Shown here: positions 1 to 64,000 of the stretch, in pieces
Layout: each line of letters begins with the position of its first letter
Numbering within the stretch: the stretch's first letter is position 1
Source: Salinilacihabitans rarus
Lineage (GTDB): Archaea; Halobacteriota; Halobacteria; Halobacteriales; Natrialbaceae
Direction of reading: 5' to 3'
DNA: 64,000 nt
Assembly: GCF_024296665.1 (NCBI RefSeq)
Contig: NZ_CP100762.1
Span: 682,001-746,000, forward strand
Made by a program: the position numbers and the translations under genes
Notes under the pieces: generated by a model
Databases searched by the model: none
What the model was told of the DNA's origin: nothing
What the model saw: the letters and a program-made list of their open reading frames with translations, nothing else

Positions 1-2
1 CC

Positions 3-611
3 GAAGCGGTCGCGGACGCGGCGGCCGCCCTCGACGGCTGGGAGTACCGGATGGAGCGAGACTCCCGCGGCGCGCTCGTCTTCGCGCGCTGGCTCGCCGC
101 GTTCCGCCGCGTCACCTTCGAACCTGCCTTCGGGGAGGCCGACCTCGACGCGTCGTACTACCCGAACGACTGGGTGCTCGCGCGGCTCCCGGACGACCAC
201 CGCTTCTTCGAGACCACGCGCGCGGACGCGATGGTCGAGGCGCTGGCGGCGGCGGCAGACGAGATCGACGCCGAAGGCTGGGAGGTCTACGGCGACTGGA
301 ACTCGACGCGGGCGATCGAGCACCCGTTCGGCTCCGAGGCGCCGTTCCTCGACTACCCCGATCTGCCCGCGGACGGCTCGGCGGCGACCGTGAACAACTA
401 CCGCGTCGAATCGGCGGTCGGCAGTAGCTGGCGGATGGTCGTCGAACCCGGCGGCGAGGCGTCGGCCATCCTCCCCGGCGGCAACTCAGGGGACTACTTT
501 TCACCCCACTACGACGATCAGCTCCGCCGGTGGGTCGACGCCGAGTTCAAACCGATGCGATTCGAGACCGACGGCGAGGTCGCGGTCGCCTTCGAGGAGG
601 GGTCGTCGTGA
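3..611 (+). CDS. Penicillin acylase family protein, C-terminal part
   Basis: The reading frame is open from the window edge (base 3) to TGA at 609-611, so this is the 3' part of a gene that starts outside. The residues match the C-terminal end of the penicillin/acyl-homoserine-lactone acylase family (Ntn hydrolases): an Asn-Asn-Tyr followed by a Gly-Ser-Ser-Trp-Arg stretch, then the typical LPGGNSGDYFSPHYDDQ segment close to the C-terminus. The autocatalytic Ser and the signal peptide lie outside the window. The family hydrolyses amide bonds of acylated substrates, usually extracytoplasmically; the substrate here is unknown. Its stop overlaps the next gene by GTGA, suggesting translational coupling. 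Confidence 0.85.
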   Translation, partial: EAVADAAAALDGWEYRMERDSRGALVFARWLAAFRRVTFEPAFGEADLDASYYPNDWVLARLPDDHRFFETTRADAMVEALAAAADEIDAEGWEVYGDWNSTRAIEHPFGSEAPFLDYPDLPADGSAATVNNYRVESAVGSSWRMVVEPGGEASAILPGGNSGDYFSPHYDDQLRRWVDAEFKPMRFETDGEVAVAFEEGSS

Positions 612-970
612 GCGCGGCCGACGCGGCCGACGCCCGGGACGCCCCCGCGGGAACGCTCGAACGCGTCCGGACGGAGCCACGGACCCACGCGGCGGCGGTG
701 CTCGCCGCCGTCGTCGTCGGGCTGGCCGCGGCGTGGCTCCACTGGCTCGGGCTGGTCGTCGGCGGCGCGCTCGTCGGGCTGACCGCCGCCAGCCTCCCGC
801 GGGCGCTCGCCGGCGGCGTCGGCTTCGGTCTGCTCGCGCTGGCCGCGTTCGCCGTCTCGCTCGGGGGCGACGCGTTCGCGGTCGTCGAGATGGCGCCCGC
901 GGTCTACGTCACCGTCGCCGCGGGCCTCGGGTTACCGCTGCTCGGCTCGCTGGTCAGGGGCGTGGTCTGA
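608..970 (+). CDS. Small integral membrane protein coupled to the acylase gene
   Basis: A 120-aa protein starting at GTG 608, which overlaps the acylase stop codon (GTGA), so the two are probably cotranslated. After about 20 polar residues almost the whole chain is hydrophobic (roughly residues 25-100, three to four membrane spans rich in Ala, Gly, Leu and Val). There are no catalytic motifs. A longer frame is open upstream, but it would run through the acylase. Function unknown; membrane location is clear from composition. Confidence 0.7.
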   Translation: MSAADAADARDAPAGTLERVRTEPRTHAAAVLAAVVVGLAAAWLHWLGLVVGGALVGLTAASLPRALAGGVGFGLLALAAFAVSLGGDAFAVVEMAPAVYVTVAAGLGLPLLGSLVRGVV

Positions 971-993
971 GCCGGCCCGTTCCGTCGACGCGG

Positions 994-1569
994 TCACGGG
1001 ACCGACGCCGGCGGGCGGAGTCGGCCGTCGAGGTAGGCCGCGCCGTCGGCCGCGATCCGGTACTTGCCGCGCTCGACCCGCTCGACCAGCCCGCCGCCTT
1101 CGAGTTTCGCCAGCCGGCGGTTCACCTCCGCGCGGCTCCGGCCGAGGTTGAGCGCGACGACCGCGGGCGTGAGCACGAGGTCGCTCCCGCGGAGGAGGTC
1201 GAGTATCTCGTCGTCCATCGGCGTCATCCACTCGGCCGACCGCCTCGCTCGCGCCGTCCCCGCGAGCGGCTCCGCCGACGGATCGCCCCGGAGGTCGGCC
1301 GTGGCGGGAACGTAGATGCCGGCGACGACGAGGACGGCCCCGGCGCCGTGCAGCCAGTGGACCAGCTCGGGGACCGTCACGGCGGCGACGGACCCGCCGA
1401 CGACGAACAGGAGCAGTCCCGCGAGCGTCGTCGCGAGGTACCGGTCGGCGCCGCGCTCGCGGAGGACGGCGGCCGCGGCGAGCGCCGCGAGCGCGCCGAG
1501 CGCGAGGTTGTACCCCGTCGCGGGCCCGAGGTCGACCCCGACCGTGGAGACGGCGTCGAGCACGCTCAC
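994..1569 (-). CDS. Membrane-anchored winged-helix transcriptional regulator
   Basis: A 191-aa protein read from GTG 1569. The N-terminal half has about three hydrophobic segments (roughly residues 15-100). The C-terminal 75 residues form a winged helix: a helix around EILDLL, a turn-helix containing ALNLGRSRAEVNRRLAKLE, and a wing ending KYRIAADGAAYLDG. This is the MarR/ArsR-like layout common in haloarchaea. The GTG start overlaps the stop of the upstream membrane gene (GTGA), so they form a two-gene operon. The membrane part may sense a signal for the DNA-binding part, which is inferred. Target genes are unknown. Confidence 0.75.
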   Translation of the reverse strand: MSVLDAVSTVGVDLGPATGYNLALGALAALAAAAVLRERGADRYLATTLAGLLLFVVGGSVAAVTVPELVHWLHGAGAVLVVAGIYVPATADLRGDPSAEPLAGTARARRSAEWMTPMDDEILDLLRGSDLVLTPAVVALNLGRSRAEVNRRLAKLEGGGLVERVERGKYRIAADGAAYLDGRLRPPASVP

Positions 1570-1865
1570 CTCCCGGGCGCGGCCCGGCGGAACCGTTCCC
1601 GGGCCGCCAGCGCGAGCACGAACGCGGCCAGTCCCGTGTACGTCGCGCTCTCGAGGCCCTCGACGAGCGGCGAGCCGGCCCCCTCGACGAGCAGTAGCGC
1701 GTGGGCGGCGGTCAGGAACGCCATCGACCCGGCGAGCAGGGCGACGCCGGCGGCGAACGGCGCGTTCCGGCGGCGGGTCCACCACAGCCACGAGAGCACG
1801 CCCGCTGCGGTTCCGGCCACGAGCGCGAACGGGACGCTCGCGAGGTGAAGCGTCGAATCGACCAT
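1566..1865 (-). CDS. Three-to-four-span membrane protein, partner of the winged-helix regulator
   Basis: A 99-aa hydrophobic protein starting ATG at 1865. It has membrane segments near residues 5-30, 38-60 and 70-92 with short Arg-rich loops, so it is an inner membrane protein. No enzyme motif is seen. It is the first gene of a two-gene operon with the regulator downstream (4-bp overlap). Pairs of a small membrane protein and a winged-helix protein recur in haloarchaeal genomes, but a defined role is not known to me. Confidence 0.7.
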   Translation of the reverse strand: MVDSTLHLASVPFALVAGTAAGVLSWLWWTRRRNAPFAAGVALLAGSMAFLTAAHALLLVEGAGSPLVEGLESATYTGLAAFVLALAARERFRRAAPGR

Positions 1866-2139
1866 GCCGGACCTCCCCTCGGGACCGAGTTAACGTCTCG
1901 ACCGGTGAGTGCAGGGTGGCCGCGACCGGCCGCCGCGGGGCGGGAGGCCGGCGGGGTCGGCGCCCGCGACCGTCGCAACGATCTGTTACCGGGACGAAAC
2001 GGGCGGTAGACGCGTCCGTGTCGCCCCGGCGCGTTCGGTCCGCAAACCGGCTCGTTCTCCCGCGAACGCGACCTCACTAGTCGTCCGCGGATCGATCCCA
2101 GCGCATAACGAAGGGCGGGTCGCCCGTCGTGCCCGACGC

Positions 2140-2493
2140 ATGGCGCTGACTCAGATCACCCACCTGAGCGAGGACGAAGAGATGCAGGAGTGTATCGACA
2201 ACTGCTTCGAGGCGGCCCAGGCCTGCGAGTGGTGCGCCGACGAGTGCCTCGACGAGGGCGAGGAGATGGCCCGCTGTATCCGGCTCTGCCGGGACGTCGC
2301 CGACCTGACGACGATGCACGCCCGGTTTATGGCGCGCAACTCGGGCTACCACGCGGACCTCGCCGAGACCTGCGCCGACGCCTGCGAGGCGTGCGCCGAG
2401 GAGTGTGCGCAGTTCGACCACGAGCACTGTCAGGTGTGTGCGGACGTCGTCCAGCGGTGCGCCGAGTCCTGCCGGTCGATGGCGTCGGCCTGA
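2140..2493 (+). CDS. Four-helix-bundle copper-binding (Csp/DUF326-like) protein
   Basis: A 117-aa cysteine-rich protein. Cys residues recur on helical spacings (C-x3-C, C-x6-C, C-x2-C-x3-C): for example ECIDNC, ACEWCADEC, CIRLC, CADACEACAEEC, CQVCADVVQRCAESC. This is the signature of the DUF326/copper storage protein fold, where a four-helix bundle lined with Cys binds many Cu(I) ions. There is no signal peptide, so it is probably a cytosolic copper-buffering protein. ATG 2140 was chosen because the family starts just before the first Cys helix. The gene stands alone on its strand. Confidence 0.85.
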   Translation: MALTQITHLSEDEEMQECIDNCFEAAQACEWCADECLDEGEEMARCIRLCRDVADLTTMHARFMARNSGYHADLAETCADACEACAEECAQFDHEHCQVCADVVQRCAESCRSMASA

Positions 2494-2594
2494 CCGGCCG
2501 GCGAAGGCGACGCCGACCGCACGTTCGGGGCCGCGAGCCGTCCCGGATCGCCGTTTCACGTACTTATTTTGGGGGCGACCGCGTCGGCCGGCAC

Positions 2595-3569
2595 ATGGAG
2601 TACACGACGCTCGGCGACACCGGGATGGAGGTCAGCCGCATCTGTCTCGGCTGCATGAGCTTCGGGTCGAGCGACTGGCGCGAGTGGGTCCTCGACGAGG
2701 AGGAGGGTCGCGAGATCGTAGAGCGCGCGATCGACCTCGGGATCAACTTCTTCGACACCGCCAACATGTACTCGCTGGGCGAGTCCGAGCGCGTGCTGGG
2801 GCGGGCGCTGGAGGGCCACCGCGAGGAGTCGGTCGTCGCCACGAAGGTCTACTTCCCGATGCGCGAGGACGACCCGAACTCGGGTGGCCTCTCGCGGAAG
2901 ACGATCGAGCAGGAACTCGACGCCAGCCTCGACCGACTGGGGATGGAGACGGTCGACCTCTACCAGATCCACCGCTGGGACTACGAGACGCCGATCGAGA
3001 CGACGCTCTCGGCGCTCGACGACGCCGTCCGTCGCGGCAAGGTGCGGTACGTCGGCGCCTCCTCGATGTGGGCCCACCAGTTCGCCGAGGCGCTGCACGC
3101 GAGCGATCGGCTGGGACTCGAACGATTTCGAACGATGCAGAACCACTACAACCTCGTCTACCGCGAGGAGGAACGCGAGATGCTGCCCCTCTGTGCGACG
3201 GAGGGGATCGGCGTGCTCCCGTGGTCGCCGCTGGCCCGCGGCTACCTCACGCGCCCCCACGAGGAGGTCGACGCGACGACGCGCGGGGCAGCCGAGGAGC
3301 GCCTGTACGAACACCCCTACCGCGAGGGCGGCGGCCCCGAGATCAACGAGCGCGTCGCCGAACTCGCCGACGAGTACGACGCGACGATGGCCCAGATCGC
3401 GCTTGCGTGGCTGTTGCACCAGGAGCACGTCGACGCCCCCATCGTCGGCACCACGAGCGTCGAGCACCTAGAGGAAGCCGTCGCGGCCCTCGACATCTCG
3501 CTGTCGCGGTCGGACCGCGAGTACCTGGAGGAGCCCTACGAACCGGTCCGCGTCTCCGGCCACGAGTAG
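2595..3569 (+). CDS. Aldo/keto reductase
   Basis: A 324-aa TIM-barrel oxidoreductase. Visible family motifs are the N-terminal LGDTGMEVSRICLGCMSFG, the FFDTANMYSLGESE stretch holding catalytic Asp and Tyr, the Lys in VVATKVYFP, and the His in YQIHRWDYETPIE, giving the Asp-Tyr-Lys-His set. The C-terminal IVGTTSVEHLEEAV segment is the NADP-binding region. It resembles the YajO/Tas-like branch that reduces aldehydes or ketones with NADPH; the substrate is not predictable. The start ATG 2595 follows an A/T-rich box (2564-2573) at a promoter-like distance. Confidence 0.9.
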   Translation: MEYTTLGDTGMEVSRICLGCMSFGSSDWREWVLDEEEGREIVERAIDLGINFFDTANMYSLGESERVLGRALEGHREESVVATKVYFPMREDDPNSGGLSRKTIEQELDASLDRLGMETVDLYQIHRWDYETPIETTLSALDDAVRRGKVRYVGASSMWAHQFAEALHASDRLGLERFRTMQNHYNLVYREEEREMLPLCATEGIGVLPWSPLARGYLTRPHEEVDATTRGAAEERLYEHPYREGGGPEINERVAELADEYDATMAQIALAWLLHQEHVDAPIVGTTSVEHLEEAVAALDISLSRSDREYLEEPYEPVRVSGHE

Positions 3570-3578
3570 CCGGCGCGG

Positions 3579-3772
3579 TCAGTCCGCCGCCGGGCCGACG
3601 TCCCACCCCTCGCGCTCGTAGACCATCTCCCAGAAGCGGTACCGAGGCGGGCGCTCGTCAGGAACGCCTCCTCGTCGAGGGTTCCCGCGGCGAGTTCGGT
3701 GACGAACGGGTGGGACTTCCGTGCCTCCCGGAGGTCGGCGCCGGCTTCGAGGAGCGTGTCGTTGAACACCAT
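3579..3772 (-). pseudogene. tenA: Decayed tenA (thiaminase II-like) gene with internal deletion
   Basis: Only the two ends of a TenA/thiaminase-II protein remain. The N-terminus is read from ATG 3772: MVFNDTLLEAGADLREA, then HPFVTELAAGTLDEEAF, the family's first helix and HPF motif. About 38 residues in, the frame passes into another frame that encodes the family's C-terminus, RYRFWEMVYEREGW, ending TGA at 3579. Roughly 170 residues of the usual 220, including the active-site region, are missing. A TATA-like box at 3801-3808 is still 30 bases before the start. TenA normally salvages aminopyrimidine for thiamine; this copy cannot. Confidence 0.75.
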
Positions 3773-3800
3773 GCGTCGTCCGAACGTGGGCGCTCCACCG

Positions 3801-3808
3801 ATATATAA
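3801..3808 (-). promoter_or_regulatory. TATA box of the decayed tenA gene
   Basis: Read on the minus strand, TTATATAT lies about 30 bases upstream of ATG 3772, the spacing used for leaderless haloarchaeal transcripts. The promoter appears intact although the coding sequence is not. Confidence 0.5.
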
Positions 3809-3915
3809 CTCGTTGGTACCACGGGGTTGTATCGGGTACGACGCGGCGGGGTCGACGGTGCAGTGTCGTGGGACCGGTCCGCATCGACCCGCGCGAGGCC
3901 CGACGGGCGTCGCGC

Positions 3916-4455
3916 TCAGGAGAGTCTGGCCGCGACGTCGGCCTCGGTGATGATGCCGACGGTTTCGCCGGCCTCGGTGATCATCACGGCCTTGTAGTGG
4001 TCGAGCAGGTTGCTGATCTCGTCGAGGGTGGCGTCCTTCGAGACGGTCGGGAAGCTCTCGGACATGTGTTCCTCGACGGGTTCGTCCCGGGCCTCCGCGT
4101 CGAGGTGGACGAGGTCGCCCTGACTGATCGAGCCGACGGGAATGCCGTCCTGGATGACCGCCAACTGGGAGTAGGCCTCCTCGTCCATCCGCCGGGCGGC
4201 CTCGCCGACCGAGTCGTCGGGGGCGACGCTGACGACTTCCTCGTTCATCAGGTCCGCGGCGCGGATGACGTCGCTTTCGGCCTCTTCGAGGGCGGTGACG
4301 ATCCGGCGCAGCGTCGACAGCCGCGGGTCGACGTCGCCGCCCTCGATGCGCGCGATCAACGGCTGGGAGACGTCCGCGCGGTCGGCGAGGTCGCTCTGAG
4401 TCAGCCCGAGTTCCGTTCGCCGCTGGCGGAGGTCCGTGGGCGTGGGTAGCTCCAT
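3916..4455 (-). CDS. HTH (XRE-type) plus CBS-domain regulator
   Basis: A 179-aa protein with two parts. Residues 5-60 form a Cro/cI-type helix-turn-helix (LRQRRTELGLTQSDLADR, then VSQPLIARIEGG). Residues 65-179 form a pair of CBS domains (AADLMNEEVVSVAPDDSVGE and the second ending AVMITEAGETVGIITEADV), which usually bind adenosine nucleotides. This is a conserved archaeal architecture, so it is probably a transcription regulator responding to an energy nucleotide. It is transcribed alone; AT-rich DNA just upstream of 4455 could be its promoter. Its target is unknown. Confidence 0.85.
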   Translation of the reverse strand: MELPTPTDLRQRRTELGLTQSDLADRADVSQPLIARIEGGDVDPRLSTLRRIVTALEEAESDVIRAADLMNEEVVSVAPDDSVGEAARRMDEEAYSQLAVIQDGIPVGSISQGDLVHLDAEARDEPVEEHMSESFPTVSKDATLDEISNLLDHYKAVMITEAGETVGIITEADVAARLS

Positions 4456-4530
4456 GCGCTACAATAACTAGGGGTTATAGAAAACCGTTTGGGGTGGTCC
4501 CCCCTCACCCCAGCGCCACCGCGGCACCCG

Positions 4531-4884
4531 TTACTCGTCCTCGGGAACCTCGAAGACCTCGACGACCGAGAGCGGGACGTCCCGGAGGGCGCCGCCGACT
4601 TCGCTCTTGGCGATTCTGGAGGCGTGTTCCTCTCCCTCGGCGTTGAACACCTCCATCTCCAGTGCCAGCCCGACGAGCGCGGTGTCGGCGGCGACAAAGG
4701 CCGAGTCGAACGGCTCGCCGCAGGCGGGACAGCCCGTCGCGCCGACTTCGACCTCGACGTACTCCATGTTCGCGGCGTTGAGTCGCTTCCCGGCTTCGCT
4801 GACGGCGACGCCGATGGCGTCGTCGACCGCTTCGACGTCACGAACGAGCCACGCGGCTTCCATCGCGACGAGATAGTTGCCCAT
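4531..4884 (-). CDS. UPF0212 (DUF555) family protein
   Basis: A 117-aa protein beginning MGNYLVAMEAAWLVRDVEAV, matching the euryarchaeal UPF0212 family over its whole length. It has a CPACGEPFDSAF zinc-ribbon-like pair of cysteines in the middle (about residues 52-55) and ends in an acidic tail. The family's function is not established. The gene is monocistronic and diverges from the small membrane gene at 5176. Confidence 0.9.
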   Translation of the reverse strand: MGNYLVAMEAAWLVRDVEAVDDAIGVAVSEAGKRLNAANMEYVEVEVGATGCPACGEPFDSAFVAADTALVGLALEMEVFNAEGEEHASRIAKSEVGGALRDVPLSVVEVFEVPEDE

Positions 4885-5175
4885 ACGCGTGGCTCGTGCC
4901 CGAGGGTTTCCTGCTTTGCGGTTCGCCGGCGCGGACGCGGGCCGCGCCGGCCGCGCACGTGAATCGGATAATGGCCGTAACTTACGGGAATCCCGTCAGT
5001 CGATTCCGTCCATCGTCGGCGTAGTTCGGCCCGAATCCGACCGCAGTTGTCCCCTCCACAACCGCAGTTGAATCGATAGACGGCGCGGCGGCGATAGGTA
5101 ATGTACGACCATTATGATTTTCGCGGTTCAAGAAAGCTTATATGTACCCTCGCTCTGAGCCCCGGCTGAAGGTCG

Positions 5176-5367
5176 ATGAAATCCCGCGTGCACCGCGCGA
5201 CGCTGTTCGCACTGTACCAGACCTGCATCGCGGTCGGCATCCTCGTGATGCCGGTCGCCATCGCCGCCAGCCAGGCCGGGTTCACCCTCCCCGTCCACCG
5301 CCTCCTCGAGCGCGTGGGCGACGCCTACGAGGAGGCCCAGGCCCGGAGCGGAGCCCAGCATCCGTGA
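5176..5367 (+). CDS. Small membrane protein upstream of psmB
   Basis: A 63-aa protein with one hydrophobic segment (about residues 12-32) followed by an amphipathic C-terminus (RLLERVGDAYEEAQA). An AT-rich box, CTTATATG around 5138-5145, lies upstream, giving a short leader. The codon bias fits the neighbourhood, so I take it as a real small gene. Function unknown. It is followed by psmB, which has its own promoter. Confidence 0.55.
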   Translation: MKSRVHRATLFALYQTCIAVGILVMPVAIAASQAGFTLPVHRLLERVGDAYEEAQARSGAQHP

Positions 5368-5478
5368 ACTGATCGAGTCGTCTTCCTCCGTCGATCCACA
5401 CCGCCAGCCCCGGCTGAACGACGAGCGGCCGCGCTCTCGTGGCTTCGGTAGCGGAAACCCCGGCGGTGAACGCCGATG

Positions 5479-5486
5479 TTTTATAC
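5479..5486 (+). promoter_or_regulatory. TATA box of psmB
   Basis: TTTTATAC ends about 25 bases before ATG 5511, so the transcript should begin at or within a few bases of the start codon (leaderless). This supports ATG 5511 over the in-frame start at 5439. Confidence 0.65.
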
Positions 5487-5510
5487 CGTCCCGGCCGTAA
5501 CGGTACGTCA

Positions 5511-6242
5511 ATGCGTACGCCTACCCGCGACTCCGAGTTCTCTCGCACGGTCGACCAGTTGGCCGACGACAGGAGCCCCTACGACCCGGAACTCGGCTCC
5601 CTGCCCTCGAACGACCTCTCGCGTGCCGACCTCGACAGCGTGAACAAGACCGGGACGACGACCATCGGCATCTCGACCGCCGACGGCGTCGTCATCGCGA
5701 CGGACATGCGCGCCAGCCTCGGCGGCCGGTTCGTCTCGAACAAGAACGTCCAGAAGGTCGAACAGATCCACCCGACCGCCGCGCTGACGATGGTCGGCAG
5801 CGTCGGCGGCGCCCAGTCGTTCATCTCCAGTCTCCGCGCCGAGGTCAACCTCTTCGAGGCCCGCCGCGGCGAGGACATGAGCATCGACGCGCTGGCGACG
5901 CTCGCGGGCAACTTCGCCCGCGGCGGCCCGTTCTTCGCCATCCACCCCATCCTCGGCGGCGTCGACGAGGAGGGCAGCCACGTCTACAGCATCGACCCCG
6001 CCGGCGGCGTCATGGAGGACGACTATCAGGTCACCGGCTCCGGGATGCAACTCGCCTACGGCCACCTCGAACAGGCCTACGAGGACGACCTCTCGAACGA
6101 GGAGGCGATGACCATCGCCGCCCGCGGCATCAAGTCCGCCGCCGAGCGCGACACCGGCTCCGGCAACGGCGTCTTCCTCTGTGAGATCACCGCGGAGGGC
6201 GTCGACATCCACGGTCACAGCGACTTCGAGGAAGTCATCTAG
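5511..6242 (+). CDS. psmB: Proteasome subunit beta
   Basis: A 243-aa precursor of the catalytic beta subunit of the archaeal 20S proteasome. A 48-residue acidic propeptide ends at Gly48, and autocleavage exposes Thr49 in the TGTTTIGIS motif. The active-site set follows (Asp in VVIATDMRAS, Lys in NKNVQKVEQ). It assembles in heptameric rings with PsmA (38.9-39.7 kb here) and degrades unfolded proteins fed by PAN ATPases. A haloarchaeal-type N-terminal extension is present. The leaderless promoter supports the start. Confidence 0.97.
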   Translation: MRTPTRDSEFSRTVDQLADDRSPYDPELGSLPSNDLSRADLDSVNKTGTTTIGISTADGVVIATDMRASLGGRFVSNKNVQKVEQIHPTAALTMVGSVGGAQSFISSLRAEVNLFEARRGEDMSIDALATLAGNFARGGPFFAIHPILGGVDEEGSHVYSIDPAGGVMEDDYQVTGSGMQLAYGHLEQAYEDDLSNEEAMTIAARGIKSAAERDTGSGNGVFLCEITAEGVDIHGHSDFEEVI

Positions 6243-6362
6243 GCGCACCCTCCGTTCTTCGCCGCCCTCCGTCGCCCTCACCGTCGAGCCCCGCGGCCGG
6301 CCGCGACCGCCAAAATTGACAGCATCACAACAGTTATGCCGCAGGTTGTGGGCCGCTACCGT

Positions 6363-8021
6363 ATGGCGTCGGAACACAACCTCGACGACTACGACTCGGT
6401 TCGCGAATCGTTCACCTGGGACGACGTCTTCGCCGAGGCCGACTGGGAGGCCCCGGCGTCGCTGAACATCGCCCACGAGGTCTGCGACCGCCACGCCAGC
6501 GACGGCGACCGGATCGCGCTGCGGCAGGTCGGGGTCGACGGCGAGTCGCGGACGCTGACGTTCGCGGAACTGGCCGAGCGGTCGAACCGGTTCGCCGACG
6601 TCCTCGCCGACCTCGGCGTCGGCCGCGGCGAGCGCGTGTTCACCTACCTGCCCCGGATCCCGGCCCACTACGTCGCACTCGTCGGAACGCTCAAGCGCGG
6701 TGCCGTCTTCGGCGGCATCAACGAGCGGTTCGGCCCCGACGGCATCGCCTACCGCCTCGCGGACTGTGACGCCGCGGCCGTCGTCACCACGAGCGACAAC
6801 CGCGAGACCGTCGCAACGGCGCTGGAGGAGGTCCCGTCGGTCGAGCACGTGATCGTCGTCGACCGCGGCGACGGGATCGAACCCGACGACGTCGACTTCG
6901 AGTACGCCCTCGCGGCGGCCTCGCCACAGTACGAGACCGCCCGGACCTCGGGCGATGACGACGCCCTGCTCTACTACACGAGCGGGACGACCGGCCCGGC
7001 GAAGGGCGTGCTCCACGAGCACCGCTGGATCGCGGGCGTCGCGGCCACCCAGCGGTTCGCGGCCGACCTCCGGCCGGACGATCTCTACTGGTCGACCGGC
7101 GACCTCGGCTGGCTCACCGGCCCGATCAACACGCTCGGCGCGTGGTTCTGGGGGACGCCGCTGTTCACCTACGAGGGCGAGTTCGACCCCGAGACGTGGG
7201 CCGACCTGCTCGACGAGTACCCGATCACGGTGCTGTTCAGCGTCCCGACCGCCTACCGGATGCTCCGCGAGAACGAGGACGCGCTCGCGGACGCCGACCT
7301 CGACCTGCGCCACGCGCTCTCGATCGGCGAACCGCTGTCGGCCGGCGTCGTCGAGTGGGGCGAGGAGACCCTCGGCGTGACGATCCACGACACCTACGGC
7401 CAGACCGAGACGGGGAACATGATCGTCGACAACTACCCGACGATGGAGGTCCGCCCCGGATCGATGGGCAAGCCCCTCCCCGGCGTCACCGCGGAGATCG
7501 TCGATCCCGAGACGGGCGAGCCGCTCGAACCCGGCGAGACCGGGGAAATCGCCCAGCGCGGCGACTACCCCTGTTTCTTCGCCGGTTACTGGGAGAAACC
7601 GGACCGGACCGAGGCGTGTTTCGTGAACGGCTGGTACCTCTCGGGGGACCTCGCACACAAAGACGAGGACGGCTACTTCTGGTTCGAGGGCCGGGCCGAC
7701 GACGTCATCATCTCCGCGGGCTACCGGATCGGGCCGTTCGAGGTCGAAAGCTCCCTCGGCGAGCACTCCGCCGTCGCCGAGGCCGCCGTCGTCCCCAAAC
7801 CCGACGAGAAGCGTGGCTCGATCGTCAAGGCGTACGTCGTTCCCAGCGAGGGTGCAGACCCCTCGCCGGACCTGAAAGCGGAGATCAAGACCCACGTCCG
7901 CGAGGAACTGTCCGCACACGAGTACCCCCGCGAGATCGAGTTCCGCGAGGACCTCCCCAAGACGGTGACCGGGAAGATCCGCCGCACCGAACTGCGCGAG
8001 GAGACCGGACGGGCGAGCTAA
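6363..8021 (+). CDS. AMP-forming acyl-CoA synthetase
   Basis: A 552-aa member of the ANL (acyl/acetyl-CoA synthetase) superfamily. It has the P-loop-like YYTSGTTGPAKG motif (about residue 205), the DTYGQTETG motif, the hinge region SGDLAHKDEDGYFWFEGR, and the C-terminal catalytic lysine in KTVTGKIRR. The order and spacing fit the acetyl- or medium-chain acyl-CoA synthetase group. It activates a carboxylate with ATP and CoA in the cytoplasm. The substrate (acetate, propionate or medium-chain) cannot be set by eye. ATG 6336 is in frame, but 6363 matches the usual N-terminus (SEHNLDDYDSV). Confidence 0.88.
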   Translation: MASEHNLDDYDSVRESFTWDDVFAEADWEAPASLNIAHEVCDRHASDGDRIALRQVGVDGESRTLTFAELAERSNRFADVLADLGVGRGERVFTYLPRIPAHYVALVGTLKRGAVFGGINERFGPDGIAYRLADCDAAAVVTTSDNRETVATALEEVPSVEHVIVVDRGDGIEPDDVDFEYALAAASPQYETARTSGDDDALLYYTSGTTGPAKGVLHEHRWIAGVAATQRFAADLRPDDLYWSTGDLGWLTGPINTLGAWFWGTPLFTYEGEFDPETWADLLDEYPITVLFSVPTAYRMLRENEDALADADLDLRHALSIGEPLSAGVVEWGEETLGVTIHDTYGQTETGNMIVDNYPTMEVRPGSMGKPLPGVTAEIVDPETGEPLEPGETGEIAQRGDYPCFFAGYWEKPDRTEACFVNGWYLSGDLAHKDEDGYFWFEGRADDVIISAGYRIGPFEVESSLGEHSAVAEAAVVPKPDEKRGSIVKAYVVPSEGADPSPDLKAEIKTHVREELSAHEYPREIEFREDLPKTVTGKIRRTELREETGRAS

Positions 8022-8080
8022 CGGCTCGTCTAGACGACGACACGGTCGCGAGAACGAGCGACGGGAACGCCGAACCGCGG

Positions 8081-9214
8081 TCAGTCCAGCCGGGCGGACG
8101 CTTCGAGTTCCTCGGCCGCGACCGGTTCGGCCTCGGCCGATTCGAGCCGCTGTGCGCGACCCGTCTCGCTCGACCGGTAGATGGCGTCGATGACCCGCTG
8201 GACGACCAGCGCCTCCTCGACGGTGTTGGCCGTCGGCTCCGCGCCGGCGACGATCGTCTCGAGGAACACGGCGTCTTGCTCGTTGTACCCCGTCGCCGAC
8301 GAGTCGCCCGAGAGGTCGACGTCGGCGTAGTGGTCGACGCCGGCGGTGTCGGTCTCGTAGATCCGCATGTCGGTGTCGCCGATCTCGAACTTCGCGCCCG
8401 CCTCAGTCCCGCGGACGACGAAGTCCATGCTGGGCTCGCGGTTGGTCGCCCAGGCGGCCTCCAGCGAGATCGTCTTCCCGTCCGCACAGCGGACGAACGC
8501 GCTGACGGCGTCGTCGACCTCGTAGGTCTCGGCCTCCGCGTCCCAGTTGTCGCCGAAGCCGTCGGGGTCGGCGTACTCCTCGGTGGTGCCGAAGGTGGTC
8601 CGGGTGACGCCGCTTACCTCGACGACCTCGGGGAAGTCGAGCACGTACAGCGCGAGGTCGAGCGCGTGGACGCCGATGTCCAGCAGCGCGCCGCCGCCGG
8701 CGAGTTCGGGGTTCGTGAACCACGATCCGGGGCCGGGGACGCCGCGGCGTCGAACGTAGTTCGCCTCGACGTGGGTGAGGTCGCCGAACCGGCCGCGGGC
8801 GCTGTACTCGTCGAACATCGCGGCCGCGCCCGTGTGGCGGTTGTGGAAGCCGACCATGCAGATGCCGTCGGACTCGGCGGCGGCCGCGGCGATCCGCTCG
8901 GCGCTCTCGAGGCTGTGGGCGAGGGGCTTTTCGACGAGGACGTGACGGTCCGCTTCGAGCGCGGCGACCGCGATCGGTTCGTGGAACTTGTTGGGCGTGG
9001 CGACGACGACGGCGTCGACGGCCTCGTCCGCGACGAGATCCTCGTGGTTCTCGTAGGGGGTGGCGCCGTACGTCTCCGCGAACGCGCGCCGCGCCTCGGG
9101 GAGCAGGTCGGCGCCGGCGACGACGTCGGCCCCTAGTTCGCTGAGGTTCTTGGCGTGGTGCTGGCCCATCCCGCCGAGGCCGACGACGCCGACGCCGATA
9201 CCCGAGCCGATCAT
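8081..9214 (-). CDS. Gfo/Idh/MocA family oxidoreductase
   Basis: A 377-aa NAD(P)-dependent dehydrogenase. The Rossmann nucleotide site GVVGLGGMGQHHA is at residues 8-20, the EKPLAHS motif with catalytic Lys is near residue 95, and the C-terminal alpha/beta domain contains GGGALLDIGVHALD. Family members act on sugars or inositol derivatives. It diverges from a ThuA-domain gene across a 281-bp promoter region with a palindrome. That pairing suggests a small sugar-catabolic locus, but the substrate is unknown. Confidence 0.9.
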   Translation of the reverse strand: MIGSGIGVGVVGLGGMGQHHAKNLSELGADVVAGADLLPEARRAFAETYGATPYENHEDLVADEAVDAVVVATPNKFHEPIAVAALEADRHVLVEKPLAHSLESAERIAAAAAESDGICMVGFHNRHTGAAAMFDEYSARGRFGDLTHVEANYVRRRGVPGPGSWFTNPELAGGGALLDIGVHALDLALYVLDFPEVVEVSGVTRTTFGTTEEYADPDGFGDNWDAEAETYEVDDAVSAFVRCADGKTISLEAAWATNREPSMDFVVRGTEAGAKFEIGDTDMRIYETDTAGVDHYADVDLSGDSSATGYNEQDAVFLETIVAGAEPTANTVEEALVVQRVIDAIYRSSETGRAQRLESAEAEPVAAEELEASARLD

Positions 9215-9242
9215 CGGGTAACCTCCCGTTTCGGTACTCGAC

Positions 9243-9260
9243 CGGGAGCGAGCGCTCCCG
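9243..9260. repeat. Short hairpin-forming inverted repeat in the leader of the oxidoreductase gene
   Basis: CGGGAGCG and CGCTCCCG are perfect 8-bp complements separated by two bases, located 29-46 bases upstream of the ATG at 9214 (minus strand). It could be a hairpin in the 5' region or a protein site. Confidence 0.4.
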
Positions 9261-9347
9261 TAACCGTTCGTTTCGACGTTCGAGTGCGGTGCCAGCTCTC
9301 CATGGTTGCTAGGGGGTGACCGACCGAGATAAGGGTTGTGTCCGGCA

Positions 9348-9370
9348 TAACAACACCATAACGGTTGTTA
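9348..9370. promoter_or_regulatory. Palindromic operator candidate between divergent sugar genes
   Basis: TAACAAC (9348-9354) and GTTGTTA (9364-9370) are exact inverted repeats spaced by nine bases, in an AT-rich part near the middle of the 281-bp divergent region (134 bases from one start, 126 from the other). CATAAC occurs twice within it and could supply TATA-like elements. The symmetry and central position fit binding by a dimeric regulator controlling both genes. Confidence 0.45.
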
Positions 9371-9495
9371 ATGGAATCGAACGCCGGGCCCGCCACGGAG
9401 GGAGAGGGGAGGTGAATCGTAATTCCCGGTTTCCGTCGGACCCGGTCCGTCGGTGACCGCCTCACCTATGGCCGTCGAGACGGAAGTGGCGGCCG

Positions 9496-10191
9496 ATGGT
9501 CGCAGTCACGATCTGGAACGAGTTCCGACACGAACGCGAGGACGACGAGGTCGCCGCGGTCTACCCCGACGGGATCCACGCGACGCTGGCGGCGGCCCTC
9601 GAGGACGACCACGAGGTCCGGACCGCCACGCTCGACGACCCCGAACACGGGCTCACCGAGGAGGTCCTCGACGGGACCGACGTCCTGCTGTGGTGGGGGC
9701 ACAAGGCCCACGACGAGGTCGACGACCTCGTCGTCGACCGCGTTCAGGAGCGCGTCCTCGACGGGATGGGACTGCTCGTCCTCCACTCGGGCCACTACTC
9801 GAAGCCCTTCAAACGCCTCATGGGGACCACCTGTAGCCTCCAGTGGCGCGAGGACGGCGCCACCGAGCGACTGTGGGTCGTCGACCCCGGCCACCCGATC
9901 GCCGACGGCCTCGACGAGTACGTCGAGTTGCCCGAGACGGAGATGTACGGCGAACCGTTCGACGTCCCCGAACCCGACCGCCTCGTGTTCACCTCGTGGT
10001 TCGAGGGCGGCGAGGTGTTCCGCAGCGGCTGTTGCTACCGCCGCGGGAGCGGCCGGATCTTCTACTTCCGGCCGGGCCACGAGACGTACCCGATCTACGA
10101 GAACGAGGCGGTTCGACGGGTGCTACGAAACGCCGTCGACTGGGCCGCGCCGACCGAGGGCGCCCCGCGGACGTTCGGCCACCGCGACTAG
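9496..10191 (+). CDS. ThuA domain-containing protein (trehalose utilisation-like)
   Basis: A 231-aa protein of the ThuA family (glutamine-amidotransferase-like fold). It has [10 protein letters not shown] at the N-terminus, [14 protein letters not shown] in the middle, [17 protein letters not shown], and [16 protein letters not shown] near the C-terminus, all conserved in the family. ThuA proteins take part in disaccharide/trehalose catabolism in bacteria, usually next to Gfo/Idh/MocA dehydrogenases, as here. The stop codon overlaps by a few bases with that of the convergent isomerase gene. Confidence 0.88.
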
Positions 10192-11039
10192 AACTCCGTC
10201 CGGCCCTCGTCCGTGATCACGCTGTCGAGCAGCGAGACCGGCGTCGCGTCGTAGGCGGGGTTCAGCACCTCGAACCCCTCGGCGGGTTCGGACATGACCT
10301 CGGTGCCCGAGCGGAACTCGTTCTCGAAGACGAACCCCTCGGTGATGATCTTCGCCGCCGACCCCAGCACCGTCACCGGCACGCCGATCTCGTTCGCCGC
10401 CGTGGTGATGGGGAACGTGCCGACGCGGTTGTACAGCGTCCCGTCGACGATGCAGTCCATCCCGACGATCACGCGGTCGCAGTCGGCGAGGAAGTGGCCG
10501 CTCGCGCCGTCGGTGATCAGCGTCGGTTCGACCCCCTCCAGACGGCCGAGCGCGCGGGCGGTCTTCCGCCCGATGTACCGCGGGCGCGCCTCGGTGACGT
10601 AGACGTCAAAGCGCATCCCCTCGGCGGTCGCCAGTTCGAGCGCCTCCAGAACGGTCGAGGAGTAGTCGTGGGTCAGCAGCGTCGCCCCGTCGGCGAGGTA
10701 GTCGACGGCGTTCTCGGCCGCGCGGCGCTTGGCCGACTCGACCCGCGAGACGACGTCCTCGATCGCCGTCTCGGTGAGTCGCTTCGCCTCCTCGACGCTT
10801 TCGGGGTCGTCCCGGTCGACGCTGGCGACGATCTCGCGAACCGCGTTCTGCATCGCGGCGTGGGACGGGTTCGCCCGCCGGAGCACCTTGGCGTTTCGCT
10901 CCAGGGCGCGCTGGTACTCCTCGACGGTGGCGAACTCCCTGTCGAGCAGGTCCCGGAGCGCGCGGGCCGCGTTGACCGCCACCACCGAGGAACTGTGCGT
11001 CTGCATCTCCCTGATTTCCTCGGCCGTCTCGTCGATCAT
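10188..11039 (-). CDS. Ribose-1,5-bisphosphate isomerase (eIF2B-like)
   Basis: A 283-aa protein of the eIF-2B alpha/beta/delta family, in the archaeal R15P isomerase branch: [17 protein letters not shown], then [31 protein letters not shown] and [16 protein letters not shown]. In archaea this enzyme converts ribose-1,5-bisphosphate to ribulose-1,5-bisphosphate in nucleoside degradation (pentose bisphosphate pathway). The upstream in-frame extension to 11156 is GC-rich and unlike the family, so ATG 11039 was chosen. No AMP phosphorylase or RuBisCO is visible in this window. Confidence 0.88.
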
Positions 11040-11187
11040 ACCCGAGAGAACTGCCGTGTGAAAGAAAGGTGTTCCGGGTGTGCCTGCGACCCCGACCGCG
11101 TCGGCCGATCCGCCCGTCCCCGCCAGCCCGTCGGCGCGGTCGTCGCCGAACCACAACCATCAAGACAATCTTGTGTCTGCTTCCATC

Positions 11188-11532
11188 ATGGAACAAATGC
11201 AGGCCGAGTCGAGTCAGTCTCCCCGGTCGGTCGGCGTCGAGTGGATCGTCCTCGCGCTGGTCGCGATCACGGCGGGCATTCACGTCTACCTCGGGGTCAC
11301 CGAGGGGCGGCCGCCGCTGACGTTGGCCGGCGTCGGCTACGTCGTCGGCGCCGGCCTGTACGCCTCCGGGCGGTTCCGGCGGAGGCTCGTGCTCCTCGCG
11401 ATCCCGTACACGGCCGTCCAGATCCCGCTGTGGATCGTCGCGGGGACGCCGACGTTCACCTGGGGGGTCGTCGACAAGGTCGTACAGGTCGCGTTGATCG
11501 CCGCGCTGGTGTGGCACTACCGCTCGCGTTGA
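11188..11532 (+). CDS. Conserved haloarchaeal membrane protein
   Basis: A 114-aa protein with four hydrophobic segments, roughly residues 18-38 (EWIVLALVAITAGIHVYLGV), 45-65, 70-90 and 92-110. The short N-terminus MEQMQAESSQ is polar. The in-frame start at 11080 would add a low-complexity Pro/Ser stretch, so ATG 11188 is preferred. No motifs indicate function. Confidence 0.7.
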   Translation: MEQMQAESSQSPRSVGVEWIVLALVAITAGIHVYLGVTEGRPPLTLAGVGYVVGAGLYASGRFRRRLVLLAIPYTAVQIPLWIVAGTPTFTWGVVDKVVQVALIAALVWHYRSR

Positions 11533-11622
11533 GTCGCGCGGGCCGGGCACCGATTCGTCCGTTCCCGGATCGGATCCGGCGCGGGCACAGCCCTTAGGTC
11601 CGTCCGACACCTAGCGGGCCCG

Positions 11623-11946
11623 ATGACCGTCACCGTCAGGTACACCTGCCCGCACTGCGGGGCCGTCACGAGCGTCGAGCGCCGGCCGGACCTCGCCGAC
11701 AGGTCGGTGACGACGATCCCACAACCCGGCTGGGAGTACGCCGCTCCGGGCGACGACGCCCTCGAATCGGCCGACGGGATCGCGTTCCGCTGTGGCGAGG
11801 ACGGCCCGACGACCGACCTCGAAGGCCGACCCGTCGAGGGCTGTGGCCGCCCGTTCTACCTCAACTTCGTCCGCTTCGAGCGCGGCGTGGAACTCGACCC
11901 CGATCCGCCGACCTACGGCGGGCCGCGGTTCGACTTCCTCGGCTGA
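11623..11946 (+). CDS. Zinc-binding hypothetical protein
   Basis: A 107-aa protein with an N-terminal TCPHCGAVTSVER zinc knuckle and a second Cys pair further on (FRCGEDG and EGCGRPFY), so it probably binds one zinc ion. It has the acidic composition of its neighbours. It precedes the Mrp gene on the same strand with a 57-bp gap. Function unknown. Confidence 0.7.
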   Translation: MTVTVRYTCPHCGAVTSVERRPDLADRSVTTIPQPGWEYAAPGDDALESADGIAFRCGEDGPTTDLEGRPVEGCGRPFYLNFVRFERGVELDPDPPTYGGPRFDFLG

Positions 11947-12003
11947 CGCGGGCCGCGAGCCGCGAGCACAACGCTTTTCGACCGCGGGACGCCACCTACG
12001 GGC

Positions 12004-13089
12004 ATGGACGAAGACGCCGTCCGCGACCGCCTGCGGGGGATCGAGGACCCGGACCTCGGCGACGACATCGTCTCGCTCGGCCTCGTCAACGACGTGACCG
12101 TCGACGGGGCGGACGTCTCGATCGACCTCGCGCTCGGGGCGCCGTACTCGCCGACGGAGTCGGACCTCGCCGCCGAGGTGCGGCGGGCGTTCGCCGACGA
12201 GGGGATCGAACCGGAGCTGTCGGCGAGCGTCCCCGGCCGGGACGACGGCCGGGAGGTGCTGCCGAACGTCAAGAACGTGATCGCCGTCGCCTCGGGGAAA
12301 GGCGGCGTCGGCAAGTCGACGCTCTCGGTGAACCTCGCGGCGGGGCTCTCCCGGCTCGGCGCCCGGGTGGGGCTGTTCGACGCGGACGTCTACGGGCCGA
12401 ACGTCCCGCGGATGGTCGACGCCGACGAGCCGCCGATGGCGACCGAGGACGAGACGCTCGTCCCGCCCGAGAAGTACGGGGTGAAGCTGATGAGCATGGC
12501 CTTCCTGGTGGGCGACGACGACCCCGTCATCTGGCGCGGCCCGATGGTCCACAAGGTGATCACCCAGTTGACCGAGGACGTCGAGTGGGGCCACCTCGAC
12601 TACCTCGTGGTCGACCTGCCGCCGGGGACCGGCGACACCCAGTTGACGATGCTGCAGACGATGCCCGTCACCGGCGCGGTGATCGTCACGACCCCGCAGG
12701 ACGTCGCGCTCGACGACGCCCGCAAGGGGCTGCAGATGTTCGCCCGCCACGACACCGTCGTGCTCGGCATCGCCGAGAACATGGCGACGTTCGTCTGCGA
12801 CGACTGTGGCAAACACCACGACATCTTCGGCGCCGGCGGCGGCGAGGCGTTCGCCGACGTCCACGACCTCCCGTTCCTCGGCTCGATCCCGCTCGATCCC
12901 CGGGTGCGGGAGGGCGGCGACGAGGGCCGGCCGACCGTCCTCGACGAGGAGAGCGAGACCGGCGAGGCCTTCCGCGAAATCGCGACCAGCGTCGCGAACA
13001 ACGTCGGCGTCGTCCACCGCCGGAGCGTCTCCGACGCCGCCGCGGAGCGAACCGTCCCCGGCGAACCCGCCGACCCCGCGGACGAGTGA
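12004..13089 (+). CDS. Mrp/NBP35 (ApbC) family iron-sulfur carrier ATPase
   Basis: A 361-aa protein with an N-terminal DUF59/MIP18-like domain (residues 1-80, IEDPDLGDDIVSLGLV) and a MinD/Mrp P-loop ATPase with the deviant Walker A SGKGGVGKST at 97-106. Further motifs are GLFDADVYGPNVPRM, VDLPPGTGDTQL and a CDDC pair that binds a [4Fe-4S] cluster at the dimer interface. It delivers Fe-S clusters to apoproteins in the cytoplasm. The next small gene starts 11 bases after the stop, so they form an operon. Confidence 0.95.
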   Translation: MDEDAVRDRLRGIEDPDLGDDIVSLGLVNDVTVDGADVSIDLALGAPYSPTESDLAAEVRRAFADEGIEPELSASVPGRDDGREVLPNVKNVIAVASGKGGVGKSTLSVNLAAGLSRLGARVGLFDADVYGPNVPRMVDADEPPMATEDETLVPPEKYGVKLMSMAFLVGDDDPVIWRGPMVHKVITQLTEDVEWGHLDYLVVDLPPGTGDTQLTMLQTMPVTGAVIVTTPQDVALDDARKGLQMFARHDTVVLGIAENMATFVCDDCGKHHDIFGAGGGEAFADVHDLPFLGSIPLDPRVREGGDEGRPTVLDEESETGEAFREIATSVANNVGVVHRRSVSDAAAERTVPGEPADPADE

Positions 13090-13099
13090 GGTGGCGCCG

Positions 13100-13333
13100 A
13101 TGAGCGACTCGACCGACGAGGCCCGGTTCGAGCCCGACCCCGAGCGCGTCGCCGTCCTCCGCGAGGTCGCCGACGACGTCCGCGGCGAGTCGAGCGAGAG
13201 CAAACAGCTCGCGAACGTCCTCTACCGCGTCAGCGACCTCTACGACGAGGACGAGGACGCCTCCCCCGAGGAGATCGTTCGGAACGTGAAGTTCATCCTC
13301 GAGGTCAAAGAGCGCGGCGGCCTCGGCCGCTGA
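13100..13333 (+). CDS. Small conserved haloarchaeal protein in the mrp operon
   Basis: A 77-aa acidic, mostly helical protein (PERVAVLREVADDVRGESSE, then LYDEDEDASPEEIVRNVKFI). It starts ATG 13100, 11 bases after the mrp stop. There are no cysteines or membrane segments. Cotranscription suggests a link to Fe-S protein maturation, but this is context only. Confidence 0.7.
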   Translation: MSDSTDEARFEPDPERVAVLREVADDVRGESSESKQLANVLYRVSDLYDEDEDASPEEIVRNVKFILEVKERGGLGR

Positions 13334-13380
13334 GCGTTCGCGAGCGCGCCGCTTTTGCCCACGGAAGCCGACGGGCGAGT

Positions 13381-14013
13381 GTGGACGCGAACCAACGGAG
13401 CCGGGCGAACCCGTTCGGCATGGACGAGGAGTGCCCCAACTGTCCGGCGCTCTGTGAGACGCGCAGTCGGGTCGTCCACGGCTACGGCGACGTGGCGGCG
13501 GACTTCCTGTTCGTCGGCGAGAACCCCGGTCCCGGCGCCGACGAGACCGGCGTCCCGTTCGCCGGCGACGAGGCCGGCGAGACGTTCCAGCGGATCCTCC
13601 AGCGGCTGGGCCTCTGTGACGCCACCTCCGACCCCGACCGGCCGGAGGTCGTCGACGTCTACCTGACGTACCTCACGCGGTGTCGCCACCCCGACCGGCC
13701 GCCGACGGACGAGGAGGTCGGCAACTGCGAGCCGTTCCTCAACGCCGAGATCCGGATGATCAACCCCGAGATCATCGTCCCGGTCGGCCAGCGCGCGCTG
13801 GAGGAGATCGCGACCGAGCACACGACGAAGCCGGCCGAGCGGTTCGACGTGGAGGCCGACCACGGGCGGACGATCCGCGGGCGGGGGTTCGAACTCGTAC
13901 CTATGATCGAGCCGGCCGAGCAAAGCGACGAGCAGGTGCAGGCGTGGGTCGAGGCGTTCGCGGGGCTGATGGCCTCGGACTACCGTCAGACGAAGGGTCG
14001 CCGCGAGCGCTGA
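13381..14013 (+). CDS. Family 4/5-type uracil-DNA glycosylase with Fe-S cluster
   Basis: A 210-aa member of the uracil-DNA glycosylase superfamily. Near the N-terminus CPNCPALC supplies Fe-S ligands. Motif 1 is GENPGPGADETGVPFAGDEAG, and a further Cys pair is in YLTRCRHPD and GNCEPFL. It removes uracil from DNA, which matters in GC-rich genomes exposed to cytosine deamination. A GTG start at 13381 keeps the family N-terminus (MDANQ...NPFGMD); ATG 13420 is the alternative. Motif 2 appears as MIEPAEQ rather than the usual HPS-like form, so catalytic details may differ. Confidence 0.8.
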   Translation: MDANQRSRANPFGMDEECPNCPALCETRSRVVHGYGDVAADFLFVGENPGPGADETGVPFAGDEAGETFQRILQRLGLCDATSDPDRPEVVDVYLTYLTRCRHPDRPPTDEEVGNCEPFLNAEIRMINPEIIVPVGQRALEEIATEHTTKPAERFDVEADHGRTIRGRGFELVPMIEPAEQSDEQVQAWVEAFAGLMASDYRQTKGRRER

Positions 14014-14017
14014 CCGC

Positions 14018-14236
14018 CTACCAGTACGGCGTGCCGAGCCACCGGTCCGAGCGCGCGCCGAGGACGAACAGCCCGAAGACGACCGCGGCGGTGATCACGA
14101 GCGACGCGAGCGTCGGCGCGAGGTACTCGCCGGCCGAGGCGAGCGCGTAGTTGCTCGCGAACGACCAGAAGCCGACGGCGCCGAACGCGACGACGACGGC
14201 CGCACCCACCAGGCCCGAGAGTTTCCATCCGATCAT
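14018..14236 (-). CDS. Two-span membrane protein
   Basis: A 72-aa hydrophobic protein with two clear membrane segments, residues 5-27 and 38-60, and a short basic/aromatic tail (ARSDRWLGTPYW). It is convergent with the glycosylase gene. Nothing suggests a function. Confidence 0.65.
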   Translation of the reverse strand: MIGWKLSGLVGAAVVVAFGAVGFWSFASNYALASAGEYLAPTLASLVITAAVVFGLFVLGARSDRWLGTPYW

Positions 14237-14338
14237 GTCGTCCGCGACGGGGGCGACCCCCTTAATTCGCCCGGAACGGACGCTCCGGCCGCCGGCGGAA
14301 ACGCCGCGTTCAAGGGTCGGCGTCTCTCAGTGTCGGGC

Positions 14339-15085
14339 ATGATCGTCGTCGTTCCCGTCGCCCCGCCGCGAGACGGACTCGTGCTGTCGTCGCTCGTCGA
14401 ACGGACGCCGCTCTCGTCGGCCGACGCCGCGCGGCTGTACGAGGGGGCCGTCGCCGACGTCCTCCGGGCCGTCGCCGAGAGCGGGGGCGACCCGCTCGTC
14501 AACTACCGCGACGAGGATACCCTCCCCGAGGCGTTCGCCGACGGCGACCACGAGGCGGCGGTCCGCGAACTCGCGGCCGCGGCCCTCGGGGACGAAGCCC
14601 TCGACGAGGTCCGCTTCGAGCGACAGGTCGGCTCGACGCGCGCCGCCCGGATCGGCAACACCGTCACCCACCTGCTCGAACGCGAGGGGGCGACGACCGC
14701 CGGCGTGCTCGAACCGACGGCGCCGCTCGTCGGCCGGACGGAGGTGGACGGGGCGGCGATGTCGCTGCGGCGCAACGACGTGCAGATCGGCCCGTCACAG
14801 GGCGGCCACACCTACTTCGCGGGGTTCGCCGAGCCGATCGACTTCGACGGGGCGTACGCGGCGCCGGAACTGGCGACGCTCGCCCGGCACGGCGCGGACG
14901 CGGGCCTGTCGGTCGGCTTCGCGCCGCGCGTCCCGACCGTGACCGATCCCTGCGGCCTCCGGTCGACGGTCGCGGGGATCGAGGCCCGCCGTGTGGCCAG
15001 CAAGCGGCACCCGGAGGTGACCGCCGCCGTGATCGACGACCTCGGGCTGGCCGTCGGCGAAGACGGCTCGCTCGAACGGTCATAG
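14339..15085 (+). CDS. DUF2064-like nucleotide-sugar/glycosyltransferase-fold protein
   Basis: A 248-aa protein starting IVVVPVAPPRDGLVLSSL and containing the AARLYEGAVADVLRAV helix seen in the rSAM/selenodomain-associated transferase (DUF2064) group, which adopts a glycosyltransferase-A fold. The match is weaker in the C-terminal half. No partner genes confirm a pathway. ATG 14339 is chosen over GTG 14330, which would add only three residues. It lies just upstream of tRNA-Ser on the same strand. Confidence 0.55.
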   Translation: MIVVVPVAPPRDGLVLSSLVERTPLSSADAARLYEGAVADVLRAVAESGGDPLVNYRDEDTLPEAFADGDHEAAVRELAAAALGDEALDEVRFERQVGSTRAARIGNTVTHLLEREGATTAGVLEPTAPLVGRTEVDGAAMSLRRNDVQIGPSQGGHTYFAGFAEPIDFDGAYAAPELATLARHGADAGLSVGFAPRVPTVTDPCGLRSTVAGIEARRVASKRHPEVTAAVIDDLGLAVGEDGSLERS

Positions 15086-15126
15086 ACCGACAACACTTTT
15101 TGAACCGACGGTGAACCCTCGGCCGA

Positions 15127-15210
15127 GGTGGGGTGGCGGAGCGGCCTAACGCGCCTGCCTTGAGAGCAGGTGGCTGTCAAGCCTCATGGGTTCAAATCCC
15201 ATCCCCACCG
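15127..15210 (+). tRNA. tRNA-Ser (anticodon TGA)
   Basis: A class II tRNA can be folded by eye: acceptor GGTGGGG/CCCCACC with discriminator G, a D arm with conserved T8, A14 and GG, and an anticodon stem CCTGC/GCAGG with loop CTTGAGA giving TGA. There is a long variable arm GGCT-GTCA-AGCC and a TpsiC arm ATGGG-TTCAAAT-CCCAT. It reads UCA (and UCN by wobble) serine codons. CCA is not encoded. A 10-bp hairpin follows immediately, and its 3' half is repeated at 15302. Confidence 0.95.
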
Positions 15211-15256
15211 TCGCTGTCGCGAACGATTCCGTAAGCGACAGCGAGGTCGATGGATT
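15189..15256 (+). repeat. Copy 1 of the 68-bp direct repeat covering the tRNA-Ser 3' end
   Basis: Identical over 68 bases to 15302-15369. It begins in the TpsiC loop region, contains the acceptor 3' strand and the downstream hairpin TCGCTGTCGC-14 bases-GCGACAGCGA (15211-15244), and ends at GATGGATT. The layout matches the att core of elements that integrate at tRNA 3' ends. Confidence 0.85.
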
Positions 15257-15554
15257 CGAATTAGACCAGTCGCGCACAGCGAAGCGAGCACGTCTGGGCG
15301 TGGTTCAAATCCCATCCCCACCGTCGCTGTCGCGAACGATTCCGTAAGCGACAGCGAGGTCGATGGATTTGATGTCGATCCCATCCCCCGCCGAGTGTCC
15401 GGGTCGGCATACCAGGTTCGATTCTGACGCGGTCCCCGAGTCGGGAACCGGCCCGCCCGGCGGTCGTCGGGGCCGTTGCCGTCGGTTCGCTGGACGGTTC
15501 AGCGGGCGACCGGTTCCCCAACCGATATAGGGGCCGACGGCCAACGGACGCGCG
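15211..15554. other. Gene-free segment after tRNA-Ser
   Basis: No credible coding frame is seen. The segment holds the hairpin after the tRNA, 45 bases of unique spacer (15257-15301), repeat copy 2 and then unremarkable GC-rich DNA. A TATA-like GATATAGG at about 15522-15529 precedes the next gene. Confidence 0.6.
15302..15369 (+). repeat. Copy 2 of the 68-bp direct repeat (tRNA-Ser 3' end)
   Basis: An exact second copy offset by 113 bases. It is not a second tRNA, because no 5' half precedes it. A shorter degraded trace (ATCCCATCCCCCGCCG) follows at about 15379-15394, suggesting repeated insertion and loss or tandem duplication at this site. Confidence 0.85.
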
Positions 15555-15785
15555 ATGGACGACGATACGGCAGCCCGACGCTCGGTGGTCGGACTCGCGG
15601 GGCTGGCGAGTCTCTGCTGTGTCGGCCCCGGAACGGCCGCCGTGACGGGCGGCGTCGCCGCCGGCGGGATGGGAGCCGGCCTCGTCGAGACGGCCGTCAT
15701 CGCACTGACGCTCGCGGTCGCCGCGTTCGCGATCCGCCGACGGACCGGGTGTGGAACCTGTGACGGCGACCGTGCGTGCGACTGA
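15555..15785 (+). CDS. MerF/MerT-like small membrane protein with cysteine pairs
   Basis: A 76-aa protein with two membrane spans (about residues 10-35 and 43-60). A Cys-Cys pair sits in the first span (LASLCCVGPG) and a C-terminal CGTCDGDRAC cluster follows. Paired cysteines in helix 1 plus a cytoplasmic cysteine pair is the layout of MerF/MerT mercuric ion importers. No merA or merR is near, so heavy-metal transport is only an inference. It could equally be a metallochaperone-like membrane protein. Confidence 0.5.
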   Translation: MDDDTAARRSVVGLAGLASLCCVGPGTAAVTGGVAAGGMGAGLVETAVIALTLAVAAFAIRRRTGCGTCDGDRACD

Positions 15786-15847
15786 CCCCCCGAGAGAACT
15801 GTTCGCCGGTCTCACGTACCGTTTCGCCGACAGAGACGGCCGCGAAC

Positions 15848-15853
15848 GTATAT
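15848..15853 (+). promoter_or_regulatory. TATA box of the DUF2892 gene
   Basis: GTATAT lies about 28 bases before ATG 15879, indicating a leaderless transcript and arguing against the in-frame ATG at 15852, which overlaps the box. Confidence 0.6.
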
Positions 15854-15878
15854 GGTCACGTTCCGCATACGGCCGTAC

Positions 15879-16100
15879 ATGCGCCGTTCGAAGAACGTGG
15901 GCGGTCTCGACCGCATCGTCCGAGGAGTGCTTGGCATCTGGCTGATCGTCGTCGGCATCGCGGCGTACATCGACGAACAGCGGACGAAAGCCGCCGTCGC
16001 GACCATCGCCGGACTCGGACTGTTGCACAACGTGCGGACCGGCTTCTGCGGCGGCAACTACCTGTTCGGGGTCGACACGACCGCCGACGAGGCCGTTTGA
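15879..16100 (+). CDS. DUF2892 (YgaP-type) membrane protein
   Basis: A 73-aa protein beginning MRRSKNVGGLDRIVRGVLGIW. The NVGGxDRxxR motif followed by two membrane spans is characteristic of DUF2892, the membrane domain of the YgaP rhodanese. It ends with RTGFCGGNYLFGV, where the conserved Cys is present. There is no rhodanese domain, so its role in sulfur transfer is only suggested. The start is set by the TATA box. Confidence 0.8.
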   Translation: MRRSKNVGGLDRIVRGVLGIWLIVVGIAAYIDEQRTKAAVATIAGLGLLHNVRTGFCGGNYLFGVDTTADEAV

Positions 16101-16231
16101 TCGGAGACGGCCTCGTCCGACCGCGCGTTCGACCCGTTCGTGTCGGCTCCAATAGGTCTACGTAACTACAGGGAGCGCCACCGAACGGAAGCCACGCTCC
16201 GATTCGTCGCGGTGTGACCCGCGCCGGCCCG

Positions 16232-17272
16232 CTACCGGTACGAGAGGTCGAGGTCCAGCGCGCGTTCGAGCAGGTCCGCGTCGTAGCGGTCCTCGGTCTG
16301 TTCCGGCCGCCGCTCGTGGATCGTCCTGACCTGCAGGACCGAGTTGCGGAACACCTTGAACGTAGCCTCGTCGACCATCTGGCCGTCGAGGGTGACCGCG
16401 CCGGTCCCCTCGCGTTTGGCCTCGTTGAACCGTTCGATCTTGCTGACGTCCCGTTCGAGTTCCGCCGCCGTCGGCATGTGGATGGTGTTGGCCTGGATCG
16501 TCTGCTTGGGATAGAGCGACCAGGAGCCGTCGAGGCCGAGGTGGGCCTCGTGCTCGACCTGATCGGCGTAGCCGTCGGCGTTGTAGTAGGTCAGGCCGGC
16601 GCGTTCGGTAAACAGGTCGTCGAACGGGCCGCCGATGGCGAGCAGGCCGGCGGCGCTTGCCTCGTTCGAGAGCCGTTCCAGCAGACCGTCCCAGCGCGGG
16701 CGGCCGTCGCCGAGGTCCCGGGCGCCGAGTTCGGCCGCGTAGTCGACGGGGCCGAAGACGAGCGCGGTGAGTCTGGAGTCGGCGCCCCAGCGGGCGATCT
16801 CCCGGAGGTCCGAGCGCGCCCGCCCCGTCTCGACGATGATCGACAGCCCGATCGAGCCGTCGGGGTGGCCGTGCTCGCGTTCGGCCTCGGCGACGGCGGC
16901 CGCCGCGCGCTCGACGTCGGCGAGTCGGCCCACCTTCGGGACGACGACGCCGTCCATTTCGTCGCCGATCTCCGCGACGAGTCGGTCGATCTGCTCGCGC
17001 CCGCGCCCGCGAAACGACTCGTCCTCGTAGCTCCACTCGACGCGGGGCCAGATCTCGCCGGGGAAGTCGTACTCGGGGACGAGGTCGATCGTGTTCTCCA
17101 GGCCCTCGTCTTTCATGTCCGGGGCGGTCCCGTCTTCCATGTCCGGGACGAGCCAGTCGGGGGCGCCGAACCCCTCGGCGTCGAGGCCGGAGCGGAGGTA
17201 CTTCGCCGTGTCGTCTTTGGGGACGGCGGCCGGTGCGGTCTGGAAGGTTCGACAGAGTCTCAGGTCGCTCAT
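16232..17272 (-). CDS. Beta-methylmalyl-CoA / malyl-CoA lyase (CitE-like)
   Basis: A 346-aa HpcH/HpaI aldolase/citrate-lyase family protein. Motifs: RTFQTAPAAVPKDDTAKYLR at the N-terminus, VPDMEDGTAPDMKDE with metal-binding acids, PKVGRLADVERAA, and SIIVETGRARSDLREIA with the catalytic-region Glu. It is the last gene of the leftward methylaspartate cluster. There it cleaves (S)-beta-methylmalyl-CoA to glyoxylate and propionyl-CoA and may also condense acetyl-CoA with glyoxylate to malyl-CoA. It belongs to the lyase, not thioesterase, branch by position only. Cytoplasmic. Confidence 0.88.
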   Translation of the reverse strand: MSDLRLCRTFQTAPAAVPKDDTAKYLRSGLDAEGFGAPDWLVPDMEDGTAPDMKDEGLENTIDLVPEYDFPGEIWPRVEWSYEDESFRGRGREQIDRLVAEIGDEMDGVVVPKVGRLADVERAAAAVAEAEREHGHPDGSIGLSIIVETGRARSDLREIARWGADSRLTALVFGPVDYAAELGARDLGDGRPRWDGLLERLSNEASAAGLLAIGGPFDDLFTERAGLTYYNADGYADQVEHEAHLGLDGSWSLYPKQTIQANTIHMPTAAELERDVSKIERFNEAKREGTGAVTLDGQMVDEATFKVFRNSVLQVRTIHERRPEQTEDRYDADLLERALDLDLSYR

Positions 17273-17309
17273 GCGTGCGTGTGTGTTAGGTCGTCGGCTG
17301 GTCGGGGTA

Positions 17310-18377
17310 CTAGTCGTCTCGCTTGCAGATCTTCGCCGCCCGGGTACCCGAGTAGACGGGTTCGTCGCGCTGGTTGAACGCGACGTGTTCGAAGCGGACG
17401 GTCCCGGCGACGTCGCCGGTCTCCTCGGCGTCGAGGACGCGCGTGAACGCGTAGACGGTGTCACCGGGGGTGACGAAGGTGTGGAACCGCTCGTCGTCGA
17501 AGCCGACCTCGCGGTAGGTCCGCTCGTCCGAGCGGGCGTGACCCAGCGCGGTCGAGCGAGTGACGTCGCCGTAGGTGACGATGTCGCCCGACGGCGAGTC
17601 GGCCATCGCGTCGACGTTGTGGTGCTGTTTGGCCGTGTTCAGCGTCGCGAGCGGGAGGGAGGCGACGGTGACGTCGTCCTGGGTCCGCCCGCGCTCGTGG
17701 CGGTAGGCGACGGCCGCGTCCCGCCCCTCGGCCGCGTCGAGCGCCGCGGCGAAGTCCTCGAAGTAGCCGCCCTCGGGGACGACGAACTCCGCGGGGAGGT
17801 CGGCTTCGTCCGCCGCGTCCTCCGCCGTCCCGCCGTCGGATCGCTCGCCCCCGTCCGTTTCGAGGGGCGTTCGCCGCGGGATCATGTTCGTCCGCTCGTA
17901 CGAACAGAGGACCTCGCCCGTCTCGGCGTTCGTCCCGCGGGTGCGCCACGTGACGATGCCGTAGTTCGGGCGCGAACTCGAGGCCTTCTTCGTCACGACC
18001 TCGCTCTCGACGCGCAGTTCGGTCCCCGGGTAGACGGCGTCGGTCGGGAACCGGACGTCGGTCCGACCGAGGAAGTAGCCCCCCTTCTCGCTTAAGTCCT
18101 CGACGGTGACGCCGAGGGTGGCGGCGGTCAGGTAGTCGGGGTGGATCGGCGGCGCCGCGAAGTCCCGGGCCTCGGCCGCGTCCCGGCGCCAGTAGGCGGG
18201 ATCGTGGTTGAGCGTCTGGCTCATCCACGCCTCGTTGCCGTGTTTCGTGAGGGTGAGGCCGGGGTCGTGTTCGATCACCTGCCCCTCCGCGAAGTCCTCG
18301 AAGCAGTTGCCCTTCTCCCGCGTCTCGGCCCGTTCGAGCGCCCGCGCGAACGTCTCCGGGTCGGTCCAGTCAGTCAC
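17310..18377 (-). CDS. mch: Mesaconyl-CoA hydratase (MaoC-like)
   Basis: A 355-aa double hot-dog protein of the MaoC family. The hydratase motif occurs around residues 55-90, with LNHDPAYWRRDAAEARDFAAPPIHPDYLTAATLG, and the second half has AYRHERGRTQDDVTVASLP. It hydrates mesaconyl-C1-CoA to beta-methylmalyl-CoA, the step after mesaconate activation. The gene overlaps mal by 8 bases (18370-18377), so translation is coupled. Cluster context and length agree with the haloarchaeal enzyme. Confidence 0.9.
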   Translation of the reverse strand: MTDWTDPETFARALERAETREKGNCFEDFAEGQVIEHDPGLTLTKHGNEAWMSQTLNHDPAYWRRDAAEARDFAAPPIHPDYLTAATLGVTVEDLSEKGGYFLGRTDVRFPTDAVYPGTELRVESEVVTKKASSSRPNYGIVTWRTRGTNAETGEVLCSYERTNMIPRRTPLETDGGERSDGGTAEDAADEADLPAEFVVPEGGYFEDFAAALDAAEGRDAAVAYRHERGRTQDDVTVASLPLATLNTAKQHHNVDAMADSPSGDIVTYGDVTRSTALGHARSDERTYREVGFDDERFHTFVTPGDTVYAFTRVLDAEETGDVAGTVRFEHVAFNQRDEPVYSGTRAAKICKRDD

Positions 18378-19644
18378 CGGCGGTCACCTCCTCGGCCGCC
18401 CGCGAACGGTCGCGCTCGCGCCGCGCGACGGTCCGTCGCATCTCGTTTTCGACGATCATGAACCCCTCGTCGAAGCCCATCCCCGGCTTGGCGAGCACCT
18501 GCGCGGCGTCGGTCGCGAGCGCGACGTGCGCGCAGGCGCGCGCGGAGAGTTCCGTCTCGTTGCAGGTGCCGCCGAGGTACGCGCGGGTGTCGGTCCCCTC
18601 GCAGTAGCGAACCGCCTGCGCGCTGCGGTGGACGCTCCCGAGGTCGGGGGTCTTCACCTGCACCACGTCCGCGGCGCCCGCGTCGACGAACGCCCGGACG
18701 TCCTCGAAGGTGTTACACCACTCGTCGGCGACGACGTCGACGTCGACGCCGGCGTCGGCGAGCCCCGCCCGGAGGTCGCACATCGCGTCGATCTGGTCCT
18801 CGCGGTCGCCGACGTCCATCGGCCCCTCGATCTGGAGCGGGAGGTCACCCGCCGCGTCTTCGAGGGCGGCGAAGTAGTCGACCACCTCGTCGCGGTCGTA
18901 CGGCGCCCCGAATAGCTCGCCGATCATCCCGTAGACGTCGACGTGCAGGCGGGGCTCGTACCCCTCGGGGCCGAGTTCGCGCGAGCGGTAGACGAGCCAC
19001 TCGACGTACTCGAGCAGCGCCTCGCCGTCGGAACCGATCTTCTCCTCGGCGTTGATCAGCCCGTGGGGCAGGACGGGGACGCCCTTGACGAACATCTTCT
19101 CGGCGTTGACGTAGCGGTCGTCGCCGGTCTGACCGAACACCGGGACGGGTTCGGCCGCGGGCTCGGTCCCGAGTTCGTCGGCGACGACGTCCGTCATCGT
19201 CGTCCGTCGCGCCCGCGCGGCCGCGGCGAGCAGCGCCTGCGAGACGCCGTAGCGGATCGCCGTGTGAAGCCGGTCGCCGTCGACGGTCAGTTCTTCGAGC
19301 AGTTCGGCGTTCGCGAGGAACTCCTCCGCCTCGCGGCCCGTCACCGCGTCGGCGACCGGGCCCTCGACGACGGGGGCGTACTCCTCGGCTTTGAACAGCG
19401 GGTCGCGCCCGCCGGCCCCGGAGTACTGGACCGCGGCGCAGTCGCCGCGGACGACGGTGCCGTCCGCGAGTTCGACCTCGACGAGCAGGGCCTCGCCGGC
19501 CTGCCGGATCGCGTCGAAGCCCTCGGTGACGGGGTCGCCCTCGTAGGCGAAGCCGTCCTGACTCGCGCCCCGTTTGATCGCCCGCTGGTCGTCGAAGTAA
19601 AAGCCCGAGACGCCGGGCGTCGCGTGGACGCTCTCAATCCGCAT
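18370..19644 (-). CDS. mal: Methylaspartate ammonia-lyase
   Basis: A 424-aa enolase-superfamily enzyme. Metal ligands appear as Asp in HVDVYG, Glu in QIEGPMD and Asp in VADEWCNT. Catalytic Lys is in VQVKTPDLGS and His in VLPHGLIN, matching bacterial methylaspartase. It converts L-threo-3-methylaspartate to mesaconate and ammonia. ATG 19644 is chosen (a GTG at 19653 is also in frame); it overlaps the glmE end by 11 bases. Second enzyme of the cluster pathway. Confidence 0.93.
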   Translation of the reverse strand: MRIESVHATPGVSGFYFDDQRAIKRGASQDGFAYEGDPVTEGFDAIRQAGEALLVEVELADGTVVRGDCAAVQYSGAGGRDPLFKAEEYAPVVEGPVADAVTGREAEEFLANAELLEELTVDGDRLHTAIRYGVSQALLAAAARARRTTMTDVVADELGTEPAAEPVPVFGQTGDDRYVNAEKMFVKGVPVLPHGLINAEEKIGSDGEALLEYVEWLVYRSRELGPEGYEPRLHVDVYGMIGELFGAPYDRDEVVDYFAALEDAAGDLPLQIEGPMDVGDREDQIDAMCDLRAGLADAGVDVDVVADEWCNTFEDVRAFVDAGAADVVQVKTPDLGSVHRSAQAVRYCEGTDTRAYLGGTCNETELSARACAHVALATDAAQVLAKPGMGFDEGFMIVENEMRRTVARRERDRSRAAEEVTAGD

Positions 19645-21085
19645 TGCCGACACCTCCGGTCCCGCGGGGGCGGCCGATCAGTTTCCCGTCGCTGATCGCG
19701 TCGACGTCGTCGGCGACCATCCGGAACGACTGCTCCCGGTCTTCGGTCTCGGCCCGCCGGGAGAGGCGGGCCCGGTGGATCTCCTTGATCTCGTCGTCCA
19801 TCTCGAGGTCGGCCCACTCGAAGATGCGGACCCGGCCGTCGTCGTCTCTGGCCGGGAGCACCGCGCCCTGCGCGCTGTCGCTCGGCGCGAACGGCACGTC
19901 GAGCGCGCCGGACTCGAAGGCCTCGACGGTGCCCCGCGCGACGTCGCCGTCGCCGTGTCTCAGGATCGCGTCCATCAGACAGCGGGTCTCGCGTTCGATC
20001 AACGCCTGCTCCTCGTCGATGCCGTCGATGTCGATGTCCTGTTCGATCGCCATGTCGATGATCTGTCTCGTCGTCCGCAACCCGGCCGCGTTGGCCTCCT
20101 TGGTCGGCACTCCCTGGAACTCCTGGGGGGACTTCGTGATGACCTTGTCCGGCCGGGCGATCGCCGCGGTCATCCCGCCGAGGCTGATGACGCCGTTGGC
20201 GCGGGCCTCGTCCGGCGGGAACCCGCCCATCCACTCGTGGAAGACGGTCGTCACGCGGACCTCGTCGGGCAGGTACTCGTTCGCGAGTTTCCGCAGCGCG
20301 CGCAGGGCGGCGACGTCCTGGACGACGTTGCCGACCTGACCGTAGCCGAGGGTGATCGAGCGAACGCCCTGGGTGGCCGCGAGTTGGCCCTCGACGATGC
20401 CGATCGCGATGGCGATCGAGGGCGGAACGAGCGTCCCCGTGAGGGGGCCAAACGGCTCGCGGTTGATCCGGACGCCGCGCTCGGTGTACGCGCCGGCCAG
20501 CCGATCGACGAACTGCCAGTGTTCGATCGTCTGGGCGAGACCGTGTTCTTTCGTGTACGGAATGTTGTAGGAGATCGGCCCGCCCTCGAAGCTCTGGAAG
20601 CCGCCCGCGAACGTGATCGCCGCGAGCAGACGGGCGTCGGGCGTGCCGTGGCGAACCTCGATCGGGGCGTCGATCGCCTCGATCAGTTCCCGGCAGCCGT
20701 CGACGCCGTGGTTGACGGCCGGGAAGCCGTTCAGGGTGTCCTCGCCCGTCTCGCGGGCCTCTTCGAGACCCGACTGGGCCTTCCCGTACTCGTTGTCGCG
20801 CGTGTACGAGTCGATGGTCGTCGGGAGGAGGTCGGCCTCGCCCTCCGCGCGGAGGTACTCGAGTAACTCGATCTGGTCGTCGAGCCGCGGAACGCCCGCT
20901 CGCGGCTGTAACAGCGGCGTGTCGGCGGATTCGAGCACCTCGGCGAACCGCTTCTCCGCGGGGAGCGACTCGTGGTAGCGGATCGCCTCCTCGAAGTCGA
21001 CGGCCCCACCCGTCGGCCAGTCGGCCCGTATCTCGTCGTCGATGCGCCGTAGCTCGTCGGAAGGAAGTCGTTCGTCGCGTATCAT
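19634..21085 (-). CDS. glmE: Glutamate mutase epsilon subunit
   Basis: A 483-aa TIM-barrel subunit of coenzyme-B12-dependent glutamate mutase. Family segments include LLQPRAGVPRLDDQIELLEY, TIDSYTRDNEYGKAQ, NGFPAVNHGVDGCRELIE, ARLLAAITFAGGFQSFEGG, and GYGQVGNVVQDVAALRAL. With GlmS it isomerises L-glutamate to L-threo-3-methylaspartate. Its ATG (21085) directly follows the glmS stop, with no spacer. The final residues PRGTGGVGNAD overlap mal. Confidence 0.95.
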   Translation of the reverse strand: MIRDERLPSDELRRIDDEIRADWPTGGAVDFEEAIRYHESLPAEKRFAEVLESADTPLLQPRAGVPRLDDQIELLEYLRAEGEADLLPTTIDSYTRDNEYGKAQSGLEEARETGEDTLNGFPAVNHGVDGCRELIEAIDAPIEVRHGTPDARLLAAITFAGGFQSFEGGPISYNIPYTKEHGLAQTIEHWQFVDRLAGAYTERGVRINREPFGPLTGTLVPPSIAIAIGIVEGQLAATQGVRSITLGYGQVGNVVQDVAALRALRKLANEYLPDEVRVTTVFHEWMGGFPPDEARANGVISLGGMTAAIARPDKVITKSPQEFQGVPTKEANAAGLRTTRQIIDMAIEQDIDIDGIDEEQALIERETRCLMDAILRHGDGDVARGTVEAFESGALDVPFAPSDSAQGAVLPARDDDGRVRIFEWADLEMDDEIKEIHRARLSRRAETEDREQSFRMVADDVDAISDGKLIGRPRGTGGVGNAD

Positions 21086-21526
21086 CTAGGTGTTGACGGT
21101 AACACGTTCCGACTCGGTCGTCGCGATCTGCAGGTCTCGTCGCAGGGCGGCGATGGCCTCCTCGGGGTCGGTCTCGCTGTCGAAGACGCGATCGAAGCCC
21201 ATCCCCTCGAACTGCTCGCGGGTCTCCTCGAAGTCGTTCTGGCCGACCGCGAGGTTGCCGCCGATGTACGTGACCGCGTCCACGCCGGCGCCCTCGAGGA
21301 CGTCGTGGAAGCCCCGGCAGTCCTGTTCGGCGTGGCCGTACAGCGAGGAGACCAGTACGGCCTCGGCGTCGTGGGCGATAGCCGCCTCGGCGAACTCCTC
21401 CTGGGAGGTCTGCACGCCGAGGTTGATGACGTCGAATCCTGCCGCACTGAACGCCTGCTCGAGGATCGTGATACCGACGACGTGGGCGTCGGACCCGATC
21501 ACCCCGAGGACGACCGTTCGGGACAT
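21086..21526 (-). CDS. glmS: Glutamate mutase sigma subunit
   Basis: A 146-aa B12-binding subunit. The cobalamin motif is Asp13-x-His15-x-x-Gly18 in VIGSDAHVVGITILEQ; the His replaces the dimethylbenzimidazole ligand. LVSSLYGHAEQD and YIGGNLAVG complete the fold. It binds adenosylcobalamin and pairs with GlmE. It is the promoter-proximal gene of the five-gene operon. ATG 21526 fits the TATA box at 21553-21560 and the usual N-terminus (MSRTVVLGVIG). Confidence 0.95.
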   Translation of the reverse strand: MSRTVVLGVIGSDAHVVGITILEQAFSAAGFDVINLGVQTSQEEFAEAAIAHDAEAVLVSSLYGHAEQDCRGFHDVLEGAGVDAVTYIGGNLAVGQNDFEETREQFEGMGFDRVFDSETDPEEAIAALRRDLQIATTESERVTVNT

Positions 21527-21552
21527 TGTGTGCGGAACCATGGGGAATCCGA

Positions 21553-21560
21553 CCATAAAC
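21553..21560 (-). promoter_or_regulatory. Promoter of the methylaspartate-cycle operon
   Basis: GTTTATGG read leftward lies about 30 bases upstream of glmS ATG 21526 (leaderless). The 150-bp AT-rich divergent region 21527-21677 also carries CTATAGTAAAG (about 21631-21641), about 40 bases before the CoA-transferase start. The two sides could therefore be co-regulated. Confidence 0.55.
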
Positions 21561-21677
21561 CTAACGATCTTTCATGATAATACTCCTTAAATCCCCTTTC
21601 AGACTCTCCGTGGGGCTTGTTCACACTGTCATGATCTATAGTAAAGGTTTTTGCGTCGGCTCCGAGACGGGCCGGTC

Positions 21678-22868
21678 ATGGGAGCGCTCTCGTCCCTGCG
21701 CGTGCTCGATCTGACGCAGGTGCTCGCCGGACCGTACTGTACGATGTTGCTCGCGGACATGGGCGCGGACGTCGTGAAGATCGAACGCCCCGGGGGCGAC
21801 CTCATCCGTCCCAACCCGCCGTTTCTCGACGACCCGGAGGCGGAGGCCTACGGGGGCTACTTCCAGAGCGTCAACCGCGGCAAGCGCAGCCTCGAACTCG
21901 ACCTCGGCGACGCCGACGACCGCGAGGCGTTCCTCTCGCTGGTCGAGCGCGCCGACGTCGTCGTCGAGAACTACCGCGCGGGCACGATGGAGAAGTTCGA
22001 CCTCGACTACGAGACCCTCCGGGAGCGCAACCCGGAGCTGATCTACTCCTCGATCCGCGGCTTCGGCGACCCGCGTACCGGCGAGACGGACCGGCAGGGC
22101 CAGCCCTCCTTCGACCTCGTCGCGCAGGCGCTCGGGGGCGTCATGGAGATCACGGGCCACCCCGACGGCCCGCCGACGAAGGTCGGGCCCGGAATCGGCG
22201 ACCTGTTTACCGCGACGCTGAACTGCATCGGTATCCTCGCCGCGGTCTACCACCGCGAACGCACCGGCGAGGGCCAGTACGTCGACACCGCGATGTACGA
22301 CGCGATGCTCAGCCTGACCGAGCGCGCGATCTACCAGCACTCCTACACCGGCGAGCCCCCGACGCGGCGGGGCAACTCCCACCCGACGCTCTTCCCGTAC
22401 GACGCCTTCGAGACCGCCGACGGCTACGTCGTGATCGCCGCCTTCGGCACGAACCACTGGCGGGCCCTCTGCGAGGCGATGGACCGGCCCGACCTCGCGG
22501 CCGACTACCCCGACCCGGAGAGTCGCCTCGGGAACCGGACGCACCTGCGGGCGGAAATCGCCGACTGGGCGCGCTCGCGGGCGACCGACGAGATCTGTTC
22601 GCTCCTGGAGGGCCGGGTCCCCGCCGCGCCCGTCCAGAACACGGCCGACATCTTCGACGATCCGCACGTGCGCGACCGCGAGATGCTCGTCCCCGTCGAC
22701 CAGCCCGGCGCCGACGGCTCGGTCGAGATCGCGGGCAACCCGATCAAGATGACCGAGACGCCGCCGCGGCCGCGCGGCCGCGCGCCGCTGCTCGACGAGC
22801 ACCGCGACGAACTGCTCGGGTCGGCGACGGAAGCCGAGACGGACGCGACCGAGGCCGCCGACGACTGA
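21678..22868 (+). CDS. mct: Succinyl-CoA:mesaconate CoA-transferase (family III)
   Basis: A 396-aa CaiB/BaiF family III CoA-transferase: LRVLDLTQVLAGPYCTMLLADMGADVVKIERPGGD at the N-terminus contains the catalytic Asp region, and MYDAMLSLTERAIYQ and NSHPTLFPYDAFETADGYV follow. It diverges from the methylaspartate operon, so the likely substrate is mesaconate, activated with CoA from succinyl-CoA. ATG 21678 gives the family start (GALSSLRVLD). The C-terminus is an acidic tail. The specific substrate comes from context rather than sequence. Confidence 0.85.
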   Translation: MGALSSLRVLDLTQVLAGPYCTMLLADMGADVVKIERPGGDLIRPNPPFLDDPEAEAYGGYFQSVNRGKRSLELDLGDADDREAFLSLVERADVVVENYRAGTMEKFDLDYETLRERNPELIYSSIRGFGDPRTGETDRQGQPSFDLVAQALGGVMEITGHPDGPPTKVGPGIGDLFTATLNCIGILAAVYHRERTGEGQYVDTAMYDAMLSLTERAIYQHSYTGEPPTRRGNSHPTLFPYDAFETADGYVVIAAFGTNHWRALCEAMDRPDLAADYPDPESRLGNRTHLRAEIADWARSRATDEICSLLEGRVPAAPVQNTADIFDDPHVRDREMLVPVDQPGADGSVEIAGNPIKMTETPPRPRGRAPLLDEHRDELLGSATEAETDATEAADD

Positions 22869-22920
22869 GCGGCGGCGGCCAAGAGTAACCCTTTTGCGAG
22901 ACCCCTGCACACGTCCGAGT

Positions 22921-23247
22921 ATGAGCGCGGACTGGCCACACGATCCCGACGGCGAGGAGGGTAGCGAGGGGATGCGCAAGTACGGCATAGCCGTCATCGC
23001 CAAGAAGGTCGACGAGGAGGAGGACTTCCCGCTCGACCGCGAGGAGTTCGTCGACGAACACGGCGACGATCCGATCCGGATCAACTACCAGCGGGTCGTC
23101 GCCCTCCGGGACATCTTCGAGTACGTCGACGGCGAGGAGTTCGAAACGATCACGGACATGCACAAGGCGGTCGGGAAGGCGATGCGCGAGGGCGGCTTCT
23201 GGGACTACCACCCCGTCGGCGCCGACCCCGAGAAGAAGTCCGCCTGA
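22921..23247 (+). CDS. Conserved haloarchaeal protein (DUF5785-like)
   Basis: A 108-aa soluble protein: WPHDPDGEEGSEGMRKYG at the start, VDEEEDFPLDREEFVDEHGD, and KAVGKAMREGGFWDYHPVGADP at the end. This resembles a family present in most haloarchaea whose function is unknown. It lies 52 bases after mct on the same strand, so it may be cotranscribed. Confidence 0.7.
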   Translation: MSADWPHDPDGEEGSEGMRKYGIAVIAKKVDEEEDFPLDREEFVDEHGDDPIRINYQRVVALRDIFEYVDGEEFETITDMHKAVGKAMREGGFWDYHPVGADPEKKSA

Positions 23248-23456
23248 GACGACGTTCGATTCCCGCCGCGAATTCACCGCGGGGGCGAACCGAGCAGCGC
23301 CGAACCCGGCGTCGAAGGTGCGTACGTCGCTATCCCGTGGATAGCCGAGAGAAACGTCCCACCGCCGTCGAATCTCCACTTCCTCCTGATCCCCCATCCC
23401 ATACCGAATCTGGATTGCGTATCACTTATACGACGGCGTTCGAAAGATAAACTACA

Positions 23457-24218
23457 GTGACGAACACGCAGGTAACGCTCCTCCAGATCGACAACTACGG
23501 GCCGTGGACGGTGACGCCGGAGCCCCGGCGCGAGGCGGACCTCCAGACGCTGCAGTCGCGGCTGTACGCCGACGTCTCGCAGTTCGTCGGCGCCCGCGAC
23601 GGCTACGTCTTCTTCACTCGCTTCGACAACATGATCGCCGTCACGAACGGCCTCGACATGGACGACCACGCGCTCCTGCAGGAGTCGGTCGGTAACCGGT
23701 ACCCGGTGACGCTCAGTCTCGGGGTCGCCACGGGGACGACGCCCGTGCAGGCACTCGACGACGCCACCTCGCTCCTCCAGGACGCCGGCAGCGCACAGGA
23801 CAGCCACCGCCGCGAGATCCTCGACGGCCGCGCCGTCGAGTCGGACCACCGGACCGACGACGACGTCCAGATCGCGCACTTCGACGTCATCAACGCCACC
23901 GGGACGTACACGGACGAACTCAACGCCTTCGACACGTTCATCGAGATCGAACAGGGCTACGCCGCGCTCATGAAGTACATGCGCCGGGCCCACGACAGCC
24001 TCTCGTTTTTCGTCGGCGGCGACAACGTCATCGCGGTCTGCCCCGACCTCGACCGCGGCGACTACGAGGACGCCATCGCCCACGTCGAGGAGGCCGCCGA
24101 CGTCAGCCTCCAGGTCGGCGTCGGGCGCGCGTCGACCGCCCAGACCGCCGGGATGGCCGCCAAGCACGCCCTCGAAGCGTGTCGCGCGGACGGAAGCCGG
24201 GTCGAACTCGACTGGTGA
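23457..24218 (+). CDS. gch3: GTP cyclohydrolase III
   Basis: A 253-aa archaeal GTP cyclohydrolase III. Two related halves carry the signature sites: FFTRFDNMIAVT in the first and FFVGGDNVIAVC (GGDN, metal-binding) in the second, a fold like nucleotidyl cyclases. It converts GTP to a formylamino-pyrimidine nucleotide (FAPy) for riboflavin and deazaflavin F420 synthesis. It starts at GTG 23457, supported by the TATA-like ACTTATAC at 23424-23431, about 30 bases upstream. Confidence 0.93.
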   Translation: MTNTQVTLLQIDNYGPWTVTPEPRREADLQTLQSRLYADVSQFVGARDGYVFFTRFDNMIAVTNGLDMDDHALLQESVGNRYPVTLSLGVATGTTPVQALDDATSLLQDAGSAQDSHRREILDGRAVESDHRTDDDVQIAHFDVINATGTYTDELNAFDTFIEIEQGYAALMKYMRRAHDSLSFFVGGDNVIAVCPDLDRGDYEDAIAHVEEAADVSLQVGVGRASTAQTAGMAAKHALEACRADGSRVELDW

Positions 24219-24319
24219 GCCCCACAGGAAAATCGCCAGCCCGAACCTCATTCTTGGCCGTCCGCCAGAATAAGCCTGCCGGGGGTAGCTTTTAGGCCGT
24301 TTGGGAAGTTGAATTACAC

Positions 24320-24904
24320 ATGGAATCGGAACTGTCGGTCAGGGACGTGCTGACGCCGGAGTACGTCGGCGTCAGCGAGTCCGATACGGTCCTCGGCGCG
24401 GTCCGGCTGATGCGCAAGGAACGCTCCGGCTGTGCGCTGGTCGTCCGCGGCTCCGAGCCCGTCGGCATCGTCACCGAGTGGGACGTGCTCGGACTCGTCG
24501 CCGACGAGGCGGTTCCAGCCGAGACGACCGTCGGGGAGGTCATGTCCAAGCCGGTGCTCACGGTCGACGTCGACCGGTCGCTCTCCGACGCCGCGAGCAC
24601 GATGGCCCGGGAGAACATCCGCCACCTCGTCGTCGAGGACGTCGACGCGGGCGAGGTCGTCGGCGTCCTCACCCAGCGCGACGTCATCGCCGCGGCGGGC
24701 TCGTTCGCCGGGACGACGAGTCGTGCCGGCTCCGCGACGGCACCCGTCGGCGGCCCCGAGGGCGACGACGTCGGGGACGAGGCGCTGCCCAACGGCGGCG
24801 ACGAGTTCTCGACCCAGGGCGTCTGTGAGGCCTGTGGCTCGCTGGCGGACTCCCTGCGCGAGGTCAACGGCCAGCTGGTCTGCCCCGAGTGCCGGTCGGT
24901 CTAA
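24320..24904 (+). CDS. CBS-domain protein with C-terminal zinc ribbon
   Basis: A 194-aa protein with two CBS motifs: residues 1-60 (VRDVLTPEYVGVSESDTVLG...VGIVTEWDVLG) and 65-125 (VGEVMSKPVLTVDVDRSLSD...VVGVLTQRDVI). A linker rich in Gly and acid follows, then a zinc ribbon CEACGSLADSLRE...CPEC at the C-terminus. CBS pairs bind adenosine nucleotides. Zinc-ribbon fusions of this type are common in archaea but have no assigned role. Confidence 0.85.
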   Translation: MESELSVRDVLTPEYVGVSESDTVLGAVRLMRKERSGCALVVRGSEPVGIVTEWDVLGLVADEAVPAETTVGEVMSKPVLTVDVDRSLSDAASTMARENIRHLVVEDVDAGEVVGVLTQRDVIAAAGSFAGTTSRAGSATAPVGGPEGDDVGDEALPNGGDEFSTQGVCEACGSLADSLREVNGQLVCPECRSV

Positions 24905-24936
24905 ATCGGTTTCGTGACTGTGCCGTTTCACCGTCT

Positions 24937-25443
24937 ATGACGCCGCTCGAAGAGCCGACTATCGAACCCGCGACGCCGGCCGACGTCGAGACCATCGCCG
25001 ACCAGTGGGTCCGCCTCGCGCGCGGCCAGCGCGGCCACGGCTCGCACGTCCTCGCCGACGGTAACCGCGAGACGATGCGCGCCACGCTCGCGGCCCACCG
25101 CCTCGACGGGGGCCTCCTCGTCGCCCGCCTCGACGGCGACGTCGTCGGCTTCGCCTCGTTCACGCTCGAACGCGGGGCGCTGGAACTCGACGCGACGCGG
25201 GGCGTGCTCTCGAACCTGTACGTCGACCCCGGCCACCGGGGCCGCGGGATCGGGTCGGCGCTGCTGGGCGCCGTCGAGGACGCCCTCGTCGAGCGCGGGG
25301 CCGACGTGCTCGCGCTGGAGGTGCTGGCCGACAACGAGGCGGCGCGTCGCTTTTACCGCCGCGAGGGCTACGAACCGTACAGGGTGGCCATGCAGCGCCG
25401 GCTCCCGCGGGAAAACGATACACACTCAAAGGAGGACGGGTAA
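24937..25443 (+). CDS. GNAT family N-acetyltransferase
   Basis: A 168-aa GCN5-related acetyltransferase. The acetyl-CoA site VDPGHRGRGIGSALLGAVE (R-x-x-G-x-G) is at about residues 97-115, and the C-terminal ALEVLADNEAARRFYRREGYE motif is typical. The substrate is unknown; it could be a protein N-terminus or a small molecule. ATG 24937 is 32 bases after the CBS gene stop. tRNA-Thr starts 12 bases after its own stop. Confidence 0.88.
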   Translation: MTPLEEPTIEPATPADVETIADQWVRLARGQRGHGSHVLADGNRETMRATLAAHRLDGGLLVARLDGDVVGFASFTLERGALELDATRGVLSNLYVDPGHRGRGIGSALLGAVEDALVERGADVLALEVLADNEAARRFYRREGYEPYRVAMQRRLPRENDTHSKEDG

Positions 25444-25455
25444 CCAACGGACCGC

Positions 25456-25529
25456 GCCAGGGGAGCATGGGCGGTTCATGCACTCGACTTGTAATCGAGA
25501 CTTCCCGGGTTCAAATCCCGGCCCTGGCT
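25456..25529 (+). tRNA. tRNA-Thr (anticodon TGT), with atypical core
   Basis: All four arms fold: acceptor GCCAGGG/CCCTGGC with discriminator T, D stem GCAT/ATGC, anticodon stem CTCGA/TCGAG with loop CTTGTAA (anticodon TGT), and T arm CCGGG-TTCAAAT-CCCGG. However, position 8 is G (25463) instead of the nearly universal T, position 14 is G and position 21 is C. The tertiary pair T8-A14 is therefore missing. It may still be functional, or a degenerating copy. It marks the left edge of a lower-GC stretch. Confidence 0.8.
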
Positions 25530-26149
25530 TGAATCCTCGGGATCGAAGCTCCTACTCGCTCACGGAGTCCCCCGAGTAGGCCACGAACCCGCCCGAATTT
25601 CGACCGACGCCCAGCTACACCGATCACCTCCGCGAGTTCCTCGCGGGCGCCCGATCCGTCCACGTCTCTCGACTCGCACGTCCGCCTTCCGCTCGCTGAA
25701 ATCGACGGACAGTACGTACCGTATGGCCTGCCGGAAAGAACGAAAGCGCCCGCGGGAAGTTCGCGACCCCCATCGCGTGCCTCCGACCGGGTCTGGCTGG
25801 AAACGGACCGCTGGCGCTCTCGCGTGCCCTCAGCCGAATGGCCTCGTTGGGCGGGTGTCGAGGACTGCGTCGTAACGACGTCGTCTGTTGGTAAGTTTTC
25901 ACCATCCACCGACCTGATGGCTGGTTCGAGCCTCTCTCTCTCTCTCGGTGGTCGAGGTCGTAGGAAGACTTTTATGTTGGATGTGCCAAGCGAATGTATC
26001 GGGTCCCTACGCCGTAACGAACGAGCCTCGGATAGGCGTCGGCTCCGGACCCGCCGTATCGATGCCCAGCAGTCGACAGGCCGTAGCCCACTCTGACGTG
26101 GATGTGCGTCGACGCTACGGTCGGTCGCTGTGGGTGCCCGAACTCATCT
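25530..26149. other. 620-bp segment without a recognisable gene
   Basis: Several frames are open but none has the haloarchaeal codon bias or a protein family pattern. It contains a CT dinucleotide run near 25933-25945 and a TATA-like CTTTTATG near 25970 that could give FttA a leader of about 150 bases. It may be remnant DNA of an integration next to tRNA-Thr. Confidence 0.5.
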
Positions 26150-28069
26150 ATGAGCGACACCACTACATCCTCGTCGGACCTTTACGACCGCGTCGCGAAC
26201 GAACTGCCGTCCGGACTGGACGTTTCCGAAGTCCAGTACGAGGGCCCGGATCTCGTCATCTACACCGAAACTCCTCGAGAGTTCGCGAAAAACGGTTCCA
26301 TCATCGGCGACCTTGCGCGGACGTTCAGAAAACGAATCGCAATCCGCCCGGCCGCCGGAACGCGGTCACCCCCCGACGAAGCCCGTCCACTGATCGAGGG
26401 AATCGTCCCGGACGAGGCCGAGATCCGCGAACTGGAGTTTTACCCTGAAGTCGGCGAGGTCATCATCGAGGCGGCGAAGCCGGGACTGGTGATCGGTCGC
26501 CGCGGTAGTACCCTCCGTGAGATCACGAAGGAGGTCGGTTGGACGCCAGACGTGATTCGAACGCCACCGATGGAATCGTCGACCGTCGATAACGTCCGGG
26601 GCTTCCTCCGTCAGGAGCGCGGTGAGCGGCGGGACTTCCTCGAACGCGTCGGCGAGAAGATCCACAGGGAGCCCGAGAAGGACGTCGACTGGGCCCGGGT
26701 GACGACACTCGGTTGCTGTCGGGAGGTCGGGCGGGCGAGTTTCCTGCTCAGCACGCCGAACTCACGCATCCTGATCGACTGCGGAGACAAGCCCGGTGCC
26801 GAGGGGGAAGTACCGTATCTCCACGCGCCTGAAGCGTTCGGCGCCGGCCCCCAGTCTATCGACGCAGTCGTGCTTACACACGCCCACCTCGACCACAGCG
26901 CGTTGCTCCCGCTGCTGTTCAAATACGGCTACGACGGGCCGGTGTACACGACGGAGCCGACTCGCGATCTCATGGGGCTGCTCCAGCTCGACTACCTCGA
27001 CGTGGCCGCCAAGGAGGGTCGTACGCCGCCGTATTCGAGCGAACAGGTACGAGAGGAGATCAAACGCACTATCACGGTCGACTACGGCAACACCACCGAC
27101 ATCGCCCCGGACGTCAAGTTGACCATGCACAACGCCGGCCACATCCTCGGCAGTGCGGTCTGCCACTTCCACGTCGGCGACGGCTTTCACAACGTGGTCT
27201 TCAGCGGCGACATCCACTACGAGCCGACCCGACTGTTCAACGGCGCCGTCAACGACTTCCCCAGAGCCGAGTCGATGGTCATGGAGTCGACGTACGGCAG
27301 GCGTGGCGATCACCAGACGGAGACCGCCAAAAGCGAAGCGCGGGTCAAGAACCTCATCCAGGAGACCTACGAAGCCGGCGGGAAGGTCGTGATCCCGGCG
27401 TTTGCCGTCGGTCGGTCCCAGGAGCTGATGCTGGTCCTCGAAGAGGCCATGCGCGAGGGCGACGTTCCGACGATGCCGGTCTACCTCGACGGGATGATCC
27501 GCGAGGCGACGGCAATCCACACCGCCTATCCCGAATACCTCCGTGACGGCCTCCGCGAGCGGATTCTCCACGAGGACGAGAACCCGTTTCTCGCCGAGCA
27601 GTTCCAGCAGGTCGACGGTGGTCAGGAGATGCGCGAGGCGATCGCCAGCGGCGAGCCCTGTATCATCCTTTCGACGTCCGGAATGGTCACCGGTGGCCCG
27701 ATCATGTCGTGGCTCGAACTGCTCGGCCCCGACCCGGACAGCACGCTCCTGTTCGTCGGCTACCAGGCCGAGGGCACGCTCGGCCGCCGGATTCAGAGCG
27801 GTCGGACCGAAGTCACGCTCGGCGACCACCGGGACCGAGCGGCCCGCGTCACGCTCGAGTGTCGCATCGAGTCCGTCAGCGGTTTCTCCGGCCACGCCGA
27901 CCGCGCCGGCCTCGAGAACTTCGTGAAGGAGATGAACCCCCGTCCGGAGACGATCCTCTGTGTTCACGGCGACGAGAGGGCAACCGATCACCTCTCCTCG
28001 GCGCTCTACCAGCAGTTCAACGTCCGGACCAACCAGCCCAAGAATCTCGAGACCTTCCGGCTCGCGTAG
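26150..28069 (+). CDS. KH/metallo-beta-lactamase/beta-CASP nuclease (FttA/aCPSF1-like)
   Basis: A 639-aa protein with the aCPSF1 layout: N-terminal KH-like domains (one with VIGRRGS, about residues 112-118), a metallo-beta-lactamase core (HAHLDHS, NAGHILGS, FSGDIHY) and a beta-CASP domain (MESTYG, PAFAVGRSQE, GFSGHAD). All catalytic residues are present. FttA cleaves nascent RNA to end transcription in archaea. The N-terminal 90 residues and the less biased codon use differ from what I expect of the core gene, and the setting is accessory, so this may be a second copy. Confidence 0.9.
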   Translation: MSDTTTSSSDLYDRVANELPSGLDVSEVQYEGPDLVIYTETPREFAKNGSIIGDLARTFRKRIAIRPAAGTRSPPDEARPLIEGIVPDEAEIRELEFYPEVGEVIIEAAKPGLVIGRRGSTLREITKEVGWTPDVIRTPPMESSTVDNVRGFLRQERGERRDFLERVGEKIHREPEKDVDWARVTTLGCCREVGRASFLLSTPNSRILIDCGDKPGAEGEVPYLHAPEAFGAGPQSIDAVVLTHAHLDHSALLPLLFKYGYDGPVYTTEPTRDLMGLLQLDYLDVAAKEGRTPPYSSEQVREEIKRTITVDYGNTTDIAPDVKLTMHNAGHILGSAVCHFHVGDGFHNVVFSGDIHYEPTRLFNGAVNDFPRAESMVMESTYGRRGDHQTETAKSEARVKNLIQETYEAGGKVVIPAFAVGRSQELMLVLEEAMREGDVPTMPVYLDGMIREATAIHTAYPEYLRDGLRERILHEDENPFLAEQFQQVDGGQEMREAIASGEPCIILSTSGMVTGGPIMSWLELLGPDPDSTLLFVGYQAEGTLGRRIQSGRTEVTLGDHRDRAARVTLECRIESVSGFSGHADRAGLENFVKEMNPRPETILCVHGDERATDHLSSALYQQFNVRTNQPKNLETFRLA

Positions 28070-28137
28070 GTTCACGCCGGAGCCTCGTTTTTCTCGATCC
28101 GTCCCGTAGCGCAACCCGTGCCCCGGACGAACCCCTC

Positions 28138-28433
28138 TCACGACGCGAGCCACTCCAGCGCACCGACGCCCCCGCGGACCGCCTCCCGGAGTTGGGCGAG
28201 CGATCGGCGAGACCGAACGCGACGAGCGCGAGCGCGCGGTTGGAATTCTCAAATCGAAACCGGAGATCCGCGGGTACGACCGCGAGATTTTCGCCCGGGC
28301 ACCTTGTCATCACGTGGTCGCCCGTCATAATTCCGAACTCGTACGTTGACTGTAGCACTGATCGTCGCCCACTCAGAAGGACGACGGCCCCGTACAGGAC
28401 AAGTGTGTAACTGTGTAATTTTGGATCCATCCT
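28138..28433 (-). pseudogene. Possible degenerate gene in the accessory stretch
   Basis: Read leftward from about 28433, a frame MDPKLHSYTLVLYGAVVLLS runs to ALALVAFGLA. It then continues sensibly only after a one-base shift as SLAQLREAVRGGVGALEWLA, ending TGA at 28138-28140. The two parts together look like a small protein with a natural C-terminus. No family is recognised, so this may be chance. Confidence 0.3.
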
Positions 28434-28483
28434 GATTGTACCAGCCACGGAAAGTACTTATCAGCATGAAAATGACAATTAGT

Positions 28484-29044
28484 ATGCTTACAATTTCAGA
28501 GATCCGTTCTTCGGTTGCCGACCTGGCTCGCGAGAGTCGTTCGTCGGTCGTCGACCTGGACGGACGAACGTTCATCGGCTTGCTGGTCGGCATCGTCGGG
28601 GTCGGGCTGGCCTTGAGGGGGGCCTACTTGACGGCGATACTGTTGGATTTCGACCTGCTGCAGGCGTTGCTGGACCCGGTGGAATCACTCCACGGGCTGG
28701 TCCCCTTCGTGGTCGGGGCCCTCGCGTACGTGTGGAACCGACCAGCAGCGAGTGCCGTGGAAGTTGGGCTCGTCGTACTCTGGGGGGTGTGCGCGATGTA
28801 CGTTGCGTTTCTGTTCATCTTCGTTTTCGGACCCGCAGTAGTTGGCGACGTCCGAATCTCCACCATCCTGGCGTCCCGTGGCGCTGAATTCATCCTGTGG
28901 GACCTGTTGCGCTCTCTCGGAACGGCCGCCGTCTTCGCCGGATTCTACGCCGCGGCGGCGTCTCGGCGTGATCGACCGCTTGTCAGCGCCCTCGTCCTGC
29001 TCGCTGTTCCGGCCGGGATAGTCGGGGTCTGGGCGATCGCGTAG
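28484..29044 (+). CDS. Multi-span membrane protein, unknown
   Basis: A 186-aa protein with about five membrane segments after a polar N-terminus (ISEIRSSVADLARESRSS). The composition is less acidic than the core genes. ATG 28484 is favoured because a TACTTATC box (about 28454-28461) lies 26 bases upstream; ATGs at 28466 and 28472 are in frame. The DNA around its start is strikingly AT-rich: 28441-28500 is 22 G/C in 60. No family is recognised. Confidence 0.6.
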   Translation: MLTISEIRSSVADLARESRSSVVDLDGRTFIGLLVGIVGVGLALRGAYLTAILLDFDLLQALLDPVESLHGLVPFVVGALAYVWNRPAASAVEVGLVVLWGVCAMYVAFLFIFVFGPAVVGDVRISTILASRGAEFILWDLLRSLGTAAVFAGFYAAAASRRDRPLVSALVLLAVPAGIVGVWAIA

Positions 29045-29156
29045 GACCGGCCGACGCCTCGGGACGCCGACGAGGCCGGCTATCGCTGTCTTTCTGCAAG
29101 CAGGAAACCCCGCCGCTTGCGGCGGGGAGGAATGCGACACTTGGCCGTCTGTCCAA

Positions 29157-29294
29157 CTACTGCGTTCCGTTGGTGTCGAGTGCCTTCGCACCCTCTAACA
29201 TGAGGCCCTTCCACGTGTAACCGCGCTCGTCTTTGAGTTCGCTCAGCCACTCGTACTGCTCGTCTTCCACCTCGAACCGTATCGATTTGCTCAC
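29157..29294 (-). CDS. 45-aa companion ORF of the TnpB element
   Basis: A GTG-started small ORF: VSKSIRFEVEDEQYEWLSEL, then KDERGYTWKGLMLEGAKALD, ending TAG at 29157. The even spread of acidic and basic residues and the beta-strand then two-helix pattern suggest a ribbon-helix-helix-like or small regulatory protein. Similar ORFs sit head-to-head with tnpB in haloarchaeal elements, as I recall. It diverges from the tnpB remnant and seems intact. Function unknown; possibly a repressor of tnpB. Confidence 0.6.
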   Translation of the reverse strand: MSKSIRFEVEDEQYEWLSELKDERGYTWKGLMLEGAKALDTNGTQ

Positions 29295-29345
29295 ACATCT
29301 TTATCGTATCCGTGCAGTTTATGTGCTTTGGTTGCGTAGGCCGTA

Positions 29346-30282
29346 CTGTCGGATGACCCCACTGCCACGAAAACGCTCGAAGCCACGCTTGCGCCACCGA
29401 CAGCGCACAAAGAGCGTCGGCTTCAGCGTACCGTGGCAACCTACCGCCGTGCCCTCTCCGACGCGTTCGAGAGTGGGGCGGATACACAGTCGGCGGTCAA
29501 CGATGTCGTCACCGGCTACAACCTCACGTCCTACGCGAAGGACGCGCTCAAGAACTACGTCCCGAAGCTCCGACGGACGTACGACGCCAGCGAGATTCGA
29601 GACGACCACCCGGTTCGATTCACGAACCGAGGGTTTCGGATCGACCACTCCGAGGACAGAACACATAAGTTCTGTTGGCGCGTTCCGCAGGCCGGACGTG
29701 GCAACGCCTTCTGGATTCCGCTCCGGATCAACCCGGCGCAGGAATCGCTCTGGCTCGACTTGCTCGACGGGGACGTGACGGTCGGCGAATTCCGGTTGCA
29801 GGAGTACCGAACGAATTGGGTGCTCCACGTCACCGTCGAGTATACCGTTGAGGAACCCCAGACGCCGGAAGAGCCGACGTACGTCGGGTTCGACCTCGGC
29901 GAATCCAAGTTGCTGACGGGCTGTGCCCTTCAGCACGACACTCCAACCCAGCCGTTACACGTCCAAGACGTGCCACGCCTGCGGGCACGTCGGACGGCGT
30001 GGGTCGCAAGCCGAGTTCCGGTGTATGAACCCGGAGTGTTGGGTTTCGGAGTACCAAGCGGACATCAACGCGGCGGCGAACATCGCCGGTCGCGTCAACC
30101 CGTGGGGAGAGAGCGTTCCTTGGAAACCGGAACGCGATGACTCGCCGCGGGATGGGAGCCGTAGTGACACGGCCACAGGACACCGAGCGGCGAGTCGGCA
30201 ATCCCGACAGACGACCCTCTCGGAATACGGTCCTGAAACCTCCGATGACGAGGCTTCCCTTGTAGGAAGCCCCGCCCTTTAG
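29346..30282 (+). pseudogene. tnpB remnant with internal deletion and frameshift
   Basis: The N-terminal part is open from about 29346 (DDPTATKTLEATLAPPTAHK..., then TVATYRRALSDAF) through the first RuvC acid in YVGFDLGESKLLTG. Near 29925 the frame changes, and the sequence resumes in another frame at the zinc finger (SKTCHACGHVGRRG...FRCMNPEC) and the last RuvC Asp (YQADINAAANI). The segment with the RuvC Glu, about 100-150 residues, is missing. No ATG or GTG start is seen before 29430. It cannot make an active guided nuclease, but a 3' RNA could still be transcribed. Confidence 0.8.
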
Positions 30283-30571
30283 GGCGGGCGAGGATGTCAC
30301 AGCACTTGTACTGAGTATCGCCGTCCTTGTGGGTGGTCTGGCGGGCCTTCCGCCAGTGTTCGCACGGCACCGATCGAACGGAATCTGATGGGGTAATTGA
30401 TTTCCAAGAATCGGACGGGGAATCTGCGCGCTGGCTCGACGGGACGACCCGTAGTAGGTCGGTCGTGTCTCCGCGACGTGCGGTCGTGTACCCACGAAAC
30501 ACTCGACGCGGTGGGGTCGTGTACGAAACCCGAATAACAAATTATTTCGGATCTCGGACGCGAGAGCGCGT
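30283..30571. other. Segment right of the IS with a possible disrupted zinc-protein fragment
   Basis: On the minus strand a frame from GTG 30502 gives a Ser-rich start and then VPCEHWRKARQTTHKDGDTQ YKC, ending at the IS right edge (about 30300). It could be the 5' part of a gene interrupted by the element. No family is recognised. An AT-rich box at 30539-30547 could serve this frame leftward as well as the small gene at 30572. Confidence 0.3.
30539..30547 (+). promoter_or_regulatory. TATA box of the 42-aa zinc-finger gene
   Basis: AAATTATTT lies about 28 bases before ATG 30572. It is nearly symmetrical and could also drive the leftward frame ending at the insertion element. Confidence 0.5.
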
Positions 30572-30700
30572 ATGACGCGTTCAGTACCGCGAGCCGGCCG
30601 GCGGTGTCCCGTCTGCGAGTTCGTCCACTATCCGGCGTCGCGGACGGCCCCGTCTACGTGTCGCATCTGCGGGGCCGCGCTGGACGACGCCCGCCGCTGA
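30572..30700 (+). CDS. 42-aa zinc-finger microprotein
   Basis: A short ORF with four cysteines in two pairs: RCPVCEFVHYP and STCRICGAAL (C-x2-C ... C-x2-C), a compact zinc-ribbon. It starts ATG 30572 and stops TGA 30698-30700. Small CPxCG-type zinc proteins are abundant and functional in haloarchaea. The TATA box at the leaderless distance supports expression. Function unknown. Confidence 0.6.
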   Translation: MTRSVPRAGRRCPVCEFVHYPASRTAPSTCRICGAALDDARR

Positions 30701-30955
30701 TCGCCCCGGCGTGACGCGGCCTCCAGTCGCGCAGGAATCGGCTCCGACCGCGTCCGGCACCGTCTTCCACCGGTGCCCGCCGCCGGCGCCGGTCTACAAC
30801 GACATCTTGTAGCCCGAATTCAGACAGGCGAACGGTTTACTTCACGACATCGTTCTAAATTCATGTATGTTTTAACTCCCAATATGCAGGCCAACGTACC
30901 AAGTTGTAGTTTGATGGTTGCTTTTGTCGGACAAGATCGGGTTGAGGCCACAGGA

Positions 30956-30962
30956 TTTATAT
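30956..30962 (+). promoter_or_regulatory. TATA box of the HalOD1 gene
   Basis: TTTATAT is about 27 bases before ATG 30987, again the leaderless spacing. It supports this start. Confidence 0.6.
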
Positions 30963-30986
30963 CCGATGGAATGAAGCGTCCGGTCA

Positions 30987-31262
30987 ATGCTGCTCTCAGC
31001 CGATCGTTCGGAGACACGACGAGATCGTTCACTCAGTTTCGAGATTATCAACGCAGTAGCCGAACGGGAGGGGGTCGACGCGACCGAGATCGAACCGCCC
31101 GAGTACGAAGCCCTCTACGACGTTCTCAACCCCGAAGCGCTCGATGCGTTGTTCTCTCCCCGCGAAGACGGTACCCCGCGATCGAACGGTACGGTCGAGT
31201 TCCGCTTTTGCGGTTACGACGTCGTCGTCACCGGCGACGGCGACGTGGACGTCCGCGAGTGA
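30987..31262 (+). CDS. HalOD1 output-domain protein
   Basis: A 91-aa protein, nearly all of it the HalOD1 (haloarchaeal output domain 1) pattern: SLSFEIINAVAEREGVDATE, then IEPPEYEALYDVLNPEALDA LF, and VEFRFCGYDVVVTGDGDV. HalOD1 domains are found alone or behind receiver or PAS domains and are presumed signalling outputs. This stand-alone copy sits at the right end of the accessory stretch. Confidence 0.85.
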   Translation: MLLSADRSETRRDRSLSFEIINAVAEREGVDATEIEPPEYEALYDVLNPEALDALFSPREDGTPRSNGTVEFRFCGYDVVVTGDGDVDVRE

Positions 31263-31268
31263 GTCCGG

Positions 31269-31679
31269 TCACGGCGACCGCCGCTCCCGGTGAGCACGGA
31301 TCCGGTCGCGCCACTCGGGGGGCATCTCGCGGGACCGTCCCGTCTCCCGGTCGACGATCACCTGCACGGTCCTCGCGGTCGCCGCCCGCTCCCCGTCCGC
31401 CCGGACCTCGTACTCCATCGGCAGGCTCGAGGTCCCCGGTTCCGGCACGCCCAGCGCGACGGTGACCGACTCGTCGGCGTCGATCGGTCGGCGGTAATCG
31501 ATCTCGAGGTTCGCGAGGACGGTGTCGGCGGTCACGAGCGACTCGCCGATCACGTCCTCGAAGAAGGCCGCCCGGGCCTGTTCGAGGTACGTCGCGTAGA
31601 CGGCGTTGTTGACGTGGCCCATGAAGTCGATGTCGCGGAGGCGAACGTCGACGTCGACGGCGTACGTGTACTCGGTCAT
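31269..31679 (-). CDS. Acyl-CoA thioesterase (4-hydroxybenzoyl-CoA thioesterase family)
   Basis: A 136-aa single hot-dog protein. The catalytic motif RLRDIDFMGHVNNAVYATYLE (Asp and the HVNN turn) is at residues 13-33, and LEIDYRRPIDADESVTV follows. It hydrolyses acyl-CoA thioesters; chain length is unknown. The C-terminus is basic. It stands alone and converges toward the HalOD1 gene. Confidence 0.88.
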   Translation of the reverse strand: MTEYTYAVDVDVRLRDIDFMGHVNNAVYATYLEQARAAFFEDVIGESLVTADTVLANLEIDYRRPIDADESVTVALGVPEPGTSSLPMEYEVRADGERAATARTVQVIVDRETGRSREMPPEWRDRIRAHRERRSP

Positions 31680-31795
31680 GGCGTGTCGGTACGGACCGAC
31701 GGACGCTGGTTCTATCGGTCGCCCGGAACGTCCGGCCGGCGGCGCGGAGACCGGGACCGCTACCCGGGAGCCTCGACGAGCGGACTCATTGTAAG

Positions 31796-31833
31796 GGAGC
31801 CGCTACCCGCCGCTTCGCGGCGGTTACGGCTCC
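31796..31833. terminator. Hairpin at the end of the exonuclease-like gene
   Basis: Outer arms GGAGCCG/CGGCTCC (31796-31802, 31827-31833) and inner arms CCGCCGC-TTC-GCGGCGG (31807-31823) form a two-part stem that overlaps the original stop codon of the leftward gene. No T run is obvious, so termination is uncertain. Confidence 0.35.
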
Positions 31834-32586
31834 TCCTCGGCGTCGCAGACCGACGCGAACACCGACTCGTGGAGGCGGTCGGCGACGAGGTCCGTCAGCG
31901 GTTCGAGGTTCGCCGTGTCCGCCCGGTTTGTACTCGATCAGCGTTTCGAGGGCCGCCTCGTCGCCGCGCTCGTACTCGTGCCAGAGGCGAACGGCGTCGC
32001 GCCCCGAGAGGTCCGGCAGGTCGCGTTCGAGTCCGACCTCGCGTTCGATCCGCTTGAGGCCGCCGTCGAGGCCGAGTTTCCGACACGGGTACATGAGGTC
32101 GACGTGGGGGAGCGAGGCGTCGAGGTCGTAGTTGGCCTCAAGGAACGGCACGTCGAAGCGGGCGCCGTTGAACGTCACCAGCAGCGACGCCGCCTCCAGT
32201 TCGGTCCGTAGCCGCTCGCCGGTGAGGTCCCGGCCGCGCACGAACGTCCGCGTCTCGCCGCCCCGGTGGACGCTGACGGTCGTCACCTCGTCGCGCGCCG
32301 GGTCGAGCCCGGTCGTCTCGATGTCCAGAAAGCACGCCTCCTCGCGGACGTTCTCGTACAGCCGCCAGCGGCTGGCCGCCGGCAGCGACTCCGCGAAGTA
32401 CGAGACGTCGCCGCGGTCGAGACGGGCCCGGCCCTCCTCGATGAACGACTCGATGCGGTCGGCGAGGGTGGCGCCGACGACGCGCCCGTCGAACTCGTCC
32501 CAGTGGGTAACCCCCTCGGCCCAGAGCCGGCGCTCGGTCTTCTCGCCGACTCCCCGGACCGGGATGAAGCTGTTCTCGATTCGCAC
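31824..32586 (-). pseudogene. RNase H-fold 3'-5' exonuclease-like gene with a one-base frameshift
   Basis: A YprB/DnaQ-like nuclease. Residues 1-60 hold an HhH-like part (VRGVGEKTERRLWAEG). The nuclease follows with acids in FLDIETTGLDP, TFNGARFDVPF and the DLSGRDAVRLWHEYE region. At codon TAC before base 31929 an extra base (GGTTTGTAC where GGTTGTAC is expected) shifts the frame. In the original frame the chain would continue YNRADTANLEPLTDLVADRL and stop at TAA 31824-31826, a normal ending. As written, the last catalytic Asp (in RADT) is lost and translation runs to 31786. Confidence 0.8.
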
Positions 32587-32685
32587 GGTATCCGCTGGGG
32601 AGCCGTCGCCTCAAAAGCGCTCGGATCGCCGCCCGTCCCGCGGCCTATCGGCCGCTTTTTCACGTCGCCGCCCCAACGGGTTCGC

Positions 32686-33432
32686 ATGGACGGATCAGAC
32701 GAGGACCTCGCCGAGGCCGTCCGGGAACTCTCGGAGACCCTGCGCGAACTGCGCCGCGAACTCGAACGCGAGGGGCGCGAGGGGCGCGAGCGGCGGCGCG
32801 GGCGGCCGTTCCGGTTTCGCCCGCCGCGGCCCGAGGACCTGCTCCGGTTCGCGGACGACGTCGCGCTCCCGACGCTGATCGCGCTGCTGGAGGCCACCCT
32901 CCGGTCGCTCGAAGCCTTCCAGCGCGGGCTGGCGCTCGTCCGCCGGGAGCGCCGCGCCAGGGACCGCACGCGCGAGACCGCCGAGACGACGCGTGCGCGC
33001 GCGGACGAACTGGGCGAGCGGGCGCTCGACCAACTCGACGTCGCGCTGTCGGAACTCCAGCGGGCGCTCTCCGGCGAGGGCGCGGACGTCCCCGACGACC
33101 GCGCGCGCGACCTGCTCGTGGACGCCCGCGAGTTGCGCGACGAAGTCGACCGCCGCCTGCGCGACGCGACGGCCGGCCCCGAACCGGGCGACGAGCGGGG
33201 TCGCGCCATCGAGATCGAGGACGGATCGGACGACGCCGACGAGACCGAGGCGGACCCCTCGGTCGACGTGGACGCCGAACTCGAGACGCTCCGGGAGCGG
33301 TACGGGCCGGAGGAGGACGCGGAGGGCGGAGAGGGGAACGACGAATCGGACGACGAGGACGGCGTCGCGGAGGACGGCGACGAGGAAGACGAAGCAACCG
33401 ACGACGGCGGCGACGAGGAGAACGGAACCTGA
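32686..33432 (+). CDS. Coiled-coil acidic haloarchaeal protein
   Basis: A 248-aa protein. Residues 1-45 are a charged coiled coil (ELSETLRELRRELEREGREG), 46-90 form a conserved region with an amphipathic helix (PRPEDLLRFADDVALPTLIA LLEATLRSLEAF), and 95-170 another helical stretch. The last 70 residues are extremely acidic (DESDDEDGVAEDGDEEDEAT). The basic and acidic blocks suggest a nucleic acid- or protein-binding role, but no assigned function is known to me. It is transcribed away from the exonuclease-like gene. Confidence 0.7.
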   Translation: MDGSDEDLAEAVRELSETLRELRRELEREGREGRERRRGRPFRFRPPRPEDLLRFADDVALPTLIALLEATLRSLEAFQRGLALVRRERRARDRTRETAETTRARADELGERALDQLDVALSELQRALSGEGADVPDDRARDLLVDARELRDEVDRRLRDATAGPEPGDERGRAIEIEDGSDDADETEADPSVDVDAELETLRERYGPEEDAEGGEGNDESDDEDGVAEDGDEEDEATDDGGDEENGT

Positions 33433-33435
33433 CCC

Positions 33436-33795
33436 TCAGACCGGTTCGAACCGGTAGCCGTCCCACTCCTGGCTCTTCGGTTCCTTGATCCCCGCGCCGG
33501 GTTCGCGCAGTTCCTCGACGTAGACGGGTCGGACCTCGTCGCCGACCTCGACGTCGTCGGTCGTCAGTTGACCGATCGCGCGGACCGGTTCGCCGTCGAC
33601 GTCGAACTCGACGATCGCGATGTGGTTCGGCTCGCGCACGCCCGGCGGCGTCGCGGTGCTGGTCGTCCAGGTGACGACCTCCGCGGTGTACTCGCTGAGG
33701 TCGATCGTCTCGACCGATTCGGAGCCGTCCGGACCCAGCGGGTGGCCGGGGTAGCTGATCGATCCGTCCTCGTACCGGTAGGCGTCCATCGTCAT
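33436..33795 (-). CDS. DUF35 OB-fold protein, thiolase partner
   Basis: A 119-aa protein of the DUF35/OB-fold acyl-CoA-associated family (YTAEVVTWTTSTATPPGVRE, HIAIVEFDVDGEPVRAIGQL). Unlike most family members it has no cysteines, so the usual N-terminal zinc ribbon is absent. Its ATG overlaps the thiolase stop by four bases, so the two proteins are probably made together. In archaea DUF35 proteins tether thiolase and HMG-CoA synthase; here the thiolase is the only visible partner. Confidence 0.85.
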   Translation of the reverse strand: MTMDAYRYEDGSISYPGHPLGPDGSESVETIDLSEYTAEVVTWTTSTATPPGVREPNHIAIVEFDVDGEPVRAIGQLTTDDVEVGDEVRPVYVEELREPGAGIKEPKSQEWDGYRFEPV

Positions 33796-34946
33796 CGTGC
33801 TGCCTCCATGATGGTGGTGATCACGCAGTTACCGAACCCGCCGACGTTACACGCGAGGCCCACGTCGGCCTCGACCTGTCGCGGCCCCGCTTCGCCGACG
33901 AGTTGTTCGTATATCTCGACGCCCTGGGCGACGCCGCTGGCCCCGAGCGGGTGACCCTTCGACTTGAGTCCGCCGGAGGTGTTGATCGGCAACTCGCCGT
34001 CGCGGTCGGTGTAACCCGCCTCGACGAGTTCCCACGCCTCGCCGTGCTCGGCGAAGCCGAGCCCCTCCATCTGGAGGAACTCGAGGATGGTGAACATGTC
34101 GTGCAGTTCCGCGACGTCGACGTCGTCCGGCTCGTAGCCGCTCATCTCGTAGGCGCCCCGACCGCTCTCGACGACGCCGCTCATCACCGTCGGGTCGGGT
34201 CGCTCGTGGACGACGTGGGTGTCCGTCGCGCCGTCGATGCCCGCGATCACGGCGTACTCGTCGGCGTACTCCCGGGCGACCGACTCCGGGCAGAACAACA
34301 GCGCCGCGCTCCCGTCGGTGATCGGGCAGAAGTCGTACAGCCGCAGCGGGTCGGCGACGACGGGCGACCCGAGGACCGTCTCGACGTCGACCTCCCTGCG
34401 GAACTGCGCGTTCGGGTTGTCGACGCCGTTTCGGTGGTTCTTCACCGCGACCTTCGCGAGGCTCTCGCGGGGGGCGTCGAACCGGTCGAGGTAGTGACGG
34501 GCGGTGAGTCCGGCGAACGACGGCAGCGTGACGCCGTGTTTGTACTCGCAGGGGTGGGTGATCGACGCGATGACGTCGGTCGCCTCGGCGGTCGTCCGGT
34601 GGGTCATCTTCTCGCCGCCGACGAGCAGCGTCATCTCGCTGGCGCCGCTGGCGATCGAGCGCCAGGCGGCGTAGATCCCGGCGCCGCCGCTCGAACTCGT
34701 CTGGTCGACGCGCTCGGTGTACGCCGGGAGCGCGCCGAGGTCGTGGGCGAGGCCGTTCATGATCCCGCCTTGCCCCTCGAACTCGCCGCTGGCCATGTTC
34801 GAGACGTACAGGTGTTCGATCTCGTCGGGGTCGACGCCCGCGTCTTCGAGGCAGTCGATGCCGGCCTCCGCGAGCAGGTCGCGGATCCAGGCGTCGCGCT
34901 GCCCGAACTGGGTCATCGACGCGCCGATGATCGCCACGCGTTCCAT
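33792..34946 (-). CDS. Thiolase-family acyltransferase (SCP2-like)
   Basis: A 384-aa thiolase-fold enzyme. It has the thiolase His motif GLKSKGHPLGASGVAQG and the second Cys motif CNVGGFGN, but the nucleophile position of the CASG motif reads Ser84 in TSSSGGAG. It therefore resembles SCP2/nonspecific thiolase relatives. It may act on acyl-CoA chains, or the Ser may change the reaction. ATG 34946 lies about 28 bases from a TATA box at 34971-34978, giving a leaderless start. It is cotranscribed with the OB-fold gene. Confidence 0.85.
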   Translation of the reverse strand: MERVAIIGASMTQFGQRDAWIRDLLAEAGIDCLEDAGVDPDEIEHLYVSNMASGEFEGQGGIMNGLAHDLGALPAYTERVDQTSSSGGAGIYAAWRSIASGASEMTLLVGGEKMTHRTTAEATDVIASITHPCEYKHGVTLPSFAGLTARHYLDRFDAPRESLAKVAVKNHRNGVDNPNAQFRREVDVETVLGSPVVADPLRLYDFCPITDGSAALLFCPESVAREYADEYAVIAGIDGATDTHVVHERPDPTVMSGVVESGRGAYEMSGYEPDDVDVAELHDMFTILEFLQMEGLGFAEHGEAWELVEAGYTDRDGELPINTSGGLKSKGHPLGASGVAQGVEIYEQLVGEAGPRQVEADVGLACNVGGFGNCVITTIMEAAR

Positions 34947-34970
34947 ACCCCAACGGACTCGGGACACTAC

Positions 34971-34978
34971 TTTATATG
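34971..34978 (-). promoter_or_regulatory. TATA box of the thiolase/OB-fold operon
   Basis: CATATAAA read leftward lies about 28 bases before ATG 34946, supporting a leaderless two-gene transcript. Confidence 0.6.
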
Positions 34979-35106
34979 ATAGGGATTTTCCGACGGAACG
35001 AGAGGCCGTCGCGGGGACGGGCCTTCCGGTGGAACGGTTACGGCCGTGTGGCGGACGACCCTCCGTCGGGTACGTCCACTCCCGGGACGGACGTCGGTCG
35101 CGGCCC

Positions 35107-36162
35107 TCAGCGCACCGACCGCGTGAGCACGAACACCAGCAGCGCCATCAACAGCGACCCGAGCAGCGACTCGACGCCGGCGATCGTCCGCGCGACGGTC
35201 CCGATCGGCTGGATGTCGCCGTAGCCGAGCGTCGCGAACGTGACGATGCTGAAGTAGAGGCTCCTGAAGAACACCGACAGCAGCGCCGCGAGCGACGCCT
35301 GCGTGGGGTCTTCGAGCGAGTAGGTGATCGCCGTGTCGACCCCCACCTCGCGGATGCCGCCGGTCAGCGGGTACAACAGCGCACAGACCAGTATCAACAC
35401 CAGCGAACTGGCGACGACCCGCCACGGACTCGTGCCGTAGCGCATCAGCCAGTGAGAGCCCGCGAGTTTGATCGCGCGCCGGTACGCCCCCGTCTTCCAG
35501 GCGACCCGGCGGCGCAGGTCCATCTCGCGGCGGTAGTACTCGATCGACCGGTCCGGGAGCGCGTTCTCGTCGAAGATCCGCTGGAGTTCGCGGTACGTCC
35601 AGGTCGCCCCGTCGGCGAAGTCGATCACCGCCTCGCGGTCGTCGGCCTCGTCGATCAGTCGCTCGTAGACGAGACGGTCGCCGAACGCCGTCTCGCGGTC
35701 CATCGGCGCGTCCGAGAACAGCGTCCGGTCGAGGCGCGCGTCGAGGAAGGTCGCCTCCCGCAGGTCGGCGTTGACGAACAGCGCGTCCTCGACGACCGCC
35801 CGCTCGAACGTCGCGCGCCGCAGGTCGACGTCCCGGAACGTCGACCGCCGCAGGTCCGCCCCGGTGAAGTCGACGCCCCGGAGGATCGCGCCGGTGAAGT
35901 CCGCGCCGATGAGTCGACAGCCGGCCAGCCACGTCACGCCCGCGAGCGAGACGCTCCGGAGGATCGCGCCGTCGAGGCGCTCGCCGCGGCGCGGCCGGTC
36001 CGCCTCGAACGCCTCGCGGGGTTTGCTCTCGACGTCCGCGTGCCAGACGCAGCGCTCGCCGTCGCCCCAGCGCGGCCGCCAGCAACAGACCGCACCGACG
36101 TTCCCCCTCGTCAGCTCCGGCTGCACGTGTCCGCACCGGCCGTCCGGCGGAGTTTCGTTCAT
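35107..36162 (-). CDS. Pentapeptide-repeat protein fused to a K+-channel pore
   Basis: A 351-aa protein. Residues 1-60 contain Cys/His pairs (CGHVQPE, CCWRPRWGDGERCVWH) that may bind zinc. Residues about 62-150 are A(D/N)Lxx pentapeptide repeats (GADFTGAILRGVDFTGADLR). The C-terminal 110 residues have two membrane helices around the selectivity filter TFATLGYGDIQP, the signature of an ion channel pore (KcsA/MthK class). Probably a potassium channel in the cell membrane with a soluble sensor domain; gating is unknown. Confidence 0.88.
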   Translation of the reverse strand: MNETPPDGRCGHVQPELTRGNVGAVCCWRPRWGDGERCVWHADVESKPREAFEADRPRRGERLDGAILRSVSLAGVTWLAGCRLIGADFTGAILRGVDFTGADLRRSTFRDVDLRRATFERAVVEDALFVNADLREATFLDARLDRTLFSDAPMDRETAFGDRLVYERLIDEADDREAVIDFADGATWTYRELQRIFDENALPDRSIEYYRREMDLRRRVAWKTGAYRRAIKLAGSHWLMRYGTSPWRVVASSLVLILVCALLYPLTGGIREVGVDTAITYSLEDPTQASLAALLSVFFRSLYFSIVTFATLGYGDIQPIGTVARTIAGVESLLGSLLMALLVFVLTRSVR

Positions 36163-36222
36163 GTGACACGAACGCCGGCGAGCGTATAGAATCGTGTCGG
36201 TGGACCGAGCGGACGTCCGGCC

Positions 36223-37521
36223 TCAGGCCGATCCCGCCGCCGGCCGCAGTTCGCTCGCCCGCGAGCGCGCCCGCGAGATCACCGACGGGCGCGCCTCGAA
36301 GGAGACGACCACGTCGTCGTCGCCGTAGGTGACGTCCTCGACGCGGGCGTTGTCGTGGATCCACGAGACCAGACTCATCGTGTCGTCGGTCATCGGGAGC
36401 ACAAGCCGCTCGCGCTCCCAGTCGGGGAGTTCGGCGTCGATCCGGTCGAGCAGGGCGTCGACGTTCGTCCCCTCTTTCGCGCTCACGGCGACGGGGTTGG
36501 GCGCGAGCGCCGACAGCGCCGCCCGCTTCTCGGCGAGTTCCGCCTCGTCGACCCGATCGATCTTGTTGAGTACCGTCACGATCGGCGCCTCGTTGCGCTC
36601 GTAGAGCGTGTCGTGGCTGGTGACGAGTTTCTCGTGGATCTCGTCGACCGGTTCGCTCACGTCGACGACGAGCAAGACGAGGTCCGCCCGGTAGACCGAA
36701 TCGAGCGTCGACTTGAACGACTCGACGAGCCAGTGGGGCAGGTCGCTGATGAACCCGACCGTGTCGGTGACGAGCACGTCGCGGGAGTCGACGTCCGCCC
36801 GGCGGGTCGTCGTCCCGAGCGTCGTGAACAGCCGATCCTGGGACTCGGCGGTCGCGTCGAGGTCGGGGTGGAGGTCCTCGTTCTCGTCGACGTCCAGGTC
36901 GTCGGCGAGTCGACGGAGCAGCGTCGACTTCCCGGCGTTCGTGTACCCCGCGAGGGCCACGAGGTCGAACCCGGAGTCGCGCCGGCGCTCGCGGCGCTGC
37001 TCCTCGGTGTGCTCGATCCGGTCGAGTTCGTCCTTGATCCGGCTGATCTGGGACTTGATGTCCTGCTCGCGGCTCTCGTCGTACTCGCCCAGCCCCATGA
37101 ACCCGGGGTGTTCCTCGCGCTTGGCGAGGCTCACCTTCGCCTCGACGCGGGGCAGTTCGTACCGGAGTTCGGCGAGTTCGACCTGTAGCTGTGCCTTCCG
37201 GGTCTGCGCGCGCTGGCCGAAGATCTCGAGAATCAGCGTGAACCGGTCTATCACCTCGACGCCGTCGGGGAGCAGGCGCCCGAGGTTGTACGTCTGGTAC
37301 GGCCCGAGTCGGTTGTCGAAGATGACCGTCGTGGCGTCGGTCGCCTCGACGGTCCGGGCCAGTTCGTTCGCCTTCCCTTCCCCCAACTGGAGGGCCGGGT
37401 CGGCCTTCCGGGCCTGGGTGACCTCGCCGACGACCTCGTAGCCCGCGGCCTCGGCGAGGTCACGGATCTCCTCGGTGTCGGGCGTCCCGGAGTCGACGCG
37501 CTTTGCGATGATCGCTCTCAT
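36223..37521 (-). CDS. hflX: GTPase HflX
   Basis: A 432-aa HflX GTPase: an N-terminal nucleotide-binding HflX domain (DNRLGPYQTYNLGRLLPDGV), a glycine-rich and coiled-coil linker (LELRYELPRVEAK, KIDELD region), then the G domain with G1 GYTNAGKST, G3 DTVGFI and G4 LNKID. It associates with 50S ribosomal subunits and helps split or rescue ribosomes under stress. ATG 37521 is chosen over 37578 because the family begins with MRAIIAKRVD. Confidence 0.93.
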   Translation of the reverse strand: MRAIIAKRVDSGTPDTEEIRDLAEAAGYEVVGEVTQARKADPALQLGEGKANELARTVEATDATTVIFDNRLGPYQTYNLGRLLPDGVEVIDRFTLILEIFGQRAQTRKAQLQVELAELRYELPRVEAKVSLAKREEHPGFMGLGEYDESREQDIKSQISRIKDELDRIEHTEEQRRERRRDSGFDLVALAGYTNAGKSTLLRRLADDLDVDENEDLHPDLDATAESQDRLFTTLGTTTRRADVDSRDVLVTDTVGFISDLPHWLVESFKSTLDSVYRADLVLLVVDVSEPVDEIHEKLVTSHDTLYERNEAPIVTVLNKIDRVDEAELAEKRAALSALAPNPVAVSAKEGTNVDALLDRIDAELPDWERERLVLPMTDDTMSLVSWIHDNARVEDVTYGDDDVVVSFEARPSVISRARSRASELRPAAGSA

Positions 37522-37802
37522 GTCAGTAGGGGTGTGAAACCGCCGGGGTCGTCTTCGCTCGAACGCCGCGGGACGCACGGACCGACGGGTCCGCGGTCGC
37601 CCGGACTCGCGCGCGACGCGGGGTCGACGCTACGGACGGCGGCCCCTCACCTCGGTTGCGAACGCGACGCTCATGTCCCCGGTTACGGCCCCGACCGTCT
37701 TGAATCCCGTGCCGGAACCGGTATCGGTCCCCCGACGTGACCGATCGAGAGACAGTCGTATCACCATAACAGTCTTGTCGAACGAACGCTTCCTTCCGGT
37801 CG

Positions 37803-38117
37803 ATGGTGGACATCGATCCGACGGCACTGGGTCTCGAGTTCGGCGGTGGCGCGGCGATCGGTGCGCTGATGGGATTCGCGGCGAAGAAGATCGCGAAGCT
37901 GATCGCCGTCATCATCGGGATACAGCTCGTCGTCTTCCGGTTTCTGGAGTCGAAAGGTATCCTCGTCGTCGACTGGGAGCGCCTCTCGGCGGGTCTCCTC
38001 AAGACCAGCGAGCGAGCGCAGAACGCGGACGCACAGTGGATCGAGCCGATCCTCTCGACGCTGTCGGTCGGCGCGGGCTTCGTCGGCGGTTTCATGATCG
38101 GCTTCCGCCGGGGCTGA
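37803..38117 (+). CDS. FUN14-domain membrane protein
   Basis: A 104-aa protein with the FUN14 pattern: GLEFGGGAAIGALMGFAAKK IAKLIAVIIG spans residues 9-40, and a second pair of spans ends GFVGGFMIGFRRG. These proteins occur in archaeal membranes with no fixed function; the mitochondrial relatives are mitophagy receptors. It converges with the SBDS gene. Confidence 0.85.
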   Translation: MVDIDPTALGLEFGGGAAIGALMGFAAKKIAKLIAVIIGIQLVVFRFLESKGILVVDWERLSAGLLKTSERAQNADAQWIEPILSTLSVGAGFVGGFMIGFRRG

Positions 38118-38138
38118 CCGTCGCCGGTCGGTCGCCGA

Positions 38139-38864
38139 TCACCGGGTGCTCAACTCGTCTTTGTCCTTGACGATCCGCGTCTCGGCGGTCCCGCTCGTGT
38201 GCTCGTTGACCACGTCGTAGAAGTCGTTTTGCAGTCCCGCGGGGAACGTCACGACGCCGATCCAGGAGCCGTCGGGCTGCCACTCCTCGCGCTCCAGGTC
38301 GCCGTACTGGCGGACCTTCGCCTGGGCGCTGCCGGCGTACTCCGGCGGGATCTGAACCGCGACCGTCACCTCCTCGAATCGGATCGGGATCACCGGCCGG
38401 AGCGCGTCGAGGGCGTCGTCGACCTGCTCGCTGACCGGATCCATCGGGTCGACGGTAAAGCCCGCCTCCTCCAGGGCGTTCTCGATGCGCTCGGGCGGGT
38501 GGGGCGCGTCGTCCATCTGCGGGTTCACGGCGTTGCGAGCGATGGTGTTGATCAGCTGTTTACGCTTTTGCTCTTGCATCTCGCGGCGCTGCTCGGCCGT
38601 GATCTGGATCTCGCCGCGTTTGATGACCTCGGGGATGATCTCGAGCGGTTCCGTCGTGTCGAAGACCTTTTCGAGGTCGTTCTCGGCCGGGCGGTCGCCG
38701 CGAGAGGCGTCCTCGAAGACGTCCTCGGCGGCGATCACCTCTTCGAGGTCGCCCTCGAACTCGCCGCGTTTGATCGCGAGCGCCGCGTCGGGGTCGACCA
38801 GCACCTCGAATCGTGCCCCGTGGGACTCGAGTCGCGCCGTCACCGCCTCGTCCAGTGATATCAT
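38139..38864 (-). CDS. Ribosome assembly factor SBDS
   Basis: A 241-aa SBDS/Sdo1 protein: the N-terminal FYSH domain ([33 protein letters not shown]), a central domain ([30 protein letters not shown]) and a C-terminal ferredoxin-like domain ([18 protein letters not shown]). It acts in late large-subunit maturation. It lies 59 bases after psmA, as in many archaeal genomes, so it is probably in the same operon. Confidence 0.95.
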
Positions 38865-38923
38865 ACGCTACGGTATCTCCGCCAGTTAAAAGAGTGTTTC
38901 CCGAAAACGCGCCTCGACGGCGA

Positions 38924-39676
38924 TTACTCGTCGGCGGCGTCGCCCTCGTCGAGCAGGTCGTTCTCGACGAGGTACTCCTCGATCCGATCGTCGTCCAGCT
39001 GTTCGAACGACTCGGTTTCGGCGTCGACGGTGGCGAGGCCGACCTCCTTGGGCAGCAGCGAGCCGTCGTTGACCGAGGCCAGCGCGTCGAGCGCGAGGGC
39101 GACGCCGCCCTCGAGGTCCGCCTCCTCGTCGTAGTTGTCCTCGAGGAAGCTCTGGAGTTCGCCGCGGTCGGCGCCGACCGCCAGCGCCTTCCACTCGTAG
39201 GGCGTCCCGGAGGGGTCGGTCTCGAACAGGCGGGGCTCGCCGTTCTCGATGCCGCCGACGATGAGTGCGACGCCGAACGGTCGAGCGCCGCCGACCTGCG
39301 TGTACTGCTGGATGTGGTCGGTGACGGTCTTCGTCAGCGTCTCGACGCCGATCGGCTCGCCGTAGCGCAGGCGGTTGACCTGCGACTGCCGGCGGGCGAA
39401 GTCGATCAACTGGCGGGCGTCGGCGACGTGGCCGGCGCTCGCGATGCCGATGTGGTCGTCGGCCTTGTGGATCTTCTCGACGCTCGTGTCCTCGAGCAGC
39501 GGGGAGGGGATCCGCTTGTCCACCGCGAGGACGACGCCGCCGTTCGTTCGGATGCCGATGCTCGCGGTGCCGCGTTTGACCGCCTCGCGGGCGTACTCCA
39601 CCTGGTAGAGTCGGCCGTCTGGCGAGAAGATCGTGATGCCGCGGTCGTACGCCTGCTGTTGGGCTTGTCCCTGCAT
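38924..39676 (-). CDS. psmA: Proteasome subunit alpha
   Basis: A 250-aa structural subunit of the 20S proteasome: the N-terminal gate helix (AYDRGITIFSPDGRLYQVEY AREAV), the RGTASIGIRTNGGVVLAVDK core, and an acidic C-terminal tail (DDDRIEEYLVENDLLDEGDA). Seven copies form each outer ring, regulating entry to the PsmB chamber at 5.5 kb. It is flanked by SBDS and RNase P genes, part of the widely conserved archaeal exosome/proteasome cluster. Confidence 0.97.
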   Translation of the reverse strand: MQGQAQQQAYDRGITIFSPDGRLYQVEYAREAVKRGTASIGIRTNGGVVLAVDKRIPSPLLEDTSVEKIHKADDHIGIASAGHVADARQLIDFARRQSQVNRLRYGEPIGVETLTKTVTDHIQQYTQVGGARPFGVALIVGGIENGEPRLFETDPSGTPYEWKALAVGADRGELQSFLEDNYDEEADLEGGVALALDALASVNDGSLLPKEVGLATVDAETESFEQLDDDRIEEYLVENDLLDEGDAADE

Positions 39677-39907
39677 AGTATCACGCTAAATCGTAATCGA
39701 GGTCTGTCGCGCCCGGGCCCGCGTCATCGAGCCGCGGTCGCACGCCTGCAGATCCATTTCGCGCGACGGCGACTCGGTCTGCGGTTCCGAACACGACGTT
39801 TCTCTCCTCGGAATCTTGCCCGCGTCGACCTAAATACTTTTCTTACCGTGGTGGGTTTCTCCGCTACCTCGGCCGATTACTCTTCCGGACGGGCCGGTCG
39901 GTCCGGC

Positions 39908-40258
39908 TCAGCGCCCGAGGTACTTCTCCTCTGCGGCCCGGATCGTCCCGCTGACGCCCCGTACCCGCACTCCGAGGGGCGCGCCGTCGATCCCGTCGAT
40001 ACAGGCCAGCGCCGCCCGCCCGGCCTCGACCTCGCCGTGGCGGACCCGCACGATGGCCTCGCCGGTCCCGTCGGCAAACGAGAAGCGCATCACCGTCAGG
40101 TCGGCGTCGGCGCTGCCCGGGTCCCCGAGCAGGTTCTGTCCGGCGTACCAGAGTTCGCGCTGGAACGCCCGCCGGTCGAGTTCCGTCTCTGGCGGCGTCC
40201 GGAGGTCGACCGCGAGGTAGCGCCAGTGCGGGCGCAGGTGTTTCGGCAGGTGTTTCAT
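39908..40258 (-). CDS. rnp2: RNase P protein component 2 (Pop5)
   Basis: A 116-aa Pop5 homologue: MKHLPKHLRPHWRYLAVDLR, then FQRELWYAGQNLLGDPGSAD and MRFSFADGTGEAIVRVRHGE. It binds the RNase P RNA with Rpp30 and assists tRNA 5' processing. It overlaps the methyltransferase stop by four bases (ATGA). Upstream of psmA there is a 231-bp gap containing a TATA-like AAGTATTTAGG (about 39830-39840, minus strand). Confidence 0.93.
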   Translation of the reverse strand: MKHLPKHLRPHWRYLAVDLRTPPETELDRRAFQRELWYAGQNLLGDPGSADADLTVMRFSFADGTGEAIVRVRHGEVEAGRAALACIDGIDGAPLGVRVRGVSGTIRAAEEKYLGR

Positions 40259-40872
40259 TCCGCGTCGGCCTCGCGCCCGCGCTCGGCGACGAGGACGCCC
40301 ACCTGGTCGTGGACGCGCTCGACGGCCGTCAGCGCGAACCCCGCGTCGGTGAGCGCGTCGGCCAGCGTCCCGACCGTCGCCGGATCGTCGACCTCGGGGC
40401 TGTAGAACGGCTCCTCTGGGTCCGGTTCGCCGAAGAACATCACGTCCCCGAGGACGAACCGTCGGGGCCCGAGGGCGGCGATGGCGTCGATCGCCTCGCG
40501 CTTCTCGGCGTCGGAGAGGTGGTGCATCGCGAAGTTCGACGTTACCACGTCGACCGGGCCGTCGTAGTTCGGTTCGCGGAACGTCCCGTAGTCGAACGCG
40601 ACGTTCTCGATCCCCCGCTCGTCGGCCTTCCGACGGGCCTCCTCCATCATCCCCTCGCTGATGTCCCGGCCGACGACGCGGTCCGCCTCGGACGCCAGCG
40701 CCAGCGCGATGGCGCCGGTACCGGTCCCGAGGTCCAGCACGACGCCGTCGACGTCGGCGGCGTGTTCGATCACCAGATTCGCGCAGGCGCGGTACTCCTC
40801 GGAACTGGAGTCGTCGTACTCGGTCGCCTTCTCGTCGAACCGCGCGGCGTGTTCCTCAAGGTTCCTCTTCAT
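40255..40872 (-). CDS. Class I SAM-dependent methyltransferase
   Basis: A 205-aa methyltransferase between rpp30 and pop5. The SAM site VLDLGTGTGAIALALASEAD is around residues 45-64, and VDVVTSNFAMHHLSDAEKRE is motif III-like. It resembles a small-molecule or RNA methylase; its substrate is unknown. The 17-base overlap with rpp30 and 4-base overlap with pop5 suggest a link to RNA processing. ATG 40872 preferred over the start at 40899. Confidence 0.88.
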   Translation of the reverse strand: MKRNLEEHAARFDEKATEYDDSSSEEYRACANLVIEHAADVDGVVLDLGTGTGAIALALASEADRVVGRDISEGMMEEARRKADERGIENVAFDYGTFREPNYDGPVDVVTSNFAMHHLSDAEKREAIDAIAALGPRRFVLGDVMFFGEPDPEEPFYSPEVDDPATVGTLADALTDAGFALTAVERVHDQVGVLVAERGREADAE

Positions 40873-41560
40873 ACCTACCGCGTTCGACCCCCGGTTCAAT
40901 GAAGGACTCGGACCTGATCCGTCGGTTGCGCTCGGCCAGCCGTCCCCACTCGCGCAGGCCGTCCTCGATCCACTCGCCGGCGAAGCCGATCCGCTCCCCG
41001 ACGGCGGCGAGTTCCCGCGGCGCGCGCAGCTGGAAGCGGTTCGTCGGTCCCGCGCTCACGACGTACGGCGCGTCGTAGTAGGCGACGATCTCGCGGAGCT
41101 TTCGCAGCGACTGGAGCGCCTGCACCCGCCGGCCGCCGCTCTCGCGCAGGGCGACCGAGAGGTCGAACTCGATGCGGACCCCGTTCTCGACGGCCGCCTT
41201 CGCGAGGACGTGGTTGACGTCACCCTTGCCCGCCATCGGGTGCGAGAGTACGTCCACCTTGTCGTTCTCGACGGCAAAGCGGTTCATCGCCGGCGTCCCG
41301 CCGCCGACCGCGACGATCGTATGCGACGTACGGAAGTTGCCGACCGAGCCGCTGGCCCGCTGGGGATTCTCCGCGCGGATCTCGACCCCCTCGACGACGT
41401 CCACGCCGTACTCGTCGGCGAGTTCCGCGGCGTCGTAGTCGGCTCGCGAGCCCGCGTGGTTGCGCACGACGACGCCCTCGAAGCCGTACTCGGCGGCGGT
41501 CTCGGCGAACTGGGCGACCGTGCTGTCGCCGTCGGGGCTGGCGCGGACGGCCTCGTACAT
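40856..41560 (-). CDS. rnp3: RNase P protein component 3 (Rpp30)
   Basis: A 234-aa TIM-barrel Rpp30: MYEAVRASPDGDSTVAQFAE, GFEGVVVRNHAGS, VDVLSHPMAGKGDVNHVLAK, then GVRIEFDLSVALRESGGRRV. It pairs with Pop5 on RNase P RNA. ATG 41560 matches the family N-terminus; the in-frame ATG at 41626 would add 22 polar residues. First gene of the five-gene RNA/proteasome block. Confidence 0.92.
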   Translation of the reverse strand: MYEAVRASPDGDSTVAQFAETAAEYGFEGVVVRNHAGSRADYDAAELADEYGVDVVEGVEIRAENPQRASGSVGNFRTSHTIVAVGGGTPAMNRFAVENDKVDVLSHPMAGKGDVNHVLAKAAVENGVRIEFDLSVALRESGGRRVQALQSLRKLREIVAYYDAPYVVSAGPTNRFQLRAPRELAAVGERIGFAGEWIEDGLREWGRLAERNRRIRSESFIEPGVERGRYEEEP

Positions 41561-41675
41561 ACCCGGATCGAGACGGGGCTCCGACTTGGGGTTTGCGTCA
41601 CGCGACAGACCGTCATCGACGCTCACCGCGGGCGACCGACGGGAGCGCGGGCCGAACTACGGAGTAGAGACTCGA

Positions 41676-42494
41676 TCAGTTGAGGATAGATTGCGCCACC
41701 GTCGCGAGCTGGCCGTTGTCCGCTTCTTCGAGGCGTTCGTCGCCGATCTTCAGGCGCAGGCGCGGGCGGCCGACGTCGATGGGCACCTTCTCGGTGTCGA
41801 TGAGACCCATGTCCTCGAGTTTGGTCTTCGTCCGGCTGAAGGTGGCCTTGCTGGCGATCCCGACGTCCTCGCCCCACTTGCTGATGTCGTACAGCAGCGC
41901 CTCGTTCTTGGCGGCGACGAGCAGCGAGATGGTGACCTCGTCCAGACCGTCGCCGTCGCCGCGGGCGGTCTCGAGCGAGTCGAGGATCGCGGTGAAGTCG
42001 GCCTCGGCCTCGGGACTGATCTCCTCGGCGAGGGTCTCCTTGACCCGCGTGATCGGCGGCGTCCGGAGGTTGAACGCCTCGGCGTCGGCCCAGCGGCTCT
42101 CGTAGGTGTCGGCCGCGGCCGCGACGAACTCCTCGTCGTCGGTGACGAGGCCGCCGACGCGGTCGCCGGCGTGGACGACCGCGACGACGCGGTCCTCGGT
42201 GACCAGCAGCGAGTTCTCCGGCGCCTGCTCGAGGGTGCGCAGTTCGAGGGCGTCCTCGGCGATGAGGTCGGCGGCGTTCGAGGCGACGATGAAGTCGTCC
42301 ATCACGTCCTTGAGGGTGCGCTCGTCGGCGAGCATGTGGACGGTCGGCAACTCGCCGTCGAAGGCGGTGGCGACGGAGACGAACTCCTCGATCGCGTCCC
42401 ACGAGGGATTGACCATGTAAACGTCGCCGCTGGCGTCCTCGAGGACGGTTTCGAGGATATCGTCAATCTGATGGTTAAGTAAATTCGAACCCAT
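41676..42494 (-). CDS. tbsP: TbsP-like transcriptional regulator
   Basis: A 272-aa haloarchaeal protein: MGSNLLNHQIDDILETVLED, PTVHMLADERTLKDVMDDFI, ADTYESRWADAEAFNLRTPP, and a C-terminal winged helix (SKWGEDVGIASKATFSRTKT, LEDMGLIDTEKVPIDVGRPR). This matches the DUF5821/TbsP regulator that acts with TrmB on gluconeogenic genes in Haloferax. A TTAAG-type TATA (about 42521-42528) lies 30 bases before ATG 42494. Cytoplasmic DNA-binding protein. Confidence 0.75.
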   Translation of the reverse strand: MGSNLLNHQIDDILETVLEDASGDVYMVNPSWDAIEEFVSVATAFDGELPTVHMLADERTLKDVMDDFIVASNAADLIAEDALELRTLEQAPENSLLVTEDRVVAVVHAGDRVGGLVTDDEEFVAAAADTYESRWADAEAFNLRTPPITRVKETLAEEISPEAEADFTAILDSLETARGDGDGLDEVTISLLVAAKNEALLYDISKWGEDVGIASKATFSRTKTKLEDMGLIDTEKVPIDVGRPRLRLKIGDERLEEADNGQLATVAQSILN

Positions 42495-42690
42495 TTCTAT
42501 GCAGAAGTAATCGCCAGCAATCTACTTAATTTTGTTGGCCGTTCGCACGTCAGAACTTCGCCTCAGTACCGTAAACCGGTGATTTTTGTCGGGAGATTTC
42601 GTCATTTCTCGATTCGCGACGCAACTTCAGCCCGAACGCCGGATAGTTCACCGCCGTTCGGTTCTGGGAGTTTCGACGTTCGGCGACCGG

Positions 42691-44757
42691 CTAGCGCGTG
42701 AGCGTCGAGGCGAGGTCCGTCGACCAGCGGAGGTCGCCGTCGTAGACCACCGGCGCGTCCGACCCCCGGAGAAACGCCACGAGGTCCTCGCGGGGCAGAA
42801 CGGTCGTCTCCTCGGTCCCGCAGAGCCGCGCACGGTCGCCGTCCCCGACGCGCGGCCGGTAGACGGCGCCGGCCGCCCGGGTCGAGTAGCGGTCGAGCGC
42901 GAGCAGGAAGCGGTCGCCCGCGAGGGGTTCGACCGTCGCCGTCGCCGGCGGTAACCCGGCGGCCGGCGGCAGCGAGTGGGTGCCGTCGCCGACGACCGCG
43001 TAGTCTTTGCCCATCATGATCCGTCGCCGGGCGAGTCGCATCGCCCGCTCGATGCTGAAGCCGCCGACGAGCAGCCGCGCGAACGTCGCGCCGACCTTGA
43101 CGGCGTGCTCGTCGAGCACCTGCGCGAACGTCACCGCGCCCGCGACGCTGCCGCGCTCGATCAGGTCGAGTCCCTCGTAGAACGAGCCACAGGCGTTGAG
43201 GAAGAACGTCTCGGCCCGACATCGGTCGAGGCTCGACGCCGAGAGGGTCCCGTCCCGACAGCGCAATCCGTCGGTCTCGCAGTGGCCGACGTAGTGGACG
43301 AAGTCGTACTCGCGCTCGAAGACGCGGGCCAGTCGCGCCGTCGTGAGCGACTCGACGACGTCCACGTCGATCGGCCGCTCCTCGCTGCACTCGCGGTAGA
43401 TCGGGGCGACGTGCTCGCGCTCGCCGGCCATCTCCGGTTCGTTGACCACGACGCAGACCGACGTTCCGTCGTCCCGCCGGCGGAGGTGGTCGAGTCGGTT
43501 CCGGTAGGCCGCCGGCGCCGACTTGAAGACGTCGATGGGGACGCCGTCGGCGAGCCAGCCGTGGACCTTCCCGCCGCGGAGGTCCGGCTTGAGGACGTCG
43601 ACGCTCGCGACCCGGCTCGAACTCGCCCTGACGGGTCGCTCCCCGAGAAACTCCGCCAGCGAGCGGTCGATCAGCTCCCGGCCCTCGAGTTCCGACGTCC
43701 GGGGGGTGTAGATCAGGCTCAGCCGGTCGAGCAGGAACGGGAGCGCCTCGACGTTCGCCGGCCCGGGCTCGACGTACGTCGAGAGGTGCCACTCCGGCAG
43801 GCGCCCGTCGAGCGCGCCGTCCGGAAGGTCGAGGTACGCCGCGAGCCGTTCGTGAGTCGGGGCGCGACGCAGCGACTCGGGGTCGAAATCGAGATCGGCG
43901 AGCAGGTCCCGTTCCGCGAGCCGTTCGCCGAACGGGTCGGCCTCGCGGACGAGGCAGTCGAGGAAGAACGTCTCGCGGAGGAGCCTCTCGACGTCGCGTT
44001 CGAGCCCCGGGACGGCCGAGAGCCGCCGCTCGATCCCGCGGCCGGGGAGCCGGAGCGTCGGGACGGCGCCCTCGCGGACCGCGACGGTCGCGCCGAGGTA
44101 GTACGCCAGCGGCGCGAGGACGAACAGCGCCTCGAACGACGGCGGGGCGACCAGTTCGACGCCCGCGTCGGGCGCCCGGAGGTCGTCGGGGACGTCGAAG
44201 TCGGCGCCGACCTCGACCAGCGGCGGGTGGCCGCGGACCGCCGGATCGGACCGGTCGGGGCCGTCGGTCCCGCCCGCGGCCGCGAGGTACGGCAGCGCCT
44301 CGGCGACCCCGCGGGGCGTCCCGGGGACGGTGATCGTCCCGGACGGGAACTCGCGCCGGGCCCGGAAGCCGAGGGTCGCACGGGTGCGTCCCGGAAACGA
44401 GACGGCGAGTCCCGACCCCACCGCTGGTCGGATCGTGGCCGGCCCGGAGAAACGGGCGTACGTCCGGACCGCGGCGTCGACGTCGACGAGGTACTCGCCG
44501 GCCGGCAGGTCCAGCGGTCCCGAAGCCGGGTCGAGCCGACGGCCCCCGGAGCGGCCGGCGGCGACGACCCGGGCGTCGCCGGCGGGGAGCCGGAGGCCCC
44601 GTCCGTCGGCGCGTGCCGTCCGGTCGACGGGGCGAGGGAGCGGCGAGGTCGGGCCGTCGTCCTCGACGGCGAACTCCGCGTCGGCCCCGCGGACGCGTAG
44701 CTTCGCGTCGGTTGCCTCGACGCGAAGGTGGTCGCCCGCCACCTCGCACTCGATCAT
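42691..44757 (-). CDS. CHAT-domain (caspase-like) protease, unknown role
   Basis: A 688-aa protein. Residues 1-180 are beta-rich with no clear family, and 180-430 have repeated hydrophobic helices. A C-terminal CHAT peptidase domain is roughly at 430-600: the His motif DFVHYVGHCETDG with His492, then the Cys motif FFLNACGSFYEG with Cys523, both intact. CHAT is related to separase and caspases. After it, about 100 residues of beta-rich sequence complete the chain. No TPR repeats, gasdermin or effector gene is adjacent. It is transcribed alone. Function unknown. Confidence 0.8.
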   Translation of the reverse strand: MIECEVAGDHLRVEATDAKLRVRGADAEFAVEDDGPTSPLPRPVDRTARADGRGLRLPAGDARVVAAGRSGGRRLDPASGPLDLPAGEYLVDVDAAVRTYARFSGPATIRPAVGSGLAVSFPGRTRATLGFRARREFPSGTITVPGTPRGVAEALPYLAAAGGTDGPDRSDPAVRGHPPLVEVGADFDVPDDLRAPDAGVELVAPPSFEALFVLAPLAYYLGATVAVREGAVPTLRLPGRGIERRLSAVPGLERDVERLLRETFFLDCLVREADPFGERLAERDLLADLDFDPESLRRAPTHERLAAYLDLPDGALDGRLPEWHLSTYVEPGPANVEALPFLLDRLSLIYTPRTSELEGRELIDRSLAEFLGERPVRASSSRVASVDVLKPDLRGGKVHGWLADGVPIDVFKSAPAAYRNRLDHLRRRDDGTSVCVVVNEPEMAGEREHVAPIYRECSEERPIDVDVVESLTTARLARVFEREYDFVHYVGHCETDGLRCRDGTLSASSLDRCRAETFFLNACGSFYEGLDLIERGSVAGAVTFAQVLDEHAVKVGATFARLLVGGFSIERAMRLARRRIMMGKDYAVVGDGTHSLPPAAGLPPATATVEPLAGDRFLLALDRYSTRAAGAVYRPRVGDGDRARLCGTEETTVLPREDLVAFLRGSDAPVVYDGDLRWSTDLASTLTR

Positions 44758-44859
44758 TCGAATCGCCGAATGTCACCCGGGGTAGTTAGTTGTAACGGAC
44801 GGTAACTTTTACCGGATACCAAAACGACGACGGCCCCCGGTTTGCCGAAGACGGGTACA

Positions 44860-44867
44860 CTTATACA
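44860..44867 (+). promoter_or_regulatory. TATA box of glyA
   Basis: CTTATACA lies about 26 bases before ATG 44890, so the transcript is probably leaderless; it supports that start over the in-frame 44842. Confidence 0.65.
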
Positions 44868-44889
44868 TCGGCCTGTCCGGATTTCGGGT

Positions 44890-46137
44890 ATGGAGCACGA
44901 CCACGTCCGGGAGGTCGATCCCGACGTCGCCGACGCCCTCGAAGGCGAGATCGACCGACAGCGCGAGACGCTGTCGATGATCGCGAGCGAGAACCACGTC
45001 AGCCGGGCCGTCCTCGACGCACAGGGGAGCGCGCTCACGAACAAGTACGCCGAGGGCTACCCCGGCAAGCGCTACTACGGCGGCTGTCGGTACGCCGACG
45101 AGGTCGAGCAACTGGCGATCGACCGCGCGAAGGAGCTGTTCGGTGCCGAGCACGTCAACGTCCAGCCCCACTCCGGGACGCAGGCGAACCAGGCGGTCTA
45201 CTTCGCCGTCCTCGAACCCGGCGACAGGATCCTCTCGCTGGATCTGACCCACGGCGGCCACCTCAGCCACGGCCACCCGGCGAACTTCACCGGCCAGCTG
45301 TACGAGGTCGAACAGTACGAGGTCGACACCGAGACGGGCTACATCGACTACGAGGGCCTCGCCGACCTCGCCGCGGAGTTCGACCCGGACGTTATCGTCT
45401 CGGGTTACTCCGCGTACCCGCGCGAGGTCGAGTGGGAGCGCATCCAGGAGGTAGCCGAGTCCGTCGACGCCTACCACCTCGCCGACATCGCCCACATCAC
45501 CGGCCTCGTCGCGGCGGACGTCCACGCCTCGCCCGTGGGCGTCGCCGACTTCGTCACCGGCTCGACGCACAAGACGATCCGCGCCGGCCGCGGCGGCATC
45601 GTCATGACGAGCGACGAACACGCCGACGACGTCGACTCGGCGGTCTTCCCCGGCGGCCAGGGCGGCCCGCTCATGCACAACGTCGCGGGCAAGGCCGTCG
45701 GCTTCAAGGAGGCCCTCGAACCCGAGTTCGAGGCGTACGCCGAACGGACGGTCGCCAACGCGCGGGCGCTCGGCGAACGGCTCTCCGAGCACGGCTTCTC
45801 GCTGGTCTCCGGCGGCACCGACAACCACCTCGTCCTCGTCGACCTGCGCGAGAGCCACCCCGAGACGAGCGGCGGCGACGCCGAGGAGGCCCTCGAGGAG
45901 GCGGGCATCGTCTGCAACGCGAACACGGTCCCCGGCGAGACGCGCTCGGCGTTCGACCCCTCGGGCATCCGCGCCGGCACGCCCGCGCTGACCACCCGCG
46001 GCTTCGACGAGGACGACCTGCGGACGGTCGCCGACCTCATCGCCCGCGTGATCGACGCGCCCGACGACGAGGGGGTCAAAAGCGAGGTCCGCGAGGAGGT
46101 CGCCGACCTCTGTGCGGCGAACCCGCTGTACGAGTAG
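44890..46137 (+). CDS. glyA: Serine hydroxymethyltransferase
   Basis: A 415-aa PLP enzyme: SENHVSRAVLDAQGSALTNK, YAEGYPGKRYYGGC, the PLP lysine in VTGSTHKTIRAGRGG, and GGDAEEALEEAGIVCNANTV PGE near the end. It interconverts serine plus tetrahydrofolate with glycine plus methylene-tetrahydrofolate. FolD, the next enzyme of the one-carbon pathway, lies 0.7 kb downstream on the same strand, separated only by a leftward hypothetical gene. Confidence 0.97.
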   Translation: MEHDHVREVDPDVADALEGEIDRQRETLSMIASENHVSRAVLDAQGSALTNKYAEGYPGKRYYGGCRYADEVEQLAIDRAKELFGAEHVNVQPHSGTQANQAVYFAVLEPGDRILSLDLTHGGHLSHGHPANFTGQLYEVEQYEVDTETGYIDYEGLADLAAEFDPDVIVSGYSAYPREVEWERIQEVAESVDAYHLADIAHITGLVAADVHASPVGVADFVTGSTHKTIRAGRGGIVMTSDEHADDVDSAVFPGGQGGPLMHNVAGKAVGFKEALEPEFEAYAERTVANARALGERLSEHGFSLVSGGTDNHLVLVDLRESHPETSGGDAEEALEEAGIVCNANTVPGETRSAFDPSGIRAGTPALTTRGFDEDDLRTVADLIARVIDAPDDEGVKSEVREEVADLCAANPLYE

Positions 46138-46153
46138 GAGTCGCGTTCGATCG

Positions 46154-46564
46154 TTATTCGTCGTCGCCGGCCCGGTCGACCGCCCCGTCTCCGCCCGCGG
46201 CGACGTCGAGACAGCAGTCGACGCTCTCCCTGAGCTCCCCGATTTCGCCGGCGTCGACCGACGCGACGAGGCCCGCCGTCTCGCTCACGGCGACGTGGAA
46301 CTCGATGGCCCGCTCGAAGCAGCGCACCGTCGCTTCGAGGCGGCCGTGGGTGAACAGCGACTCCTCGTTCGGCCTGTCGAGGGCCTCCAGCCTGAGGTGG
46401 CGGAAGACCCGCGTGCGGTCGCTCGCGTCGTACTCGGCGTCGACGTCCTCGCGAACGAAGACGAACTCGCCGCCGTCGGCGTCGTAGTGACCGACGCTGC
46501 GCAGGGCGTCGCCGAAGCGGTCGGCGAGTCGGTCCGAGAGCGTACGAGCGAGGTCGCTCGTCAT
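46154..46564 (-). CDS. Conserved haloarchaeal hypothetical protein
   Basis: A 136-aa soluble protein: LARTLSDRLADRFGDALRSV, GHYDADGGEFVFVREDVDAE, RLEATVRCFERAIEFHVAVS, then an acidic tail. The repeated helical pattern and small size fit families known only from haloarchaea. ATG 46564 is supported by a minus-strand box ACTTATAGTC at 46586-46595, about 26 bases before it. No function is recognised. Confidence 0.7.
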   Translation of the reverse strand: MTSDLARTLSDRLADRFGDALRSVGHYDADGGEFVFVREDVDAEYDASDRTRVFRHLRLEALDRPNEESLFTHGRLEATVRCFERAIEFHVAVSETAGLVASVDAGEIGELRESVDCCLDVAAGGDGAVDRAGDDE

Positions 46565-46828
46565 ACCGGCGGTATCAGTCAGCACGACTATAAGTCCTCG
46601 GGCCGGCGCGTGGGTCACCGTGCGTTCGCGGCGCGCTCGTCCCCGTAAACGTCCGCCCGTTCGCGACCGTGCTGTCCTCCTGCACGGGGTGGAGTTCGAC
46701 GGCGCGACGCAAGATGCCGCCGTGACGACCAACGGCCGTTGCACGTCCGTGCCCATTCGATCGCCTCTGACGACCTGATCTGGGCACGAACCCGAGCGTT
46801 GATTAGGCTCGCCGCCGCCCTCACGAGT

Positions 46829-47722
46829 ATGGCCGAGATCATCGACGGGAACGCCGTCGCGAGCGAGATCCGCGACGACCTCGCGGACGCGATCGAGACG
46901 CTGGCCGACGCCGGCGAACGACCCACCCTCGCGACGGTGCTCATGGGCGAGGACCCCGCGAGCGAGACGTACGTGAACATGAAACAGCGGGACTGCGAGG
47001 AGGTCGGCATCGAGGGCGTCCACGTCGACGTCGACGGCGACGCCCCCGCCGCGGACCTGTTCGACACCATCGAGGACCTCAACGCCGACCCGGAGGTAAA
47101 CGGCTACATCGTCCAGGCGCCGGTCCCGGACCACGTCGACTACCGCGAGGTGATCGGCCGGATCGACCCGCTGAAGGACGTCGACGGTTTCCACCCCGAG
47201 AACGTCGGCCGCCTCGTCGCCGGCGACGCCCGCTTCCGGCCCTGCACCCCCCACGGCGTCCAGAAGCTACTCGAGGCCGCCGGCGTCGACACCGAGGGCG
47301 CGGACGTGACCATCGTCGGCCGCTCGGACATCGTCGGCAAGCCGCTGGCGAACCTGCTGATCCAGAAGGCCGACGACGGCAACGCGACGGTGACGGTCTG
47401 TCACTCCCGGACCGAGGACCTCGCGGCGAAGACCCGCGCCGCGGACGTCGTGATCGCCGCCGTCGGCGTCCCCGAGTTGATCGACGGCTCGATGCTCTCC
47501 GAGGGTACCGTCGTGATCGACGTCGGCGTCAACCGCGTGGACGCCGATACCGAGAAGGGGTACGAACTCGTCGGCGACGTGGCGTTCGAGAGCGCGAAAG
47601 AGCAGGCAAGCGCCATCACGCCCGTCCCCGGCGGTGTCGGCCCGATGACGCGCGCGATGTTGCTCTACAACACGGTGAAGGCGGCGAGTCTCCAGACGAG
47701 CGTCGACGTCGACCTGCCCTGA
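46829..47722 (+). CDS. folD: Bifunctional methylene-THF dehydrogenase/cyclohydrolase
   Basis: A 297-aa FolD: EIIDGNAVASEIRDDLADAI, the YVNMKQRDCEEVGI motif with catalytic Lys, PDHVDYREVIGRIDPLKDVD GFHPEN, the NADP site VGRSDIVGKPLANLL, and ITPVPGGVGPMTRAML at the C-terminus. It oxidises methylene-tetrahydrofolate and hydrolyses the methenyl form to formyl-tetrahydrofolate. ATG 46829 is chosen over the in-frame 46739, which adds a non-conserved stretch. A GATTAGGC box about 25 bases upstream fits a leaderless start. Confidence 0.96.
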   Translation: MAEIIDGNAVASEIRDDLADAIETLADAGERPTLATVLMGEDPASETYVNMKQRDCEEVGIEGVHVDVDGDAPAADLFDTIEDLNADPEVNGYIVQAPVPDHVDYREVIGRIDPLKDVDGFHPENVGRLVAGDARFRPCTPHGVQKLLEAAGVDTEGADVTIVGRSDIVGKPLANLLIQKADDGNATVTVCHSRTEDLAAKTRAADVVIAAVGVPELIDGSMLSEGTVVIDVGVNRVDADTEKGYELVGDVAFESAKEQASAITPVPGGVGPMTRAMLLYNTVKAASLQTSVDVDLP

Positions 47723-47732
47723 ACCGCGCCGG

Positions 47733-48455
47733 TCACGCCACCGCCAGCGAATCGAGTCTGTTTTGCGCGCGCGCGAGCGCCGCCTCGTCGCCGCGGACGC
47801 CGTCGGCGAGGTCGCGCGTCGCCGCCACCAGCGTCTCGACGGTCCGGGGTTCGACGTCCCCGTCGAGCATCTGGATGCGCTTGACGTGGTCGCCGAGGAT
47901 TTCGAGGCCGCTCCGCGCGTCCGGGTCGAGCGACCGGTCCTCGGCCCACGTCCGGACGTCGCGGCGGTACTCCCGGACGGCGTTCGCGTAGGCTAACCCC
48001 CGCGCGGCCCGGAGCGATTCGGGGACCTCCGCGACGGGCGGGCGCTCGCTCTGGTCGGCGTCGCGCAACAGCGAGAGGAAGTACAGTTCCTCGTGCTCGG
48101 CGAGGCGCATCTCGCGTGCGACGACGTCCGCGACGTGGAGGAGTTCGATCGCCGCGAGGTAGGTGTCGTCGAGGTCGCGCAACTCGCCGCCGCGGACGAA
48201 CCCGCGCTGGCGGACGTACTCGCGACAGCGGTCGCGGGCCCTCGCCGCGAGGTCGTCGGTCGCGACGTCGTCGACGTCCGCCCGGACGGGCGTGAGGTCG
48301 AACGTCGCGGCCGCCCCCATGTCGGTGTGCTCGGTTCGTTCGTCGAGGCCGACGCTGCGGAGGCTTCCGCAGGCCGGACAGCCCACGCTGCCGGTCTCGT
48401 AGTACGACCAGCGGGTCCCACACTCGGTGCACTCGCGCTCGCCGCGAATCTTCAT
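47733..48455 (-). CDS. Zinc-ribbon helical haloarchaeal protein
   Basis: A 240-aa protein. The N-terminal TFIIB-like zinc ribbon is CTECGTRWSYYETGSVGCPACG (about residues 9-30). The rest is helical with many charged residues (DDLAARARDRCREYVRQRGF, LRAARGLAYANAVREYRRDV). A conserved family in haloarchaea with no assigned function. ATG 48455 is preferred over 48491 because the zinc ribbon then begins near residue 8. Confidence 0.7.
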   Translation of the reverse strand: MKIRGERECTECGTRWSYYETGSVGCPACGSLRSVGLDERTEHTDMGAAATFDLTPVRADVDDVATDDLAARARDRCREYVRQRGFVRGGELRDLDDTYLAAIELLHVADVVAREMRLAEHEELYFLSLLRDADQSERPPVAEVPESLRAARGLAYANAVREYRRDVRTWAEDRSLDPDARSGLEILGDHVKRIQMLDGDVEPRTVETLVAATRDLADGVRGDEAALARAQNRLDSLAVA

Positions 48456-48650
48456 CACCGGGACGTACTCGAGCGCCGGCAAAAGGCCCATCGACGCGAC
48501 CGCGTGACGGTGACGGACGCCGACCGGTCACGTCGGGCGACGGTCAGCCGACGGTGACGGTCCTCGGCTGGTGACTGAAAGACAACAGGATATTAACGTT
48601 CGGCTCTTGCAGGCCACACGGCAACGTATCGGACCGTCTTATCGAAGAAT

Positions 48651-49247
48651 ATGTCCCATCGACGAACCAGTCGACGGACGTTCGTAGCCGCCGCCGGAAC
48701 CGCAACCACGCTCGTCCTCGCCGGCTGTGCCGACGAGGGCCCCGGTGGAGACGACGAGACGGAGGACAACGAGACCGAAGACGAGGAGGAGGAGGGACTC
48801 AACGAGACGGAGGACAACGAGACCGAAGACGAGGAGACCGGAGACGAGACGTACACGCTGACGGTCACCGTCGAGGACGACGCCGGCGACCCGGTCGAAG
48901 ACGCCACCGTCCGTCTCGAAGCGGGCGGGACGATGGACGACGGCCTCGGCGACGACGAGACGGACGAGAACGAGACCGAGGGCAACGAGACCGAGGACGG
49001 GACGGGCACCGACGACGAGATGGACGCACAGGAAGACGAGACGGACGAGGACGGCGTCGTCGAGTTCGAGGACCTCGAGGACGGCGAGTACACCGTCCAC
49101 GCCGAGTCCGACGGCGAGGAGGCCGAGGACGACGTCGAGGTCGACGGCGACGACGAGGAGGTCACCCTGACGCTCGGCGACGGGATGGACGGCAACGAGA
49201 CCGAAGACGACGGGTCCGACGGCGACGGCGAGGACGAAGGCGAGTAA
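48651..49247 (+). CDS. Tat lipoprotein with a carboxypeptidase-regulatory-like domain
   Basis: A 198-aa protein. The N-terminus has a twin-arginine signal (SHRRTSRRTFVAAAGTATTL) and a lipobox LAGC, so it is exported by Tat and lipid-anchored. An acidic, low-complexity linker follows. Residues about 65-170 look like a carboxypeptidase D regulatory/PEGA beta domain (YTLTVTVEDDAGDPVEDATV, GVVEFEDLEDGEYTVHAESD). Six NET motifs (Asn-x-Thr) occur, which are N-glycosylation sequons. Probably a surface glycoprotein; partner unknown. Confidence 0.85.
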   Translation: MSHRRTSRRTFVAAAGTATTLVLAGCADEGPGGDDETEDNETEDEEEEGLNETEDNETEDEETGDETYTLTVTVEDDAGDPVEDATVRLEAGGTMDDGLGDDETDENETEGNETEDGTGTDDEMDAQEDETDEDGVVEFEDLEDGEYTVHAESDGEEAEDDVEVDGDDEEVTLTLGDGMDGNETEDDGSDGDGEDEGE

Positions 49248-49375
49248 GCGTCCGCGTCGGCTCGCGACGCACACCGCCGACGACGCGTTTCTTTTCGGCG
49301 ACGCCCGCCCCGAGCGACAGCCCCGTCTGTGCGACCGGAACCGTTTTGGGGGGCGCGGTCGACCCTTCCGGTACG

Positions 49376-49871
49376 ATGACACGGAGTTCCCGCGCTCCTG
49401 GTCGAGAAATTCTCCGCCAGTGACGACGTTCGCGTCGTCCCGTCCGACGGGTCGGTCCGCGTCGAGGTCGGTGCCGAAACGTACGAACTGAGCAGAGCGG
49501 ACGCCGTCGAACTCCGCGAGGGGCTCACCGAGGCGCTGACCGACCGGCGGGAGTTCGTCGACACCGCCGCGACCCGCCGGGCCGACGGGACCTACGTCGT
49601 CGAACGCCGACGGGCGAGTTCCAGCGGTCACCGCAAGGTGTTCGACTCCTTCGACGACTGCGTCGCACTCTACGATGGCCTCCCGGCGGAGTTCACCGCC
49701 GAGGACGTCGCCGCCGGCGGCCTCTCGGGCGGGCGTCGTCACATGCTCGTCCGGCACTTCGCCGAACACCCGGCGTTCGACTGCGACCTCGTCTCGAGAC
49801 AGCCGCTGACCGCGCGAAAACGCGTCGCCGACGTCGACGCGACGACGGAGGGGATCCTCGAAGCGGAGTGA
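49376..49871 (+). pseudogene. Small haloarchaeal gene with an apparent frameshift near its start
   Basis: An ATG at 49376 lies about 28 bases after a GTTTTGG box but reads only seven matching residues (MTRSSRA) before the frame becomes nonsense. The next frame is fully coding from about 49398 (LVEKFSASDDVRVVPSDGSV, VGAETYELSRADAVELREGL, then SSSGHRKVFDSFDDCVALYD) to stop at 49871. Joining them needs one base removed between 49376 and 49397. The only good in-frame start otherwise is GTG 49638, which would drop half the protein. Frameshift or sequence error; function unknown. Confidence 0.6.
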
Positions 49872-49924
49872 CTCCCGGTCCGATCGGGCGTCGTTTTTTG
49901 CCCCTGGACCCGGTACCGTCGCCC

Positions 49925-50071
49925 ATGCGAGACGAAGCGGAGATCCGCGAGCAGTACGAGTTCCTCAAAGAGCACCTCGAGAGCGAGGAGATGCGCCACG
50001 AGGGCGTCAGGGAGATGTTCACTTATTACCGTCGCGCGCTCGGATGGGTACTCGAAGAGGAGCACATATGA
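49925..50071 (+). CDS. 48-aa conserved small protein
   Basis: A short acidic, helical protein: RDEAEIREQYEFLKEHLESE, then EMFTYYRRALGWVLEEEH. ATG 49925 begins the acidic helix. Its charge pattern and codon bias support coding. No family function is recognised. Confidence 0.6.
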   Translation: MRDEAEIREQYEFLKEHLESEEMRHEGVREMFTYYRRALGWVLEEEHI

Positions 50072-50129
50072 CCGTTTCTCGCCGACGAAATTCCGTGTAA
50101 ACGTATCACGAACCGGTCCGTTGTCGGTA

Positions 50130-50137
50130 CCTTTAAG
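50130..50137 (+). promoter_or_regulatory. TATA box of the small RNA candidate
   Basis: CCTTTAAG lies about 25 bases before the first hairpin at 50161, the same spacing as TATA to transcript start in this genome. Confidence 0.5.
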
Positions 50138-50159
50138 TTCCCCGAGCGAAATGCTTCAG

Positions 50160-50262
50160 GTGACGCTTCGCTTGGAGGGCCGAAGCGTCAGCGGGGACCA
50201 ATTCAGGGCGGCAAGCGATCGCGTGGCACTTTTCCCGCCACGCGGTTTGCTTTCCTGTTTCG
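50160..50262 (+). ncRNA. Small structured RNA candidate, about 100 nt
   Basis: Two strong hairpins in tandem. The first is TGACGCTTCG (50161-50170) with CGAAGCGTCA (50181-50190) around a 10-base loop CTTGGAGGGC, 10 perfect pairs. The second is CGCGTGGC-ACTTTTCCC-GCCACGCG (50220-50244), extended by a bulged AAGC/GCTT pairing on the outside. A pyrimidine-rich TTTCCTGTTT (50251-50260) follows as a possible terminator. A TATA box at the right distance precedes it. It does not match RNase P, SRP, C/D or H/ACA patterns that I know. No short ORF fits. Confidence 0.55.
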
Positions 50263-50475
50263 TACTCACGCCGTCGAGCCACGGCTCAGTCCGGCGACCG
50301 CTCGACGGCGCCGACTCAGCGAGGAATTGTACCCGGTGAAACGCTCTGAACCCTAAACATGAACTGACGGTTATGCGATCGCCCGAAGTAATCGGTCATC
50401 ACGGTTATCATTCGAGGTGAGCGCAAACGTCCGTCGTCGATAGTAATAGCGCTGTTTGCCCCGTAACGACCCGAC

Positions 50476-50490
50476 ATATTTATTAAAATT
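50476..50490 (+). promoter_or_regulatory. AT-rich promoter of the PadR-like gene
   Basis: ATATTTATTAAAATT ends 29 bases before ATG 50520, giving a leader of about 5-15 bases. Confidence 0.5.
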
Positions 50491-50519
50491 AGACAGGAAC
50501 TACGATCGGTACTTACCCA

Positions 50520-50795
50520 ATGTACGACCTGACAGGATTCCAGCGTGACTTGCTCTACGTCATCGCTGGTGAGGAGGAACCGCACGGACTGGCGATCAAG
50601 GAGGAACTCGAGGAGTACTACGAGAAGGAGATCCACCACGGACGGCTCTACCCGAACCTCGACACGCTCGTCGACAAGGGTCTCGTCGAGAAGGGGCGTC
50701 GCGACCGGCGGACGAACTTCTACACTCTGACCCGGCGCGGCCGCCGGGAACTCGAGGCGCGTCGGGAGTGGGAGGCCCAGTACGTCGACCTTTGA
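50520..50795 (+). CDS. PadR family transcriptional regulator
   Basis: A 91-aa winged-helix PadR protein: LTGFQRDLLYVIAGEEEPHG, the recognition region HHGRLYPNLDTLVDKGLVEK, and RTNFYTLTRRGRRELEARRE. This short, strongly conserved form is common in haloarchaea. It binds DNA as a dimer; its ligand and target are unknown. It precedes the aminotransferase gene, which has its own promoter. Confidence 0.92.
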   Translation: MYDLTGFQRDLLYVIAGEEEPHGLAIKEELEEYYEKEIHHGRLYPNLDTLVDKGLVEKGRRDRRTNFYTLTRRGRRELEARREWEAQYVDL

Positions 50796-50924
50796 CGCGG
50801 TCGCCGCGACCGACGTCGCCCGCGAAACGGCCGCCCGACGGCGCCGTGAGCGGCGCGATTCGCGGCCGCCCGCCGATCCGAGGTCGTACGCCGGGTACGG
50901 TCCAGAATTGCTCGAACCACAACG

Positions 50925-50936
50925 AATATTTTTAAT
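50925..50936 (+). promoter_or_regulatory. TATA box of the class III aminotransferase
   Basis: AATATTTTTAAT lies about 28 bases before ATG 50959, a leaderless spacing that rules out the earlier in-frame ATG 50908. Confidence 0.65.
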
Positions 50937-50958
50937 CGTTGGCCGGTCCAGCGTTGGT

Positions 50959-52311
50959 ATGGACCGAGATACGGTCGAACCGCAGGTCGACACTGTACCC
51001 GGGGAGCGAGCGAAGCGGTGGGTCGAGCACCACCATCGGTTCGCCGCTCCGAGCACCTACGTCTACGAGTTCGTCTGGGACACGCAGGCCGACGCGATCG
51101 GCCCCTTCTGCACCGACGTCGACGGCAACGTGCTGATGGACTTCACGAGCCACGTCGCCGCCGCCCCGCTCGGCTACAACAACCCCGCGGTTCGCGATCG
51201 CCTCGCGGAGTTCGACGTCGTCGACCCGCTGAAGATCGCCGGTCAGGACTTCTACGTCAGTGGCGGTTCCACTCCCGAGGACACCGAGTTCCCCGGCCCG
51301 ACCCAGCTGATGGAGCGGCTGGTCGACCTCACGAGCGAGTACGACATGGACCGGGTCTTCCTCTCGAACTCCGGCGCCGAGGCCGTCGAGAACGCGATCA
51401 AGATCTGCTACGCCCGCGGCGGCCACCGCGCGTTCACCTTCGACGGCGCCTTCCACGGGCGCACCCTCGGTGCGCTCTCGCTGAACCGCTCGAAGGCCGT
51501 CCACCGGACGGGCTACCCCGAGGTGCCCGGCGTCGTCGCCCTCCCGTACCCCTCGACCGACGAGGCCTACGAGACGAAGTGGCGCACCGACGGCCCCGGC
51601 GGGAACGTCCTCGCGGACAAACTCGACCCCGAGCGGGGCGTGATCGACCCCGACGAGGTGGCGTTCGTCATCCTCGAACCGCTGCAGGGCGAGGGCGGCT
51701 ACCGCGTCCCCCACCCCGAGTTCGCCCGCGACCTCGAGGCCGCCCGCGAGCGGTTCGATCTGAAGGTGATCGCCGACGAGATCCAGTCCGGTCTCGGCCG
51801 CACCGGCGAGATGTGGGGCGTCGACCACCTCGACCTCACTCCGGACGTCATCACCAGCGCGAAGGGCCTGCGCGTCGGCGCGACGATCTCCCGCTCGGAC
51901 GTCTTCCCCGAGGAGACCGGACGGCTCTCCTCGACGTGGGGCGCCGGCGACGTCATCGCCTCGCTGCAGGGCGTGTTGACGATCGACGCCATCCGCGAGC
52001 AAAACCTGCTGGCGAACGTCCGCGAGCGCGGCGAGCAGTTCCGCGCGATCCTCGAGGAGAGCGACGCCGAGGGGATGATCGACGTGCGCGGCCGCGGCCT
52101 GATGCTCGCCGTCGAGTTCGACACCAAGGCCCGCCGCGAGGCGGTCGTGAAGGCGGCGATGGAGCGTGGCCTGCTCACCCTCGGCTGCGGGCACAAGACG
52201 CTGCGCCTGCTGCCCCCGCTCGACGTCACCGAGCGCGAGATCGACCTCGGCGCGGGGCTGTTCCTCGACGCCGTCGAGGACGTCGCCGAGGAGATGACGA
52301 CGACGGTCTGA
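50959..52311 (+). CDS. Class III PLP aminotransferase (GABA-transaminase-like)
   Basis: A 450-aa aminotransferase. It shows the substrate-side SNSGAEAVENAIKICYARGG, the FDGAFHGRTLGALSL motif, the PLP aspartate in VIADEIQSGLGRTG, and the PLP lysine in VITSAKGLRVGATISR. It resembles 4-aminobutyrate and ornithine-type aminotransferases that transfer an omega-amino group to 2-oxoglutarate. The actual amino donor is uncertain. It is monocistronic. Confidence 0.88.
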   Translation: MDRDTVEPQVDTVPGERAKRWVEHHHRFAAPSTYVYEFVWDTQADAIGPFCTDVDGNVLMDFTSHVAAAPLGYNNPAVRDRLAEFDVVDPLKIAGQDFYVSGGSTPEDTEFPGPTQLMERLVDLTSEYDMDRVFLSNSGAEAVENAIKICYARGGHRAFTFDGAFHGRTLGALSLNRSKAVHRTGYPEVPGVVALPYPSTDEAYETKWRTDGPGGNVLADKLDPERGVIDPDEVAFVILEPLQGEGGYRVPHPEFARDLEAARERFDLKVIADEIQSGLGRTGEMWGVDHLDLTPDVITSAKGLRVGATISRSDVFPEETGRLSSTWGAGDVIASLQGVLTIDAIREQNLLANVRERGEQFRAILEESDAEGMIDVRGRGLMLAVEFDTKARREAVVKAAMERGLLTLGCGHKTLRLLPPLDVTEREIDLGAGLFLDAVEDVAEEMTTTV

Positions 52312-52320
52312 ACTCGATTC

Positions 52321-52578
52321 TCAGCGGTCGCTCGGCTCGCGGTCCGTCCGCACCTCCGTCTCCCGCATCGACTCGTCGTACGTCGACCCCACGGCGATCA
52401 GGAACCCGGTCATCGCCGTCACGAGGGCGACGGCACCGATGGCGACGACAGCGACCGAGACGGCATCGCTCGGCAACACGTTCGCGGACGTGAACAGCGA
52501 GACCGCCGTCACGCCGGCGATGAGGGTCAGGAGGCGGGCGAACCGGCCGACGTCCACGCCGGTCGACTCATCCGACAT
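52321..52578 (-). CDS. Two-span membrane protein
   Basis: An 85-aa protein with two hydrophobic helices (about residues 13-32 and 39-63) and a polar C-terminus (STYDESMRETEVRTDREPSD). It overlaps the preceding membrane gene by 11 bases, so the pair is likely cotranscribed. ATG 52578 sits at the start of the first polar residues MSDESTGVDVGR. Function unknown. Confidence 0.65.
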   Translation of the reverse strand: MSDESTGVDVGRFARLLTLIAGVTAVSLFTSANVLPSDAVSVAVVAIGAVALVTAMTGFLIAVGSTYDESMRETEVRTDREPSDR

Positions 52579-52828
52579 ATCGGGAGATGGTCGAGAGGAC
52601 GCCTTCGTACTCGCCGTCGGTCGTCGAGTGCCCCAGCGAGTGGACCGACTGGCAGACCCACACCCCGGCGGTGAAGTTGAGGAACGCGACGAACGAGAGG
52701 ACACCGAGGTCCCCCTCGACGAAGAGGCCGGACAGTATCGCTGCGACGAACGTCACCGCCATGATCGCGTGGGTCACGAGCGAGCGCACGCCGAAGTCCT
52801 GTAGCCGCACGAGGAACTCGAACGCCAT
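52568..52828 (-). CDS. Two-to-three-span membrane protein
   Basis: An 86-aa protein with hydrophobic helices at about residues 18-36 and 40-58. The His-containing loop (VHSLGHSTTDG) is at its C-terminal side. ATG 52828 follows a TATA box (minus-strand CTATATA at 52854-52860) by about 28 bases. It is the first of a pair of overlapping membrane genes. Confidence 0.65.
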   Translation of the reverse strand: MAFEFLVRLQDFGVRSLVTHAIMAVTFVAAILSGLFVEGDLGVLSFVAFLNFTAGVWVCQSVHSLGHSTTDGEYEGVLSTISRYVG

Positions 52829-52973
52829 AGCCACGACTCTCACCGCCGGCCGGTATATAGCTTGAACCAGCGACTGACCCGGAACGACCGACGCGGGTGA
52901 AATGGAGAGGGGGTCCGGTCCGGCTTCCGCCGAGGCTGGCGAAAAGCGAGCCCACGGCGCAAACGCCGGGTCT

Positions 52974-53297
52974 TCAGAACTGGTAGCGGCGCTCGTCGTC
53001 CAGTTGGGGGTAGTCGTCGGCGCCGGTCATCTCCTCGAAGGTCATCCCCGAGAGGTACTCGTCGTAGGTCACGTCGTAGCCGGAGCGAAGCTGGAAGTCG
53101 AGTTTGCCGGTGTCGACGGTCGTCTGGAAGAGCATGTGGATCGCCCGGCGGACGAGTTCGTCGGTGGACTCGGGCTCTAGGGCCGTCTCCAGCAAGGCGA
53201 GTTCGTTGCGGGTCTCGCGGTCGAGCGAGACGGACAGTTCGTCGCCGAAGGCGGAGTAGGACGCCTGCATCTCGTCGTTCAGGTCGTCGAGGCTCAT
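52974..53297 (-). CDS. Conserved helical haloarchaeal protein
   Basis: A 107-aa soluble protein: SLDDLNDEMQASYSAFGDEL, SVSLDRETRNELALLETALE, then LVRRAIHMLFQTTVDTGKLD. The first part looks like a ribbon-helix-helix-type DNA-binding motif. A short C-terminal tail follows. ATG 53297 is supported by typical codon bias starting there. Its function is unknown to me. Confidence 0.65.
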   Translation of the reverse strand: MSLDDLNDEMQASYSAFGDELSVSLDRETRNELALLETALEPESTDELVRRAIHMLFQTTVDTGKLDFQLRSGYDVTYDEYLSGMTFEEMTGADDYPQLDDERRYQF

Positions 53298-53408
53298 ACG
53301 GGAGTGGACTGGAGCGTGGCGTTTAGGCCTTTCGTGGTTCGACGCGGCCGCCCGGCCGGGCCGTTCCCTTTCCGAAATCCTAAACCGGCCCCCTCCCAAG
53401 GGCCGTCG

Positions 53409-54329
53409 ATGACCGACGGGGAGTGGACGCTGCCGGACGACCTCGACGCCGTCCGCGAGGCGTTGATCGAGTGGTACGAGGCCGACCACCGCGAGTTCCC
53501 GTGGCGCCGGACCGACGACCCGTACGCCATCCTCGTCAGCGAGGTGATGAGCCAGCAGACCCAACTCGAACGCGTCGAGGAGGCCTGGGCGGCGTTCCTC
53601 GACCGGTGGCCGACGACCGCCGACCTCGCGGCGGCCGACCGGGCGGACGTGGTCGGCTTCTGGACGGCCCACAGCCTCGGCTACAACAACCGGGCGAAGT
53701 ACCTCCACGAGGCCGCCCGGCAGGTCGAGGAGGAACGCGGCGGCGAGTTTCCGACCACGCCCGACGGACTGCAGGAACTGATGGGCGTCGGCCCGTACAC
53801 CGCGAACGCGGTGGCGAGTTTCGCCTTCGACGCCGGCGAGGCGGTCGTCGACACGAACGTCAAGCGGGTCGCCTACCGGGCGTTCGACGTCCCGGACGAC
53901 GACGGCGCGTTCGAGGCGGCCGCGAACGAACTCATGCCCGAGGGCCGCTCGCGGGTCTGGAACAACGCGATCATGGAACTCGGCGGGGTCGCCTGCACGA
54001 AGGCGCCCCGCTGCGACGAGGTCGGTTGCCCGTGGCGCGAGTGGTGTATGGCCTACGCCAGCGGCGACTTCACGGCGCCGGACGTCCCCACCCAGCCCGC
54101 CTTCGACGGCAGCCGCCGGCAGTTCCGCGGGCGCGTGATCGCCGCCCTGCGCGAGTACGACGAACTCGCGCTCGACGCGCTCGGCCACCGGATCCGCGTC
54201 GACTACGCGCCCGACGGCGAGTACGGCCGGGAGTGGCTCGTCGGGTTGCTGGCGGACCTCGAGGACGACGGGCTGGTCGACGTCGAGGCGGGGCCCGACG
54301 GCGAGCGCGTCGCGCGACTGCGGCGGTAA
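53409..54329 (+). CDS. mutY: A/G-specific adenine glycosylase
   Basis: A 306-aa MutY homologue. It has the family signature VSEVMSQQTQLERVEEAWAA, the helix-hairpin-helix LMGVGPYTANAVASFAFD with catalytic-region Asp in VDTNVKRV, and a four-Cys [4Fe-4S] loop CTKAPRCDEVGCPWREWC. It removes adenine mispaired with 8-oxoguanine. The C-terminal part after the cluster (about residue 215) is short, without the MutT-like domain of bacterial MutY. ATG 53409 matches the family start. Confidence 0.93.
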   Translation: MTDGEWTLPDDLDAVREALIEWYEADHREFPWRRTDDPYAILVSEVMSQQTQLERVEEAWAAFLDRWPTTADLAAADRADVVGFWTAHSLGYNNRAKYLHEAARQVEEERGGEFPTTPDGLQELMGVGPYTANAVASFAFDAGEAVVDTNVKRVAYRAFDVPDDDGAFEAAANELMPEGRSRVWNNAIMELGGVACTKAPRCDEVGCPWREWCMAYASGDFTAPDVPTQPAFDGSRRQFRGRVIAALREYDELALDALGHRIRVDYAPDGEYGREWLVGLLADLEDDGLVDVEAGPDGERVARLRR

Positions 54330-54343
54330 CGGACTCGCGCCCG

Positions 54344-55354
54344 TCACGCGAGCAGGAGGACGCCGATCGCGACGAGGATGAACGCCGCCTTCAGCCCGAC
54401 GTTGACGAGGATCACCTTCGCGCCGAACTCGGGGCCCCAGATGCCAAACTGGAAGGGGATCGAGCGCTTGACCGTCCCGACGGTCAGCGAGAACAGGCTG
54501 CCGATCAGCAACGCGACGACCGCCTGCGCGGGGGTGAGGACGTCGCCGATCATCGGGGCGACGGCGACCGCGCCCGAGGTCGGGTCGACCAGCGAGACGA
54601 GGATCGCCGGCACCGCCGCGCCCGGCAGGCCGACGAGGCCCGCGACCGGGTCGACCAGCGCGGCGGGCTCCCGGAGTCCGGCGGCCGCGAGCAGCGAGCG
54701 CAGCGCGTCGGCGCGTTCGAGCGCGACGAACACCAGCGAGTAGACGACCGCCAGCCGCGGGACGATCGAGCGCAGCCGATCGGCCGTCTCGTGGCCGGCC
54801 TCGCGGACCCGGTCCCGGTGGGTCCGCTCCGCGCTCCCGTCCTCTCCCTCCCCGCCGTCGGTGACGGTCGGATCGACGGCGTCGGCGTCGTACTCGTAGC
54901 CCCGCAGCAGGACGGCGCCGGCGACGAGACCGACGAGCGAGATGGCAAGCGAGATGCCGGCGCGCGCGCCGACGTACAGCAGGCCGGCGTGCAGGCCGAG
55001 GATGGGGACGATCACGGGGCCGTAGTAGGTGAACACGTGCTGGACGAAGCCGAAGAACGTGTTGACGACGACGGCGACGAGCGTCGCGCGGTCGTCGAGC
55101 AGCCCGGACTCGCGAAACTCCGCGAGCATCCCGTAGCCGGCGGTGACCGAGACCGCGTTCGTCAACACGGCCGCGCCGACCTCGTCGGGCAGGTTCGCCG
55201 GGTCCGTCAGGTACCGGCCCGCGCGGGCGACGACGTCGACGAGGCCGTACGCGACGGCGAGGTTCGCGAGGCCGACGCCGGCCCCGACGAGGAGCGTGAT
55301 CGACAGCACGCGCGGCAGCGCGTCGGTCAGCAGGACGGAGACGATCGACGCCAC
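54344..55354 (-). CDS. Multi-span nucleoside-recognition (GATE)-like membrane protein
   Basis: A 336-aa integral membrane protein. It has about eight hydrophobic segments; the pattern NAVSVTAGYGMLAEFRESGLL DDR, NTFFGFVQHVFTYYGPVIVP and a central acidic loop resemble the Gate/nucleoside recognition (spore-maturation-like) transporters. A GTG at 55354 is chosen because the coding pattern begins there; the frame is open far upstream only because it runs over another gene. Cargo unknown. Membrane location certain, family tentative. Confidence 0.55.
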   Translation of the reverse strand: MASIVSVLLTDALPRVLSITLLVGAGVGLANLAVAYGLVDVVARAGRYLTDPANLPDEVGAAVLTNAVSVTAGYGMLAEFRESGLLDDRATLVAVVVNTFFGFVQHVFTYYGPVIVPILGLHAGLLYVGARAGISLAISLVGLVAGAVLLRGYEYDADAVDPTVTDGGEGEDGSAERTHRDRVREAGHETADRLRSIVPRLAVVYSLVFVALERADALRSLLAAAGLREPAALVDPVAGLVGLPGAAVPAILVSLVDPTSGAVAVAPMIGDVLTPAQAVVALLIGSLFSLTVGTVKRSIPFQFGIWGPEFGAKVILVNVGLKAAFILVAIGVLLLA

Positions 55355-55474
55355 GGCGATACGTAGCGAGTCGACGGAGAAATGTTCGTCGGATCGCTGA
55401 CGGATCGCGGCTGGCCCCGCCGGACCCGCGGGCCGACACCGGTGTATTTGGCCCGCGAGTCCGTTACCACGGGC

Positions 55475-56062
55475 ATGGCCGACGTGCACGTCCTCGCGAT
55501 CTGTGGCAGCCTGCGCGAAGAGAGTTACACCCGGATGGCCCTCGAACGGGCGCTCGAAGAGGCCGCCCGCGCGGGCGCGACGACCGAACTGCTGGACCTG
55601 CGCGAGTACGACCTGCCGACGTTCGACGCGGACGTCGACCGGGCCGACGCCGGCGACGCGGCGGAACTCGCCCGCCGGGTCCGCGGGGCCGACGCCATCC
55701 TGCTCGGGACGCCGATGTACCACGGCTCGTACTCCTCGCCGCTGAAGACGGCACTCGACTACTGCGGGTTCGACGAGTTCCGCGACGAGACCGTCGGACT
55801 GCTCGCGGTCTCCGGCGGGGCGTTCCCGGTGACGGCGCTCGAACACCTGCGGTCGGTCTGCCGGTCGCTCAACGCGTGGGTGATCCCCCACGAGGCCGCG
55901 GTGCCCGACGCCAGCCGCGCGTTCGAGGACGGCGCGTTCGTCGACCCGTCCCTCGAAGAGCGCGTGGCGACACTCGGCGGGCGCGCGGTGCAGTACGCGA
56001 ACATCGAACCGGACCCGGACTCCTTCGAGAGCGACCACAACGTCGGCGCGACCGGCAAGTAG
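55475..56062 (+). CDS. NADPH-dependent FMN reductase-like protein
   Basis: A 195-aa flavodoxin-like protein. Its FMN phosphate loop GSLREESYTRMALERALEE is at about residues 9-28, followed by LDLREYDLPTFDAD and the conserved GTPMYHGSYSSPLKTALDYC. It belongs to the azoreductase/chromate reductase group that transfers electrons from NAD(P)H to quinones or metals. Its stop abuts the next gene's stop (convergent). ATG 55475 is chosen. Confidence 0.88.
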   Translation: MADVHVLAICGSLREESYTRMALERALEEAARAGATTELLDLREYDLPTFDADVDRADAGDAAELARRVRGADAILLGTPMYHGSYSSPLKTALDYCGFDEFRDETVGLLAVSGGAFPVTALEHLRSVCRSLNAWVIPHEAAVPDASRAFEDGAFVDPSLEERVATLGGRAVQYANIEPDPDSFESDHNVGATGK

Positions 56063-56710
56063 TCAGGGGGCGAGCGTCCGCTGGAACCGCCGCTGCTGGG
56101 CGAGGAACGCGAACGCGGCGAAGACGACGAGGCCGACCTGGAACGCCTCGATACGGACGACGAGCGACCGCGGCCCGACCGACAGCGGCGCGGTCGTCAC
56201 CGTCCAGTCGATGAACCACGTCGCGGCCAGCAGCGTCGTCGCGCCGACGGCGACGAGCAGCGCCGGGCCGACGGCGTGGACCGGACCGCCGCGGGGCCGG
56301 CGGGAGCCGAACACCCGCCGTTCGAGGACGAACTGCCCGGCGAGCACCGCGGTGAGTACGGCGCCGCCGGCGACGAGCCCCGAGGTTCCCCCGACGACCT
56401 CGGCGACGAGGAGCCAGAGGTGCCACGTTCCCGCCAGCGCGAGCGCGGCGGCGAGACGCCGGGGCTGGAGGGGGTCCGTCGGCGCGCTCGTCGTCGCCCC
56501 GAAGACGCCCGCCCTGAGCAACGACCCGCAAAACAGGATGCCGAGCCCTGCGAGGGCGGTCGACGTGGTCCGGGGGCCGACGACGACGAGCGTGAACCAG
56601 GCGCCGACGCCGACGGCTTCGGCGGCCGCCGCTGACGCCGCCGCGCCGACGCCGACGAGGCGCCGCCGGGTCGTCCGACCGAGCACCCCCGGCGGCCGGA
56701 ACACGCTCAT
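56063..56710 (-). CDS. Integral membrane protein
   Basis: A 215-aa hydrophobic protein with about six membrane segments, each Ala/Val/Leu/Gly-rich, and Arg-rich loops (RRLVGVGAAAS, LERRVFGSRRPRGGPV). Start ATG 56710; the in-frame ATG at 56752 adds a polar stretch. No family is recognised. It is convergent with the FMN reductase gene. Confidence 0.65.
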   Translation of the reverse strand: MSVFRPPGVLGRTTRRRLVGVGAAASAAAAEAVGVGAWFTLVVVGPRTTSTALAGLGILFCGSLLRAGVFGATTSAPTDPLQPRRLAAALALAGTWHLWLLVAEVVGGTSGLVAGGAVLTAVLAGQFVLERRVFGSRRPRGGPVHAVGPALLVAVGATTLLAATWFIDWTVTTAPLSVGPRSLVVRIEAFQVGLVVFAAFAFLAQQRRFQRTLAP

Positions 56711-56841
56711 ACCGACCTTTCGGGGACCGGGGAGTTTCGTTATGTGACCCATTATCCGGTTTCGTCGCGTCGCGTACGAACACCGTCACGATCGCGTGAA
56801 TTGGCAAGCAATTTAACGCAGGCTTTCCCCGCCTAGACCGG

Positions 56842-57426
56842 ATGCACGCGATCACGAACAGCGGGTGGATCGAGGTCATCACCGGGAGCATGTTCTCCGG
56901 GAAGACCGAGGAGTTGCTCCGCCGGTTGCGACGCGCGGAGATCGCCGGACAGGAGGTCGCCGTCTTCTCGCCGGCCCTCGACGACCGTTACGGCGAGGAC
57001 CACGTCGGCACCCACGACGGCCGCCGCTGGGAGGCCGTCGCGGTCGACCCCGAAATCGAGTACGGGACGGTCGCGGCCGAACTCAACGGCGAGGAGGTCG
57101 TCGCCTTCGACGAGGCGAACTTCTTCTCGACCGGCCTCGTCGACGTCTGCGAGCGCCTCGCCGCCGACGGCCGGCGTGTGATCGTCAGCGGAATCGACCA
57201 GACGTTCCGCGGGGAGCCGTTCGAACCCCTCCCGCAGTTGATCGCCGTCGCCGAGTACGTCGAGAAGTACCGGGCGATCTGTGCCGTCTGTGGCGAACCG
57301 GCGACGCGCAACCAGCGGCTGATCGACGGCGAACCTGCGCACGTAGACGACCCGACTATCCTCGTCGGCGCCGAGGAGTCCTACGAGGCGCGGTGTCGAC
57401 ACTGTCACACGCTCCGGACGGACTGA
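56842..57426 (+). CDS. tdk: Thymidine kinase
   Basis: A 194-aa type II thymidine kinase. The P-loop GSMFSGKTEELLRRLRRAE is at residues 15-33, the catalytic Glu is in FDEANFF, and a zinc site is formed by four cysteines (CAVCG and CRHCH). It salvages thymidine by phosphorylating it to TMP. ATG 56842 follows an AATTTAAC box (about 56811-56818) by about 28 bases. Followed four bases after its stop by the Yip1-like gene. Confidence 0.95.
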   Translation: MHAITNSGWIEVITGSMFSGKTEELLRRLRRAEIAGQEVAVFSPALDDRYGEDHVGTHDGRRWEAVAVDPEIEYGTVAAELNGEEVVAFDEANFFSTGLVDVCERLAADGRRVIVSGIDQTFRGEPFEPLPQLIAVAEYVEKYRAICAVCGEPATRNQRLIDGEPAHVDDPTILVGAEESYEARCRHCHTLRTD

Positions 57427-57430
57427 TCGA

Positions 57431-58021
57431 ATGACTCGCTGGATCGAGCGACCCGAGGGCGGGCGCGAGCGCGGCCCGCGCGGACTCGCGGGGGCCTGGG
57501 TCGAGGTGCTCGTCCGCCCGCGCCGGTTCTTCCGCGCCGGGATCGCGCCGGGCGATCAGGGGCCCGGACTGACGTTCCTCGTGGCGGTCGTCCTCGCCTC
57601 GGAGGCGACGCGGTTCCTCCTCGTCGACGGCTCCTACCCCTCGCTGCCGGTGTCGCCGGCGCTCGCGGCCGTCTTCTGGCTGAGTCTCGTCGCGTTGCTG
57701 GTCGCGCCGCTTGCGCTGCACTTCGTCTCGGCGCTGCAGGCCCTGCTTCTCGCGGCGCTCGTCCCCGAACGGGCCGGAATCAGCCGGACGGTCCAGGTGA
57801 TCGCCTACTCGACCGCTCCCTGCGTCGTCTCCGGACTGCCGGTCCCGGCGCTCCGACTGGTCGCCGCCGCCTACGGCGCGACGCTGCTGATCCTCGGCCT
57901 GCGGATCGTCCACGGGACGTCGCTGCCCCGCGCGGCGGCCGCCGGGGCGCTCCCGGCCCTGCTCGTCTTCGGCTACGGCTTCCGTGGCGTCGACGCCGCC
58001 CGGACGCTCGCGCTCGGGTGA
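57431..58021 (+). CDS. Yip1-like membrane protein
   Basis: A 196-aa protein with a hydrophilic start (MTRWIERPEGGRERGPRGLA) and then VEVLVRPRRFFRAGIAPGDQ, a typical Yip1/YIF1-like pattern, followed by five membrane spans (about residues 45-65, 70-95, 100-120, 130-145, 160-185). It lies four bases after tdk and is probably cotranscribed. Role in haloarchaea unknown. Confidence 0.75.
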   Translation: MTRWIERPEGGRERGPRGLAGAWVEVLVRPRRFFRAGIAPGDQGPGLTFLVAVVLASEATRFLLVDGSYPSLPVSPALAAVFWLSLVALLVAPLALHFVSALQALLLAALVPERAGISRTVQVIAYSTAPCVVSGLPVPALRLVAAAYGATLLILGLRIVHGTSLPRAAAAGALPALLVFGYGFRGVDAARTLALG

Positions 58022-58201
58022 CGCATATTTATACTCCCGGCGGGCGGCGAGGGCGGGGGCCGACGCCCGCTTTCTCGTCCGGTTAGTCCGGTATTGTCCG
58101 GCCGGAATCGGCCGGGTAAGTGAGGTCTAACGCCGCGACGTCCGGGAGAACGGATCGAAACGTTGGACAGAACTATTTACGGGGATGTGGTCGACCGCAT
58201 T

Positions 58202-58738
58202 ATGCCCGACAGGGAACAACAGGTCAAACGCCTGTCCGAGCGCGTCGTGAAAGAGGCAGTGGGCGTCGGCATGGAGTCGTCGATGCGCGAACCGATCGTC
58301 GAGGCCGTCGAGGAGGCCGGCGGAACCCAGCCGGCGGTGCGACGGCAGCTACCGCTGGCAGGGGTCTTCCTCGGCATCGGCGCGGCCATCGGCTACCTCG
58401 CGGGGCGCGAGGAGGTCGCCGAGCAACTCGGGGCCCCCGACCTCGAATCGGTCGAGGAGCCGGAAATCGTCGAGGAGGTCACCGAGGAATTCGTCGAGGA
58501 AGCCGAGGAGGAGGAAGCCGAACCGGAATCGGGGTCCCGGCGGCTCCCCCGACTCGCGCTGGTGCTGGCGCTCGTCGCCGCGGGCGCGCTCGCCCGCCGT
58601 CGGCTGATGGGCGAGGAGGAAGAGGAGTGGGAACCGATCGAGGAGTTCGAGCCCGCGGTGGATCAGGAATCCGAGGAGGAAGCGGAGATGGAAGCGGAAG
58701 ACGAGGGCGAGGCCGAAGAGGAAGAGACCGAGGAGTAA
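58202..58738 (+). CDS. Two-span membrane protein with very acidic tail
   Basis: A 178-aa protein with membrane helices near residues 52-68 and 112-130, separated by a Glu-rich loop (EEVTEEFVEEAEEEEAEPES). The C-terminus is almost pure Glu/Ala/Asp. ATG 58202 lies about 26 bases after the CTATTTA box (58173-58179), a leaderless spacing; the TTG at 58163 is rejected. Function unknown. Confidence 0.7.
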   Translation: MPDREQQVKRLSERVVKEAVGVGMESSMREPIVEAVEEAGGTQPAVRRQLPLAGVFLGIGAAIGYLAGREEVAEQLGAPDLESVEEPEIVEEVTEEFVEEAEEEEAEPESGSRRLPRLALVLALVAAGALARRRLMGEEEEEWEPIEEFEPAVDQESEEEAEMEAEDEGEAEEEETEE

Positions 58739-58891
58739 CCGACCCGTTCCGGCGGTTCCGTTCGTTTTTCCGCCCCTCGTTCTTTCGTCCGTCGTCCTCG
58801 CGTCCTGCCGTCGAGTCTCGCCCGTCGAACGGCGACGCCGGAACTCGCCGCGACGAAGGAGCTAAGGGGCCGACGCCGACACTCTCCCCCA

Positions 58892-59935
58892 ATGCAGACG
58901 ACCCACCGCGTCGTCGTCGGGGACTCCCGCGACCTCGCGTCAGTCGCCGACTCGTCGGTCGAACTCGTCGTCACGTCGCCGCCGTACCCGATGATCGGGA
59001 TGTGGGACGACCTCTTCGCGGACCTCGATCCCGCGGTCGCCGACGCTCTGGCGGAAGGCGAGGGCCGGGCGGCGTTCGACGCGATGCACGCCCAACTCGA
59101 CCGCGTCTGGAACGAGGTCGAGCGCGTGCTCGTCGACGGCGGCATCGCCTGCGTCAACGTCGGCGACGCGACCCGGACCGTCGACGGGAGCTTCCGCGTC
59201 TACCCGAACCACGCCCGCGTCCTCCGGGCGTTCGAGGAGCGGGGGTTCGACCCCCTGCCGGACGTCCTCTGGCGCAAGCCCGCCAACAGCGCCGCGAAGT
59301 TCATGGGCAGCGGGATGGTGCCGCCGAACGCCTACGTCACCCTCGAACACGAGTACGTCCTCGTCTTCCGGAAGGGCGGCGAGAGCCGGTCGTTCGAGCC
59401 CGGCGCCGACCGCCGGTACGAGGCCGCCTACTTCTGGGAGGAGCGCAACCGCTGGTTCTCGGACGTCTGGACCGACGTCCGCGGGGAGTTGCAGGCGCTC
59501 GACGCCGCCGACGACCTCCGCGAGCGGTCGGCCGCCTACCCGCTCGAAATCCCCTACCGGCTGATCTGCATGTACTCGGCCTACGGCGACACCGTCCTCG
59601 ACCCGTTCTGGGGGACGGGGACCACCTCGCTCGCGGCGATGTGCGCCGGGCGGAACTCGATCGGCTGGGAGCGCGAGGAGGCGTTCGTCTCGGTGTTCGA
59701 CGACCGCGTCGAGGAGGTGCCGGCGCTGTCGCGGCGGGTCTCGCGGCGACGGCTCGAACGCCACCGGGCGTTCGTCGCCGAGCGCGGCGAGGCGGACCTC
59801 GAGTACCGCGCCGACCACTACGACGTCCCCGTGATGACGAAGATGGAGGCCGGCATCCGGCTGTTCGAGGCCGTCGCCGTCGAGCGCGACGGGGACGGCT
59901 ACCGACTCGAACACGCACCGGTCGAGGGCGAGTAA
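58892..59935 (+). CDS. zim: Orphan TSPPY-type DNA methylase (CTAG/Zim-like)
   Basis: A 347-aa DNA methyltransferase of the N4-cytosine/N6-adenine beta group: the catalytic TSPPYPMIG motif (residues about 29-37) comes first, then the SAM-binding LDPFWGTGTTSLAAMCAGR. Middle motifs are VNVGDATRTVDGSF and YVTLEHEYVLVFRKGG. TSPPY is typical of m4C enzymes. A haloarchaeal orphan enzyme of this shape methylates CTAG. No restriction endonuclease is nearby. Symbol by resemblance to the CTAG enzyme; moderately sure. Confidence 0.75.
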   Translation: MQTTHRVVVGDSRDLASVADSSVELVVTSPPYPMIGMWDDLFADLDPAVADALAEGEGRAAFDAMHAQLDRVWNEVERVLVDGGIACVNVGDATRTVDGSFRVYPNHARVLRAFEERGFDPLPDVLWRKPANSAAKFMGSGMVPPNAYVTLEHEYVLVFRKGGESRSFEPGADRRYEAAYFWEERNRWFSDVWTDVRGELQALDAADDLRERSAAYPLEIPYRLICMYSAYGDTVLDPFWGTGTTSLAAMCAGRNSIGWEREEAFVSVFDDRVEEVPALSRRVSRRRLERHRAFVAERGEADLEYRADHYDVPVMTKMEAGIRLFEAVAVERDGDGYRLEHAPVEGE

Positions 59936-60085
59936 GCGGGCCGAACGGGCCCCGGAGAGGCTGTACGCGCCGGCTTCGCCGTCGTACGCCGGACCTATCG
60001 ATCCGTACGACCCACCGAAAATCGAACAGTCGTCCCGACTAACTAACCGATTTTTGCCGTCCGATCCACCTTTCATCCCCGTACC

Positions 60086-60832
60086 ATGACGGTATCACGA
60101 CGCAGGACGATTCAGGCCATCGGCGGCGCGGCCGGCCTGCTCGCGGCCAGCAGCCCCGTCTACGCCCGCGGCGAACACGAGGACGACGAACGCAAGCCGA
60201 AAGACGCCGGCGACCGCGCCGACGGCGGCGACGGCCCGACGCCCCCCACGACCGCGGTCCGGGTCGCACACTTCTCGCCGGACGCACCGAACGTCGACGT
60301 CTACGTCGAGGGCGAGCGGGTGATCTCCGACCTCGCCTACGGCGACGTGACGCCGTACCTCGAGGCCGAACCGGGCACGTACACCGTGACGATCACGGCC
60401 GCGGGCGACCCCGAGACGGTCGCCTTCGAGGGCGACGTCTGGCTGGGTCGCGCGTTCTACACCATCGCGGCCATCGGCGAACTCGGCGCGGGGACCTTCC
60501 GGCCGAAGGTGCTCCGCGACGCCGGATCGGCGCTCGTCCGCGTCGTCCACGCCTCCCCCGACGCCCCGGCGGTCGACGTCGCGGCCAACGGCGCGCTCGT
60601 GGCCGAGAACCTCTCGTTCGGCGAGTCGACAAACTACGTCGCGGTCCCCGCGGCGACCTACGACGTCGAGGTCCGCCCCGCCGGTTCCACGGACGCCGTC
60701 GCCACGTTCGAACTCACCCTCGAACAGGGCGTCGCCTACACGGCGTGGGCAATCGGCTACCTCGGAGGCGACGAGGGCCGCGAGTTCACGCTGCGACCGA
60801 CCGTCGACGGGCCGATGGCGGCGGACGGCTGA
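60086..60832 (+). CDS. Tat-exported DUF4397 protein
   Basis: A 248-aa protein. The N-terminus MTVSRRRTIQAIGGAAGLLA is a twin-arginine signal ending near ASSPVYA, with an acidic linker after it. Two DUF4397 repeats follow: VRVAHFSPDAPNVDVYVEGE (about 59-78) and LVRVVHASPDAPAVDVAANG (about 149-168), each a beta-sandwich of unknown function. It is probably secreted or cell-surface. It stands alone. Confidence 0.88.
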   Translation: MTVSRRRTIQAIGGAAGLLAASSPVYARGEHEDDERKPKDAGDRADGGDGPTPPTTAVRVAHFSPDAPNVDVYVEGERVISDLAYGDVTPYLEAEPGTYTVTITAAGDPETVAFEGDVWLGRAFYTIAAIGELGAGTFRPKVLRDAGSALVRVVHASPDAPAVDVAANGALVAENLSFGESTNYVAVPAATYDVEVRPAGSTDAVATFELTLEQGVAYTAWAIGYLGGDEGREFTLRPTVDGPMAADG

Positions 60833-60847
60833 GACGCCGACCGCGGC

Positions 60848-63412
60848 TCAGGCGGTCGGGCGCGCGCGACGTAACAGGGTCGCGATCCCGAGGTACGCCG
60901 GCAGGCAGACGGCGAGCACCCCGACGAGCACTCCCCAGTCCGCGAGGCCGAGCGGCACCGTCCCGAAGTACCGGTTGAGCGGCGTGTAGAGCACCGCAAA
61001 CTGGAGCAGGACCGAGACGGCGACGGCGCCGGCGAGCCACGGGTTCGACAGCGCGGGCGTCTCGCGCAGCCAGCGGATGACGTACAGTTTCTCGAACTCG
61101 AGGACGACGAACCCGGTGAACACCATCGTCATCGCGTACGGGGTGACCGAAGCGGCGCCGTCGAGCGTCAGGAACATCAGCCCGAGCATGACGACGGTGG
61201 TCACGAGGCCGGTACCCCCGATCAGGCCGGCCATCTCTCGGTCGAGGATCCCCCGCTCGGCGTCCCGCGGGGGCCGGTCCATCACGTCGCCGCTCTCGGG
61301 GTCGGCTCCGAGCGCCAGCGCCGGCAGGCCGTCGGTGAGCAGGTTGATCCACAGCAACTGGACCGCCGGCAACACGAGGTAGCCAAACAGCGAGGCGACG
61401 AAGACCAGCGCCACCTCGGCGACGTTGGCGCTCAGGAGGTAGGCGACGAACTTCCAGATGTTGTCGAAGATCGCCCGCCCCCGCTCGACCGCACGCTCGA
61501 TCGTCGCGTAGTCGTCGTCGAGCAAAACGATGTCCGAGGCCTGTCGCGCGACCTCGGTGCCGCGGATCCCCATCGCGACGCCGACGTCGGCGTTCTTCAG
61601 TGCCGGCGCGTCGTTGACGCCGTCGCCGGTCATCGCGACCTCGTGGCCGCGATCCTGTAGCGCGCGGAGGATACGGACCTTGTGCTCCGGCGAGGTGCGC
61701 GCGAAGACGTCGACGGACTCGACGCGCTCGCGAAGCCGGTCGTCGTCCATCGCCTCGATCTCCCGCCCTTCGAGCATCGTCGTCCCGAGGCCGAGCGACT
61801 CGGCGATGGCGGTCGCCGTCCGGACGTTGTCGCCGGTTATCATCTTCACGTCGACGCCCGCCCCCCGCGTCGTCGCGATGGCGTCGGCCACCTCCTCGCG
61901 CGGCGGATCGATCATGCCCGTCAGTCCCACGAAGACCAGTTCGTCTTCCAGCTCCTCGCCGTCGGCCGGCTCCTCGACGTAGGCCATCGCCAGCACGCGG
62001 AGAGCGTCGTCGGCGAACGCGTGGACCCGCTCCGCGATCCGCTCGCGGGCCGCCGGCGTCATCGCCGTCGGGCCGTCCTCGGTGAGCACCCGGTCGCAGC
62101 GCTCGACGACCACCTCGGGGGCGCCCTTGACGTAGCCGACGTCGTCGTGGACGGTCCCCATCCACTTGCGCGCCGAGGAGAACGGCACCTCGTCGGTCCG
62201 CGGGTTGGCCTCCCGGAGGGCGGCGACGTCGAGGCCGCGGCGCTCGGCGGCCGCGACGAGCGCGCGCTCGGTCGGATCGCCGTCGTCGGCCGTCGCGTCG
62301 TTACAGAGCGCGCCGATCCGCAGGAGGCGTTCCTCGCGGTCGGAGGGGGCCTCGTCGGTCCGCGCGTCGACGACCGCGTCGTTCACCCAGAGGCGGCTGA
62401 CCGTCATCTCCCCGCGCGTGAGCGTCCCCGTCTTGTCGGTGCAGACGACGTCGACGGCGCCGAGCGCCTCGACCGACGGGAGCCGGCGGACGAGCGCGTT
62501 CTCCTCGGACATCCTGCGGACGCCGAGCGCGAGCGTCAGCGTCACGACCGCCGGCAACCCCTCGGGGATGGCGGCGACGGCAAGCGACACCGCCGTGAGC
62601 GCCGCCTGAAGCGCCGACGTCCCCCGGAGGAGCAACAGCGGCGCGACCAGCGCCGAGAGCGCGAGCACCCCGAGCCCGAGGGTCCGCCCCAGCGAGTCGA
62701 GTTCCGTCTGGAGGGGCGTGCGCGTCGCCTCGGTCGTGGCGAGTTCCTCGGCGATGTCGCCGACCTGGGTGTCCATCCCGGTGTCGGTGACGACGGCGAT
62801 GCCCCTGCCGCGGGCGACGTTCGTTCCCTTGTAGATCATACACTCGCGCTCGGCGAGGGACGCGTCGGGGTCGACCGCCGCCGGCGACTTCGAGACCGGG
62901 GCGCTCTCGCCGGTGAGCGGGGCCTCGTCGACCGCGAGGTCGGCGACCTCGAGGAGGCGGGCGTCGGCGGGGACGACGTCGCCCCCGCGCAGGACGACGA
63001 CGTCGCCCGGGACGACCGCCGTCGCGTCGACCTCGACGTCCTCGCCGTCCCGGCGGACGGTCGCCGACGGGGCCGCAAGCTGGCGGAGCGACTCGAGGCT
63101 GCGCTCGGCCCGGTAGTCCTGGACGAAGCCGAACACGCCGTTGGCGACGACGATGATCGCGATCAGGACCGCGTCGACGGTCTGGCCCGCCCAGACCGAG
63201 AGCGCGGCCGCCCCGAGGAGGACCCAGATCAGGGCGCTGTCGAACTGCGCGACGAAGATGTCAACCGGCGACCGGCCGCCGCCACGGACGATGTCGTTCT
63301 CGCCGTACTCGTCGAGCCGACGGCGCGCCTCCTCGGCCGTGAGCCCGTCGGCCCGCGACTCGAGGTCGTCGAGGACGCGGTCGGCCGACCGGCCGTGTGG
63401 TCGCGTGGACAC
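60848..63412 (-). CDS. P-type Ca2+-transporting ATPase (SERCA-like)
   Basis: An 854-aa P2A-type ATPase. It has TGES at 167-170, the PEGLP motif at 283-287 and the phosphorylated Asp326 in CTDKTGTLT. Further on are MITGDNVRTATAIAES and TGDGVNDAPALKNADVGVAMG. The metal-site helices match calcium pumps: NVAEVALVF (M5) and LWINLLTDGLPALALG (M6, with Asn, Thr and Asp). It exports Ca2+ (or Mn2+) using ATP across the membrane. Ten spans are plausible. Transcribed alone; upstream AT content is modest. Confidence 0.92.
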   Translation of the reverse strand: MSTRPHGRSADRVLDDLESRADGLTAEEARRRLDEYGENDIVRGGGRSPVDIFVAQFDSALIWVLLGAAALSVWAGQTVDAVLIAIIVVANGVFGFVQDYRAERSLESLRQLAAPSATVRRDGEDVEVDATAVVPGDVVVLRGGDVVPADARLLEVADLAVDEAPLTGESAPVSKSPAAVDPDASLAERECMIYKGTNVARGRGIAVVTDTGMDTQVGDIAEELATTEATRTPLQTELDSLGRTLGLGVLALSALVAPLLLLRGTSALQAALTAVSLAVAAIPEGLPAVVTLTLALGVRRMSEENALVRRLPSVEALGAVDVVCTDKTGTLTRGEMTVSRLWVNDAVVDARTDEAPSDREERLLRIGALCNDATADDGDPTERALVAAAERRGLDVAALREANPRTDEVPFSSARKWMGTVHDDVGYVKGAPEVVVERCDRVLTEDGPTAMTPAARERIAERVHAFADDALRVLAMAYVEEPADGEELEDELVFVGLTGMIDPPREEVADAIATTRGAGVDVKMITGDNVRTATAIAESLGLGTTMLEGREIEAMDDDRLRERVESVDVFARTSPEHKVRILRALQDRGHEVAMTGDGVNDAPALKNADVGVAMGIRGTEVARQASDIVLLDDDYATIERAVERGRAIFDNIWKFVAYLLSANVAEVALVFVASLFGYLVLPAVQLLWINLLTDGLPALALGADPESGDVMDRPPRDAERGILDREMAGLIGGTGLVTTVVMLGLMFLTLDGAASVTPYAMTMVFTGFVVLEFEKLYVIRWLRETPALSNPWLAGAVAVSVLLQFAVLYTPLNRYFGTVPLGLADWGVLVGVLAVCLPAYLGIATLLRRARPTA

Positions 63413-63546
63413 GGGTGGACCTTTCGGCGGAACGGATAAAACTCCTCCCGCCGCGGAAGCCGTCGATCGACTATCCGTGCGGCGGTTTCCGGCCAGTCGA
63501 GGTGGGCACCAGCGGAGTTAATGCCCGTCCGACGAATGGTCCGCGT

Positions 63547-64000
63547 ATGACGTTCGTCGTCCCATTCGACGCGTCGGAGCTCGCGGAGGCCGCGCTGGAA
63601 CGGGCAGTCGAGTACGGCCACGCCCTCGACGAGGAGGTCGTCGTCGTGACCGTCGTCCCCGAGCGCAAGCGGTACGCCATCGAGAAGGGGTGGATCGACG
63701 AGGACGGGTCGTTCGACGTCGACGCGGTCGTCGAACGCCTGTGCGACCGCGTGGCCGCGCTGGCGCCGGACGCGTCGTTCGACTGCGAGTGCATCCGCGA
63801 GTTCCCGCCCGAGGCGGAACTCGCCGAACGGGTCGAACGGCTCGCCCGGAAACACGACCCGTCGGTCCTGTTTCTCGGCACGGACAACGTCGGCCGCATC
63901 GCGACGCCGCTGACGAGCGTCGGCGCGCACGTCGCCGACGAGGAGGTCTGTGACGTCCACGTCGTGCGCCGGCCGACCGCGCGGGGCGACGCCGACCTCG
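63547..64000 (+). CDS. Universal stress protein family, truncated by the window end
   Basis: Starts ATG 63547 (TFVVPFDASELAEAALERAV EYGHALDEEVVVVTVVPERK) and continues to the edge. The USP fold is visible: an initial beta strand VVPFDAS with the acid-Ala-Ser motif, FDCECIREFPPEAELAERVE, and DPSVLFLGTDNVGRIATPLT SVGAHVADEE. It is cut near residue 151, so the ATP-binding GxxG...S(T) part is incomplete. Function unknown. Confidence 0.75.
   Translation, partial: MTFVVPFDASELAEAALERAVEYGHALDEEVVVVTVVPERKRYAIEKGWIDEDGSFDVDAVVERLCDRVAALAPDASFDCECIREFPPEAELAERVERLARKHDPSVLFLGTDNVGRIATPLTSVGAHVADEEVCDVHVVRRPTARGDADL

What the first reader, a model, noticed from the sequence alone, without database searches (positions are those of the whole stretch)
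50130..50262. Unannotated structured small RNA with its own promoter
A TATA box (50130-50137) is followed at about 25 bases by a perfect 10-bp hairpin (50161-50190), a 29-base spacer, a second 8-bp hairpin extended to about 12 pairs (50213-50252) and a pyrimidine run. No coding frame fits. The layout is that of an independent archaeal small RNA of about 100 nt and does not resemble RNase P RNA, SRP RNA, C/D or H/ACA guides known to me. Its neighbour downstream is a PadR regulator.
Basis: partly seen in the sequence, partly recalled or inferred. Interest (0 to 1): 0.7.

Follow-up and report, generated by a model that had tools for sequence, protein, structure and literature searches.

The report
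Near-universal haloarchaeal two-hairpin noncoding RNA
This is a roughly 100-letter structured RNA gene, missing from the public RNA family library, that nearly every salt-loving archaeon tested carries in almost the same genomic place, with a 5' half that has hardly changed and a 3' hairpin whose letters change but always still pair; that pattern shows it is a real working RNA, although its job is unknown.

Summary
At 50132-50138 there is a TATA box, at 50161-50190 a perfect 10-bp hairpin, and at 50204-50258 a second, longer hairpin. BLAST finds the element in 91 of 100 relatives (80 of 82 high-quality genomes). A covariance model finds it in 52 of 53 Halobacteriales genomes and in none of about 240 other Halobacteriota. 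The 5' hairpin and linker (TGGAGGGCCGAAGCGTCAGCGGGGACC) are identical in all 87 BLAST-found loci examined. The 3' hairpin is rewritten everywhere but keeps pairing: all 20 of its pairs show changes on both sides (397 cells against 102±8 in shuffles). BRE and TATA are conserved at a fixed distance. Rfam has no match. The RNA normally lies between a 48-aa protein gene and a gene for a RosR-like PadR regulator. It is not the PadR leader: PadR has its own promoter, and the order sometimes breaks. Haloferacaceae carry a second copy elsewhere; in Haloferax that copy is, by gene order, probably the catalogued but unexplained sRNA hts10/HVO_2213s. I conclude it is an independent, trans-acting ncRNA with an invariant 5' recognition module and a variable 3' stabilising hairpin with a U-rich loop. 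Partner and function are unproven; rRNA and start-site antisense tests were negative.

The parts
50124..50138 (+). BRE/TATA promoter element (TCGGTACCTTTAAGT); in homologues C-36 G-35, A-32 and TTTAA at -29 to -25 relative to the first base of stem 1
   Evidence: Position profile over 149 non-redundant upstream regions; information 1.4-1.9 bits at BRE/TATA positions against about 0.05-0.1 bits at -60 to -45
50157..50161 (+). Inferred transcription start region (CA-GG before stem 1); start inferred from TATA spacing, not measured
   Evidence: One search shows C 74% and A 77% at -4/-3; spacing inference only
50161..50190 (+). 5' hairpin: perfect 10-bp stem TGACGCTTCG/CGAAGCGTCA with loop CTTGGAGGGC; stem sequence nearly invariant, loop length 10-12
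   Evidence: 8 of 10 pairs never vary in 100 sequences
50191..50203 (+). Invariant single-stranded linker GCGGGGACC followed by AATT
   Evidence: The 27-mer TGGAGGGCCGAAGCGTCAGCGGGGACC (loop to linker) is identical in 87 of 87 BLAST-found loci
50204..50258 (+). 3' hairpin (outer stem CAGGG/CCTG and GGCAAGC/GTTTGC, inner stem CGCGTGGC/GCCACGCG) with U-rich apical loop; sequence rewritten in homologues but pairing kept
   Evidence: 20 of 20 pairs with changes on both sides; apical loop has a run of at least 4 T in 68 of 100
49925..50071 (+). Conserved syntenic neighbour upstream: 48-aa protein of unknown family
   Evidence: tblastn synteny in most loci; no Pfam or NCBIfam match; 36 of 43 listed Halobacteriales genomes and no other Halobacteriota
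50520..50795 (+). Conserved syntenic neighbour downstream: 91-aa PadR-family winged-helix regulator, RosR-like paralogue, with its own promoter
   Evidence: Pfam PF03551 E 2e-18; hsRosR structures E 1e-25; own BRE/TATA at about -48 to -33 from ATG

Best explanation
It is a single-copy, independently transcribed, trans-acting noncoding RNA of about 98-100 nt (about 50158-50258, + strand). The 5' hairpin with the exposed loop UGGAGGG, together with the linker GCGGGGACC, is a recognition module bound by a conserved partner, which I think is most likely a protein, so that the RNA works as an RNP or as a decoy. The 3' hairpin is a generic stabilising and 3'-end structure whose U-rich loop could bind the Lsm/SmAP protein. 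Because the RNA is inherited with, and absent together with, the close form of a RosR-like PadR regulator, it most likely acts in the same regulatory circuit. Shown: the gene, its promoter, its structure, its near-universality, its independence from PadR transcription and its synteny. Inferred: transcript ends, partner, direction of regulation and the Lsm contact.
For: Presence in 91/100 relatives, in 52/53 Halobacteriales and 0 of about 240 other Halobacteriota. Covariation of the 3' hairpin: 397 double-change cells against 102±8 in shuffles and 69-107 in slid controls. Invariant 5' module in 87/87 unselected loci while the flank at -60 to -41 is 33% identical. Conserved BRE/TATA at fixed distance. 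The 5' module is kept in the second Haloferacaceae copies and in plasmid copies with unrelated 3' parts, so it is a module. Synteny 48-aa protein - RNA - PadR. Families f2, f9 and f11 lack both the RNA and the close PadR; their best PadR match is 46-54% identical, or none. PadR has its own promoter and lies divergently in Halarchaeum or is distant elsewhere, so the RNA is not its leader. A Haloferax paralogue is probably the RNA-seq-detected sRNA hts10/HVO_2213s.
Against: No transcript was measured in this organism. No partner or target was identified. The PadR link rests on gene neighbourhood and co-absence only; the three lineages that lack both may simply be deep branches. The second copy is not near PadR. 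Deletion of the probable Haloferax copy B (hts10) is viable with mild phenotypes (PMC3956466), although copy A should remain in that strain.
Confidence: 0.72

Rival explanations
1. It is a cis-acting leader (riboswitch, attenuator or RNA thermometer) of the downstream PadR gene.
For: It lies upstream of PadR on the same strand in most genomes; the form is a conserved domain followed by a variable hairpin.
Against: PadR has its own TATA/BRE next to its start codon. The distance varies from about 400 to more than 2000 bp, PadR is absent nearby in some loci and divergent in Halarchaeum. The Haloferax second copy precedes a gene on the opposite strand. No intrinsic terminator is found.
Confidence: 0.07
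2. It is an antisense-type sRNA: the loop UGGAGGG and linker GCGGGGACC form the seed that pairs with several mRNAs, helped by Lsm on the U-rich loop.
For: The exposed G-rich loop and linker are invariant; archaeal Lsm proteins are described as interacting with sRNAs (PMC5852579); the linker complement TCCCCGC is slightly over-represented near starts (16 against 5).
Against: No window of the RNA shows a convincing enrichment of complementary sites within 40 nt of 538 starts once 93 windows are considered. Stem bases are as invariant as loop bases, which a simple seed does not explain.
Confidence: 0.2
3. The invariant inverted repeat is a DNA operator, for example for the neighbouring PadR protein, and not an RNA hairpin.
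For: PadR/RosR proteins bind palindromic DNA; the arms are invariant without covariation; PadR is adjacent.
Against: The spacing between arms varies (10-12 nt) and the loop and linker are just as invariant. The 3' hairpin covaries strongly, which only RNA pairing explains. No similar site stands before PadR and copies far from PadR keep it.
Confidence: 0.05
4. The RNA exposes a Shine-Dalgarno-like loop (GGAGG) that pairs with the 16S anti-SD and acts on the ribosome.
For: Five contiguous pairs between loop and anti-SD are possible; some H. volcanii sRNAs are ribosome-associated (PMC12482152).
Against: Only 5 bp; Haloferax volcanii does not use the SD mechanism (PMC3986360); the longest complementarity to 16S and 23S is no better than shuffled RNA (15 of 60 shuffles as long).
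Confidence: 0.08
5. The locus encodes a small protein.
For: An ORF from TTG runs through the element in the window (50121-50339).
Against: Indels of one base in loop and linker, frame differences after GGGGACC, no ATG/GTG start conserved, third codon positions as invariant as others.
Confidence: 0.01

Closest known systems
Haloferax volcanii sRNA hts10 (HVO_2213s), PMC3956466 Tables 1 and 5
   Same: By gene order from cetZ1 (HVO_2204), the second Haloferax copy lies beside the DUF5813 gene, where HVO_2213s is placed. hts10 was found by RNA-seq and prediction and has homologues in 18 other haloarchaeal genomes.
   Different: It is reported as 161 nt. The window's copy is the other, ancestral-type copy next to PadR. 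No family, structure or function was described in that paper.
HVO_2908s and H3.2, intergenic sRNAs shared by Haloferax and Halobacterium vesicles (PMC10927574)
   Same: Intergenic RNAs conserved between the two genera, as this one must be.
   Different: HVO_2908s lies about 30 genes from the PadR locus (which sits a few genes from fen1 = HVO_2873), so it is not the PadR-linked copy; H3.2 could not be placed.
Bacterial 6S RNA, and archaeal RNase P and SRP RNAs, as near-universal single-copy RNAs
   Same: Lineage-wide, about single-copy, stable fold, invariant core.
   Different: No sequence or covariance-model match; architecture of two separate hairpins with an invariant linker.
RosR (VNG0258H, Halobacterium; HVO_0730, Haloferax), the transcription factor related to the neighbour
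   Same: The adjacent PadR protein is clearly homologous (E 1e-25).
   Different: It is a paralogue, not RosR itself; no RNA partner of RosR is known to me.

Membership tests
Independent trans-acting haloarchaeal intergenic sRNA | Own conserved archaeal promoter (BRE/TATA) at fixed distance | tested here: met
Independent trans-acting haloarchaeal intergenic sRNA | No conserved coding frame | tested here: met
Independent trans-acting haloarchaeal intergenic sRNA | Discrete transcript | not testable with these tools
   Only indirect: probable paralogue hts10 seen by RNA-seq (PMC3956466)
Independent trans-acting haloarchaeal intergenic sRNA | Conserved secondary structure with compensatory change | tested here: met
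   5' stem invariant, 3' hairpin covaries
Any Rfam 15 family (RNase P, SRP, riboswitches and others) | Covariance-model score above gathering | tested here: not met
C/D box guide RNA | C box RUGAUGA and D box CUGA | tested here: not met
   Read directly from 50158-50262: neither box present
H/ACA guide RNA | ACA box 3' of a hairpin with an internal pocket | tested here: not met
   No ACA after the 3' hairpin (CTTTCCTGTTTCG); tail not conserved as ANA
Cis-acting leader of PadR | Always upstream, same strand, in one transcript with PadR | tested here: not met
   (position and promoters; the transcript itself was not measured)
Lsm/SmAP-dependent sRNA | Binding to Lsm | not testable with these tools
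   U-rich loop in 68 of 100 sequences is only suggestive
Same gene as hts10/HVO_2213s (copy B of Haloferax) | Same genomic position and sequence | tested here: inconclusive
   Position by gene count from cetZ1 in H. denitrificans agrees; H. volcanii sequence not held

The most novel reading that the evidence does not exclude
A near-universal haloarchaeal RNP: the invariant 5' hairpin-linker module is recognised by the neighbouring RosR-like PadR factor (or another core protein such as RNA polymerase), making it an RNA that directly controls a transcription factor in archaea, analogous in role to 6S RNA or CsrB-type decoys but unrelated to them.
Probability: 0.2. Interest if true: 0.88.

Novelty: new member of a known kind. 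Interest (0 to 1): 0.64.

Why it matters
Haloarchaeal sRNAs are described as evolving fast: 22 of 27 tested H. volcanii sRNAs had no homologue in any other haloarchaeon (PMC3956466). An RNA kept across nearly all haloarchaeal families, with a 27-nt stretch identical in every BLAST-found locus examined, is therefore an exception and a strong candidate for a core cellular function. It is absent from Rfam, so automatic annotation misses it. The fixed neighbourhood with a RosR-like regulator, and a second copy in the genetically tractable genus Haloferax, make its function testable by ordinary deletions and pull-downs.

Tried and rejected
Rfam at gathering and relaxed thresholds, for this copy and divergent homologues: no consistent match. 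rRNA complementarity of the invariant module: not above shuffled controls. Anti-SD pairing: 5 bp only, and Haloferax does not use SD (PMC3986360). Start-site seed enrichment over 538 genes in 864 kb of the same genome: no convincing window. Repeats of the 23-mer core elsewhere in the same genome: no excess over controls. IMG/VR viral contigs and the phage collection: no match. Reading the RNA as HVO_2908s: rejected because the PadR locus maps next to fen1 = HVO_2873. CdrS regulation, suggested by a ChIP site between HVO_2907 and HVO_2910, was dropped for the same reason. Reading PadR as RosR itself: rejected, since H. volcanii RosR is HVO_0730 (PMC3443676).

Full report
WHAT IS THERE. The window is haloarchaeal DNA (G000:C1:682001-746000). 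Folding extends the second hairpin to about 50204-50258 (-50.3 kcal/mol, z -3.4, 0 of 200 shuffles as stable). The reverse strand folds less exceptionally (z -2.4). The sequence is unique in its own genome.

CONSERVATION. A 201-base BLAST query finds the element in 91 of 100 relatives, and in 80 of the 82 high-quality genomes among them, in 50 of 54 genera. A covariance model (R1) finds it in 52 of 53 Halobacteriales genomes drawn from the phylum and in none of about 240 other Halobacteriota. Named carriers include Haloferax, Halorubrum, Haloarcula, Natrialba, Natronomonas, Halococcus, Halorhabdus, Haloquadratum and Actinarchaeum halophilum. Three family-level groups (f2, f9, f11) lack it even with laxer filters. 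The loci L091-L209 were picked by an exact 27-mer, so their identity over that stretch is by construction. In the 87 loci found by BLAST and not by pattern, the 27-mer TGGAGGGCCGAAGCGTCAGCGGGGACC is nevertheless present without a single change, while sequence 40-60 nt upstream is near chance (33% identity).

STRUCTURE. The two hairpins behave in opposite ways. In a CM-based alignment of 100 sequences (A2), stem 1 has 8 of 10 pairs that never vary. All 20 pairs of the 3' hairpin show changes on both sides: 397 such cells against 102±8 in column shuffles and 69-107 in the six slid controls, with 91% of cells paired overall. A2 was fitted to the model's structure, which favours it; the MAFFT alignment A1, not fitted to structure, gives the same answer (73 against 27±4). 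The 3' hairpin therefore works through its fold, and the 5' hairpin plus linker through its letters. The apical loop of the 3' hairpin holds a run of at least four T in 68 of 100 sequences.

PROMOTER AND INDEPENDENCE. Upstream profiles show a BRE (C-36, G-35), A-32 and TTTAA at -29 to -25, with CA at -4/-3, relative to the first base of stem 1. No frame is conserved. The usual order is a 48-aa protein gene, the RNA, and a PadR-family gene, all on one strand. PadR carries its own BRE/TATA next to its start codon, the distance varies, and in Halarchaeum PadR is divergent. So the RNA is not its leader. The PadR protein is a RosR-like winged-helix protein but a paralogue, since RosR of H. volcanii is HVO_0730 (PMC3443676). 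In the three groups without the RNA, the best PadR match falls to 46-54% or nothing, against 80-89% in most carriers checked. The 48-aa protein is also missing from f11 but occasionally from carriers too. This is consistent with a shared circuit, or with both arising after those branches split.

COPIES. Of 17 family-f5 genomes (the family holding Halorubrum and Haloferax), 15 have two copies; other families have one. In Haloferax (G100, H. denitrificans) copy A lies beside PadR, a few genes from fen1 (HVO_2873, PMC7776575). Copy B lies between a DUF5813 gene and a transducer gene, about ten genes from cetZ1 (CetZ1 = HVO_2204, PMC10927574). The H. volcanii sRNA hts10 is HVO_2213s (PMC3956466), so copy B is probably hts10. 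It was seen by RNA-seq, is conserved in 18 other genomes, and can be deleted with mild growth effects. This is an inference from gene counting; the H. volcanii sequence was not held. Two haloarchaeal plasmids carry the 5' module with different 3' parts, which suggests that the 5' half is a separable module.

HOW IT MAY WORK. Shown: RNA gene, own promoter, invariant 5' module, structure-only 3' hairpin, lineage-wide retention. Inferred: the invariant stem sequence, with no compensatory change, argues for direct recognition of its letters by a partner. A simple antisense seed is not supported, ribosomal RNA pairing is not above chance, and SD mimicry is unlikely because Haloferax does not use SD (PMC3986360). 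I therefore favour a protein-bound trans-acting RNA, in the same circuit as the RosR-like PadR, with the U-rich loop as a possible Lsm site. The partner is unproven.

WHAT IS KNOWN. Nothing in Rfam 15 matches, although Rfam does hold haloarchaeal elements such as leuA-Halobacteria, which was found in a homologous locus. A community study reports 22 conserved haloarchaeal itsRNAs without function (PMC7002113); whether this RNA is among them could not be checked. The kind, a haloarchaeal intergenic sRNA, is known; the family, its structure, its near-universality and its PadR linkage were not found described in the papers searched. Babski et al. 2011, which predicted conserved H. volcanii sRNAs, was not available.

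Noticed in passing
window 49925-50071: A 48-aa protein (MRDEAEIREQYEFLKEHLESEEMRHEGVREMFTYYRRALGWVLEEEHI), strongly conserved and restricted to Halobacteriales, with no Pfam or NCBIfam match; nearly always directly upstream of the RNA.
   Followed up: partly
window 50520-50795: PadR-family regulator, a RosR paralogue, 79-100% identical across most haloarchaea; some genomes carry a second copy about 89% identical elsewhere (G081).
   Followed up: partly
L210 (Halorubrum lacusprofundi pHLAC01) about 3020-3110 and L300 (Haloarcula sp. GH36 plasmid) about 3001-3110: Plasmid-borne copies keeping the 5' hairpin and GCGGGGACC linker but with unrelated 3' parts.
   Followed up: partly
L068, L069, L070 (genomes G022, G089, G019): A 23-mer of the core (GGAGGGCCGAAGCGTCAGCGGGG, or a close form) occurs outside the RNA, in L068 and L070 as part of short tandem repeats; no such excess in the window's own genome. 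Origin unexplained.
   Followed up: partly
window about 49377-49871: DUF7528 gene: only the C-terminal half of the Pfam profile (51-111 of 111) is in the open frame starting at 49638; the N-terminal half may be frame-shifted.
   Followed up: no
L031:742-794: leuA-Halobacteria RNA (RF03001) in a relative's locus, about 0.8 kb from the RNA.
   Followed up: no
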